Made by a program: the position numbers and the translations under genes
Source: an uncultured SAR86 cluster bacterium
GTDB lineage: Bacteria > Pseudomonadota > Gammaproteobacteria > Magnimaribacterales > D2472
DNA length: 42,216 nt
Direction: 5' to 3'
NCBI GenBank assembly: GCA_902563835.1
Contig: CACEZB010000001.1
Span: forward strand, 1 to 42,216
The notes under the pieces: model-generated
Told to the model about the DNA's origin: nothing
The model's input: only the letters and a program-made list of their open reading frames with translations
The model's database searches: none
Shown here: one piece after another, positions 1-42,216 of the stretch
How positions within the stretch are numbered: the first letter of the stretch is position 1
Layout of the letters: the number at the start of each line of letters is the position of its first letter

Positions 1-563
1 TTACTAATGGATTAATGGATATTATGAAAGATGTAGATGGCGCTAGGTTTGTAAGCCTATCCTCATCTGCACATTCGTTAACAGGTATTCTTTGGGATGA
101 TATTCACTTTCAAGAGAATCAATATGATAAATGGATGGCTTACGGGCAATCAAAAACTGCTTCATCTTTAATTGCAATAGAGTTTAATAGATTGATGAAT
201 GATAAAGGTGTTTCAGGTTTTTCTGTACATCCAGGCGGGATCGTTACCCCACTTCAGCGCCATTTAGAAAATGAAGAGATGGTAGCTTTGGGCTGGATGA
301 ATGAAGATGGCTCTTTATCAGATCTTGCAAAGAATTTTTTTAAATCAACCAGTCAAGGTGCTTCAACAACTTTATGGTGTGCTACTAGCCCAGATCTAGA
401 TAAGATTGGTGGTGTGTTTTGTGAGGATTGTGATATTGCGAAAAGAAAATCTGAGGTTGATGAGTCACTTCAGAGATATTTTGGCGTCGCTGATTGGGCA
501 ATTGATACAGAAGAAGCTAACAAGCTTTGGGAAACTACAGAAAAAATGCTTTTATCATCTTGA
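1..563 (+). CDS. SDR-family oxidoreductase, C-terminal part (5' end outside window)
   Basis: The gene runs in from upstream, since the reading frame is open from base 3. It encodes the C-terminal half of a short-chain dehydrogenase/reductase that uses NAD(P)(H). The SDR catalytic serine lies in a VSLSSSAH segment and the Tyr-x3-Lys pair is in YGQSK. The following VHPGGIVTP segment is the usual cofactor and substrate loop. Length after the active site and the sequence style resemble retinol-dehydrogenase or WW-domain-oxidoreductase-like SDRs. The substrate cannot be told. The stop codon (TGA, 561-563) overlaps a TTG start for the next gene, which suggests translational coupling with the peptidase downstream. 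Confidence 0.85.
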   Translation, partial: TNGLMDIMKDVDGARFVSLSSSAHSLTGILWDDIHFQENQYDKWMAYGQSKTASSLIAIEFNRLMNDKGVSGFSVHPGGIVTPLQRHLENEEMVALGWMNEDGSLSDLAKNFFKSTSQGASTTLWCATSPDLDKIGGVFCEDCDIAKRKSEVDESLQRYFGVADWAIDTEEANKLWETTEKMLLSS

Positions 564-1522
564 GCAATACTTTAAACCTTTATCCAAATATTGAACCCTA
601 CTCTTCCGGGTATATAAATGCAGATGAGCATAAAATTTATTATGAGGAATGTGGCAATCCTGATGGCAAGCCAGCTGTCTTTCTTCATGGCGGGCCAGGT
701 GGCGGAGGAAGTACTAAAATTAGAAGGTTCTTTGATCCAAAAATTTATAGGATAGTTGTATTTGACCAAAGGGGATGCGGCAGAAGCGAACCTCATGGAT
801 GTTTAAATAATAATACTACTTGGGATCTTGTTGAGGATATAGAAAAACTTAAAATCAAACTCAATATTGAGAAATGGCTTGTCTTTGGAGGGTCTTGGGG
901 AAGCACACTATCTTTAGCTTATGCACAAACATATCCAAATTCTGTTTCTGAGCTAGTGCTAAGAGGAATCTTTATGCTTAGAAAGAAAGAGCTTGATTGG
1001 TTCTATCAATGCGGTGCTAGTAAAATTTTTCCTGAAGCGTGGGAAGAATTTTTAAAGCCAATAGATATTAATGATCAAGATAACTTAATCTCTGCATATC
1101 ATAAAATATTTACAGGTGATGATGAGAAAAAGAAATTAGAGGCAGCGGTTGCATGGTCAAAATGGGAGGGTTCAACAAGTGCTTTAAGTTATGCTCCAGA
1201 AATGGTGTCATCATTTTCAGAACCTAGATTTGCACTAGCCTTTGCATTAATTGAAAATCATTATTTTATTAATAAAGGATTCCTTAAAAATGAAAATCAG
1301 CTCATCACATCAGAAAATATTGATAAAATTAGACATATACCAGCAAAGATTGTTCAAGGAAGATATGATATTGTTTGCCCCATGGAAACAGCATGGGAGC
1401 TATCAAAAAATTGGCCTGAGGCAGAATTAATCATTGCGCCCTCTTCTGGTCACAGTGCTTTTGAGAAAGAGATAACCCACCATCTTATAAATACAACGAA
1501 TGAGTATGGAAAAACTAAATAA
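560..1522 (+). CDS. pip: Proline iminopeptidase (alpha/beta hydrolase, S33)
   Basis: The enzyme removes N-terminal proline from peptides in the cytoplasm. The N-terminal LYPNIEPYSSGYI, the oxyanion segment HGGPGGGG, DQRGCGRS, and the nucleophile elbow GGSWGSTLSL (Ser of G-G-S-W-G) are all typical of the Pip family. The C-terminal Asp (GRYDIVCP) and His (SSGHSAFE) complete the triad. No ATG is available in this frame. I chose TTG at 560 because it yields MSNTLNLYPNIEPY, which matches the family start, and overlaps the upstream TGA as TTGA. A TTG at 527 is an alternative. No good ribosome binding site is visible, which fits coupling to the SDR gene. The 3' end overlaps the next gene by 23 bases. 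Confidence 0.92.
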   Translation: MSNTLNLYPNIEPYSSGYINADEHKIYYEECGNPDGKPAVFLHGGPGGGGSTKIRRFFDPKIYRIVVFDQRGCGRSEPHGCLNNNTTWDLVEDIEKLKIKLNIEKWLVFGGSWGSTLSLAYAQTYPNSVSELVLRGIFMLRKKELDWFYQCGASKIFPEAWEEFLKPIDINDQDNLISAYHKIFTGDDEKKKLEAAVAWSKWEGSTSALSYAPEMVSSFSEPRFALAFALIENHYFINKGFLKNENQLITSENIDKIRHIPAKIVQGRYDIVCPMETAWELSKNWPEAELIIAPSSGHSAFEKEITHHLINTTNEYGKTK

Positions 1523-2006
1523 TATTTCTTTTATTGGAATGGCTGGTTGTGGGAAGTCTACACTAGGCAAAGCCATCTCAGAAGAACTGAGTATAAATTT
1601 CATTGATACAGATCTTCTTATCGAAAAAAAATATAATGCAACTTTAGAAGAAATTAAAATTGAAAATGGTTATGAGTTTGTTAGAGCTGCAGAAGAAGAG
1701 GTAATTTTAAATCTAAATGAAACAACTAAAATTATTTCTACTGGTGGAAGTGCTGTTTATTCTAAAAAATCAATGGAGCATCTCAAAACATTCTCTTCAA
1801 TAATTTATATTAAAACCCCAATAGATATAATCATTAAAAGGATCGATATTGGTCAAGAAAGAGGTCTGGCTGTTCCAGCAGGCATGTCAATTCCTGATGT
1901 TTACTCTGAAAGAGAGCCTTTGTATCAAAAATATTATGACTTCATTTTGGATGGATCTAAAACAATTAAACAACTTGTTGATGAAGTAAAAAATATATTT
2001 GAATGA
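1500..2006 (+). CDS. Shikimate-kinase-like protein
   Basis: This is a 168-residue P-loop kinase of shikimate kinase size. The Walker A motif is GMAGCGKST near residues 13-21. An Asp-Thr-Asp segment (FIDTD) lies where shikimate is bound. An Arg-containing VRAAEEE segment, the lid Arg (QERG) and a C-terminal Arg (YSEREPLY) follow in the expected order. The usual Gly-Gly-Gly loop reads STGGS, so the third glycine is replaced. It lies in a pip/SDR-type operon, away from aroB, where aroK normally sits. It could be the pathway enzyme or a paralogue with another small-molecule substrate. The start may be ATG 1500 or ATG 1506; both overlap pip. Confidence 0.7.
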   Translation: MSMEKLNNISFIGMAGCGKSTLGKAISEELSINFIDTDLLIEKKYNATLEEIKIENGYEFVRAAEEEVILNLNETTKIISTGGSAVYSKKSMEHLKTFSSIIYIKTPIDIIIKRIDIGQERGLAVPAGMSIPDVYSEREPLYQKYYDFILDGSKTIKQLVDEVKNIFE

Positions 2007-2668
2007 GTAAAAAAATAAATTTACTAGTAGGATCAACAGGATTTTTAGGCAATAAGATTCTAAAAGAATTAGGCATTAAGAATAGTTTTACTATTGCTCT
2101 TGGAAGAAGGCCTATACCAAATTTACCAAATAGCGCCGAAGAATTAATAATTGATTTTAGTCATCTCAAATCAATAGATTTTTCAAACATAGACCATGTA
2201 TATCTTTCTCTTGGATATCCGTTGTACTTTCATAATGTAATGGGCTTTATGAGCTCTTCTTTGAAAAAAAAATTTTTTCAAGTAGATTTTAACTATCAAC
2301 TTGAGATAGCTAAAAGAACTAAAGAGTTAGGCGCTAAAAGCATCTCACTTATTTCAGCAGTAGGAGCTGATTCAAATTCTTGGAACTATTACTTAAAAAC
2401 TAAAGGAATGCTTGAAGAAGAAATAATTAAACTTGAATTTAGTAGCACAAATATATTCCGACCAGGACATCTTATGGGAAACAAAAAAAGGCTAGACATA
2501 GTCTTGGCTGATTTAATGTCTCTCATTTTTGATCCTTTTTTACGTGGGCCATTAAAAAAATTTAGAAGTATTTCTGCAAAAAAACTTTCTAAATCCGTAG
2601 TAAGCAGGTCTATGGATTGTCAAGCTGGAATACGCATCTACGAGTTTAAAGATTTTAAAAATTTCTAA
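2003..2668 (+). CDS. NAD(P)-binding TIP30/HTATIP2-like atypical SDR
   Basis: The 221-residue protein starts with a Rossmann fold signature (VGSTGFLGNKIL). Its central SLISAVGADSNSWNYYLKTK contains the Tyr-x3-Lys seen in the CC3/TIP30 (HTATIP2-like) branch of atypical SDRs. IFRPGHLMG matches the conserved Arg-Pro-Gly segment after the active site. These are NAD(P)H-binding proteins whose substrates in bacteria are mostly unknown. The ATG overlaps the kinase stop by four bases, and the 3' end overlaps the convergent small membrane gene by 14 bases. The family call is fairly firm; the function is open. Confidence 0.75.
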   Translation: MSKKINLLVGSTGFLGNKILKELGIKNSFTIALGRRPIPNLPNSAEELIIDFSHLKSIDFSNIDHVYLSLGYPLYFHNVMGFMSSSLKKKFFQVDFNYQLEIAKRTKELGAKSISLISAVGADSNSWNYYLKTKGMLEEEIIKLEFSSTNIFRPGHLMGNKKRLDIVLADLMSLIFDPFLRGPLKKFRSISAKKLSKSVVSRSMDCQAGIRIYEFKDFKNF

Positions 2669-2927
2669 TTTCCTTTTTTTTGCTTCTAATTATTTTTTTT
2701 ATTCCATTGCATGCATTAAGAAGCCAAAATGCATTTGCAAAAACAAAATAATATAAACCTAAATATAATTGGACAATTATCGCAAAAAAACTTCCTGCAA
2801 TAACAGCAAATAGTCCCATCATTCTCTTTTTAGCTTTTTTTGAGACAATAAGAGGCGCGGCTATCAATGTACCGAAAAAAACACTTAATAATTGAATTAT
2901 CTCTAGCATACCCATACTAATAAACAT
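2655..2927 (-). CDS. Small three-helix membrane protein, unknown function
   Basis: I do not recognise this gene. The 90-residue product has about three hydrophobic segments (roughly residues 6-26, 36-55 and 58-74) and a very basic tail (KKIIRSKKKEIR). Size and topology recall half-transporters of the SemiSWEET/PQ-loop type or a PnuC fragment, but no diagnostic motif is visible. Possible starts are ATG at 2927, 2915 and 2909; none has a clear ribosome binding site. The first two lie inside a strong hairpin (2913-2949). The 3' end overlaps the convergent TIP30-like gene. Confidence 0.6.
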   Translation of the reverse strand: MFISMGMLEIIQLLSVFFGTLIAAPLIVSKKAKKRMMGLFAVIAGSFFAIIVQLYLGLYYFVFANAFWLLNACNGIKKIIRSKKKEIRNF

Positions 2928-2949
2928 TCAGAACATGTTCATTAGTATG
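2913..2949 (-). promoter_or_regulatory. 15-bp hairpin across the start codons of the small membrane gene
   Basis: Arms 2935-2949 and 2913-2927 are complementary over 15 positions. In the minus-strand RNA 14 are Watson-Crick pairs and one is G-U, around a 7-base loop. The 3' arm begins with the ATG at 2927 and ends with the ATG at 2915, so both start codons would be paired. There is no T-run after it on either strand, so it does not look like an intrinsic terminator. It could control translation or be a protein-binding dyad; the inner GAACATGTTC is itself a perfect palindrome. Confidence 0.6.
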
Positions 2950-3054
2950 AATATCGGCGCATTATGAATACTTAAAATTAAAAGTAAAGATATTTTTTGA
3001 ACTTTTATAAAAAAAGTGTACTCTAAAATATAAGAACTAATTTTAGGAAAAAAT

Positions 3055-3444
3055 ATGAGACATTTATTATTAACTTTATCGTTATTTTTATCTTTAGGTA
3101 TGCTTGCTGATCATCATAAAAAATCAGATGAAAATGCAAAAAATGGCCCTAAAAATCCAAATCATTTAATGACCTTTAAACAATGCAAAGAGACTAAAGA
3201 TGGAGTTGGCGGACTTCTTTCTCTTGCTGATAAAACTTGGAAAGAAATTGAAGATGATCCAGAAGATGAAGATAAGTGGCTAGAGGCAGCATTACTTGCT
3301 GATTTAGCAGCTAATTATTCAACTGTTTATGATGTATGGTGTAAGGACATGATTGCTCAAAGAATGAAAATGAGAAAAATGGCTGGTAAAAAGAAAAATA
3401 TGAAAGACCACCACCATAAAGAAAAAGGAAAAAAGGATAATTAA
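3055..3444 (+). CDS. Secreted small His/Lys-rich protein, unknown function
   Basis: I do not recognise this gene. The 129-residue product begins with a clear Sec signal peptide (basic MRH, a leucine-rich core, likely cut after GMLA), so it should be periplasmic or exported. The mature part has an Asp/Glu-rich helix region (EIEDDPEDEDK), two cysteines (QCKE and VWCKD) and a tail rich in Lys, Met and His (DHHHKEKGKK). The His-rich ends, near DHHKK and DHHHK, could bind metal; this is inference. An AGGA ribosome binding site lies 7-8 bases before the ATG. The 3' end overlaps the convergent gene by four bases. Confidence 0.7.
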   Translation: MRHLLLTLSLFLSLGMLADHHKKSDENAKNGPKNPNHLMTFKQCKETKDGVGGLLSLADKTWKEIEDDPEDEDKWLEAALLADLAANYSTVYDVWCKDMIAQRMKMRKMAGKKKNMKDHHHKEKGKKDN

Positions 3445-3665
3445 AATTTACCCCTTTGGAATCTCATTCTGATTACATAAACACGTAGCAAGGCTACAAC
3501 AGTAATAATTAACTGAATAAATACTGATATTTTTATTGGATCTGCCCACTGCCATGAGTCAATGGTTAACCATAAAAGATATGTCTGTAATGGGAAGTTT
3601 ATGGCAGCTCCCATAAATACAACTATCATAGCCTCTCTCAAAGCAATTTTTTCTGTTTTATTCAT
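3441..3665 (-). CDS. Small two-helix membrane protein, possibly DUF7220-like
   Basis: The 74-residue product has two hydrophobic segments, at about residues 12-33 and 44-63. It ends in a basic tail (YVIRMRFQRGKF). The pattern of a Glu-Ala-containing first helix and a second helix running into SLARxYxxRRxF-like sequence (here ALLRVYVIRMRF) resembles DUF7220, a family of small membrane proteins also seen in phages. It starts two bases after the ybjQ stop and is probably cotranscribed with it. The function is unknown. Confidence 0.6.
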   Translation of the reverse strand: MNKTEKIALREAMIVVFMGAAINFPLQTYLLWLTIDSWQWADPIKISVFIQLIITVVALLRVYVIRMRFQRGKF

Positions 3666-3667
3666 AT

Positions 3668-4000
3668 TTACCCCTGTTTAATTTTTACTGCAGTACCATA
3701 TGCCAAAATTTCAGCCGCACCTTGTGCAACAGTAGAAGTTTGGAACCGAAAGCCTAGAATTGCATCCGCGCCTTTAGATTTTGCATCTTCAATCATTCTT
3801 GCATAAGCCTGCTCTCTTGAAGTCTTTAAAAGTTTTGAATAGCCGACCAACTCTCCCCCGACCACATTTTTAAGGCCTGCAAGAAGATCTGATCCAAAAT
3901 TTCTAGCCCTTACAGTACTTCCTTGAACAAGTCCTAAATGTTCTTCAATTTCAGCATTTGCGATATCATATGTTGTAAGTACAATAAAATCTTCATTCAT
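3668..4000 (-). CDS. ybjQ: YbjQ/UPF0145 family protein (DUF74)
   Basis: The 110-residue length is normal for the family. The conserved features are the early LGLVQGSTVRARN segment, the basic-acidic helix containing AYARMIEDAKSKGADAILGFRF, and the C-terminal AYGTAVKI strand. The family is sometimes called a putative heavy-metal-binding domain and forms pentameric rings in known structures. Its role is not established. It is first in a two-gene minus operon with the small membrane protein at 3441, which might be its membrane partner (inference). Confidence 0.88.
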   Translation of the reverse strand: MNEDFIVLTTYDIANAEIEEHLGLVQGSTVRARNFGSDLLAGLKNVVGGELVGYSKLLKTSREQAYARMIEDAKSKGADAILGFRFQTSTVAQGAAEILAYGTAVKIKQG

Positions 4001-4035
4001 ATTTTTTCCATTTAATGGTTTGAGTTATAAATATA

Positions 4036-4368
4036 ATGCAAGAACTAATAGAAGCAAAGTTTTCAATAGGAAATATTGTTAAGCATAAATTCCTAAATTT
4101 TAGAGGGGTTATATTCGATTTAGACCCTAGCTTTAATAATACTGAAGAATGGTATAACGCAATCCCTAAAAATTTAAGGCCAAGAAAAGATCAGCCTTTT
4201 TATCATATATTTGCAGAGAATGAAGAAATTTTTTATATAGCATATGTTTCGGAACAAAATTTACTTATAGATAAAGAAAATGGTCCTGCTAATCATCCAG
4301 ATATTAAGAAGATATTTTCTCATTTTGATGGAGAATGCTACATTCCCCATGAAAGAGCAAAAAATTAA
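4036..4368 (+). CDS. hspQ: Heat shock protein HspQ (hemimethylated-DNA-binding YccV domain)
   Basis: The 110-residue single-domain protein matches HspQ. It has KFSIGNIVKHKFLNFRGVIFDLDP at the N-terminus, RPRKDQPFYHIF in the middle and YVSEQNLL near the C-terminus. In enterobacteria HspQ is a specificity-enhancing factor for the Lon protease and is heat-induced. rpoH is encoded 23 kb away in this window, but I see no convincing sigma-32 promoter in front of hspQ. The gene is divergent from ybjQ with only 35 bases between. Its stop overlaps the convergent aminotransferase by four bases. No Shine-Dalgarno sequence is evident. Confidence 0.92.
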   Translation: MQELIEAKFSIGNIVKHKFLNFRGVIFDLDPSFNNTEEWYNAIPKNLRPRKDQPFYHIFAENEEIFYIAYVSEQNLLIDKENGPANHPDIKKIFSHFDGECYIPHERAKN

Positions 4369-5576
4369 ATACTTATATCAAAATGCGCTAATTCAACAGC
4401 AGTTATAAATACTTCCATTGCGCTCGCGAGCTCTTCTTTCGATACGTATGTTGGAGCTAATCTAATAGCGCTATCATCAGGATCATGTCTGTTTGGATAC
4501 ATAGAGCCTGCTGGGGTTATTAAAACTCCCATTTCTTTACAAAAATTTACAACCTTTTTAGCAATCGGCTTAGAGGTGAAATAAGTAATAAAATATCCTC
4601 CTGTTGGTTTTGAAAAAGTGCCACACTCTGATGGGAGTTTCTCAAGATGCGAATATGCGAGTTCAAATTTAGGTCTAATTAATTTAGCATGTTCTTTCAT
4701 ATGGGCTTTGACTGTTTCAACATCTTTAAAAAACTCAACATGTCTTTTTTGATTAATTTTATCTGGGCATATAATCATTGTTGTTCTTACTTTCTTGATT
4801 AAGTCTAGCGAATACCCTGCCGTTGCCATAAAGGAAATACTGCCTCCTCCGAATGTAACTTTTGAAAAAGAAGTTGTTATAACAGTTTGATCTTGAACTT
4901 TTTCTTGAAGTGCTATTTCCCATAATGGTTTTTGTTCAGGAGTGGGAAGGAAATCATGAATCAAATACGCATGATCAAATAGAAAAAGAAATTTATTAGA
5001 GGAATCTTTACCTATTTTAAATAGCTCTTCTAAATTTTTATCAGAATATACCTCTCCCGATGGGTTAGAATGTTTTGGCACGCACAACATTCCAATAACA
5101 TTTTTATTTTGCTCTAAAGCTTCTTTAAATGCTTCCAAATCTATTCCATCATTTTTGAGAGGAACTGGAATAGCTTCAATACCGAAATCATTCAGCATCA
5201 TAAAATGCCTATCAAATCCTGGAACAGGACATATAAACTTAGGGTTATCCAGATCCTTCCAAGGCGTTGGTTCAGCAAAAAGAAAATTTGAAAGAACTGT
5301 TTGATAGCATAAAAGTAAGCTTGATTGTTCGCCTGCAAGAATATTTTCAAGTGGAGCATCTAATAAATCAGCTCCTAATTCTCTAGCCTCTTTGATTCCA
5401 AAAGGCTCGCCATAATTTCTTAAATCAATCCCATCCTCAGAAGTCGTTGGTACAGAAATATCTAGAAGTGCATTCGAAAGGTCTAATTGATCTTTATCAG
5501 GCTTACCTCTTGTTATATCAATTGATAATTGCTTTTCTTTTAAGGAATTAAATTTTTCTGTAATTTCTTGGTGCAT
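4365..5576 (-). CDS. PLP-dependent aminotransferase, aspartate aminotransferase type Ic-like
   Basis: This is a fold-type I aminotransferase. It carries the ITRGKPDKDQLDLS opening, NYGEPFGIKEARELGADLL, CPVPGFDRHF, VPKHSNPSGEVYS and the PLP-lysine loop SFSKVTFGGGSI. A C-terminal Arg follows in AIRLAPTY. This order matches the group once annotated as MocR-like (Pfam Asp_aminotransf), whose studied members are aspartate aminotransferases of subgroup Ic. Amino donor specificity is inferred. ATG at 5576 is my preferred start; ATG at 5588 adds four residues. A 13-bp perfect palindrome (5577-5589) covers the upstream ATG, between this gene and divergent rmuC. Confidence 0.85.
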   Translation of the reverse strand: MHQEITEKFNSLKEKQLSIDITRGKPDKDQLDLSNALLDISVPTTSEDGIDLRNYGEPFGIKEARELGADLLDAPLENILAGEQSSLLLCYQTVLSNFLFAEPTPWKDLDNPKFICPVPGFDRHFMMLNDFGIEAIPVPLKNDGIDLEAFKEALEQNKNVIGMLCVPKHSNPSGEVYSDKNLEELFKIGKDSSNKFLFLFDHAYLIHDFLPTPEQKPLWEIALQEKVQDQTVITTSFSKVTFGGGSISFMATAGYSLDLIKKVRTTMIICPDKINQKRHVEFFKDVETVKAHMKEHAKLIRPKFELAYSHLEKLPSECGTFSKPTGGYFITYFTSKPIAKKVVNFCKEMGVLITPAGSMYPNRHDPDDSAIRLAPTYVSKEELASAMEVFITAVELAHFDISI

Positions 5577-5589
5577 AATGAGTCTCATT
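5577..5589. promoter_or_regulatory. 13-bp palindrome between aminotransferase and rmuC
   Basis: AATGAG-A-CTCATT is a perfect inverted repeat with 6-bp arms in a gap so short that it must serve both divergent genes or neither. It may be an operator, but a chance palindrome in AT-rich DNA is possible. Confidence 0.25.
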
Positions 5590-5602
5590 TTATACTAACA
5601 AC

Positions 5603-6496
5603 ATGGAAAATTTACTAATCTTTTTATCTTTTGCTATTTTAGGAGTACTAATCTATATCTTATTTACTTTAAAAAATAAAGATGGTTCTAATAAAGGTGA
5701 TAGCGAATTACTTCAAAATAAATTAACTGAACTTACAGGCGATCTAAATAAGATAGAAAAAGATTTATCTGAATTTAAACCATCAATGAATGAAATAAGT
5801 AAATTTCTTCTTGGTAATACCTCAACAGGTAAACTTGGTGAATGGAGTCTTGAGTCAATTGTAAGAGATGTGCTTCCACCAAACACATATGAGTTTCAAG
5901 CTCAAATAAATCCTGAAACAACTGAAAAAGCGGACTGTGCTGTTAAAAATACAGAAGGATTAATAATACCAATAGATTCAAAATTTTATCAAGGTCAATA
6001 TCAAAACTATCACAACACAAACTCAAAAACTGAGAAAAATAAAGTGCTACATGGTCTTAAAAGAACTATTTTAAATGATGCTGAAAGCATTTCAAAAAAA
6101 TACATACTTAGGAATAGTACCTCAAATTATGTAGTCTTATATATAGCTTCTGAGAAAATTATTGACTTAGTTACGCAAATAGAAGATCTTAGACAAGAGT
6201 GCTTAACTGAAAAAAATACTTTAATACTTGGTCCAAATGCTCTAGCTGGCTTCTTAGATACTGTTAGGCTGGGTCACTATGCAGTTCAAATGAACGCAAA
6301 TGCAAAAAAAGTTATTACTACTGTTGCGGTGGTTCGTAAAGAATTTGAGAAGTTTAAAGACTCTACTGATGGTGCTGTTAAAAATTTAAATAAGGCATTA
6401 GGTTCTGTTGAGGATGTTCAAACAAGAATTAACGTGTTAGGAAGAGAAATAAAAAAAGCTGACGAGAACTTTGAGAAAAATTTAGAAGAAAAATAA
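5603..6496 (+). CDS. rmuC: DNA recombination protein RmuC, short form
   Basis: An N-terminal membrane helix (residues 3-22) anchors the protein. A coiled-coil-like segment follows (about 35-62), then the RmuC nuclease-like domain with LGEWSLESIVRDVLPPNTYEFQ, the core IPIDSKFYQGQY, and NTLILGPNALAGFLDTVRLG. RmuC limits DNA inversions and rearrangements and its domain is restriction-endonuclease-like. At 297 residues it is much shorter than the roughly 475-residue E. coli protein, mainly through a reduced coiled coil and tail. It is first of a seven-gene plus-strand run, with 22 bases to the ABC permease. Confidence 0.9.
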   Translation: MENLLIFLSFAILGVLIYILFTLKNKDGSNKGDSELLQNKLTELTGDLNKIEKDLSEFKPSMNEISKFLLGNTSTGKLGEWSLESIVRDVLPPNTYEFQAQINPETTEKADCAVKNTEGLIIPIDSKFYQGQYQNYHNTNSKTEKNKVLHGLKRTILNDAESISKKYILRNSTSNYVVLYIASEKIIDLVTQIEDLRQECLTEKNTLILGPNALAGFLDTVRLGHYAVQMNANAKKVITTVAVVRKEFEKFKDSTDGAVKNLNKALGSVEDVQTRINVLGREIKKADENFEKNLEEK

Positions 6497-6518
6497 ACAT
6501 ATCTCTTAATATTTTAGA

Positions 6519-8069
6519 ATGCAAAACTTAAAAATCTGGAATTACCTCTCATTACCTTGGGTAGGATTCACCCTAGCCTTCTTTATAGTCTTCTTCTTTT
6601 TAGCTTTTTCTAGCGAAATTGATAACTCATTTTTATCAAATAATTATTTGGCAAACCTATTTTTTAACACTGTTTTACTTTCATTTAGTTCAGCAGCTTT
6701 ATCCGCATTAATAGCTGTACCACTTGCCATATTGGTAACATTTTATAAATTCCCGGGTCATAAATTTTTTAGTTGGGGCCTTAGCCTTTCGATTGCATTT
6801 CCAGCATATGTTTATGCTTTTATTTTTGTGGGTATCTTTGAATACGCAAGTCCAATATCAGAATATTTAAGAACTTTAAATATTACAATGCCCTCAATAA
6901 AAAATATCTTTGGAGCATCGGTGATAATGTCTATGGCTTTATTCCCATATATATTCCTCATTACAAAAGCTCAACTTTCATCTGTTGGAGTAGGAATCTT
7001 TAAAGCAGCTAAATCTCTTGGAAATAGTAATCTAACCGCTATAAGGAAAATTATTATTCCATCATTAAAACCTACCATTATTGCTGGTATGGCTCTAGTC
7101 GTATTTGAAACAATTGCAGACTTTGGTGGAGTTTCAACTCTTAGAGTAGAGACATTTACTGTAGGCATTTATGATGCATGGTTTGGGTATCAAAGTTATT
7201 TCTCTGCAGCAAGGTTAGCCGGATATTTATTAATCTTTGTTTTCTTTATTACGTTTATTTCAAAATATTTTGGAAGGGAAAATGGTATCGCGTCAAAGAC
7301 TGCTGAAGTATTTCAAAAAATAGAACTAAGTAATACTAAGCAACTTATTCTAAGTTTAATTTGTTTAATAGTATTTTGTATTGTTTTCTGTATACCTCTT
7401 GCACAATTAATAATATGGCATTTGTCTGATCCGAATTTAAATCTTTTAGATAATAGATATTTGTTATTAAACTCTATAATAATTGGAGTATGCGCTTCAT
7501 TATTTACGATATTGTTTGCAATAGCTTTGTCTCTCAGCTATAGAAATTTTAGAAAATTAAGGTTATTTATATCAATTTCTTCTTCAGGATATGCAATACC
7601 AGGCTCTGTAATATCTGCAGCTCTTTTAATTGGTTTTTATACCCTATTTGGTGCCTCTATTACTTTATATGGAATTTATGGATTAATATTATGTTTAAGC
7701 TTAAGGTTTATGACCCCGGCCTTTAACTATGTTTTATCATCTCTATCAAATATTTCTCAGTCAGCAGAAAATGCATTAGCGACACAACCCAAAAATCCAT
7801 ATAAAGCTTTTAGTTCGTTTTATCTACCCCAGATGAAACCAGCAATATTTCTAAGCATAATGGTTGTTTTTATTGAGTGCATTAAAGAGCAACCCGCAAC
7901 TTTATTATTGCGTCCTGTCGGCTTTGATACTCTTTCAACAAAAATTTATAACTATACCAGTGAGGGTCAATGGGAAATGGCTGCAAGTCCAAGCCTATTA
8001 TTAGTAATGATAAGTCTTATCTTTGTATATTTAATTAATAAAAATATAGATCTCAATAAGGATTTATAA
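6519..8069 (+). CDS. Iron(III)-type ABC transporter permease (FbpB/SfuB-like)
   Basis: The 516-residue polytopic protein has about 12 membrane helices arranged as two fused permease halves. The first half carries the cytoplasmic coupling loop AKSLGNSNLTAIRKIIIPSLKPTI. The second carries ENALATQPKNPYKAFSSFYLPQMKPAI. The tail (IKEQPATLLLRPVGFDTLSTKIYNYTSEG) is typical of ferric-iron permeases of the FbpB group. It would move Fe3+ across the inner membrane with a periplasmic binding protein and an ATPase. Neither partner is in this window, so it is an orphan here. Thiamine-type permeases are relatives, but the tail favours iron. Confidence 0.88.
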   Translation: MQNLKIWNYLSLPWVGFTLAFFIVFFFLAFSSEIDNSFLSNNYLANLFFNTVLLSFSSAALSALIAVPLAILVTFYKFPGHKFFSWGLSLSIAFPAYVYAFIFVGIFEYASPISEYLRTLNITMPSIKNIFGASVIMSMALFPYIFLITKAQLSSVGVGIFKAAKSLGNSNLTAIRKIIIPSLKPTIIAGMALVVFETIADFGGVSTLRVETFTVGIYDAWFGYQSYFSAARLAGYLLIFVFFITFISKYFGRENGIASKTAEVFQKIELSNTKQLILSLICLIVFCIVFCIPLAQLIIWHLSDPNLNLLDNRYLLLNSIIIGVCASLFTILFAIALSLSYRNFRKLRLFISISSSGYAIPGSVISAALLIGFYTLFGASITLYGIYGLILCLSLRFMTPAFNYVLSSLSNISQSAENALATQPKNPYKAFSSFYLPQMKPAIFLSIMVVFIECIKEQPATLLLRPVGFDTLSTKIYNYTSEGQWEMAASPSLLLVMISLIFVYLINKNIDLNKDL

Positions 8070-8073
8070 ATAT

Positions 8074-8559
8074 ATGAAAGAATCTGGTTATAGGCTAAAT
8101 GTGGGATTGGTTATCGCAAATAAAAAAGGTCAGTTATTGCTATGCAAAAGAACGGGTATGAACAGTTGGCAGTTTCCTCAAGGAGGAATTGACTATGCAG
8201 AAGACCCTTTGAAAGCAGCAAAAAGAGAGCTTTATGAAGAAGTAGGTATTAAATCTAATTCAGTAAAATTAATTCATTCATTAGAAGATTGGCTTAAATA
8301 TAATGTGCCTAAAAAAAGTCGAAGAAGAAAATTAATTAACAAGAATTTTAAAGGTCAAAAACAAAAGTGGTTCCTATTTAAATTAAAAGAGAATGTCGAC
8401 ATCTCTTTTGCAAATGATCCGGATAATGAGTTTGATGACTTTAAATGGGTTTCATACTGGTATCCTTTATCTGTAATCATCTCATTTAAAGAAAAAGTCT
8501 ATCGAGAAGCTTTAAATAAATTAAAATATTCTTTCTGCAGAGAGTTTGATAATGTTTGA
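8074..8559 (+). CDS. rppH: RNA pyrophosphohydrolase RppH (Nudix)
   Basis: RppH removes pyrophosphate from the 5' end of mRNAs and so starts their decay. The opening GYRLNVGLVIANKKGQLLLCKR and SWQFPQGGID are typical. The complete Nudix box spans residues 37-59 (G-x5-E-x7-REL-x-EE-x-GI). QKWFLFKL and EFDDFKWVSYWYPL follow as in the family. The 161-residue length is normal. The gene lies four bases after the permease and overlaps the next start by eight bases. Proximity to lgt and thyA is the usual gammaproteobacterial neighbourhood, here without ptsP. Confidence 0.94.
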   Translation: MKESGYRLNVGLVIANKKGQLLLCKRTGMNSWQFPQGGIDYAEDPLKAAKRELYEEVGIKSNSVKLIHSLEDWLKYNVPKKSRRRKLINKNFKGQKQKWFLFKLKENVDISFANDPDNEFDDFKWVSYWYPLSVIISFKEKVYREALNKLKYSFCREFDNV

Positions 8560-9343
8560 TGAAATATTGATTTTTAGTGCAATGGGCATACTGGCTGGTC
8601 TGTTAGCGGGAATGTTTGGAATTGGTGGAGGCCTAATAATGGTTCCTGTTTTAATTGGAACATTTATTAATTTAGGTTTTGCTGATGAGATTATTATCCA
8701 GCTTGCAATAGGCACAGCTATATCTTGTATTATTTTTACTGGTCTATCTTCTGCAAATGCTCATAGGAAAAAAAATTCTATAGATTTTTATCAATTTAAA
8801 CCTGTGGCTACAGGTATTATATTTGGAGCATTTGCTGGAGCGTTATTTGCTGTCCAAGTTAAAGGCGTAATCTTAAAATTATCAATTGCAGTGTTTGTTT
8901 TACTAGTAGGATTACAAATCCTATTTGATATAAATATTACATCTAAGAAAATCAATCCAAGTAAGCCTAAATCAATTTTTGCGGGTTCTGTTATTGGATT
9001 CCTTTCATCTATTCTTGGTATAGGTGGCGGCACATTTTCAGTGCCTTACTTTAAAGCATCTGGGTCAAGTTTAACTACCGCAATTGGCACTTCGGCAGCT
9101 TGCGGTGTTCCAATAGCAATTTTTGGAACGCTTGGTTATATCATTGCTGGAATAAATGTCGATATACTACCCAATATGAGTTTTGGTTATATTTATATTC
9201 CTGCTGTGCTTGGAGTTTCAATAACTAGTATCTTCGCTGCAAAGTATGGAGCAGATCTTGCTCATTATTTATCACAAACTGCTCTTAAAAGATTAATGGC
9301 ATCTTGGTTTTTTATAGTATCAATATATATGTTTGTAGTATGA
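8552..9343 (+). CDS. TauE/SafE-family sulfite or anion exporter
   Basis: The 263-residue integral membrane protein has about eight helices. It carries the two family repeats: LLAGMFGIGGGLIMVPVL near the N-terminus and FLSSILGIGGGTFSVPYF near the middle. The family exports sulfite, sulfoacetate or related anions; the substrate here is unknown. I start at ATG 8552, which overlaps the rppH stop; a TTG two codons earlier is possible. The TGA stop overlaps the lgt ATG as ATGA, so it is part of the rppH-lgt-thyA-folA run. Confidence 0.88.
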   Translation: MFDEILIFSAMGILAGLLAGMFGIGGGLIMVPVLIGTFINLGFADEIIIQLAIGTAISCIIFTGLSSANAHRKKNSIDFYQFKPVATGIIFGAFAGALFAVQVKGVILKLSIAVFVLLVGLQILFDINITSKKINPSKPKSIFAGSVIGFLSSILGIGGGTFSVPYFKASGSSLTTAIGTSAACGVPIAIFGTLGYIIAGINVDILPNMSFGYIYIPAVLGVSITSIFAAKYGADLAHYLSQTALKRLMASWFFIVSIYMFVV

Positions 9344-10137
9344 TTATTGAGTTATCAGATTTTTTTAATAACCCAAGCCTAATTGAATTAGGGCCGCTAA
9401 AAATTCAATATTATGCAATTACATGGCTTATATCTGCTGTCCTAATCTATATCTTTTTAAAGAATAATAATGCAATTAAAGAAATAGGTTTAAACGAAGA
9501 TGCTGTTAACGATATGGTTTTTTTGTATGGGCTATTTTTTGGGGCTATATGTGGCGGAAGAATAGGTTACATGCTCTTTTATGGGACTAACCAACTTGCA
9601 AATGACCCTTTATCATTATTCTATATTTGGCAAGGCGGATTAAGCTTTCATGGCGGCTTATTGGGTGTAATTGCTAGTTTAATTGTATTTTGTAAAAAGA
9701 AAGGTATTGAATTCCTAAGGTTAATGGATGGAGTTGCATTAGCAATGCCTATAGGTCTAGGATTGGTAAGGATTGGAAATTTCTTAAATGGGGAGTTGTA
9801 TGGAAAGGCAACTAATGGAGAGTGGGGTTTTATATTTCCTACCGATCCTTTTGGAATTCTGAGACACCCCTCTCAAATCTATGAAAGTATTGGCGAAGGA
9901 TTAATTTTATTTGTTATATTATTTCTGATAAATAAGAACACTAATATCAAAGGTATAGTTTCTTCATCATTTCTTATTTTTTATGGATTAATAAGATTTA
10001 TAATTGAATTCTTTAGGCAGCCTGATGCACATATTGGTTATGTTGCTTTTGATTCGATTAGCATGGGACAAATATTATGTATACCTATGATAATAATAGG
10101 ATTTTTGATATTAATGTATTCTAGGAAGAACGCATGA
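9340..10137 (+). CDS. lgt: Prolipoprotein diacylglyceryl transferase Lgt
   Basis: Lgt adds diacylglycerol from phosphatidylglycerol to the lipobox cysteine of prelipoproteins in the inner membrane. About seven membrane helices are visible. Conserved segments are GGRIGYMLFYG, GGLSFHGGLLG (the key His) and the Lgt signature RIGNFLNGELYGKATNGEWGF. SQIYESIGEG and RFIIEFFRQPDAHIG follow near the C-terminus. ATG 9340 overlaps the upstream TGA as ATGA. An in-frame upstream extension starting inside tauE is less likely. It precedes thyA, as in many gammaproteobacteria. At least two predicted lipoproteins in this window, the M2 peptidase and DctP, would be its substrates. Confidence 0.96.
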   Translation: MIIELSDFFNNPSLIELGPLKIQYYAITWLISAVLIYIFLKNNNAIKEIGLNEDAVNDMVFLYGLFFGAICGGRIGYMLFYGTNQLANDPLSLFYIWQGGLSFHGGLLGVIASLIVFCKKKGIEFLRLMDGVALAMPIGLGLVRIGNFLNGELYGKATNGEWGFIFPTDPFGILRHPSQIYESIGEGLILFVILFLINKNTNIKGIVSSSFLIFYGLIRFIIEFFRQPDAHIGYVAFDSISMGQILCIPMIIIGFLILMYSRKNA

Positions 10138-10997
10138 AAGTATATTTAGATCTTCTGCGTCACATATTAGAAAATGGCGAAGAAAAAGATGATAGAACTA
10201 ACACGGGAACAATATCTTCATTCGGACATCAATTAGAGTTTGATTTGGAGCAAGGATTCCCAGCAGTCACCACAAAGTCACTAGCATGGAAAGGAGTTGT
10301 TTCAGAACTTTTATGGTTTCTAGAAGGGTCTGATGATGAACGAAGGCTAGCAGAAATAAGGTTTAATAAAGATAGGTCTGAAATTACTGATTTAGAAAAA
10401 TATTCAACTATTTGGACAGACAATGCAGATAGCCAAGGAAAAGAGCTGGGTTATGAGAATTCTGAAACAAAAAAAATTCTTGGTCCTGTCTATGGAGTGC
10501 AATGGCGAAACTGGAATGGTAATGATCAAGTCAAAAATTTATTAGATGGTCTTAAAAATAATCCAGACGGGAGAAGGCATATCCTTTCTGCTTGGAATGT
10601 AGGTGAAATAAATAAAATGGCATTGCCTCCTTGTCATGTAATGTCTCAGTTTTATATACATAAAGACACAATAAGCTGCCATATGTATCAAAGAAGTGCT
10701 GATATGTTCTTAGGGGTTCCATTTAATATAGCTAGCTATGCGCTACTTTTATCGATTTTCGCTCAAATATTAGGACTTAAGCCAAAAAGATTTATACATT
10801 CTTTTGGTGATGCTCATATATATAAGAATTCTATTGAACAAGTTAAAGAACAAATCTCTAGAACGCCAAGATCACTGCCTAGACTTATTATTCCTAAGCT
10901 TAATTCAATCGATGATTTAAAAAAATATAGTATTGATGATTTTATTCTAGAAGATTACGACCCACATCCTCAAATTAAAGCAGAAATGGCAGTCTAA
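10134..10997 (+). CDS. thyA: Thymidylate synthase ThyA
   Basis: ThyA makes dTMP from dUMP using methylene-tetrahydrofolate. Landmarks are DRTNTGTISSFGHQLEFDL (phosphate-binding Arg), the catalytic Cys167 in ALPPCHVMSQF, YQRSADMFLGVPFNIASYALL, the Asn/His region HSFGDAHIYKNS, and the C-terminal PHPQIKAEMAV. At 287 residues it is longer than the 264-residue E. coli enzyme and carries an insert around residues 66-112, as in several other bacterial ThyA proteins. The start overlaps lgt by four bases. folA follows with no gap, so the dihydrofolate made by ThyA is recycled by its neighbour. Confidence 0.97.
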   Translation: MKVYLDLLRHILENGEEKDDRTNTGTISSFGHQLEFDLEQGFPAVTTKSLAWKGVVSELLWFLEGSDDERRLAEIRFNKDRSEITDLEKYSTIWTDNADSQGKELGYENSETKKILGPVYGVQWRNWNGNDQVKNLLDGLKNNPDGRRHILSAWNVGEINKMALPPCHVMSQFYIHKDTISCHMYQRSADMFLGVPFNIASYALLLSIFAQILGLKPKRFIHSFGDAHIYKNSIEQVKEQISRTPRSLPRLIIPKLNSIDDLKKYSIDDFILEDYDPHPQIKAEMAV

Positions 10998-11504
10998 ATG
11001 GTAACAATTTCTCATGTAGTCGCGCTTTCAAATAATAATGTAATTGGGGTTAATAATAGCCTACCTTGGAATCTTAAAACTGATCTCGCACATTTTAAAA
11101 ATTACACGTCTAATAAAATTATCGTAATGGGTAGAAAAACTTACGAATCTATTGGTCGCCCTCTTCCAAATAGAATAAATCTAATAGTTTCTAACACGAT
11201 CAAAGAAATTAATGGTGCTGAATTATTTAAAAGTACAGAAGATGCAATTAATAAAGCTAAAGAACTTTGTATTAATAAGAATCTTGATGAGATTATAATT
11301 ATTGGTGGTGGATATCTTTTTAGAGATACGCTATCTATTACAAATAAATTAGTTCTAACTAAAGTTGATTGTAATATTGAAGGAGATGTTTTTTATCCAG
11401 ATATTGATCTTAATGAATGGGAAAAGTTAAGTTCTGAACATTTTACAAAGGATTCAGATAATGATTATGACTTCACAGTCATAACATATGAAAAATCTAT
11501 GTAG
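10998..11504 (+). CDS. folA: Dihydrofolate reductase FolA
   Basis: The enzyme reduces dihydrofolate to tetrahydrofolate with NADPH. Visible motifs are NNVIGVNNSLPWNLKTDLAHFK (substrate Trp, acidic Asp and Phe), VMGRKTYESIGRPLPNR, and IIIGGGYLFRDTL for cofactor binding. The 168-residue length is normal. It starts directly after the thyA stop, so the two are coupled. It ends the plus-strand operon, overlapping the convergent TPR gene by eight bases with no terminator-like hairpin visible. Confidence 0.96.
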   Translation: MVTISHVVALSNNNVIGVNNSLPWNLKTDLAHFKNYTSNKIIVMGRKTYESIGRPLPNRINLIVSNTIKEINGAELFKSTEDAINKAKELCINKNLDEIIIIGGGYLFRDTLSITNKLVLTKVDCNIEGDVFYPDIDLNEWEKLSSEHFTKDSDNDYDFTVITYEKSM

Positions 11505-12909
11505 AGTTTTGTTGGATATAGTCTCTTCTTAAAGCTAAATTTGCGACCCTGATTTCTTCATTTTCAGTATATTTAATCCAATTATTAGCCTGAGTTTTAA
11601 TCTTTTTCTTTTTATCTCTTGCAGCTATTCTAAAATTTTTCTTAGCTTCATCAAATTCTTGAAGTTCAAAATAGGCTTGGCCAAGTGTTAAATATACTTG
11701 AGAAAGATTTTTTATTTTCCCCTTTTCTAACCCTTTCTTTATTGAAGCAACAGCTTCGTTAACTTTATCTTCAGATAAATATAAATTACCTAGTAGAACA
11801 TAAGACTCACCATCTTTTGACATAGAGGCAGCTTTTTCTAAAACTGGAATTGCTCTATCTATTTCTTGAGCCATTCTTAAAGAATCTGCTAAAAGTTTAA
11901 GATTTTTTTCTGTATCTTTAACTACTGGAACAATTTTTTCTTCTTCGGTTTCTTCGTCAACAATAGTGATCATTTTCTTTTGGCCTGATATTAGAACTTC
12001 TGCAGCCCAATAAGGATTTTTATTCAACAAGAGTAATTGAGCTAATGCTTTATATTCAGATTCTTTATCTAAGAAATCTTTTGCATGGGCTGCCTTTAGG
12101 GTAATCATATAATCTCTTTCCCTTCCAAGTTGACCATAAACACCACCAAGCTGGATGAAGTATAATTTTTTAGGATAAAGATTTACTAAAATTTCATATA
12201 TCGGGAGCTGTCTCCTAAGAGATTCTTTTTCACCGATTTCACTCTTCATTTCACTTATGTTGGCTGCCATAATCACATACCAATTTTCTCTTGGTTTATA
12301 CCCTTCTTCTTCTGCTAATTTAATAGCTGTCTCTATAGAAGATAATGATTTTTTGTAATCTTCTAATGAAAAATATGCTTGTCCAAGAAGAGCATATGAT
12401 TGAGCAGTTACTTTTTCAATTTCTTTTTGCCACTGAAGAACATATTGAATTCCTCTTTCATAATCTTCTTGCACCATATACAGTTGTCCTAAAGACAAAA
12501 GAGCTCCTGTTCTTAATGGGATGGTAACTTCGGGCTCAGCAATTAATTTTCTGTATGCGTCCATTGCTTGTGTATATTTTTCACTACTGAAATATACATA
12601 TGCCCATGCGTTCCACATAACTGATCGGTCATAACTCTTTAATTCATCTTTATCATTTCTTAATTCAGTTAAGATTCTTGTCACAGTCTCCATGTCTGGC
12701 GCTGGCTCACCTTTGTCGTCAACCACTTCAAGCGCTTCATATACTTTAGCCATTTTTTTAGCCGTTGATGCTTGAAGTGCTCTTGCTTTTTTATATTTAA
12801 CTGGTTGTTTTTTTAATGCTTCGTCTTCTTGAGCTCCAATATGTAAAGAAGAAAAAGAAAAACTAATTGTAAGTATTGAAAATAGGAAAAATGAAATTTG
12901 TTTTCTCAT
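11497..12909 (-). CDS. Periplasmic TPR-repeat protein of the TonB2-like operon
   Basis: A signal peptide (about residues 1-27, ending near HIGA) is followed by TPR-type helix repeats over most of the 470 residues. Examples are ALLGQAYFSLEDYKKSLSSI and QVYLTLGQAYFELQEFDEAKKNF. TPR proteins end the TonB2-type operons of Vibrio and other marine gammaproteobacteria and are thought to help the energy-transduction complex or its outer-membrane receptors. That is known context, and the exact role is open. It starts nine bases after the tonB stop and is last in the six-gene minus operon. Confidence 0.85.
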   Translation of the reverse strand: MRKQISFFLFSILTISFSFSSLHIGAQEDEALKKQPVKYKKARALQASTAKKMAKVYEALEVVDDKGEPAPDMETVTRILTELRNDKDELKSYDRSVMWNAWAYVYFSSEKYTQAMDAYRKLIAEPEVTIPLRTGALLSLGQLYMVQEDYERGIQYVLQWQKEIEKVTAQSYALLGQAYFSLEDYKKSLSSIETAIKLAEEEGYKPRENWYVIMAANISEMKSEIGEKESLRRQLPIYEILVNLYPKKLYFIQLGGVYGQLGRERDYMITLKAAHAKDFLDKESEYKALAQLLLLNKNPYWAAEVLISGQKKMITIVDEETEEEKIVPVVKDTEKNLKLLADSLRMAQEIDRAIPVLEKAASMSKDGESYVLLGNLYLSEDKVNEAVASIKKGLEKGKIKNLSQVYLTLGQAYFELQEFDEAKKNFRIAARDKKKKIKTQANNWIKYTENEEIRVANLALRRDYIQQNST

Positions 12910-12918
12910 AATATTAAA

Positions 12919-13620
12919 TTAACTCTCATCAAGTATATATGTAAACCTATGCAATACATCATCTACCGGAACTGCCTTACCATCAACGATTTTAGGTTTG
13001 TATTTTAACTTTAGTGCTGCTCTTGCTGACGCGCTATTAAACATAGAGCATGGTCTAAATTCAACAGTAGGATCTTCAGGGCTTTTACTGGAACAATATC
13101 CTTCAACTGGAACAGCATTTTCAACACTACCTGTTTCAGTAATTGTAAATGAAACTAACGCATAGCCCATAGTCCCTCTTTCTTGAGCTCTCCTAGGATA
13201 AATAGGTACAACTTTAAATAATGGGATATATTCACCGTCTCTAAAAAATGATCCGCCTGCTTTAAAATTTGGTTTAGGTTTTGCTATGCTAACATCTAAA
13301 CCAGTGAGCGGCTGAAGATCAAGCTCTGGTTGAGCAATATCTTCTGGTTGTTCATCTGGCTTATCTGGTTTATCAAGCTCACTCATAAAGGTATCAATTT
13401 CTCTTTCTGGCATAACAATATCTGTTAGTTTCACCGAAGTATCTTCCTTGATACCACTATCTCCTAAAGCAATTAAAATTACCATTATAAAAAATAATGC
13501 GACAGTTATAAGAGAAGAGAATCCTATTCCAGCTGCATATTTATTTGCATTAAAAGCCTTAACATACATCTCATGTATTGGCTTTGTAACAGAATTTAAA
13601 GCAGAAAGAACTTGATCCAT
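12919..13620 (-). CDS. tonB: TonB-family energy transducer
   Basis: The 233-residue protein has an unusually long cytoplasmic or amphipathic N-terminus before one membrane helix (about residues 32-54). A periplasmic linker containing DKPDKPDEQPED and PKPNFK follows. The C-terminal TonB domain is PIYPRRAQERGTMGYALVSF with a later RAALKLKYKPKI and VLHRFTYIL. TonB carries proton-motive energy from the ExbB/ExbD channel to outer-membrane receptors. The linker is Pro/Asp-rich but short, as in TonB2-type proteins. It starts three bases after the exbD stop. No TonB-dependent receptor is in the window. Confidence 0.9.
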   Translation of the reverse strand: MDQVLSALNSVTKPIHEMYVKAFNANKYAAGIGFSSLITVALFFIMVILIALGDSGIKEDTSVKLTDIVMPEREIDTFMSELDKPDKPDEQPEDIAQPELDLQPLTGLDVSIAKPKPNFKAGGSFFRDGEYIPLFKVVPIYPRRAQERGTMGYALVSFTITETGSVENAVPVEGYCSSKSPEDPTVEFRPCSMFNSASARAALKLKYKPKIVDGKAVPVDDVLHRFTYILDES

Positions 13621-13623
13621 AAT

Positions 13624-14034
13624 TTATTTTGGTTCTGATGCTAATGAAATTGCATTTACACCTGCTTCTCTAGCACCATCCATAACTTTTATTATTGTGT
13701 CTGCTATTGCTTGCTCATCAGCCTGAATTACAACTGATCCTTGTGGGTTATCAGCAAGCATTTTGACAACGTTTGCTTTTACCTGTCTAACATCAATTCT
13801 TCTTCCATCCATCCAAACCTCATCATTAGCTCCAACCGCAATTAATATAGCAGCATTCTCTTGAGTTTCTGCTGTTTCAGAATCCGGTCTATTAATTTCA
13901 AGCCCTGGTTCTTTTATAAAATTTGCAGTGACAATAAAGAAAATAAGCATGATGAAAACAACATCAAGCATAGGAGTTAAATTAATTTCACTTTCTTCGT
14001 CTTTTACTGCAGTAGTTATTGCATTTCTTCTCAT
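13624..14034 (-). CDS. exbD: ExbD-family biopolymer transport protein
   Basis: This is a single-helix inner-membrane protein of 136 residues. Its N-terminal INLTPMLDVVFIMLIFFIVT carries the proton-path aspartate (Asp24) at the start of the helix, the hallmark of ExbD/TolR. The periplasmic domain ends with VVIQADEQAIADTIIKVMDGAREAGV, also typical. Lying between exbB and tonB makes ExbD the fitting name rather than TolR. ExbD and ExbB together form the proton channel that powers TonB. Confidence 0.93.
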   Translation of the reverse strand: MRRNAITTAVKDEESEINLTPMLDVVFIMLIFFIVTANFIKEPGLEINRPDSETAETQENAAILIAVGANDEVWMDGRRIDVRQVKANVVKMLADNPQGSVVIQADEQAIADTIIKVMDGAREAGVNAISLASEPK

Positions 14035-14043
14035 CTTAATCTC

Positions 14044-14574
14044 CTATAATTCTCTCTTAATTAATTCATTTAAATCATTTGTGTGTCTTTCTGATGCACT
14101 ATTTAAATATATGCTCGCAAATACTCCGGAAAGAGCTACAACCATACCGGCCATAGTTGGTAAAGTAGCCTTTGAAACTCCTCCTGCCATTGCTCTAGCA
14201 TCCCCGCCACCATTAAATGCCATTACTTGGAATACTTCTATCATTCCTGTAACCGTGCCTAGCAATCCAAATAATGGAGCAAGTACTACACAAGTCTGAA
14301 TTATTGAAAGATTTTTACTAATCTCTACTTTTGCTTGTGAAATCATCTTTTCACGAATTTGTAGTGCATGCCATGAGGTCTTATCTGATCTATTTTTCCA
14401 TTTACTAGATAGATCTTGAATATAAAAATCATGGCTATGAGAAAAATACCAAATTCTTTCAAAAATTAATGCCCACATAAAGAAGACCAAAATTGCAATT
14501 AGCCATAAGACAGTGCCACCCGCTTCCATAAAATCTCTTATGGAAGAAAAAGCTTCTGTTATAGCAAAAAACAT
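14044..14574 (-). CDS. exbB: ExbB-family proton channel subunit
   Basis: The protein has 176 residues and three membrane helices. The core is VVLAPLFGLLGTVTGMIEVFQVM followed by AGGVSKATLPTMAGMVVALSGVFA, the usual MotA/TolQ/ExbB signature. A first helix at about residues 20-40 (LWLIAILVFFMWALIF) and a long cytoplasmic loop precede it. It is short compared with E. coli ExbB (244) but matches ExbB2-type proteins. It follows the longer TtpC-like paralogue by nine bases. The pair of MotA/TolQ/ExbB proteins in one operon is the mark of TonB2-type systems. Confidence 0.92.
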   Translation of the reverse strand: MFFAITEAFSSIRDFMEAGGTVLWLIAILVFFMWALIFERIWYFSHSHDFYIQDLSSKWKNRSDKTSWHALQIREKMISQAKVEISKNLSIIQTCVVLAPLFGLLGTVTGMIEVFQVMAFNGGGDARAMAGGVSKATLPTMAGMVVALSGVFASIYLNSASERHTNDLNELIKREL

Positions 14575-14583
14575 AATTAACTA

Positions 14584-15969
14584 CTATTTCCCAGCACGTT
14601 CTGCAAGAATTCCTGTACTCTGCTCTTCTAAAACACTAATAATTCCTTTAGCAGAAGATGCTGCAAAAGAATGTAATAGAGTTGTAGGAATTGCAACTAA
14701 GAGACCTAGAACCGTTGTAACAAGGGCTTGAGAAATACCTCCAGCCATTAATTTTGGATCTCCAGTACCGTATAAAGTAATCATCTGGAAAGTTACAATC
14801 ATACCTGTAACTGTTCCTAATAAACCTGCCAGAGGTGCTACGACTGATATTATCCTAACAGCTCCAATACCCCTTTCAATTTCAGGTCTTTCAGCCATAA
14901 TTGCTTCAGCAAGTTTTAGTTCTAATGTATCAATGTCTTTCTTAAAGTTATCTTCTCCAGCTTTAAGAACTCTTCCTAATGGATTTCTTACATCAATCGC
15001 TTTAGATTTGGTCTGTTTTTTAACTGCTAAACCTAACATATATAAGCTATAGAGTTTCCAGAAAGCTAGACCAATACCAATCAAACCAACAAATATGATT
15101 GCATATCCAACCTCTCTACCTTGCTGAGCTCTCTCAAGCAATGATGGAGTTTGAATTAAGTTTGCTAAAAGACTTCCGCCTTGTGGTCCAGTTGGGTCCA
15201 CTCCAAACTTTACTAGTTCGCCTACATCAGCATTACCCACTTTCTTAGCAGTCTTGGTATATCTACCCTCAGGCTGCCTAGGTAAAAATGCATAATCACC
15301 GGTTGATGAAATATATTCTAAATATTTACCATCACACACAGCATTAAATAATCCAACTCTAGTTACATTACATGCAGATGACTCTCCATTAGGATCTATA
15401 ACATTTGTATCAAACGATACAACCTGGCCACTAGCTATCATTTCTCTTTGTAATTCGAACCATAAACCTTCAATTTCTCTTATTGTAGGAAGTTCAGTTG
15501 TTTCCGACATTTTTGCAGTCAGATCATTTAAAAAAGCAACTCTCTCTACTCCGTATTGTGGACCGGTTAATGAGCCTGAGAATTGAACAGCAGCCTCACC
15601 TGCAGAACTCTGCAAGTGACCAAAAAGCTCTACCAATGAACCAAGTTCTTTTTGATAAGCTTCTTCTTTTACTACTAGTATTGCTTCATTCTTTTTATAT
15701 TCAGCCTCTAATTGATCTGCGATCTTTTCTTGTCGAGCTAGTTCTCTTTTTTCAGCTGCGAGAATTGACGCTTGTTTATTCTTATCAGCCATAAATTTAG
15801 CTTCTCTATCTGAATTAGTAGCTTGTTCTTTTGTTTTCCCTTCTTTCACAAGCATTAAAAGAGCTTCAACTGTTGAAACTTCATTTGCCTCTTCTTCAGA
15901 ATCTTGTGCAAATACAAAAGTATTAAATGAAAGTACAAGAACAAAAAATATCGATAAAAACTTATTCAT
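14584..15969 (-). CDS. ttpC: TtpC-like long MotA/TolQ/ExbB-family protein
   Basis: The 461-residue protein starts with a signal peptide (cut near FVFAQ). A long charged coiled coil follows (about residues 60-110), then a periplasmic part with two cysteines (SACN and NAVCDG). The C-terminal MotA/TolQ/ExbB domain has a first helix near IIFVGLIGIGLAFW and the core VVAPLAGLLGTVTGMIVTFQ. This layout matches TtpC, the extra component needed by the Vibrio TonB2 complex. The start overlaps the DUF3450 stop (TAATG) with a strong GGAG ribosome binding site just upstream, which indicates coupling. Confidence 0.87.
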   Translation of the reverse strand: MNKFLSIFFVLVLSFNTFVFAQDSEEEANEVSTVEALLMLVKEGKTKEQATNSDREAKFMADKNKQASILAAEKRELARQEKIADQLEAEYKKNEAILVVKEEAYQKELGSLVELFGHLQSSAGEAAVQFSGSLTGPQYGVERVAFLNDLTAKMSETTELPTIREIEGLWFELQREMIASGQVVSFDTNVIDPNGESSACNVTRVGLFNAVCDGKYLEYISSTGDYAFLPRQPEGRYTKTAKKVGNADVGELVKFGVDPTGPQGGSLLANLIQTPSLLERAQQGREVGYAIIFVGLIGIGLAFWKLYSLYMLGLAVKKQTKSKAIDVRNPLGRVLKAGEDNFKKDIDTLELKLAEAIMAERPEIERGIGAVRIISVVAPLAGLLGTVTGMIVTFQMITLYGTGDPKLMAGGISQALVTTVLGLLVAIPTTLLHSFAASSAKGIISVLEEQSTGILAERAGK

Positions 15970-16733
15970 TATACTTCTCCTTTAATAACTGGCATTAGTA
16001 GCATATCAACTGGAGCTAACTTCTTAGCCATTCTTATGCCATCTCTAATTGGCTTTCTATAACTTCCTGGAAGCTCAACCCATTCACCAACTTCGTTATC
16101 CCATCTTCCGCTAGTTCTTTCATCTTTCGTTTGATAGAACATACCTATTCTTCCAATCACTAGTATGTTTACAACAGTGCCGTCAGCCAATTTGTCTTCA
16201 TAGGTATCTATTTTTCTTCCATACTCAGCTTCAATATTGTAAGCCTCTAGGACTTGTCTAACCTGCTCAGAAGCAGTAACTTTAGGTTTGGACATTGAAG
16301 ATCTGACTAGATCAATTCTAGCTCTTCTCTCTTCAGCTCTAAAAGGGGTATCTAATTGAATAAATGTTTCTAAACTATCAAGCATCTTTCCAGCCAATGG
16401 AGGTATTTGTCTTTGCATCACAACAACTTGAACTAGCTGTTCATCTAGTTTATCCATTAAATCAAGTTGAGCTTGAATTTGTATTCTTTTCTGTGCGTTA
16501 TAAAGTTTCAAGCCCTCAACTTGTTTTGAAACAACTTTATATTCATTTACTATCTTATCTGTTTGTCTTTCTGTTGCATCAATCCTATCTTGCGATGTTG
16601 CAGAAAGTTGTTGATTGTCTCTACCGACCTCTAAAACACTCTCCATATTAACCTCAACGACTTCATTTGCTAATGAAATTACGCTAAAGCCAATAAGGAC
16701 AGGTAAAGAAATATTCTTCATAAATTTATACAT
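15969..16733 (-). CDS. DUF3450 periplasmic coiled-coil protein, first gene of TonB2-like operon
   Basis: The 254-residue product has an N-terminal signal peptide (cut near SLA-NE). A long coiled coil follows, with segments such as VNEYKVVSKQVEGLKLYNAQ and QLDLMDKLDEQLVQVVVMQRQI. The DUF3450 C-terminal portion includes VLEAYNIEAEYGRKIDTYED and IGRIGMFYQTKDERTSGRW. DUF3450 genes lead TonB2/TtpC operons in many marine gammaproteobacteria, but their function is not established. A scaffold or partner of TtpC is plausible. ATG 16733 is favoured by a GGGAG ribosome binding site eight bases upstream; ATG 16721 is the alternative. A promoter with a perfect -10 lies at 16844-16872. Confidence 0.85.
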   Translation of the reverse strand: MYKFMKNISLPVLIGFSVISLANEVVEVNMESVLEVGRDNQQLSATSQDRIDATERQTDKIVNEYKVVSKQVEGLKLYNAQKRIQIQAQLDLMDKLDEQLVQVVVMQRQIPPLAGKMLDSLETFIQLDTPFRAEERRARIDLVRSSMSKPKVTASEQVRQVLEAYNIEAEYGRKIDTYEDKLADGTVVNILVIGRIGMFYQTKDERTSGRWDNEVGEWVELPGSYRKPIRDGIRMAKKLAPVDMLLMPVIKGEV

Positions 16734-16784
16734 TATATTTTCTCCCTTTCCCTAAAGTCAGATAATATTAACAGGCTATTTAAA

Positions 16785-16805
16785 ATAAATAAATTATTTA
16801 TTTAT
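16785..16805. promoter_or_regulatory. 21-bp perfect AT palindrome in TonB-operon leader
   Basis: Ten-base arms ATAAATAAAT and ATTTATTTAT flank a single central T. It lies about 30 bases downstream of the predicted start of transcription and 50 bases before the DUF3450 gene. It contains no G or C and does not match the Fur consensus well, so it may be an operator for another regulator or chance. Confidence 0.35.
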
Positions 16806-16843
16806 AGCTTGTTTAATCTAAAATTACCTATAAAGCAACTAAT

Positions 16844-16872
16844 ATTATATAACTTTTATTAATATAGCCCAA
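16844..16872 (-). promoter_or_regulatory. Sigma-70 promoter of the TonB2-like operon
   Basis: On the minus strand there is TTGGGC (16867-16872), a 17-base spacer and a perfect TATAAT (16844-16849). The predicted transcript starts near 16837 and has a leader of about 100 bases, long for this genome. It is the only good promoter between the DUF1295 gene and the operon. Confidence 0.6.
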
Positions 16873-16888
16873 TTTTAGGTATTCAGCC

Positions 16889-17734
16889 CTAAAGTTTTGG
16901 AATAATTCTTGGAGTTTTATCCTTATAATTCTTGTATTCTTCAAGATGTCCCCATTTTTTATTCCCCATATCTTCAAGCATTCTTACTCCGCTAATATGA
17001 ACCAAAAGAATGTATGTAAAAACAGGTGATATTAATGTTAAATATTGGGTGCCACTTAAAGATGGCAATGCAATTAAAGCTATGCCGGTCCAAAGCATAA
17101 TTTCTCCAAAATAGTTAGGATGTCTTGATTTTGCCCATAAACCAGTAGCAATAAATTTATCTTTATTTTCTTCAAGAGATCTAAAGGTATTTTTTTGATT
17201 ATCTGCAATAACCTCGATACTAAACCCTATTAAGAATAATGCAAATCCAATATAGAAAAATACATTGACAACCACGCCAACTTCACTTGAAATCGCAGTT
17301 AAAGCACACATAGAACAAATAGAAACCCAAAAACCTTGGAGCGTCCATGTCATAAAGAATTGAGAAGCAGATGGCTTTATTGTTCTAAACCTTTTATCTT
17401 CTCCAGCTTTATGGATTCTTAAAAATAAGAAACTTCCTAGTCGAACTGCCCAAATTGAAATTAATAATGCCAATATAAGGTTTCCTACCTTTAGCTCTCC
17501 AGCTGAATTAGAAAGCATATATGTAAACCAAACAACCGTTAAATAAGTCAATGTCCCGGTTAAATCATAAAATTTTTCAGTCTGAAATGTGTATGCAGGA
17601 ATATAAGCAACCCATTGGATTAAAAATGCCAATATAACGGCATTTAAAACTATATAACTTCCAGTTAAATAAGCTATTCCAGTCGCAATAAAAAATACAA
17701 TTATTGATATTAATAAATTAACATACCACTTCAT
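16889..17734 (-). CDS. DUF1295 membrane protein (steroid 5-alpha-reductase / NnrU-like fold)
   Basis: The 281-residue polytopic protein has about seven or eight helices. The conserved C-terminal part includes the ADNQKNTFRSLEENKDKFI segment and the family core GLWAKSRHPNYFGEIMLWTGI. The end is EYKNYKDKTPRIIPKL. This His-Pro-Asn-Tyr motif binds NADPH in the steroid reductase / isoprenylcysteine methyltransferase superfamily, so a membrane reductase is likely; the substrate is unknown. I start at ATG 17734, two bases after the peptidase stop. A TTG six codons earlier overlaps the peptidase gene. It is cotranscribed with the M2 peptidase. Confidence 0.85.
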   Translation of the reverse strand: MKWYVNLLISIIVFFIATGIAYLTGSYIVLNAVILAFLIQWVAYIPAYTFQTEKFYDLTGTLTYLTVVWFTYMLSNSAGELKVGNLILALLISIWAVRLGSFLFLRIHKAGEDKRFRTIKPSASQFFMTWTLQGFWVSICSMCALTAISSEVGVVVNVFFYIGFALFLIGFSIEVIADNQKNTFRSLEENKDKFIATGLWAKSRHPNYFGEIMLWTGIALIALPSLSGTQYLTLISPVFTYILLVHISGVRMLEDMGNKKWGHLEEYKNYKDKTPRIIPKL

Positions 17735-17736
17735 AA

Positions 17737-19551
17737 TTAATCCCACCCACAAGTTCTTTCTTTATTTTGATCATCAAGCCAATCTTTTAGTGGCGCATAA
17801 TAATTTAATATTGATTTACCACTAAGCTTTCTAGACCCTGTTAAATTTTCAAAAGTATCTTGCCATGGCTGACTCTCGCCCAATGCCATGGTTGATATTA
17901 TTTTATCTCCAGCAATTTTGCTTCCATAAATAGAGCATTCATGAAGTGGACCATCATACTCCATTTCTTTGCATAAAGCTTCATGAAATTGATATTGCAT
18001 TATCCTTGCTAAATAATATCTCGTATAGGGAGTATTTCCTGGAATATGGTATTTTGCTCCTGGATCAAAGTATTCCTCTGACCTTTCATCGCTTGTGCTA
18101 ATTCCTTGATATTGCTCTCTTAAGTCCCACCATGATGAATTTAAATTACTCTCATCTATTTCACCATTAAATACTCCAGATCTCCATTTATCTAACATTA
18201 ATGCCCAAGGAATAACAACAACTCCCTCTAAGGCTTGTTTCATTAATAAACCTATCGGGTCTTCTTTTGCGATAGTTGCTTCATCCTCAGATATAAAGCC
18301 AATATTCATAAGATAATCTGGTGTAATAGATAGAGTTAAAAGGTCTCCAAACGCTTCATGAAAACCATCATTAGCCCCTCCTTGAAAAAGGTAAGGTAAA
18401 TGATTGTATGCTTGATAATAAAAAATATGTCCTAATTCATGATGAATTGTAATGAAGTCCTCTTCATTTTTTTCTATACACATTTTAATTCTAAGATCAT
18501 TATTGGCAGGATCTAAATTCCATGCAGAAGCATGGCAAACTACCGACCTGTCATTAGGCTTAACAAATAAAGATCTCTCCCAAAAAGTATCTGGTAAAGG
18601 CTTGAAACCTATAGATAAAAAGAAATCTTCAGCATATTCAACCATTTCAATTTCAGTTAATGATTTTTCTTCAATTATCCTGGTAACATTTACAGAATTT
18701 GATTTTGAGCCTTCTGAGTAGATTATGTCATATATATTTGACCAAGTTTGCCCCCACATATTTCCCAAAAGATGAACCGGCAATGCTCCTGAATTTGAAA
18801 CAATGTCATCTCCATAATAATCATTTAATTTGGCTCTAGCATGACAATGTAAAGCATCATAAAGTGGTTTAACTTCTTCCCACACTCTATCAGTCTCATT
18901 AAGAAAATCTTCTGCGGGCATATCATATTTGCTAAACCATAAATCGCTTAGCCCTTTATAACCCAAATCTTTTGATCCTTGATTTCCAATTTCTACCATA
19001 CGCATATACATTGGTTTCATAGGCTTCCCAATTTCATGCCAACCCTTCCAAGCGCTTAATAGTTCTTCTGGATTTCTTGATTTATCAATAATTGCTTCAA
19101 ATGCCTCTAAATCAAAACAACTACCATCTTCATAGCAATACTCTCCATTTCCATACATAGCTTCTAGACTAGTAGTTATTTTTGATAATTCTTTTGCTAA
19201 GTTATTATCAAATGGAGGCGGCATTACAAAAGAACTTTTAAGAATATTTAACATTCTCTTCTTATCAGGCGTAGTATCAACATTATTAAAATCAGACGCC
19301 CTTCTAGAAGTTTCTAAAGATTTAAGTGTGTATCTAGTCCCATAATCAGCTATTACTTTTTGTGAATCATAAGTAATAAAGTTTGAACTTATCCAAGAAG
19401 CAGAATTTATAATTGGGCCTTCTTCTTTATATTCTTGCTCAACTTCTAATAAAAACTTATCTAAATCTTCACTTGTATTACTTTTTTCGCTACCTGGAGC
19501 ACAAGAAGTTACAATTAGAATTATGAATATGATACTTAAAAAGTTTTTCAT
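17737..19551 (-). CDS. M2 family peptidyl-dipeptidase (ACE-like), predicted lipoprotein
   Basis: This zinc metallopeptidase removes C-terminal dipeptides. The start at ATG 19551 is supported by a GAGGG ribosome binding site and by a lipoprotein signal peptide ending in the lipobox VTSC (Cys17); an upstream TTG would spoil this signal. The zinc motif HELGH is at residues 371-375, with the third ligand Glu399 in FHEAFGD. The C-terminal chloride/substrate region contains PGAKYHIPGNTPYTRYYLA. The 604-residue length is normal for a single-domain ACE. Anchored in the periplasm, it could trim peptides imported through TonB receptors, which is inference. It is divergent from efp with 43 bases between. 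Confidence 0.93.
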   Translation of the reverse strand: MKNFLSIIFIILIVTSCAPGSEKSNTSEDLDKFLLEVEQEYKEEGPIINSASWISSNFITYDSQKVIADYGTRYTLKSLETSRRASDFNNVDTTPDKKRMLNILKSSFVMPPPFDNNLAKELSKITTSLEAMYGNGEYCYEDGSCFDLEAFEAIIDKSRNPEELLSAWKGWHEIGKPMKPMYMRMVEIGNQGSKDLGYKGLSDLWFSKYDMPAEDFLNETDRVWEEVKPLYDALHCHARAKLNDYYGDDIVSNSGALPVHLLGNMWGQTWSNIYDIIYSEGSKSNSVNVTRIIEEKSLTEIEMVEYAEDFFLSIGFKPLPDTFWERSLFVKPNDRSVVCHASAWNLDPANNDLRIKMCIEKNEEDFITIHHELGHIFYYQAYNHLPYLFQGGANDGFHEAFGDLLTLSITPDYLMNIGFISEDEATIAKEDPIGLLMKQALEGVVVIPWALMLDKWRSGVFNGEIDESNLNSSWWDLREQYQGISTSDERSEEYFDPGAKYHIPGNTPYTRYYLARIMQYQFHEALCKEMEYDGPLHECSIYGSKIAGDKIISTMALGESQPWQDTFENLTGSRKLSGKSILNYYAPLKDWLDDQNKERTCGWD

Positions 19552-19594
19552 TTTTGTTCCCTCGCCATTAAAATAACATAAAAGTGAGTATGTT

Positions 19595-20161
19595 ATGAAG
19601 ATTTCAACCAATCAATTTAAAAATGGAACTAAGCTAATAATTGATAACGCCCCATGCACAATAGTAGAACATGAATTTCATAAGCCAGGCAAAGGACAGG
19701 CAGTTATGAGAATCAAATATAAAAACCTATTGACTGGCAATACTAACGATAAAACTTACAAATCAGGCGAAAGTGTTGAGTCTGCTGATGTTAATCATAA
19801 GGAAATGGAATTTCTCTACCATGATAAAGAATCTTGGCATTTTATGGATAAGGATACTTACGAACAAATAGAAATAAACTCTTCACAAATGGGAGATGCA
19901 ACAAAATGGCTTACAGGACAAGAAATATGTGAGGTTGTTCTATGGAATAATCAACCAATACTAGTTAGTCCACCTGCAATAGTTGAATTGAAAATTATTA
20001 AGTCCGAACCGGGTGTAAAAGGAGATACGGTTTCTGGAGCTACTAAAAATGCAACACTTGAAACTGGCATAGATGTTCAAGTTCCTTTATTTATAAATGA
20101 AAATGAGATTATTAAAGTCGACACTAGGGACATAACTTATGTGGGGAGAGCAAAATCTTGA
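19595..20161 (+). CDS. efp: Translation elongation factor P
   Basis: EF-P relieves ribosome stalling at polyproline stretches. All three beta-barrel domains are present in 188 residues. The modification loop HKPGKGQ carries Lys33, matching Lys34 of E. coli, which EpmA/EpmB beta-lysylate. PGVKGDTVSGATKNATLETG matches the domain III signature closely. The modifying enzymes are not in this window. The stop overlaps the argS TTG start as TTGA. efp leads a nine-gene plus-strand operon. Confidence 0.97.
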   Translation: MKISTNQFKNGTKLIIDNAPCTIVEHEFHKPGKGQAVMRIKYKNLLTGNTNDKTYKSGESVESADVNHKEMEFLYHDKESWHFMDKDTYEQIEINSSQMGDATKWLTGQEICEVVLWNNQPILVSPPAIVELKIIKSEPGVKGDTVSGATKNATLETGIDVQVPLFINENEIIKVDTRDITYVGRAKS

Positions 20162-21900
20162 TAAATATAGTTGATAAAGAAATCAAATCATTTTTATCAT
20201 CAATTAATGGAATAGACGAAAGTGTTTTATCAATAATTAATGAAAAATATTCTACTACCATTTCTGACGATCTTAAAAACGGCCATCTAACTAGCAATGT
20301 ATGTATGGTTGCTGCAAGTATATTGAATCTTAATCCAAAAGATTTAGCTAAAGAATTAGAACAAAAGCTTAAAAAATTAAATAAATTCCAAGAAATTAAA
20401 GTAGCTGGGCCTGGATTTGTAAATATATCTCTTAATAGAAAAGATTTTGTTTCGATTGTAGATGAAATAAATAACAACAAAGAGAAATTCGGTGAGTCTA
20501 ACCTAGGCAATGGAAATAAAATACAAATTGAATTTGTATCTGCCAACCCTACCGGACCTCTACATGTTGGTCATGGAAGAGGTGCTGCATATGGTGACGC
20601 CTTAGCAAGAATACTGACAAAAACAGGCTCTATAGTAGAAAAAGAATATTATATTAATGATGCTGGAAGACAAATTGATATTTTGACAGCTAGCGTAATT
20701 ACCAAGCTAATTCAAAAAGATCTTGGCAATTTTTCTGCTCAAAATACATATAAAGGAAAATATATAGAAGAAATTGGTATTGCCTTTAGTAAAGAAAAAG
20801 TTGTTACCTATAAAGAACCTAAATTAATAATTAACAATCTTCCTGGGGATGCAGAAGAAGAAATTGATCAACTAATATCCAATCTAAAAGAGATGGATAA
20901 AAAAATTTGGAATGAAGTTAAGGATTTCTCACTAAAAAATATTCTAAATCTAATTAAACAAGATCTAGAAAACTTTAATGTAAATTTTGATAACTGGTTT
21001 CAAGAATCTTCTCTTGGCGATTTACAAGACCCAAATTCACAAATTTCTAGTTTAATAAATAAACTAAAAGAGGATGATAAGGCATACGAGAAGGATGGAG
21101 CCCTTTGGCTGAATACTGATGTAAGTGGTGACGATAAGCATAGAGTATTGATTAGAGATGATGGAAGAGCCACCTACTTTGCATCTGATGTCGCATATCA
21201 TAAAAATAAAGTAGATAGAAAGTTTGATACATTAATTAATATCTGGGGTGCCGATCACCATGGTTACATAAAAAGAATTGAAGCCTCGATAGAGGCATTG
21301 GGATCAAACAAAGAAAAGCTAGTTGTTAAATTGGTGCAGTTTGCAAATCTATTTAAAGACGGTAAAAAGGTAAAAATGTCTACCAGGTCGGGCGAATTTT
21401 TTACATTAAAAGATCTTATCAAAGATATTGGAGCTGATGCAGCTAGATTCTATTATTTATCAAAACAAGCTGATCAGCATTTGGATTTTGATATAGATCT
21501 AGCAAAATCAGATAGCAAAGAAAACATCTTTTATTATATTCAGTATGCACATGCAAGAATCATTTCATTAGAGAAAAAATTTAATGAGAACAATCAAGGT
21601 AAAAAGATTGGCTCTATAACTACAGAAAACATTGCATACGATAAATACGATAAATTAATTCATGAAATATCAAAATATCCAAATATTGTTAAGAAGTCTG
21701 CACAAACTCTTCAACCGCATTTAATTATTTTTTATCTAAGAGATTTATCTCAACTATTTCATAGCTACTATAACGACAATCATGTACTCTCCGAATCAGA
21801 AGAAAATATGAAATCAATTATTTTTTGTTTATCCGCAGTTAGACAAACTATTGCAAATGGGCTCACTCTATTAGGCATTAGCCCAATGCAAAAAATGTAA
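20158..21900 (+). CDS. argS: Arginyl-tRNA synthetase
   Basis: This class I synthetase charges tRNA-Arg. The HIGH motif appears as HVGH (residues 136-139) in SANPTGPLHVGHGRGAAYGD. The KMSKS loop is KMSTR near residue 406. WGADHHGYIKRI and the C-terminal anticodon-binding DALR domain (GLTLLGISPMQKM at the end) are normal. The 580-residue length is standard. The start is TTG at 20158, supported by GGGGAGAG seven bases upstream and by the TTGA overlap with efp; no suitable ATG exists. The first 100 residues form the tRNA-contacting Add-1 domain. Confidence 0.96.
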   Translation: MINIVDKEIKSFLSSINGIDESVLSIINEKYSTTISDDLKNGHLTSNVCMVAASILNLNPKDLAKELEQKLKKLNKFQEIKVAGPGFVNISLNRKDFVSIVDEINNNKEKFGESNLGNGNKIQIEFVSANPTGPLHVGHGRGAAYGDALARILTKTGSIVEKEYYINDAGRQIDILTASVITKLIQKDLGNFSAQNTYKGKYIEEIGIAFSKEKVVTYKEPKLIINNLPGDAEEEIDQLISNLKEMDKKIWNEVKDFSLKNILNLIKQDLENFNVNFDNWFQESSLGDLQDPNSQISSLINKLKEDDKAYEKDGALWLNTDVSGDDKHRVLIRDDGRATYFASDVAYHKNKVDRKFDTLINIWGADHHGYIKRIEASIEALGSNKEKLVVKLVQFANLFKDGKKVKMSTRSGEFFTLKDLIKDIGADAARFYYLSKQADQHLDFDIDLAKSDSKENIFYYIQYAHARIISLEKKFNENNQGKKIGSITTENIAYDKYDKLIHEISKYPNIVKKSAQTLQPHLIIFYLRDLSQLFHSYYNDNHVLSESEENMKSIIFCLSAVRQTIANGLTLLGISPMQKM

Positions 21901-21904
21901 TGAG

Positions 21905-22438
21905 ATGAAAGATTTTGCAAATAGAAATAATAAAAGAAATAGTAATGTTAAAAATAAGCGTGTATTCAGATCAAAAAAACCAGACGCCCAAACTATTTCA
22001 AGCAATACAATCATATTCTTATTAATTATCTGTCTTGGGCTAGGCTCAACTTCCTTCTTATATTTTAAAACTGATGTAATCTCGATCAAACCTGAGGATT
22101 CAGTAAATTCAGTAACAATTGATTTCCAAACGTCATTAAGAGAAGATTCTATTTTAAGAGAATCAAATAAGAATGTTTCTATGCTGGAATGTGAGTATTT
22201 TGTTCAAATAGGTGCCTATGGAAATAAAAAGTATGCGTTGGAAGCAAAAAGTATGCTTCAAGCAGAAATCCAAACAATTTCTATTGATGAGCTTTATAGC
22301 ACTATTCAACCTGGTAAATTACTCCATAACGTAATTTCAGGTCCGTATGAAAATAAATCTTCTGCAAATAATGCAAAAGAAAAAATTACTAAAACAGGTT
22401 TTGACCCTCTGCTTAAAGAACGATGCAAACAGAAATAG
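21905..22438 (+). CDS. SPOR-domain membrane protein (FtsN-like)
   Basis: The 177-residue protein has a basic cytoplasmic N-terminus (NRNNKRNSNVKNKR), one membrane helix (about residues 36-56) and a periplasmic SPOR domain (about 98-170). The SPOR domain carries FVQIGAYGNKKYALEAKSML and SGPYENKSSANNAKEKI. SPOR domains bind denuded septal peptidoglycan. A SPOR gene directly after argS is the usual site of ftsN in gammaproteobacteria, so it probably serves in division. It lacks the long linker of E. coli FtsN. It overlaps yggS by 16 bases. Confidence 0.82.
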   Translation: MKDFANRNNKRNSNVKNKRVFRSKKPDAQTISSNTIIFLLIICLGLGSTSFLYFKTDVISIKPEDSVNSVTIDFQTSLREDSILRESNKNVSMLECEYFVQIGAYGNKKYALEAKSMLQAEIQTISIDELYSTIQPGKLLHNVISGPYENKSSANNAKEKITKTGFDPLLKERCKQK

Positions 22439-23109
22439 TTAACAATATTAACGAACTTAGAAAAAAAATTGATGCATCTTGTATGTTGGGAAATATTGAC
22501 CCAAATAATCTAACTCTCATAGCAGTTTCAAAGAAAAAGAGCCATGAATTAATTAATATTGCTTTAGAAAATGGGGTTTATGATTTTGGTGAAAATTATG
22601 TGCAAGAATTGATAGAAAAATCTAAACTTATAAAATCAAATAAAATCATTTGGCATTTCATTGGACCCATCCAATCAAATAAGGTAAAAGGTATCGCTGC
22701 TTGCGCTAATTGGGTCCATACCCTTCATAGAGAAAAGGTAATTACAAAATTAAATACTGAGTGCAAAAAAATTAATAAAGTTATTAATGCGTGTATCCAG
22801 GTGAATATATCATCTGAAGCATCAAAAAGTGGTTGCAAGGCAACTGAGCTCATGGATGTTGCGAAAATAATTAAATCTATGAAAAATATTAATTTAAGAG
22901 GCATAATGGCTCTTCCAAAATTAACTACTAACAAAATTGAGCGAGCAGAAATAATGGAATCGGTAAAAAATCTTAGTTTAGAACTCCAATCTGTGTATCC
23001 TGATGCTACATCCATCTCTTTAGGAACTACATCAGATTTTGAAGACGCAATAATTCATGGGTCCACTATGGTAAGAATTGGTGAGTCCATCTTTGGAAAA
23101 AGGTTATGA
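22423..23109 (+). CDS. yggS: PLP homeostasis protein YggS (PLPBP/PROSC)
   Basis: This TIM-barrel PLP carrier has no known catalytic activity and balances vitamin B6 and amino-acid pools. Conserved features are LIAVSKKKS with the PLP-binding lysine, DFGENYVQELIEK, WHFIGPIQSNK, and the C-terminal SLGTTSDFEDAIIHGSTMVRIGESIFG. The usual SMGMSDDFEAAI appears as SLGTTSDFEDAI. The 228-residue length is normal. Coupling to proC (four-base overlap) is the widespread yggS-proC arrangement. Confidence 0.95.
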   Translation: MQTEIVNNINELRKKIDASCMLGNIDPNNLTLIAVSKKKSHELINIALENGVYDFGENYVQELIEKSKLIKSNKIIWHFIGPIQSNKVKGIAACANWVHTLHREKVITKLNTECKKINKVINACIQVNISSEASKSGCKATELMDVAKIIKSMKNINLRGIMALPKLTTNKIERAEIMESVKNLSLELQSVYPDATSISLGTTSDFEDAIIHGSTMVRIGESIFGKRL

Positions 23110-23894
23110 ATATTGTTTTTTACGGTGGCGGAAATATAGCCCAAGCATTTATAGAAGGGCTAGTTAATTCTGGTTATAAGCAAAATAATATCTTTTATAT
23201 AGATAGAAATCTTAAAAATAAAAATAAGCTTAAGAAACTAAAAATAAGAAGCTTTAATAATAAAAAATCGCTAAAAATTGATTTATTTATACTTGCTGTT
23301 AAGCCTAAAGATGCTATTCATGCATATAAAGACATATTAAAAAATTATAAAAATCCAAAAATTATTAGTTTTGTGGCCGGTATAAAAACTAATAAATATA
23401 AAAATATTAATAAAAAGATTGAGTTTCTTCGAGCAATGCCAAATACATCATCAAAATTTAATTTAGGTATTACTGCAATCTATAATTCAAGCTTTAAGAA
23501 AACTAATCTTTTGAAAGTTATTAGTCTTTTTAAGAGGGTTGGGATTGTGATGCAACTTGAAAAAGAATCTAAAATTGACACATTTACCGGGCTTATTGGA
23601 AGCGGTCCTGCCTACTTCTTTCATCTTTTAAAGATATATGAGAAAAAATTATTAACTTTATGCAATGGTAATAGAAAAGAGGTAAATGCAATTATTGTGA
23701 ATCTTATGAAAGGTGTGGGACTATCAATAAAAGATGGCAAAGATTTAGATGCACTAATTATGAAGGTGGCGTCTAAAAAGGGTACAACAGAAGCAGGTCT
23801 AAAATCTTTTAAATCTAGCTCAATTAATAAAATCTTTGAACAAGGTCTAAATGCTGCGATAAAACGTTCTAAAGAAATCTCCAATGAATACTAA
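23106..23894 (+). CDS. proC: Pyrroline-5-carboxylate reductase
   Basis: The enzyme performs the last step of proline synthesis with NAD(P)H. The Rossmann motif is GGGNIAQAF at the N-terminus. Also present are AVKPKD, FLRAMPNTS, and IGSGPAYFFHLLK in the dimerisation domain. The signature loop, usually VTSPGGTTEAGL, reads VASKKGTTEAGL, so the Pro-Gly pair is replaced by Lys-Lys. The protein as a whole is very lysine-rich. At 262 residues the length is normal. It overlaps yggT by 11 bases. Confidence 0.92.
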   Translation: MNIVFYGGGNIAQAFIEGLVNSGYKQNNIFYIDRNLKNKNKLKKLKIRSFNNKKSLKIDLFILAVKPKDAIHAYKDILKNYKNPKIISFVAGIKTNKYKNINKKIEFLRAMPNTSSKFNLGITAIYNSSFKKTNLLKVISLFKRVGIVMQLEKESKIDTFTGLIGSGPAYFFHLLKIYEKKLLTLCNGNRKEVNAIIVNLMKGVGLSIKDGKDLDALIMKVASKKGTTEAGLKSFKSSSINKIFEQGLNAAIKRSKEISNEY

Positions 23895-24408
23895 TATTCA
23901 AATTCTTGGGCTGTTATTAAATGTTATAAACTATATATTTGTATTTCTATTAATTTTTAATCTTCTTAAAGTTAATTATTTCAATCCTATTGTTGCTGCC
24001 TTGGTAAGGATATATAAACCAATATCTAAAATCTTTTTTATTTTTCCAAATCAAATTATAAATATTTTAATTCTTACCATTATTTTTAAACTTCTATCTT
24101 TAATAATCTACTTCGGCAGTCAATACGAAACAATTACACTCTTAGGAGTAGCAATAATCCAAACTTTAATGACGATATTACGAATAATTTTCTTTGCTGT
24201 CATTGGTGGAGTTATTCTTAGCTGGGTTTCGCCAGAAAATTCAAATCCATTTTTACAATTAATTGAAGAAATATCATATAAGGCTCTTGCGCCGATAAGA
24301 AAATATATACCATCAGCTGGAGGTCTTGATTTTTCTCCTTTATTTATTTTAATAATGATAAATTTACTTGAGAGTTTTTTAACTGATATCCTTAGAGCAA
24401 TAGTATGA
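23884..24408 (+). CDS. yggT: YggT family integral membrane protein
   Basis: The 174-residue membrane protein has two YGGT units, each with two helices. The first contains NPIVAALVRIYKPISKIF and the second WVSPENSNPFLQLIEEISYKALAPIRKYIP followed by SAGGLDFSPLFILIMI, a strong family match. YggT proteins have a proposed role in osmotic or ion homeostasis and in membrane protein organisation, but the mechanism is unknown. Lying directly after proC is the classic arrangement. Confidence 0.93.
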   Translation: MNTNIQILGLLLNVINYIFVFLLIFNLLKVNYFNPIVAALVRIYKPISKIFFIFPNQIINILILTIIFKLLSLIIYFGSQYETITLLGVAIIQTLMTILRIIFFAVIGGVILSWVSPENSNPFLQLIEEISYKALAPIRKYIPSAGGLDFSPLFILIMINLLESFLTDILRAIV

Positions 24409-25493
24409 AGTCAATAACAGAGCTTATTAATTTTAATGAAGGTATAGTTTTAGAGTCAGGCAAAAGACTAGATGCGTTTGATTTAATGGTGGAAACCTAT
24501 GGGGAGCTTAATGAATCTAAAACCAATGCTATTCTTCTATGTCATGCCTTTTCTGGCAATCATCATGCCGCTGGCAAAAATGAGGATCAGAATATTGGTT
24601 GGTGGGACCAGATTGTTGGGCCAAACAAAGCAATAAATACAGACGAATATTATGTCGTTTGTTGCAATAATATTGGAGGATGTTCTGGGTCATCTGGTCC
24701 AACGAGTATCAATCCTAATACTAAAAAAGCATATGGAAGTGACTTCCCAATAGTCAGTGTTAGTGATTGGGTGAATGCTCAAAAAATGCTTATGGATAAA
24801 TTAAATATTCCGCAGTGGCATTTTGTTGCTGGAGGGAGCTTGGGTGGGATGCAAGCCCTTCAATGGTCTATTGCTTATCCGGACAAAATAAAAAAGGCAG
24901 GAATTTTTGCTGCTGCAGCCAAATCAAGCACACAAAATATTGCAATGAACGAAGTAGCAAGAGAATCAATAAGAAAGGATAAAAATTTTCATGATGGAAA
25001 CTACATTGAACATAATGTTATCCCTAAAAATGGAATTAAAACTGCAAGGATGCTAGGTCATATAACATATCTTTCAGAAAAACATATGGACCTTAGGTTT
25101 GGTAGAAAATTTCAAGACGATGCTTCAAAGATAGATAAAGAAGTAGATTTTGAAGTTGAAAATTATCTGCAATATAAAGGTGAAAAATTTTCAGAATCAT
25201 TTGATGCTAACTCTTATATCATCATGACAAAGGCCATGGATGGATATGATGCTGCTGGTAAAAAAGACAGTCTTGATGATGCTTTAAAGGAAATAAAAGC
25301 TGAGCTACTCATTATTGGTTTTTATTCTGACTGGTTGTACCCCCCAGAAAGAGGAAAAGAAATTCAAATAGCAGCAATAAATAATAATATAAAATCTTCA
25401 TATGTTGTTTTAGATGGAGAGCATGGGCATGACAGTTTTTTATTTCATTCAAAGCAGTATTCAAAAATAATTAAAAAATTCATTCAATCATAA
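24405..25493 (+). CDS. metX: Homoserine O-acyltransferase MetX
   Basis: MetX activates homoserine for methionine synthesis. This alpha/beta hydrolase has the nucleophile Ser145 in VAGGSLGGMQALQW, an Asp in GFYSDWLYPP and a His in DGEHGHDSF. N-terminal HAFSGNHHAAG and NNIGGCSGSSGPTSINP are diagnostic. The protein is 362 residues. In gammaproteobacteria MetX proteins paired with MetW often use succinyl-CoA; whether this one takes acetyl- or succinyl-CoA is not settled by eye. It overlaps metW by one base. Confidence 0.95.
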   Translation: MKSITELINFNEGIVLESGKRLDAFDLMVETYGELNESKTNAILLCHAFSGNHHAAGKNEDQNIGWWDQIVGPNKAINTDEYYVVCCNNIGGCSGSSGPTSINPNTKKAYGSDFPIVSVSDWVNAQKMLMDKLNIPQWHFVAGGSLGGMQALQWSIAYPDKIKKAGIFAAAAKSSTQNIAMNEVARESIRKDKNFHDGNYIEHNVIPKNGIKTARMLGHITYLSEKHMDLRFGRKFQDDASKIDKEVDFEVENYLQYKGEKFSESFDANSYIIMTKAMDGYDAAGKKDSLDDALKEIKAELLIIGFYSDWLYPPERGKEIQIAAINNNIKSSYVVLDGEHGHDSFLFHSKQYSKIIKKFIQS

Positions 25494-26086
25494 TGGCTAG
25501 AGAACTTTCAAAAATAATAGATAATTGGGTCCCTAGAGAAAGTAAAGTTATAGATTTTGGTTGTGGAGATGGATCTTTGTTGCAAAAACTAATGCAAACA
25601 AAAAATGTTCTAGGCTACGGAGTGGAAATTAATGATTCAAAAATCGAAGAATGTATTGCAAAAGGCGTCCCTGTAATAAAACAAGATATTGACAAAGGCA
25701 TTAATGAATTTGAGTCCTCAAACTTCGATTTATCAATAATGGCAAGATCTATTCAATGCTTAAAAAATCCTAATCTAGCTTTAGAAAGAATGCTAAATCT
25801 TTCAAAAAGATGTGTAGTTACACTCCCAAATCTTGGTTATTGGAGATGTCGACTAAACCTAGCCTCTGGAAGGATGCCCGTCACTCCTGAACTTCCATCT
25901 AGTTGGTATGAGACAAAAAATATTCATCTTTGTACTATTAAAGACTTCGAACAGCTTTGTATAGATCAAAATATTAAAATCAAAGATAAGGTTTTCTTAA
26001 ATTCAAATGGTCATTCTGGGATCCTAGCCTCAATAAGCCCAAATTTATTTGCAATTGAGGGGGTTTATTTACTTGAAAAACAATAA
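25493..26086 (+). CDS. metW: MetW methyltransferase-like protein
   Basis: The 197-residue class I methyltransferase fold has VIDFGCGDGSLLQKL as the SAM-binding motif. GYGVEINDSKIEECI and the MetW signature CVVTLPNLGYWRCRLNL follow, then GRMPVTPELPSSWYET. MetW occurs beside metX and is needed for homoserine acyltransferase activity in some proteobacteria. Catalytic methyl transfer has not been clearly shown. The stop lies 14 bases inside rdgB. Confidence 0.95.
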   Translation: MARELSKIIDNWVPRESKVIDFGCGDGSLLQKLMQTKNVLGYGVEINDSKIEECIAKGVPVIKQDIDKGINEFESSNFDLSIMARSIQCLKNPNLALERMLNLSKRCVVTLPNLGYWRCRLNLASGRMPVTPELPSSWYETKNIHLCTIKDFEQLCIDQNIKIKDKVFLNSNGHSGILASISPNLFAIEGVYLLEKQ

Positions 26087-26678
26087 CGAAATATTAATTG
26101 CAACCTCTAATCCAGGAAAAGTTAAAGAATTTAAGAAATTATTTAATAATCATAGATTATTTTCTTTGAAAGATTTAAATATTGAAGACCCTATTGAAGA
26201 TGGGAGTTCTTTTCTTGAAAATGCTCTCATTAAAGCAAAGCATGGGTCTTTAAAGTCTAAGAAATACACTATTGCAGATGATTCTGGACTTGTAGTACCT
26301 GCATTAAACTTTGAACCAGGAATAATCTCTGCTAGATATGCAGGACAAGAAGCTTCGGACAAAGAGAATAGAGAAAAAATAATAAACAAATTAAATAAGC
26401 TAAAGGTTAAGTCTCTTGATGCTTACTATGTTTGTGTTCTTGTAGGAGTAAAAAGTCATGACGACCCTATACCAATAATTTCTGAAGGTAAAATTTTTGG
26501 AAAGGTATCCGCTGAAAGCTCTGGTGAGGGAGGCTTTGGATATGACAAAATTTTCTACCCAGATAATTATTCTTGCTCTATGGCATCTATCGATTCAGAA
26601 ATTAAAAATAAAATTAGTCACAGGGCTATTGCATCAAAAAAGTTTTTAAAGATTTATAAAGATTTGTTTATTTTTTGA
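26073..26678 (+). CDS. rdgB: XTP/dITP diphosphatase RdgB (HAM1)
   Basis: RdgB removes inosine and xanthosine triphosphates from the nucleotide pool. Motifs are ATSNPGKVKEF, IADDSGLVVPALNFEPGIISARYAG and GEGGFGYDKIF, then KNKISHRAIA near the end. I choose TTG at 26073 because GAGGGGG (26057-26063) lies nine bases upstream and the protein then begins MKNNNEILIATSN, matching the family. TTG codons at 26049 and 26055 would give needless extensions. This gives 201 residues, a normal size. The 3' end overlaps convergent trmB by 25 bases. Confidence 0.94.
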   Translation: MKNNNEILIATSNPGKVKEFKKLFNNHRLFSLKDLNIEDPIEDGSSFLENALIKAKHGSLKSKKYTIADDSGLVVPALNFEPGIISARYAGQEASDKENREKIINKLNKLKVKSLDAYYVCVLVGVKSHDDPIPIISEGKIFGKVSAESSGEGGFGYDKIFYPDNYSCSMASIDSEIKNKISHRAIASKKFLKIYKDLFIF

Positions 26679-27310
26679 TAATTAAATTCATAGATCTTCC
26701 TACCTTGATCTTTACCTCTTTTCTCAAATTTTGAAAGGCACTCTTTATCTAAAAATTTTTTCTTAGAAGATTTAAAGAATTCACTATTATTTAATTTCTC
26801 GGCAATACTTTCAGCATAATTCTCCCAATCAGTTGAGATATATAAATAAGCATTCGTTTTCATTGAATCATTAAGCATTCCTAGAAAATCATTATTAATC
26901 AATCTTCTTTTATGATGTCTTTCTTTTGGCCATGGATCAGGGCATATTATTTTAATGGCATCAAAAATTTCTATGGAATTTTTATCTAATAAAATTCTAA
27001 TGTCATCAGGAAATATTCTTACATTATTAATATTGCTCTCTTTTATATTTCCTAACAAAGTTCCTATTCCTGATATATATACCTCTGAGCCTATAAATAG
27101 CACTTCTGGGTTACTAAGAGCTTGTTGAGAAATGTTTTCTGCATTACCAAAACCAATTTCTAAACAACATGAAGAAAATTTAGTGCATTCTTCTTTAAGA
27201 TCATTCATATCTTCTACGGTAAAAATTGGTAAATTTTTTAGATTTTCTTCTTGCTTTTTCGTTATGCGTCCCCTTCTTTTAACAAAGGAAGGTAAGAACT
27301 TTAATCGCAT
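26654..27310 (-). CDS. trmB: tRNA (guanine-N7-)-methyltransferase TrmB
   Basis: TrmB methylates G46 in the variable loop of many tRNAs. The SAM motif is CLEIGFGNAENI. The catalytic and tRNA-binding segment IICPDPWPKERHHKRRLI and ISTDWENYAESI are typical. The 218-residue length fits. The N-terminus RRGRITKKQEENL is also characteristic. It follows rpoH by 15 bases on the same strand and is probably cotranscribed, which would place tRNA modification under the heat-shock sigma gene's promoter. Its neighbour rdgB also belongs near it in many gammaproteobacteria, but here the two converge and overlap. Confidence 0.94.
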   Translation of the reverse strand: MRLKFLPSFVKRRGRITKKQEENLKNLPIFTVEDMNDLKEECTKFSSCCLEIGFGNAENISQQALSNPEVLFIGSEVYISGIGTLLGNIKESNINNVRIFPDDIRILLDKNSIEIFDAIKIICPDPWPKERHHKRRLINNDFLGMLNDSMKTNAYLYISTDWENYAESIAEKLNNSEFFKSSKKKFLDKECLSKFEKRGKDQGRKIYEFNYQKINKSL

Positions 27311-27325
27311 TCAAGGTAATTTGCA

Positions 27326-28186
27326 CTAAGCAAAATCTACCATCAAGGATTTTAATTTTTTTAGTGCGCTATTTTCTATTTGTCTTATTCTTTCAGCTGA
27401 AACTTTATATTCATCAGCTAAATCATGAAGTGTAGCTTTTTGATCTGCTAGATACCTTCGCTGAAGAATGTCTTTGCTTCTATCATCTAACATCTTCATC
27501 GCCTGAATTAATTCTTCCTTATTTACATCATCGGCTTGTTCAGTTGCAACAATTACTTCCGGATCATATCTTTTATCTTCAAGATATTGTGATGGAGACA
27601 TAATCTCATCATCATCTCCGGTTGGTACAGGTGAATCAAATGAAGAATCATTAGATGAAAGTCTATTTTCCATATGCAATACATCTTTAACTTCAACATT
27701 TAAATCAGATGCTATTTTTTCTGCTTCTTCTTTGGTTAGCCAGTCTAGACTTTTCTTTTTGCTTCTTAGGTTAAAAAATAATTTTCTTTGGGCTTTGGTT
27801 GTTGCAATCTTCACAAGCCTCCAATTTCTTAAAATATATTCATGTATTTCAGCTTTAATCCAATGAACAGCAAATGAAACTAATTTAACACCTCTATGAG
27901 GATCATATTTATCAACTGCCTTCATAAGGCCAACATTCCCTTCTTGGATAATGTCACCTAATGGTAATCCATAACCTTGATATGACCTTGCTATATGCAC
28001 AACAAATCTTAGATGATGAATAACCAGCATCCTTGCTGCATCTAAATCATCTTCTTCATATAATTTAAGCGCAAGCTCTTGCTCTTCTTCTTTAGAAAGA
28101 ATCGGTATTGCATGAACTGACGAAAGATATGATTCAATATCCTTGCCTGGACTATTTAGCTGTGAAGGTTGAAGTTGTGTGCCCAT
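27326..28186 (-). CDS. rpoH: RNA polymerase heat-shock sigma factor RpoH (sigma-32)
   Basis: This group 3 sigma-70 family factor of 286 residues has region 2 (HHLRFVVHIARSYQGYGLPL, DIIQEGNVGLMKAVDKYDPHRGVKL) and region 2.4 (FAVHWIKAEIHEYILRNWRLVK). The RpoH box QRKLFFNLR at residues 133-141 distinguishes it from RpoD. Region 4.2 ends in YKVSAERIRQIENSALKKL. The leader before the ATG is 54 bases with only two G/C pairs and no Shine-Dalgarno sequence. Since E. coli rpoH is thermoregulated through its mRNA structure, this leader deserves attention. Its promoter overlaps the cysQ stop. Confidence 0.96.
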   Translation of the reverse strand: MGTQLQPSQLNSPGKDIESYLSSVHAIPILSKEEEQELALKLYEEDDLDAARMLVIHHLRFVVHIARSYQGYGLPLGDIIQEGNVGLMKAVDKYDPHRGVKLVSFAVHWIKAEIHEYILRNWRLVKIATTKAQRKLFFNLRSKKKSLDWLTKEEAEKIASDLNVEVKDVLHMENRLSSNDSSFDSPVPTGDDDEIMSPSQYLEDKRYDPEVIVATEQADDVNKEELIQAMKMLDDRSKDILQRRYLADQKATLHDLADEYKVSAERIRQIENSALKKLKSLMVDFA

Positions 28187-28240
28187 TTTATATTAAAATT
28201 TTATAATTAATTATATTAATTAATTATGATTAATTAGAAA
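28187..28240 (-). promoter_or_regulatory. Nearly all-AT rpoH leader with nested palindromes
   Basis: 52 of 54 bases are A or T. It contains ATAATTAATTAT (28203-28214) and ATTAATTAAT (28215-28224), both perfect palindromes, so weak A-U hairpins just before the rpoH start codon are likely. A temperature-sensitive RNA structure is possible. Low complexity alone could also explain it. Confidence 0.4.
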
Positions 28241-28248
28241 TTATACCA
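28240..28248 (-). promoter_or_regulatory. Extended -10 promoter for rpoH overlapping the cysQ stop codon
   Basis: On the minus strand TGGTATAAT forms an extended -10 element (TGn plus a perfect TATAAT). The TAA within it is the stop codon of cysQ. No good -35 box is present 17 bases upstream, which is acceptable for extended -10 promoters. Transcription would start near 28234. Confidence 0.55.
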
Positions 28249-29056
28249 ATTTTTGAAAAAAATCTCTTAAAACAGGTAAAAATTCATCTTTTATTGCATT
28301 ATTCCTAAAAGCAATGAAGTAAGGATTAAGTATAGAATTGGTTTTTGCATAACTTAATTCTGTTTCATCCTCAACACTGATAACACTTCCACCAAAGCTT
28401 GCAAGAACAGCATGTGCAGCAGCTATATCCCATTCTGAAGTAGGGCCAAATCTAGGATAAATGTCTGCATCACCATCAGCCAAACTGCAAAGCTTTAATG
28501 AACTACCCTTTTCAATTATCTTATATTTTATACTTTGGCCATCTAAAAATTCTAAAAAAGCTTTGTCATTATCGCTTTTGTGACTTTTACTCATAACAAT
28601 TCTTAATTCATTTGAATTTTTAGAAATAGGATTAGATTTATAAAAAATAGACCCATGCCAAATCTTATTTTTAACTGGGGCGCCAACTATTCCAAAAACT
28701 GACTTTTTGCTCTCAATTAGAGCTATATTCACTGTAAATTCATCTGTTTTATTAACAAATTCCTTTGTCCCGTCTAACGGATCCACCAGCCAGTAAACAT
28801 CTTCTAAATTTAAAAGAGACTCTTTATTAAAAGTTTCTTCTGATATTATTGGTATCGATGGAGATATAGATTTGAGTCTATCTATAATGATTTGATTTGC
28901 TCTTTCATCAGCCAATGTGAGCGGAGAACCATCAGACTTATTTATTTCACCAAAATCATCACTTAAATAAACATCCATAATTTCTTTTGATGCATCAATA
29001 ACACAATCTTTAAGGGATGCTAAATGTTGGACAATAAATTCTATATCAATTGCCAT
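28241..29056 (-). CDS. cysQ: 3'(2'),5'-bisphosphate nucleotidase CysQ
   Basis: CysQ hydrolyses 3'-phosphoadenosine 5'-phosphate, a by-product of sulfate assimilation, to AMP. It is a lithium-sensitive inositol-phosphatase-fold enzyme. Metal ligands lie in ISEE (residues 71-74) and WLVDPLDGTKEF (Asp92, Asp95). The C-terminal TSEWDIAAAHAVL supplies the last Asp. The 271-residue length is normal. It follows the acid phosphatase by five bases on the same strand. The call to CysQ rather than an inositol monophosphatase rests on DGTKEF and the overall similarity. Confidence 0.93.
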   Translation of the reverse strand: MAIDIEFIVQHLASLKDCVIDASKEIMDVYLSDDFGEINKSDGSPLTLADERANQIIIDRLKSISPSIPIISEETFNKESLLNLEDVYWLVDPLDGTKEFVNKTDEFTVNIALIESKKSVFGIVGAPVKNKIWHGSIFYKSNPISKNSNELRIVMSKSHKSDNDKAFLEFLDGQSIKYKIIEKGSSLKLCSLADGDADIYPRFGPTSEWDIAAAHAVLASFGGSVISVEDETELSYAKTNSILNPYFIAFRNNAIKDEFLPVLRDFFQKLV

Positions 29057-29061
29057 AAAAT

Positions 29062-29898
29062 CTATTCAAGTGCTTTTAATCTTTGATTTACTCTATCGCT
29101 CTGTTCAGGAAAACAATCCCAACAATGTTCATATAAGGCCTCTTCCCACTCACCATACATAGGATTAATTAACATATACCATTTTTCTCCCCACATGCTT
29201 GCATACTTATCAATAAGGGCCTTTCTGTTATTTATAGTTGTTGCAGTTTCCTTCAAAGGTATGAAATCATCTAATTGGTCTCCAAAGATTTGAATAACGC
29301 GATAATCTTTCTTTATTAAATCTCTACGACTTGTCTTGTCTGATGCCCAACCTTTTTCATTCTTCATAAGCAATACATCTCTATCATTATCTAAGGGTAG
29401 TCCTAAAGCTTTAATATTATTTCTAGTATATTCTTCTAAATCATGAGTTCTGTTTGTGACATAGAAAATTTTGATGCCTTTAGAGTCTGCATAACTAAGA
29501 TATTCTTTTACACCAGGAAGCGCACCAGCTGATTCTTCAGAAACCCATTCTTTCCAACCAACTGGATAATTTGTTCCATTTTTAATGCTTCTTACTTGGT
29601 GCTCTGAATTATCAAGAACAGTTTCATCAATATCTAAAATGACTGCTGGTGGTAAACTTTGATAGCCATTCTTTTGATTTAATAGAGCAGTCCAAGATTT
29701 ATCTGCTAATGCCTTATCAATATTCCTTTGAGCAGATGCATAGGCTTGAAAAGTATTCGCTTTGTATTCAGCAGATGTTCTTTTAAATAAGACTGCAAGA
29801 AGTGATTGTTTTTGATAAGAATTATCGATTTCACTTGCAAAAGGTACATGATTGAAAAAAATTATGCAGTATAAAAAAATGTGTCTTAGTGATTTCAT
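29062..29898 (-). CDS. Secreted HAD acid phosphatase, e(P4)/class B-C family
   Basis: The signal peptide covers about residues 1-21 and is probably cut at PFA-SE; there is no lipobox cysteine, unlike e(P4) of Haemophilus. HAD motif I is DIDET (residues 89-93, nucleophile Asp89). The downstream sequence includes VGWKEWVSEESAGALPGVKEYL, VTNR (motif II) and IFGDQLDDF (motif IV). The family hydrolyses nucleoside monophosphates and NADP outside the cytoplasm, so it may scavenge phosphate and nucleosides. The two genes phosphatase-cysQ run together. A palindromic promoter-like element lies at 29907-29920. Confidence 0.9.
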   Translation of the reverse strand: MKSLRHIFLYCIIFFNHVPFASEIDNSYQKQSLLAVLFKRTSAEYKANTFQAYASAQRNIDKALADKSWTALLNQKNGYQSLPPAVILDIDETVLDNSEHQVRSIKNGTNYPVGWKEWVSEESAGALPGVKEYLSYADSKGIKIFYVTNRTHDLEEYTRNNIKALGLPLDNDRDVLLMKNEKGWASDKTSRRDLIKKDYRVIQIFGDQLDDFIPLKETATTINNRKALIDKYASMWGEKWYMLINPMYGEWEEALYEHCWDCFPEQSDRVNQRLKALE

Positions 29899-29906
29899 GG
29901 TTCAAG

Positions 29907-29920
29907 AGCATTATAATGCT
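29907..29920. promoter_or_regulatory. 14-bp palindrome holding TATAAT on both strands
   Basis: AGCATTATAATGCT is a perfect palindrome between the divergent phosphatase gene and the 52-residue ORF. It reads TATAAT on the plus strand (29912-29917) and on the minus strand (29910-29915). No convincing -35 boxes accompany either. It could be a shared bidirectional -10 or a repressor site. Confidence 0.4.
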
Positions 29921-29949
29921 TAATTAAATTAAGATACAAAAGCATATTT

Positions 29950-30108
29950 ATGGATAACAAAATTATAGAGAATTTAGAAAAATTAAAAAAAATGTTGGTT
30001 CTTCTGAGTGAAGATAGAAAAGTAGTATTATCTCACCATAAAACGTTTGAACATGTTGAAAAAATGAGATCAATCGTCAATGAATCAATAGATATAGCGA
30101 GGGGATAA
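29950..30108 (+). CDS. 52-residue protein coupled to the crotonase gene
   Basis: I do not recognise this small gene. The product is one or two charged helices (start MDNKIIENLEKLKKML, end NESIDIARG), soluble, without cysteines. Support comes from its context. It fills the space before the crotonase gene, its TAA stop overlaps that gene's ATG as TAATG, and its last codons form the GAGGGG ribosome binding site of the crotonase. Its amino-acid makeup looks protein-like. A ribosome binding site for this ORF itself is not obvious. Confidence 0.6.
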   Translation: MDNKIIENLEKLKKMLVLLSEDRKVVLSHHKTFEHVEKMRSIVNESIDIARG

Positions 30109-30974
30109 TGGCTGACAAAAAATATAAATGTTTTGATATAAATGTTTCAGATCATGTAGCAAATTTAGTTTTATCTAGACCAGATGAATTAAATACAATG
30201 TCTAGAGACTTTTGGGTTGAGCTTGGAGATGTTTGTGAAGAAATAAATAGAAATTCAGAGATTAGAGTAGTTGTTATGTCTTCAACTGGTAAACATTTTT
30301 GTGCAGGAATGGATTTAAGTGCTTTCTCTAATGGTGTAGATAATATCCCAGATGATAAAAAGCCAGATAATTCAAGAATTGGTGAGGCTGTTTACAGAGT
30401 GGCAAAGGAACTACAGGGATATATAAGCTCTTTAGAAAAAATAAGAGTGCCTGTCATTGCGGCAATTCAAGGTGGATGCGTTGGTGGAGCTGTGGATTTG
30501 GTTACTGCATGCGATATTAGAATGGCCTCTAATGATGCATTTTTCTGTATTCAAGAAATAAATATTGGTATGGCTGCTGATGTTGGAACTCTTCAAAGAC
30601 TGCCTAAACTTATTCCAGATTCTAAAATGCGTGAGATGGCATATACAGGCAGAAGAATGTATGCAGAAGAAGCTAAGGATGCTGGTTTAGTAAGTGATGT
30701 CTTTGAATCACAAGAAAAACTTCTTGAGGGAGCAAATAAAATAGCAAATGAAATTGCTTCAAAGTCTCCAGTTGCAATATATGGACTCAAAGCAGTTATG
30801 AACTATTCAAGAGATCATAATGTAAATGATAGTTTGGAATATAATGCTTTGTGGAGTGGAGCGATGCTAAGTCAAAAAGATATGACTGAAGCCATGACAG
30901 CTAATATGGAAAAAAGAGAAGCATCATTTGATAAATTAGTTGATGTAAAGAAATTTAACGAATCAGATTCTTAG
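30108..30974 (+). CDS. Delta(3,5)-delta(2,4)-dienoyl-CoA isomerase-like crotonase
   Basis: The 288-residue crotonase-fold enzyme has the oxyanion segments HFCAGMDLSAF and QGGCVGGAVDLVTACDIRMAS. Asp130, Glu150 and Asp158 reproduce both the residues and the spacing (20 and 8) of the catalytic Asp176/Glu196/Asp204 of rat ECH1. AADVGTLQRLP and the tail NYSRDHNVNDSLEYNALW also match ECH1 well. A role in degrading unsaturated fatty acids with odd-positioned double bonds fits. Generic enoyl-CoA hydratase is the fallback. The strong GAGGGG site lies inside the preceding 52-residue ORF. The gene converges on yaaA with a four-base overlap. Confidence 0.85.
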   Translation: MADKKYKCFDINVSDHVANLVLSRPDELNTMSRDFWVELGDVCEEINRNSEIRVVVMSSTGKHFCAGMDLSAFSNGVDNIPDDKKPDNSRIGEAVYRVAKELQGYISSLEKIRVPVIAAIQGGCVGGAVDLVTACDIRMASNDAFFCIQEINIGMAADVGTLQRLPKLIPDSKMREMAYTGRRMYAEEAKDAGLVSDVFESQEKLLEGANKIANEIASKSPVAIYGLKAVMNYSRDHNVNDSLEYNALWSGAMLSQKDMTEAMTANMEKREASFDKLVDVKKFNESDS

Positions 30975-31741
30975 GGTTTTCTTAAGAAGACAGGCACGGT
31001 CGCTGTGGATTCAGCTTTAGAATATTTATAACCGTCTACATTAAAACCAGATAGTGCTTCAAAATCAGTTACTTTGTTTTGAATAATCCATCTTGCCATT
31101 AAACCTCTTGCTTTTTTTGCATAGAAGCTAATGATTTTATATTTACCATTCTTATAATCTTTGAAAGTTGGAGTAACTATATTTACTTCTTTAGGTAATT
31201 TTCCTAAAACGGTAAAGTATTCTTTCGAAGCTAAATTAATTAAAAGATCAGACTTTTGATTTGTTAAATCCTCTAATACATTTTTTTGTACTTTATTACC
31301 CCAAAATTCATACAGATTCTTCCCTTGTGAAGTTTCTAACTTAGTTCCCATTTCTAATCTATATGGCTTCATTACATCTAATGGTCTTAAAATTCCGTAT
31401 AACCCTGATAAGATTCTTATATGTTTTTGAGCAAACTTCATTTCAGATTTACTTAAGTCTTCCGCTTGAAGTCCTTGATAGACGTCGCCTTTAAAAACTA
31501 AAATTGAGGGCTTTGAATCAGCAGAAACTTTTCTAGATGGTGACCATGATTGATATCTATCATAGTTAAGAGTTGCAAGTTTATCACTAAGCCCCATTAG
31601 CGATGCAATATCCTTGGGTTCTTTCTCTTTTAATTCACCAATTAGTTTTGATGACTGATTTAAAAATGTAGGCACAGAATATTCATTTGATGCATCAAAT
31701 TCGTAATCAAGTGTTTTTGCTGGAGAAAGTACTATAATCAT
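30971..31741 (-). CDS. yaaA: Peroxide stress protein YaaA (DUF328)
   Basis: The N-terminal MIIVLSPAKTLDYE is diagnostic, as are RILSGLYGILRPLDVMKPYRLEMGT, LINLASKEYF and FYAKKARGLMARWIIQNKV. In E. coli YaaA lowers intracellular iron and limits Fenton damage during hydrogen peroxide stress; it also binds DNA. The 256-residue length is normal. It is a single minus-strand gene between plus-strand genes, divergent from dctQ with 35 bases between the two start codons. Confidence 0.96.
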   Translation of the reverse strand: MIIVLSPAKTLDYEFDASNEYSVPTFLNQSSKLIGELKEKEPKDIASLMGLSDKLATLNYDRYQSWSPSRKVSADSKPSILVFKGDVYQGLQAEDLSKSEMKFAQKHIRILSGLYGILRPLDVMKPYRLEMGTKLETSQGKNLYEFWGNKVQKNVLEDLTNQKSDLLINLASKEYFTVLGKLPKEVNIVTPTFKDYKNGKYKIISFYAKKARGLMARWIIQNKVTDFEALSGFNVDGYKYSKAESTATVPVFLRKP

Positions 31742-31776
31742 TGCTGTATTCTAACGAATATCATGAGGCTTATTCA

Positions 31777-32250
31777 ATGATGTATATAGAAAAAATGATA
31801 AATTCTTTTGGAAAATTCATATCATTGATGATTCCTATCATGACAATATTAATGATAGTGATAATAGTGGCTAGATATTTCTTTGGTATTGGTTTAACTG
31901 GCCTCCAAGAGTTGGTGATGTATATCCATGCTTTAATTTTTCTTGGTTGTGCTGGCTACGTTCATTACAAGGATGAGCATGTTCGGGTAGATATTTTTTA
32001 TAGAGAATCCTCAGATTTATATAAGAAAAATATTAACTATTTCTTAAGTTTAATTTTTCTAATTCCAGTTTGTTTTGTTATCGGTTACTACTCAATAGAA
32101 TTAATTGGAATGTCTTGGAAAATAAAAGAGGTTTCTACTGAGGCAGGCGGTTTAAATTATGTGTACCTTCAAAAAACACTAATTATTCTTTTTCCAATGA
32201 CCCTACTATTGACTTATTTGTATCAACTATTGAGTGGCAAATGGAAATAA
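31777..32250 (+). CDS. dctQ: TRAP transporter small permease subunit (DctQ)
   Basis: The 157-residue protein has four membrane helices. Conserved segments are GLTGLQELVMYIHALIFLGCAGYVHYKDEHVRVDIF and a late GLNYVYLQKTLIILFPMT. It forms the small membrane subunit of a tripartite ATP-independent periplasmic transporter, which is sodium-driven. I start at ATG 31777 because GAGG (31765-31768) lies eight bases upstream; a longer TTG start at 31741 would overlap the yaaA start. It overlaps dctM by ten bases. No binding-protein gene is adjacent; the nearest candidate is at 37008-38093. Confidence 0.9.
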   Translation: MMYIEKMINSFGKFISLMIPIMTILMIVIIVARYFFGIGLTGLQELVMYIHALIFLGCAGYVHYKDEHVRVDIFYRESSDLYKKNINYFLSLIFLIPVCFVIGYYSIELIGMSWKIKEVSTEAGGLNYVYLQKTLIILFPMTLLLTYLYQLLSGKWK

Positions 32251-33578
32251 TACCTCTTCTGCTTCTTATATTGATTTGTACTGCATTGTTATTCGGATAT
32301 CCTGTAGCTTTTACTTTAGCAGGAGTATCAATTTTATTTGCATTAATTTGTGTTCCTTTTGGAATATTTGATCCTACTATTTTTAAAAGCATCCCTATTA
32401 GAATCTTTGGAATTATGAATAATGTGACACTTCTAGCAGTCCCATTATTTATTTTTATGGGGACTATTCTTGAAAAATCTGGAATTGCAGCAAAGATGCT
32501 TGAAAATATGGCAGCAGCCTTCAGAAATACTAAAGGCGGTCTGTCAATATCAATTATTATAGTTGGAGCACTGCTTGCAGCAAGCACAGGGATTGTTGGA
32601 GCAACAGTTGTAACAATGGGTCTAATGTCTTTGCCAATTTTAATTAATCAAGGATATGAAAAAAGTTTTTCTACTGGATTGGTGGCTTCGACAGGAACCT
32701 TAGGGCAAATTATACCTCCATCGATTGCTCTGGTTTTGCTTGGAGATGTTATGTCCAATGCTTATCAAAGAGCTCAAAATGATATGGGTATATTTTCACA
32801 ACAAACTGTGACTGTAGGAGATCTTTTTATTGGTGCTATTGTTCCTGGAATAATGATATGCATTGGATATCTTATATATACAATTTATAAGAATAATAAC
32901 AATAAAAACATAAAGGCTAATTCAAATGAATTATCAATTGAGAAGATTGAATTATTTAAAACTCTTGCACTTCCAATAATTTTAATTTTTCTTGTACTTG
33001 GATCAATATTTACAGGTATTGCAACGCCAACAGAGGCAGCAGCTATTGGAGCTTTTGGTGCCTTAGTAATTGCATTAATAAATAGAAAAATAAATTTCAA
33101 TTTTTTAAAGGAAACTTCAGAAAAAACTGCTGTCGTGTCGACTATGATTTTTACTATTCTTATAGGAGCTTCAATTTTTTCGTTAATCTTTAGAGGAGTG
33201 GGTGGGGATGAGTTAATTAATCTTATTTTTAACTCGCTTCCTGGCGGTTCATATACTGCCCTTATCTTTGTCTTGCTAGTAATATTTTTTTTAGGGTTCA
33301 TCTTAGACTTTATAGAAATTTGTTATGTAATAGTTCCTTTGATTGCGCCGCCTCTTTTAATGATGGGCTTTGATCCAGTTTGGTTGGCTATACTTTTTGC
33401 TATTAACTTACAAACCTCATTTTTAACACCGCCATTTGGGTTCTCATTGTTTTATTTGAGAGGAGTTGCAGATGAAAGTATTCAAACTTCAGAAATCTAT
33501 AGTGGCGTAATACCTTTTATCCTCATTCAGCTATTAGTGCTATTAATAGTTATGATTTTTCCTGTTTTTGTTTTATAA
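32241..33578 (+). CDS. dctM: TRAP transporter large permease subunit (DctM)
   Basis: The 445-residue protein has about 12 membrane helices. Characteristic segments include FGIMNNVTLLAVPLFIFMG, LLAASTGIVGATVVTMG, GTLGQIIPPSIALVLLGDVM and GIATPTEAAAIGAFGALV. PLIAPPLLMMGFDPVWLAIL and QTSFLTPPFGFSLFYLRGV complete the match. This is the transporting subunit of a TRAP system. The sequence type is that paired with TakP-like binding proteins for keto acids or other carboxylates, which agrees with the DctP at 37008. It ends two bases before the convergent OGFr-like gene. Confidence 0.93.
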   Translation: MEIIPLLLLILICTALLFGYPVAFTLAGVSILFALICVPFGIFDPTIFKSIPIRIFGIMNNVTLLAVPLFIFMGTILEKSGIAAKMLENMAAAFRNTKGGLSISIIIVGALLAASTGIVGATVVTMGLMSLPILINQGYEKSFSTGLVASTGTLGQIIPPSIALVLLGDVMSNAYQRAQNDMGIFSQQTVTVGDLFIGAIVPGIMICIGYLIYTIYKNNNNKNIKANSNELSIEKIELFKTLALPIILIFLVLGSIFTGIATPTEAAAIGAFGALVIALINRKINFNFLKETSEKTAVVSTMIFTILIGASIFSLIFRGVGGDELINLIFNSLPGGSYTALIFVLLVIFFLGFILDFIEICYVIVPLIAPPLLMMGFDPVWLAILFAINLQTSFLTPPFGFSLFYLRGVADESIQTSEIYSGVIPFILIQLLVLLIVMIFPVFVL

Positions 33579-33580
33579 AT

Positions 33581-34021
33581 TTAAGCATTTTTCCAAAATT
33601 CTAATGTGGTTTTATTGATGTTACTGTCTAAAGATAGGCCTACCACAGATTGATAGAAATTATCTGCTTCATCATCCCCAACTAATAACCTTAAACATTC
33701 TATGACTCTGGTTATTCTTAATTGATTATGATCGTATTTTGATTTCCAATGTTCATTCCTTTTTAAGAAAGATAAAAACCAAGAAGATGATTTTATTATG
33801 TTTTCTCTAATTTGATGACTCTCTTTTAATTCATTAATAAGGTCTTCATTATCAAGATAATAACCATGAAAAACATTTTGACTTTTTTTATTCAAAGGGA
33901 AAATGAGTTGTATGAAGTCATGATTTCCTTCAATTTGAATATCGGAGTAATCCCAGATTTCTTGAATAGTTCTTCCTTTAAAGTCTGCTTCTTTACCAAG
34001 TAAGAAGTTTTTAAAATTCAT
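33581..34021 (-). CDS. OGFr (opioid growth factor receptor) conserved-region protein
   Basis: The 146-residue protein matches the OGFr N-terminal domain pattern. It has an early GRTIQEIWDYSDIQIEGNHDFIQLIFPL, then HNQLRITRVIECLRLLVGDDEADNFY, which bacterial members share as LRITRIIRSLRLLGLEDEA. Trp/His/Asp positions in the first motif are those of the family. Bacterial OGFr-domain proteins have no known function; the animal name does not imply a receptor role. It overlaps the gene before it by 11 bases and is last in a four-gene minus cassette, ending two bases from dctM. Confidence 0.8.
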   Translation of the reverse strand: MNFKNFLLGKEADFKGRTIQEIWDYSDIQIEGNHDFIQLIFPLNKKSQNVFHGYYLDNEDLINELKESHQIRENIIKSSSWFLSFLKRNEHWKSKYDHNQLRITRVIECLRLLVGDDEADNFYQSVVGLSLDSNINKTTLEFWKNA

Positions 34022-34241
34022 TAGTTTTTATTTTAATAATCTTATTTTTTTCTAAATAGTTTTTCCAGAAAGCTAGAACCTGAGAAGCATCTTGCACATC
34101 GATTTCTTGGCACCCTTGTTCAATCATAGCTTCAGCTAAACTATTGGCAATATATCGGTACCCCTCTTTATGTAGCACTTCCCATATCTCTGCAGCTAGT
34201 TTGTGATCGACTTTATAGTAACTTGGGTTTTCTGGAATCAT
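34011..34241 (-). CDS. Small helical protein of the accessory cassette, unknown
   Basis: I do not recognise this gene. The 76-residue product appears mostly helical and soluble (LAAEIWEVLHKEGYRYIANSL and VLAFWKNYLEKNKI) with one cysteine in EQGCQEID. No signal peptide or membrane helix is seen. Its start lies 29 bases inside the preceding gene and its end 11 bases inside the OGFr-like gene, so it is locked into the cassette. It may be a partner of one of its neighbours (inference). Confidence 0.55.
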   Translation of the reverse strand: MIPENPSYYKVDHKLAAEIWEVLHKEGYRYIANSLAEAMIEQGCQEIDVQDASQVLAFWKNYLEKNKIIKIKTNEF

Positions 34242-34524
34242 TACTTAAATCTTTTATTTCTATATGATAATGGTCTATCTGTCTGGCTAATAAATTTTCA
34301 TCTGGTATGTGAGTGCTGGTATAAGCTTCATTGGTATGAGTTTCCTCCAACACAAAACGTTTACATGGAGATTCACATTTTCCGTTATTAGCCTTGTATA
34401 TAGCTTCCTCTAAGTTGTTTGCGTTTATAGGATGAAAAGATATCTCTATTCGCGTTAGCGGGACATAGTATGTTTTGAGGTTTTGATTATTGGTTACTAA
34501 AGTTAGCTTAGATCTATTTCTCAT
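34213..34524 (-). CDS. Small basic protein of the accessory cassette, unknown
   Basis: I do not recognise this gene. The 103-residue soluble product has a basic N-terminus (MRNRSKLTL), a Cys-x3-Cys pair (KCESPCKRF, close together, possibly redox or metal-binding), and a His/Asp-containing middle (ARQIDHYHIEI). I prefer ATG 34524; TTG 34542 adds six basic residues. It starts 23 bases after the PUA-like gene and overlaps the next start by 29 bases. The long overlap in a different frame supports both being translated, but either start could be wrong. Confidence 0.5.
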   Translation of the reverse strand: MRNRSKLTLVTNNQNLKTYYVPLTRIEISFHPINANNLEEAIYKANNGKCESPCKRFVLEETHTNEAYTSTHIPDENLLARQIDHYHIEIKDLSNDSRKPKLL

Positions 34525-34547
34525 TTGTTTTTCTTTTCTCAATATAG

Positions 34548-35258
34548 TTATCCTTTTAGAATAATTTCAATTGAATCCTCTGGAATAGCATATTCTATTG
34601 ATAGCCTTTCTTTGGCTTCTTTTATAGTGATTCCTTCTTCTGTTCTTTTTATATTTGGGTTTTTAACGCTATCAAGAACATGCTTAGTTCCTCTAACTCT
34701 TTCTCTAAGTCTCTCGCGGTAATCTATAATTTCTCCTTCAATTTTTTTACCTAAAATAAACTTGTTTTCTTCGTTTAAATATTCTTGTGCAAAAGACCAA
34801 TCTTCTGAAGGGCAGGTTGTGAATTCAAGTTCATTAATATTTATTCCGTTTTCAATTAGCATCGTTGTTAACGAATCTGTATTAAGATATTTTATTGGGG
34901 TCCTCTGAGGTCCAACTATATTAGCCCAAGCACGATTCCATTCCCCTCTTTCATCAGAGCCAACTTCTGCAAACTTATCAAATTTAATCGTATATCTGTC
35001 TTCGCCTCTAATTTCATTGGTACTTGAATCTACAACGCTTGATATTTCTCCTATTAAAAATGCGGCATGATGAGGGGGTTCGCCCGCCCTGACTTGTGGA
35101 TGGTGATAATTTTTACAACAAATGACGTATTTGCATTTACTTGCTCTTGCTAAATCTAACTTCCAAGAAGTAGATCCATTTATACTCAACATAAAATCAA
35201 CTGTTTTATGTGTAAAAACAAGAATGGACTCTTCATGTAGATCATAATAATTCGTCAT
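34548..35258 (-). CDS. Conserved protein with probable PUA/EVE-like N-terminal domain
   Basis: The function is unknown. The first 120 residues read like a PUA-like fold. ARASKCKYVICCKNYHHP is followed by HHAAFLIGEISSVV and YTIKFDKFAEVG, the spacing seen in a family of uncharacterised proteins with (A)RxCRYVVCxRNxHHP and GxAFLVGxIS blocks. PTGP-like QRTPIKYLNTDSLTTMLIENGI follows. The C-terminal part is charged and helical (DYRERLRERVRG). PUA-like domains often bind modified bases or RNA; that role here is inference. It is first in the cassette, with GGAG 10 bases before the ATG and an intrinsic terminator in its leader. Confidence 0.6.
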   Translation of the reverse strand: MTNYYDLHEESILVFTHKTVDFMLSINGSTSWKLDLARASKCKYVICCKNYHHPQVRAGEPPHHAAFLIGEISSVVDSSTNEIRGEDRYTIKFDKFAEVGSDERGEWNRAWANIVGPQRTPIKYLNTDSLTTMLIENGININELEFTTCPSEDWSFAQEYLNEENKFILGKKIEGEIIDYRERLRERVRGTKHVLDSVKNPNIKRTEEGITIKEAKERLSIEYAIPEDSIEIILKG

Positions 35259-35272
35259 AACTAATTTTCTCC

Positions 35273-35310
35273 AAAAAAATAAGAGGTGATGAAAGGAGGT
35301 ATCACCTCTT
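35273..35310 (-). terminator. Intrinsic terminator between lipA and the cassette
   Basis: A perfect 10-bp stem (AAGAGGTGAT at 35301-35310 read on the minus strand, ATCACCTCTT at 35281-35290) with a 10-base loop is followed by A and seven T residues (35273-35279). It is the only strong intrinsic terminator I found in the window. It stands only one base before the GGAG of the next gene. Confidence 0.85.
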
Positions 35311-35361
35311 ATTGTGTTAAATAGCTAAAGTATGGCTATGCTTCTTTAACTATAGTCAATA
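35273..35361 (-). ncRNA. Predicted ~89-nt small RNA or attenuator leader
   Basis: The predicted transcript begins near 35361, seven bases after a near-consensus promoter, and ends in an intrinsic terminator at 35273. Two stem-loops are visible. The first is a bulged stem (35346-35350 with 35316-35320, and 35335-35339 with 35321-35325). The second is the perfect 10-bp terminator hairpin. The terminator loop, ACCTCCTTTC, equals the anti-Shine-Dalgarno tail found in many 16S rRNAs. The RNA could act in trans, or be a leader that controls read-through into the cassette. No Rfam family is recognised by eye. Confidence 0.5.
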
Positions 35362-35373
35362 TTGAGGACTATA
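35351..35373. promoter_or_regulatory. Dyad operator over the -10 box and start of transcription
   Basis: TATAGTC and GACTATA, 7-bp perfect arms, flank a 9-base spacer. One arm includes the -10 hexamer and the other lies just past the predicted transcription start. This is the position of a typical repressor site. Confidence 0.45.
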
Positions 35374-35396
35374 ATTAATGAAAAAGGATTTGTCAA
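35368..35396 (-). promoter_or_regulatory. Near-consensus sigma-70 promoter of the small RNA/cassette
   Basis: On the minus strand a perfect -35 box TTGACA (35391-35396), a 17-base spacer and TATAGT (35368-35373, five of six) are present. It is the best promoter match in the window and lies 45-75 bases beyond the lipA stop, so it is not for lipA. Confidence 0.75.
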
Positions 35397-35402
35397 GATT
35401 TA

Positions 35403-35438
35403 TTTAAAGATCTTTAAATATATTTAAAGATATCTAAA
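35403..35438. repeat. Two tandem AT-rich near-palindromes, 20-base period
   Basis: TTTAAAGATCTTTAAA (35403-35418, perfect palindrome) and TTTAAAGATATCTAAA (35423-35438, imperfect) are spaced exactly 20 bases apart, about two helical turns. They sit between the lipA stop and the -35 box of the cassette promoter. Activator or repressor sites, or an UP element, are possible. Confidence 0.45.
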
Positions 35439-35440
35439 TA

Positions 35441-36403
35441 CTAAAGTCCTGCATTATTTTTTTCTAGTGCTCTCTCCGCTCTATAACTGGAACGAACCAT
35501 TGGACCAGAAACAACCTCTAAAAAGCCTTTTTTGAGACCAATTTGTCTATATTGCTCAAATTCTTCGGGAGTCACCCATCTTTCGATTGGATGGTGATTT
35601 CTAGTTGGTCTTAAATATTGCCCAATAGTTAATATATCAACTTTGTTTTCTATAAGATCGTCCATGGTTTGCTCTATTTCAGCATCAGTTTCACCAAGAC
35701 CAAGGATAATACTAGTTTTGGTTAAGACTTCTGGATTGATGCGTTTTGATTCTGCAAGGACATCTAAGGTTTGCTGATAGCCTGCTCTGATATCTCTAAC
35801 TTGGTGCGTAAGTCTCTCAACTGTTTCAATATTTTGGGCAAAAACTTCTAGTCCACAACTTACTAAAGTATCGATAGATGAAGATAAGCCTTTAAAGTCT
35901 GGTGTTAATGCTTCAACAGCTGTATTGGGATTTAATTCTTTAATTAATTTTACGGTATCGGCAAAATGTTGAGCTCCACCATCAGGCAGATCATCTCTAT
36001 TAACAGAAGTAAGTACAACATATTTTAATTTCATTATCTCAACTGCTTTTGCAGTATTCATTGGCTCATCTTTATCTAGCCATCCATTTGGGTTACCAGT
36101 ATCAACAGAACAAAACTTACATGCTCTTGTACAAACAGATCCCATTAACATAAAGGTTGCAGTGCCAGCAGACCAGCATTCATTAATATTAGGGCAATGT
36201 GCTTCTTCACAAACTGTATAAAGCCGTTTGCTTTGAACCTGTTCTTTTACTTTATGAAAGTTTGGATTAAATTCAGCCCTTACCTTTAACCAACTAGGTT
36301 TTTTTGGAGTGGGAATATCTGCGTATTTATTAAGTTTCTGACCATTTTTAATGGACTTGATGCCATCTCTATTGATGGTTTTTGTTGTAGCTATTAACTC
36401 CAT
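35441..36403 (-). CDS. lipA: Lipoyl synthase LipA
   Basis: This radical-SAM enzyme inserts sulfur at C6 and C8 of octanoyl groups on lipoyl domains. The auxiliary cluster cysteines Cys65, Cys70 and Cys76 ([12 protein letters not shown]) and the radical-SAM Cys91, Cys95 and Cys98 (CTRACKFC) are all present. The C-terminal RSSYRAE carries the conserved serine that ligates the auxiliary cluster. The 320-residue length is normal. It follows lipB by two bases. With LipB it makes the lipoate used by pyruvate and 2-oxoglutarate dehydrogenases. Confidence 0.97.
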
Positions 36404-36405
36404 AA

Positions 36406-37008
36406 TTAAAATATATGTCTAAGTTTCTCTATTACAAGTTCTTCTAATTGTAATTTAGAAATATTTCTATTGAAATCTTTTATCTGCGTTACCTCCAAAC
36501 CCTCATATCCACATGGATTAATATAAGTAAAAGGTTTTAAGTCCATATCAAAATTTATGCTAATTCCATGATAGGTTTTATTTTTTGAGATTCTTAAGCC
36601 GATTGAAGCAATTTTTTTATCATTAACATAAACCCCAGGCGCCCCCTTAATAAAAGAACTTTCAATTGATAGATCAGATAATAATTCTTTAATAAATTCT
36701 TGGATGGAAACAACTAACTTGTTTGGGCCACATCCTAATTTCTTTATATCTAATAAAAAATATATTACGAGCTGTCCAGGACCGTGATAAGTTACCTCCC
36801 CGCCTCTATCAGACTGGACAACAGGAATCTCTTTTGGATCTAATATATGACTATTATCTGCAGCAGTCCCAAGGGTAAATACCGGAGGGTGCTCTAGTAA
36901 CCAAATTTCATTACTAAAATATTTTTCTTTAATATGAGCTCTCATTAATTCCAGAGTTTCATGATAATTTACAGTGCCTAGTGATTTAAAGGTTAAATTT
37001 TCTAGCAC
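36406..37008 (-). CDS. lipB: Octanoyl-[acyl-carrier-protein] transferase LipB
   Basis: LipB moves the octanoyl group from ACP to lipoyl domains. [14 protein letters not shown] is the family signature. The catalytic pair is Lys132 (KKIASIG) and Cys166 (NPCGYEG). The 200-residue length is normal. The start is GTG at 37008, overlapping the dctP TAG stop as TAGTG; there is no better ATG. Coupling to a TRAP binding protein upstream is unusual, because lipB usually sits next to lipA and dacA/ybeD. Confidence 0.95.
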
Positions 37009-38093
37009 TATTTATTTCTTGATTCTACGAATGCATCTTCAGATATTTCATGGTATGCGGATACATCGTTTTTAAATTTAAGATAAGAATCATATACTTT
37101 TGAGATTACTTCATCTTCTTTTGCAAGCTCATCTAAAATTTTATTGGAAATCTTTCTAAATTCTTCGATTACATCATCTGGTAATTTCCTTAACTCAACT
37201 CCATGGACTTCTATTAACTCAGTTAGTGCTTGATTATTTTTTGCAAGATACTCATCAAGCATATCTTGATTAACAGCTTTCGTGGCTGTCTCAATAATAA
37301 CTTGTAAATGATTTGGTAAAGAGTTCCAAGCATCTATATTTATCAGAAGTTCTAGCATTGGTCCGGGCTCATGCCATCCTGGATAATAATAGTATTTTGC
37401 AGCTTGATGAAAGCCAAATGTTAGGTCATTGTATGGACCAACCCATTCAGTCGCATCAATCACTCCTGTTTGTAAAGCAGTAAATAATTCACCTCCTGGA
37501 AGAGTTACTGGGATACCTCCAGCTTCTTTTAACACTTCGCCTCCAATTCCTGGTATTCGCATCTTTAAACCTTTGATATCTTCAAGAGAATTTATTTCTT
37601 TATTAAACCAACCAAACATTTGGGTCCCAGTGTTCCCAGCTGGGATTGGATAAATATTAAACGGGGCATATATTTCTCTCCATAATTCTAACCCTCCACC
37701 TCTATTTACCCATGCGTTAATTTCATCTGCAGTTAAGCCAAATGGAACACTTGTAAAAAATTGAGCTGCTGGAACTTTTCCTTTCCAAAAATACCCACCA
37801 CTATGACCCATTTGATGCGACCCGCTTGAAACAGCGTCAAATACTCCAAATGCAGGAACTTGCTCTTCAGCTCCATAGACAGTTATCACCATTTGTCCAT
37901 CGCTCATTTCTTCTACCAGATCTGCAATTCTTTCTGGCGCCATACCAAGCCCAGGATAATTTTTTGGCCAAGATGTAACTAATCTCCAATTATATTGTTC
38001 TTCTTTAGCAGATTTGATTGCTTCTGTGGTATTTGAAGCATCTGAACAACTAACAACAAAAATTAATATATTCAAATAAATTAAATATCTCAT
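37008..38093 (-). CDS. dctP: TRAP transporter substrate-binding protein, TakP-like, predicted lipoprotein
   Basis: This 361-residue DctP-family protein starts with a signal peptide ending in a lipobox (FVVSC), so it is probably membrane-anchored in the periplasm. Conserved points are WPKNYPGLG, LEDIKGLKMRIPGIGGEVL (the universal substrate-binding Arg), ALQTGVIDATEWVGPYND and YYYYPGWHEPG. The last two mark the TakP-like branch that binds 2-oxoacids or related carboxylates, often with a metal. I start at ATG 38093, which overlaps the uvrD stop as TAATG. The DctQ/DctM pair at 31777-33578 is its likely partner, though it lies about 3.4 kb away on the other strand. Confidence 0.9.
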   Translation of the reverse strand: MRYLIYLNILIFVVSCSDASNTTEAIKSAKEEQYNWRLVTSWPKNYPGLGMAPERIADLVEEMSDGQMVITVYGAEEQVPAFGVFDAVSSGSHQMGHSGGYFWKGKVPAAQFFTSVPFGLTADEINAWVNRGGGLELWREIYAPFNIYPIPAGNTGTQMFGWFNKEINSLEDIKGLKMRIPGIGGEVLKEAGGIPVTLPGGELFTALQTGVIDATEWVGPYNDLTFGFHQAAKYYYYPGWHEPGPMLELLINIDAWNSLPNHLQVIIETATKAVNQDMLDEYLAKNNQALTELIEVHGVELRKLPDDVIEEFRKISNKILDELAKEDEVISKVYDSYLKFKNDVSAYHEISEDAFVESRNK

Positions 38094-40267
38094 TACAATT
38101 TCTCTAGATTTGCATAAGCCATTACTAACCATTTAGTTCCTGAATTATCAAAATTTACTTGAACCCTTGCTGTATCACCAGAGCCCTCATAATTTAAAAC
38201 AATCCCTTCACCAAATTTCTTATGTTTTACTTTTTGGCCAAGAGCAATCCCAATCTCCTCCTCGAATTCCATTTTCGTTTCTTTAAAATCTTTTCTATTA
38301 TAAGGAATATTAGTTTGTGCTCTAGGTCTAATTTCATCAACTAGCTCTTTTGGAATCTCTTTTAAAAATCTTGATGGAGGGTTGAAAGTGTCTGTTCCAT
38401 GAAGCCTTCTTGATTCTGCATATGTGATATATAACTTTTCCATAGCTCTAGTTATAGCTACATAACAAAGCCTTCTTTCTTCTTCTAATTGAGAAGCGCT
38501 TTCCATAGATCTACCATGCGGGAATAAACTCTCTTCTAGTCCTGTTAAAAGTACTAACTTAAATTCTAGACCTTTAGCAGAATGCATTGTCATTAATTGC
38601 GCTGCATCATCATGCTCTGATGCCTGTCTATCGCCTGAATCTAATGAAATAATATCAAGATAACTCTCAGCTATTTCAAGGTTTGATTTATCCTCTTTAA
38701 TACTTTGTTCAAAGTTCTTTGTTGCAGTGATTAACTCTTCTAGATTTTCTATTCTGGTTTTACCTTTTTCACCGGCCTCTTTAGCATGATATGCATACAA
38801 ACCAGATTCTTTAATTATCAATTCCATTAATTCAGAAAGTGTATTATCTTCAATAAACTCTTTACACCCAACTACAAATTCTAAATAATCTCTGAGCCCC
38901 GCTCCTCCTCTTCCAGATATTAAACCTTCATCGATTAATTTAGCTGAAGCTTTTATATAAGAAATATTATATTTTTTAGCAGTTTGTCTAATTTTTCCTA
39001 AAGTCTTCTCGCCAACACCTCTTGTTGGATTTGAAATAGACCTCTCAAACGATGGGTTATCGCTGTTATTAAAAATTATTCTTAAATATGCTATTGCGTT
39101 TTTAATTTCTAATCTTTCATAAAAACGCAAGCCGCCATAAATCCTATATGGAATACTTACCCTTAATAGAGCTTCTTCAATAGCTCTAGATTGGGCATTT
39201 GATCTATAAAGAACTGCTGACTCTTCATAAGCGCCACCTTTATTCATCCAATCCTTTAACACATCAGCCACAAATCGAGCTTCGTCTTGTTCGTTATAAG
39301 CTTGATATAAAATTATTTGTTCGCCTTCAAGTTTGTCAGTCCATAGATTCTTTCCAAGCCTATCTTTATTATTATCAATTAGTGTATTAGCCGCATTAAG
39401 GATGATATTGGTAGATCTATAATTCTGCTCAAGTCTAATAATTTCAGTATTCTTATAATCTTCTGTAAAAGAATTAACATGTTCCACTTTTGCACCTCTC
39501 CAACCATAGATTGACTGATCATCATCTCCAACAGCAGTTACATTAGCTTTGTCAGATGCTATTTCTTTAAGCCATTTATACTGAATGGTGTTTGTATCTT
39601 GAAACTCATCGATTAGTATTGATTGAAATCTTGTTTGAAAAAAAGATTTAACAGAAGGAGATTTTACTAATACTTCATATGATTTTAATAGCAATTCTCC
39701 GAAATCAACCAAATCATCTCTTTGACAAACTTCTTCATATTCTTTGTTTATTTTATTTACTGTTTCAGCATAAAAATCGCCATTATCATTAACATCTTTG
39801 CTTCTTAATCCCTCATCCTTCCAAGTATTAATTTGCCACTGACTCTGTCTGGCTGGCCAGGTAGCCTCATCTAAATTTAATTCTTTTGAAATCCGCTTTA
39901 TTATCCTTAATTGATCATCTGAATCTAAAATTGTAAAACCACTAGATAGGCCAGCTTCTTTATGGAATCTTTTTAAAAGTTTATGTGACAGACCATGAAA
40001 TGTTCCAACCCAAGAATCTAACATTGGAGCTTGAACAAGAGATTCAATTCTCGAACGCATTTCATTAGCAGCTTTGTTCGTAAAGGTTACAGCCATTATC
40101 GCTGATGGATTTCTTCCTTGCGCTTCAACTTCCCAAGCTATTTTATGAACCAAGACTCTTGTTTTACCAGACCCTGCACCAGCAAGGACAAGCAAATGCT
40201 GTTTTTCTGACGTAACAGCATTTCTTTGGTCTTCGTTTAAATTGTCTAAAATATGAGATACATCCAT
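38093..40267 (-). CDS. uvrD: UvrD/PcrA-type DNA helicase II
   Basis: This superfamily 1A 3'-5' helicase works in nucleotide-excision and mismatch repair. Walker A is AGAGSGKTRVL. Motif Ia is AVTFTNKAANEMRSRI, Walker B/II is LIDEFQDTN, motif III is VGDDDQSIYGWRGA, IV is LEQNYRST and V is TMHSAKGLEF. VI is RRLCYVAITRAMEKLYI. The C-terminal Tudor-like RNA-polymerase-binding domain (GQKVKHKFGEGIVLNYEG) is kept. The 724-residue length is normal. It leads a uvrD-dctP-lipB-lipA run joined by one-base overlaps and small gaps. A TTGACA (40311-40316) may be its -35 box, but the -10 is poor. Confidence 0.96.
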   Translation of the reverse strand: MDVSHILDNLNEDQRNAVTSEKQHLLVLAGAGSGKTRVLVHKIAWEVEAQGRNPSAIMAVTFTNKAANEMRSRIESLVQAPMLDSWVGTFHGLSHKLLKRFHKEAGLSSGFTILDSDDQLRIIKRISKELNLDEATWPARQSQWQINTWKDEGLRSKDVNDNGDFYAETVNKINKEYEEVCQRDDLVDFGELLLKSYEVLVKSPSVKSFFQTRFQSILIDEFQDTNTIQYKWLKEIASDKANVTAVGDDDQSIYGWRGAKVEHVNSFTEDYKNTEIIRLEQNYRSTNIILNAANTLIDNNKDRLGKNLWTDKLEGEQIILYQAYNEQDEARFVADVLKDWMNKGGAYEESAVLYRSNAQSRAIEEALLRVSIPYRIYGGLRFYERLEIKNAIAYLRIIFNNSDNPSFERSISNPTRGVGEKTLGKIRQTAKKYNISYIKASAKLIDEGLISGRGGAGLRDYLEFVVGCKEFIEDNTLSELMELIIKESGLYAYHAKEAGEKGKTRIENLEELITATKNFEQSIKEDKSNLEIAESYLDIISLDSGDRQASEHDDAAQLMTMHSAKGLEFKLVLLTGLEESLFPHGRSMESASQLEEERRLCYVAITRAMEKLYITYAESRRLHGTDTFNPPSRFLKEIPKELVDEIRPRAQTNIPYNRKDFKETKMEFEEEIGIALGQKVKHKKFGEGIVLNYEGSGDTARVQVNFDNSGTKWLVMAYANLEKL

Positions 40268-40291
40268 TTAGGGATTCATTTTTTTACTTAA

Positions 40292-40306
40292 GTTAGATAT
40301 TCTAAC
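40292..40306. promoter_or_regulatory. Inverted repeat between uvrD and the RpiR-family gene
   Basis: GTTAGA-TAT-TCTAAC has 6-bp perfect arms and ends three bases before the regulator's start codon. It lies 4 bases from TTGACA (40311-40316, minus strand) of a possible uvrD promoter. It does not match the published HexR consensus (TGTAATTAAATTACA-like), but an autoregulatory site is possible. Confidence 0.4.
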
Positions 40307-40309
40307 CTT

Positions 40310-41155
40310 ATGTCAACTAAATTATTGAGACAAATTAAAAATTCGCTATCGGAATTAAGGAAATCTGAAAAAATTGTAGGTGAATTTGTATTAAAAGACC
40401 CTAAATCAATAATTACAATGAAAACTGCTGAAGCTTCTAATGCAATGGGTATCAGTGAGCCAACTTTAATAAGATTCTGTAAAGCAATGGGATTTTCAGG
40501 TTTTCAAGAATTTAAAATTAACTTATCGCAACAATTAGCTGCCGACGATTATTTTGTTATGTATGAAATAAAGGAAGATGATTCAATTCATGAACTTTGT
40601 GAAAAAGTCTTCGATACTTCAATTAGCGAAATTCTGAATGTCAGGTCTCAAATTGATCAAAATATATTAGAAAACGCCATTGATACTTTAGTTAATGCGC
40701 AAAGGGTTGAATTTTATGCTTTTGGGGGTTCCGCTCCTGTAGCTATGGATGGACAGCATAAATTTTTTAGACTAAAAATACCCTCTTCGTATATATCAGA
40801 TCCACATCTCCAATTTATGTCGGCGAACTCTCTAGAAAAAGATGACGTTGTTGTTGCAATTTCCCAATCAGGAACAACCTCTGCCTTAATTGATAGTGTA
40901 AAAATTGTTAGAAAAAATGGGGTTAAAGTAATAGGAATTATGCCTGGTGATACCCCATTGGCAAATATATGCGATTTTCCTTTATCTATAAATGTCGGCA
41001 TTAACAATAGAATATCTAAACCCGTTACTTCAAGAATTGCATACACAGCTGTTATTGATGTTTTGACAATGGGAGTTGCACAATTAAAACCGGAAGCACA
41101 GGAGCACCTATATAATATTGCGGACAGCCAAAGATCTCTTAAGGTTGATAATTGA
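40310..41155 (+). CDS. RpiR/HexR-family transcriptional regulator
   Basis: The 281-residue protein has an N-terminal RpiR helix-turn-helix (about residues 1-75) with AEASNAMGISEPTLIRFCKAMGFSGFQEFKINLSQQLA. A SIS sugar-phosphate-binding domain follows (about 110-260) with FGGSAPVAMDGQHKFFRL and VVAISQSGTTSALIDSVKI. This is close to HexR, which senses 2-keto-3-deoxy-6-phosphogluconate and controls central carbon metabolism in gammaproteobacteria. HexR is likely but not certain. No Shine-Dalgarno sequence is seen; an inverted repeat just upstream may serve autoregulation. Confidence 0.88.
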   Translation: MSTKLLRQIKNSLSELRKSEKIVGEFVLKDPKSIITMKTAEASNAMGISEPTLIRFCKAMGFSGFQEFKINLSQQLAADDYFVMYEIKEDDSIHELCEKVFDTSISEILNVRSQIDQNILENAIDTLVNAQRVEFYAFGGSAPVAMDGQHKFFRLKIPSSYISDPHLQFMSANSLEKDDVVVAISQSGTTSALIDSVKIVRKNGVKVIGIMPGDTPLANICDFPLSINVGINNRISKPVTSRIAYTAVIDVLTMGVAQLKPEAQEHLYNIADSQRSLKVDN

Positions 41156-41173
41156 TATATTTTTAAAATATAT
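41155..41173. repeat. 19-bp perfect AT palindrome after the RpiR-family gene
   Basis: ATATATTTT-T-AAAATATAT begins at the last base of the stop codon. It holds no G or C and no T-run follows, so it is not a convincing terminator. It may act as an AT-rich promoter element for the MazG-like gene downstream. Confidence 0.3.
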
Positions 41174-41184
41174 ATTCAATCAGA

Positions 41185-41193
41185 TGCTAGAAT
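41185..41193 (+). promoter_or_regulatory. Extended -10 promoter for the MazG-like gene
   Basis: TGCTAGAAT has the TGn extension and a hexamer with five of six consensus bases. No good -35 box is seen. A transcript from near 41200 would have a short leader containing AGGAG directly before the ATG at 41219. Confidence 0.4.
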
Positions 41194-41218
41194 TATAAGA
41201 TAAGATTTAGGAGAAAAA

Positions 41219-41635
41219 ATGAGCGAAGAGATCAAAAAATTCTTTACTACGTATACTGATTTTGTAACAAAAGTAACAAGCAATCCAAGTATTGAGTTGG
41301 ATGCACTTAAGGAGAGTTTTGATCAAATTGAAAAAAAATCAGGTATCAAAACTCCTCGCCTTTTAACTGCTGCCCTTGGCCTTGGAAGTGAAACTGGAGA
41401 ATTTGTAGAAATTGTAAAAAAAATGTTTTTACAAGGGAAGCCTCCATCAGATGACAATATCTTTCATATGAAAAGAGAGCTTGGGGACATAATGTGGTAT
41501 TGGGTTACAGCATGTGCAGCCCTTGGTTTAGACCCTTATGAAGTAATAAGTGAAAATCAAGAGAAGTTAGCTGCTAGATATGGCGAAAAATTTGAAGTTC
41601 AAAGAAGTGAAGTTCGAAAGAAAGGAGACCTATAA
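41219..41635 (+). CDS. MazG-like nucleoside triphosphate pyrophosphohydrolase
   Basis: The 138-residue protein has a single MazG domain. The metal-binding helix pair is LGLGSETGEFVEIVKKM (E-x2-E-type) and HMKRELGDIMWYWVTACAALGLD (E-x2-D). MazG-fold enzymes cut NTPs or alarmone-related nucleotides to monophosphates and pyrophosphate. Small single-domain forms of this kind occur in marine bacteria and in phages. A strong AGGAG lies seven bases before the ATG. It is followed by an SDR gene after 16 bases. Confidence 0.88.
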   Translation: MSEEIKKFFTTYTDFVTKVTSNPSIELDALKESFDQIEKKSGIKTPRLLTAALGLGSETGEFVEIVKKMFLQGKPPSDDNIFHMKRELGDIMWYWVTACAALGLDPYEVISENQEKLAARYGEKFEVQRSEVRKKGDL

Positions 41636-41651
41636 CAATTAATCTTAAATA

Positions 41652-42216
41652 ATGGATCATATTAAAGATTTAAAAATTGTTATTACTGCTGGAGCCTCTG
41701 GCATAGGCTCTGAAGTAGCAATTGCTTTATCAAAAGCCGGTGCCAGAGTTATGATTTGTGATATAGATGAAAATCTTCTAGAAAATTTTTCTAATAAACA
41801 CCCACAAATTGCTACCTATCATGCTGATGTATCAAATGAATCTGAAATTAAGTCTTTTTTTAAAGAGATAAAAAATAAATTTAATAATATTGATGTATTA
41901 ATTAACAATGCTGGCATCTCAGGTCCCTCTGGTAAGCTCGAAGATATTGATTTCAATGAATGGAAAGAAACGTTAAATGTTAATTTGGATGGAGTTTTCC
42001 TTGCAACTAGATCAGCTATACCTCTTCTTAAAAATAATGGTGGTTCAATTATAAATATCGGCTCTACTTCTTCTTTTTTGGGTAATCCTTTAAGATCGGC
42101 ATACTCTGCAACAAAATGGGGGTTAATAGGATTAACAAAAACATGGGCTATGGAATACGGTGAAAACAATATAAGAGTTAATGCGGTCTGTCCTTCTTCA
42201 GTTAATGGGGAACGAA
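41652..42216 (+). CDS. SDR-family oxidoreductase, 5' part (runs off the window)
   Basis: An open frame runs from ATG 41652 to the end of the window (188 codons). It encodes the N-terminal three quarters of a classical short-chain dehydrogenase. It has the cofactor motif TAGASGIG (the first Gly of the usual TGxxxGIG is Ala), ADVS for the adenine pocket, NNAG (LINNAGISG), the catalytic Ser in IINIGSTSSFLG, Tyr-x3-Lys in YSATK, and the later VNAVCPSSV. Many 3-oxoacyl and sugar or alcohol dehydrogenases share these; the substrate cannot be told. It has no clear ribosome binding site and is probably cotranscribed with the MazG-like gene. Confidence 0.9.
   Translation, partial: MDHIKDLKIVITAGASGIGSEVAIALSKAGARVMICDIDENLLENFSNKHPQIATYHADVSNESEIKSFFKEIKNKFNNIDVLINNAGISGPSGKLEDIDFNEWKETLNVNLDGVFLATRSAIPLLKNNGGSIINIGSTSSFLGNPLRSAYSATKWGLIGLTKTWAMEYGENNIRVNAVCPSSVNGER

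Follow-up and report, generated by a model that had tools for sequence, protein, structure and literature searches.

A possible promoter-proximal terminator with an anti-Shine-Dalgarno-like loop before an accessory cassette in a SAR86 bacterium

What does a terminator-like hairpin do when it stands between a promoter and the gene that follows, and when its loop resembles the 3' tail of 16S rRNA? Such an arrangement is found downstream of lipA in an uncultured SAR86 cluster bacterium, within a stretch of 42,216 nucleotides (contig CACEZB010000001.1; hereafter the window). It could be a switch acting in cis, a plain stop signal or the source of a trans-acting small RNA. The last base of lipA is 35441 and the ATG of the next gene is at 35258, leaving a gap of 182 bases. 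A first-pass annotation called this the longest non-coding gap of the window; with the ORFs chosen here, on which the ranking depends, it comes third after gaps of 209 (29899-30107) and 183 (41636-41818) bases. On the minus strand the order of elements is two palindromes, TTGACA, TATAGT, a dyad on the -10 box, the hairpin, a T-run, GGAG and ATG. The features are as follows.

35410-35431, no strand: perfect 22-bp palindrome ATCTTTAAATATATTTAAAGAT, overlapping the 20-bp palindrome
35401-35420, no strand: perfect 20-bp palindrome TATTTAAAGATCTTTAAATA, inside a 36-base block common to the related genome G128 (L035)
35391-35396, minus strand: -35 box TTGACA
35368-35373, minus strand: -10 box TATAGT
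35346-35378, no strand: operator-like inverted repeat TTAATTATAGTC-9-GACTATAGTTAA, covering the -10 box
35273-35361, minus strand: predicted short leader RNA of about 85-95 nt, its ends placed from the promoter and the T-run
35312-35279, minus strand: hairpin ATAAGAGGTGAT-ACCTCCTTTC-ATCACCTCTTAT, with a 12-bp stem and a 10-base loop
35301-35312, minus strand: 5' arm of the terminator stem, containing GAGGTGAT (35308-35301), the perfect complement of 16S AUCACCUC
35291-35300, minus strand: terminator loop ACCTCCTTTC, with 8 bases in common with the organism's own 16S tail
35279-35290, minus strand: 3' arm ATCACCTCTTAT, with 8 contiguous bases in common with the 16S tail
35273-35278, minus strand: T-run of the intrinsic terminator
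35269-35272, minus strand: GGAG, ribosome-binding site of the next gene
34548-35258, minus strand: cassette gene 1, 236 aa, phrog_37247 family, function not assigned
34213-34542, minus strand: cassette gene 2, 109 aa, function not assigned; a homologue follows gene 1 in G128

The promoter is near-consensus, as the first-pass annotation had stated: TTGACA (35396-35391) and TATAGT (35373-35368) are separated by 17 bases on the minus strand. We searched a sample of the same genome consisting of the window and ten further stretches (237 kb, 24% of the 991-kb assembly). The pattern TTGACA-N16-18-TATANT, picked post hoc after the site had been seen, occurs once on both strands of this sample, and that occurrence is the present promoter. 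Weaker promoter-like sites show no excess in the local 5 kb (19 versus 20.7 in shuffles), so only the near-consensus quality counts. The inverted repeat described over the -10 box is also there: it spans 35378-35346 and is near-perfect, with 11 of 12 positions complementary, and the stretch 35339-35381 has a folding z-score of -5.1. The 22-bp palindrome at 35410-35431 is a possible protein-binding site, and the dyad together with the AT-rich palindromes upstream would probably serve as protein sites for additional control of the promoter. The overlapping palindromes at 35401-35431 (22 and 20 bp) are made of ATCTTTAAAT units, and TTTAAAGATCTTTAAA, taken from this region, is found at a single place in the 237-kb sample.

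The hairpin has the make-up of an intrinsic terminator, with a G+C-bearing stem and a T-run directly after it. The T's extend to 35273 and abut the GGAG at 35272-35269, which bears out the description of a terminator directly before the ribosome-binding site. The distance of about 90 bases from the promoter given in the same description fits the expected 3' end of the RNA (about 95 bases away) but not the hairpin itself, which begins 55 bases after the -10 box. Hairpin and T-run (35274-35312) fold at -14.4 kcal/mol (z -6.8), with 0 of 200 shuffles as good; the values are z -2.5 and 6 of 200 when the ribosome-binding site is included (35259-35312), and z -3.6 and 1 of 200 for the 105-nt leader. 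Our own scoring ranks it first among 39 terminator-like hairpins in the 237 kb of its own genome. Intergenic hairpins scoring at least as high number one in G016 and three in G034 (200-kb samples), which places this strong stem within the range of the clade. A standard terminator scan, which considers loops of 3-8 bases, listed a site on the plus strand overlapping the hairpin and missed the minus-strand hairpin because its loop has 10 bases. We consider an accidental pairing of a near-consensus promoter with a strong terminator, on one strand and about 90 bases apart, to be unlikely.

By position, and by position only, this is the layout of an attenuator, with the terminator between a promoter and the gene that it would control. 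The interval from the T-run to the start codon is too short for a full promoter, so transcripts of the cassette must pass the hairpin; the sole promoter-like site there (35273-35244, 9 of 12 positions) would start inside gene 1. The reading that we favour, with about even confidence, is that a promoter-proximal terminator (attenuator) holds down an accessory cassette. The region would then provide a small accessory cassette with its promoter and leader; the cassette occupies a variable slot that reaches from lipA to a convergent transporter gene. RNA polymerase would start near 35361 on the minus strand, and the leader of about 90 nt would fold into the strong intrinsic terminator that ends just before the ribosome-binding site of gene 1. 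A strong terminator in the leader implies that most transcripts would end there; genes 1 and 2 would be made by read-through only, which may itself be regulated. Neither inspection by eye nor Rfam revealed an antiterminator, a leader peptide or a known riboswitch. The only competing fold seen is GAGGT-GAT-ACCTC, a nascent hairpin of 5 bp that is predicted to form first (-4 to -5 kcal/mol) and is too weak to hold off a stem of -14.3 kcal/mol. The terminator could be constitutive.

The loop is what first drew attention to this locus, as it had been equated with the 10-base anti-Shine-Dalgarno tail of many 16S rRNAs. The organism's own 16S ends in GGATCACCTCCTTAACG, and measured against it only 8 bases of the loop (ACCTCCTT) agree. 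The full loop ACCTCCTTTC occurs once in the 991-kb assembly, which is this hairpin, and the same letters reversed occur four times. For a random 10-nt loop of own-genome composition, the 8-mer of the 16S tail has p 0.00018 and CCTCC p 0.0019. For a single hairpin the match is thus uncommon (about 2 in 10,000), yet a chance origin is quite possible: over 20 intergenic hairpins the probability of the 8-mer rises to about 0.004, before correcting for the many motifs that could have caught a reader's eye, which leaves the match only suggestive. These 20 terminator-like hairpins come from 637 kb of three genomes (9 from its own, 3 from G016 and 8 from G034), and the present one alone has an 8-base match to the 16S tail, in both its loop and its arms; the next-best loop (L059) shares 5 bases with the tail. 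Over these 637 kb, 2 of 541 CCTCC sites fall in a hairpin loop (that of the present hairpin and L056), compared with 3 of 1450 for the four permutations of the motif, a count that includes one hairpin twice. For the complement GGAGG the corresponding values are 4 of 541 and 4 of 1450. There is no clear excess, and any enrichment of CCTCC in loops of this clade sample is at most weak. In our view the resemblance of the loop to an anti-Shine-Dalgarno sequence is most likely incidental.

These counts, and the modest improbability of the 8-mer over 20 hairpins, fit a plain and unregulated intrinsic terminator, one that ends lipB-lipA transcription and/or insulates the cassette and whose loop letters arose by chance. 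We hold this reading to be a real possibility, if a less probable one than attenuation. Against it, the only near-consensus promoter of the 237-kb sample is located downstream of lipA and ahead of the terminator, expression of the cassette genes would depend on leakage alone, and an 8-base 16S match in stem plus loop is rarer than one in the loop alone.

The stem arms carry a feature that is absent from the first-pass annotation. The 5' arm holds GAGGTGAT, an 8-base perfect Shine-Dalgarno sequence for the organism's own 16S, and the 3' arm holds ATCACCTC, which is part of the 16S tail. The duplex of 16S tail and 5' arm is predicted at -14.4 kcal/mol, against -14.3 kcal/mol for the hairpin. One might therefore imagine a 30S-gated terminator, in which a free 30S subunit binds the 5' arm GAGGUGAU during transcription and keeps the stem from closing, so that gene 1 is transcribed; the terminator would sense free ribosomes, and ribosome availability would decide cassette transcription without a leader peptide. 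The near-equal energies, the perfect 8-base match of the arm and its standing as the only case among the 20 intergenic hairpins (8 bases in loop and arms, against 5 for the next) speak for this idea. Against it, no start codon was seen by eye at Shine-Dalgarno distance from the arm, and the hairpin is not conserved in the samples of the order and class. Moreover, the arm and loop matches are not independent, because the ACCTC of the loop repeats the ACCTC of the 3' arm; one local duplication could be the source of both. We regard 30S gating as very improbable. The same low weight is given to the broader notion that the terminator copies a Shine-Dalgarno:anti-Shine-Dalgarno duplex, with the 5' arm as the former and the 3' arm and loop as mimics of the 16S tail, so that 30S and hairpin compete. 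Pairing of the loop in cis with the GGAG at 35272-35269, as also proposed, would involve 4 bp at -6.4 kcal/mol and is judged unlikely, since a tail of about 7 bases would probably need to span the 12-bp stem.

The first-pass annotation had offered a small RNA as well as an attenuator. The attenuator half of that proposal fits, whereas the trans-acting half finds no positive support. In the latter, an RNA of about 90 nt would use its ACCUCCUUUC loop to cover the Shine-Dalgarno sites of mRNAs, and the promoter and terminator about 90 bases apart, as well as the 10 unpaired loop bases, suit such an RNA. Precedents with anti-Shine-Dalgarno loops are alpha-r14/NfeR1 of rhizobia (accessible part of PMC10746234) and CyaR; the accessible text of PMC3927594 names CyaR, RNAIII and AbcR1 among small RNAs whose loops are at least partially anti-Shine-Dalgarno. 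CyaR of Escherichia coli, which carries ACCUCCUUA and in strain K-12 reads ...CCACCTCCTTAGCC..., is a counter-example to the remark that no gammaproteobacterial RNA of this description came to mind. In the accessible parts of PMC8294330 and PMC4117421, respectively, there is nothing on an anti-Shine-Dalgarno sequence in CyaR and nothing on such a small RNA. Our literature search found no paper on a small RNA with an anti-Shine-Dalgarno terminator loop, and among papers on SAR86 small RNAs, judged by title, none on such an element.

An anti-Shine-Dalgarno small RNA would be expected to be conserved in relatives together with its loop, as the named families are; here a single genome holds a single copy. 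The 26-base hairpin core, searched at up to 3 mismatches, is absent from all 202 other genomes of the order (own only, 1 of 203) and all 368 others of the class sample (own only, 1 of 369), and the exact 22-base core is absent from the viral contigs. The hairpin and loop are thus not kept in either sample, which goes against the small RNA as first proposed. A blastn search with 281 bases around the gap matched 21 of 59 relatives, 19 at the 3' end of lipA and two (G054 and G059) in the palindrome region, where the hits are short and AT-rich; the hairpin is covered by no match. Rfam returned nothing at the gathering score; up to E 5 it gave five weak hits, sraA and STnc50 among them, all at chance level and four on the opposite strand, and CyaR was not one of them.

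The RNA chaperones also argue against a trans-acting role. Hfq, whose presence goes with a CyaR-type RNA, was found in none of 60 genomes including its own (23 of the 60 at least 90% complete), in a search that was positive in 5 of 14 control genomes (E. coli and four others). ProQ was found in none of 40 genomes including its own, with a positive E. coli control. The organism's own assembly is 73% complete, and its kin agree on the absence of both. NfeR1 is described as Hfq-independent (accessible part of PMC10746234), so the missing Hfq weakens the small-RNA idea without killing it. Strong targets are few as well: among 213 crude gene starts, taken as first ATGs and hence uncertain, 10 have a Shine-Dalgarno sequence of 6 or more bases and 5 can form a duplex with the loop of -9 kcal/mol or better. 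We rate the small RNA as improbable. Since nothing alike was found in the relatives searched, a switch acting locally or a simple stop signal is likelier than a new regulatory RNA. As a separate observation, neither Hfq nor ProQ was found across the searched genomes of the order, despite its gammaproteobacterial lineage.

We also examined the genes that the hairpin precedes. The 236-aa protein of gene 1 matches phrog_37247 (E 1e-24) and two Brevundimonas phages (37% identity over 37% of its length), and no Pfam family was found for it. A single-sequence search found gene 1 in none of 59 relatives. A search with phrog_37247 recovered, in the order, its own genome and one (G128) of 201 others, and a two-row profile of gene 1 recovered its own genome and three others from 369 genomes of the class. 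No relatives were confirmed in viral contigs (queries gene 1, A1 and A2) or genome contigs (gene 1). AlphaFold with the single sequence of gene 1 gave a mean pLDDT of 37.8, which is unusable. PADLOC gave no hits, NCBIfam one match far below its cut-off, and the window contains no tRNAs. At 33581-34021 lies a 146-aa protein with matches to the Pfam domain OGFr_N (E 5e-9), whose name derives from a eukaryotic receptor, and to PHROG (E 5e-6).

The surroundings of lipA vary among relatives. The convergent neighbour is presumably dctM, a TRAP-type permease, as named by eye from its sequence. It lies within the fetched stretch at 13 of 18 lipA loci and out of reach at 5; the lipA-dctM gap, 1,862 bases long in the window, measures about 13 to 1,330 bases in the 13 relatives. 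Genes 1 and 2 are absent from all 18 loci. Of the OGFr_N-like gene 33581-34021, L012 retains only the final 25 codons (80% identity); the 76-aa ORF 34011-34241 has a homologue in L002. These differences in gap length and gene content indicate a variable slot, which in the window is 33581-35440. A weak terminator-like hairpin follows lipA in one (L008) of 17 resolved relatives, the eighteenth (L020) being left out of this count; we thus judge it unlikely that the present hairpin is an inherited lipA terminator, and it does not have the appearance of one.

In the order, only G128 was found to carry a relative of the cassette. Its genes 1 and 2 (41% and 35% identity to those of the window) also follow lipA, with one small opposite-strand ORF intervening. 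It shares with the window a 36-base block, TTTAAAT...GATCTTTAAA...TTGA, which is short and AT-rich, ends in the TTGA of the -35 box and is identical at 29 of 36 positions (3 of 1000 shuffles score as high). This suggests that the promoter travels with the cassette. The hairpin is absent before the G128 cassette, the rest of the window leader has no counterpart in the alignment, and two stretches of the G128 leader have folding z-scores of -1.5 and -0.3. From these alignments the promoter region seems to go with the cassette, while the terminator does not, or not in every case; attenuation is therefore not a conserved property of the cassette. Among distant gene 1 homologues of the class (L037-L039), no terminator-like hairpin was found in 220 bases of leader, and the leader of a phage homologue (L040) has a weak and unrelated one.

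Other details of these loci are recorded here in their own right. The third gene of the G128 cassette (L035:2454-3131) encodes 225 aa with a sub-threshold match to uracil-DNA glycosylase (E 0.07). Ahead of the start, the leaders of two distant gene 1 homologues (L035:1384-1476 and the minus-strand leader in L037) align through TTTTTAG/CTTTTAG, CTACTC and TAG(A/G)GGACTAATCAT, a score reached by 18 of 1000 shuffles, and in the predicted fold of the L037 leader UUAGUUCU pairs with AGGACUAA over the ribosome-binding site.

How does the locus compare with known systems? Promoter-proximal terminators have been described as a class (Naville and Gautheret 2010, accessible part of PMC2965389), and some of them are linked to mobile elements. 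As in these 5' terminators or "mobile attenuators", the intrinsic terminator here lies between promoter and gene and no conserved sensor was recognised. According to the same accessible text, (i) the mean energy of 5' terminators is -16.5 kcal/mol, to which the -14.4 kcal/mol found here is close, although the methods differ; and (ii) mobile attenuators are tied to transposable elements, whereas no transposase was recognised among the ORFs of the slot. No recurrence of the present element upstream of other genes was seen. CyaR is likewise a short RNA that has an intrinsic terminator of its own and contains ACCUCCUUA, but in its predicted fold the anti-Shine-Dalgarno sequence precedes the terminator hairpin, and here it is inside the terminator loop. 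In alpha-r14/NfeR1/SmelA075 the anti-Shine-Dalgarno motif is also shown in hairpin loops; these RNAs have three or more hairpins, all with CCUCCUCCC, and are widespread in Rhizobiales (accessible parts of PMC3927594 and PMC10746234). The present case differs in having one hairpin, in one genome, with a different motif in its loop (ACCUCCUUUC).

In brief, the features of this locus are real and their kind is ordinary: we favour an attenuator over a plain terminator, followed by a small RNA and then by 30S gating. If the attenuator reading is true, this would be another accessory cassette kept quiet by a promoter-proximal terminator. In a lineage with small genomes and no detected Hfq or ProQ, cis-acting switches may replace networks of small RNAs.
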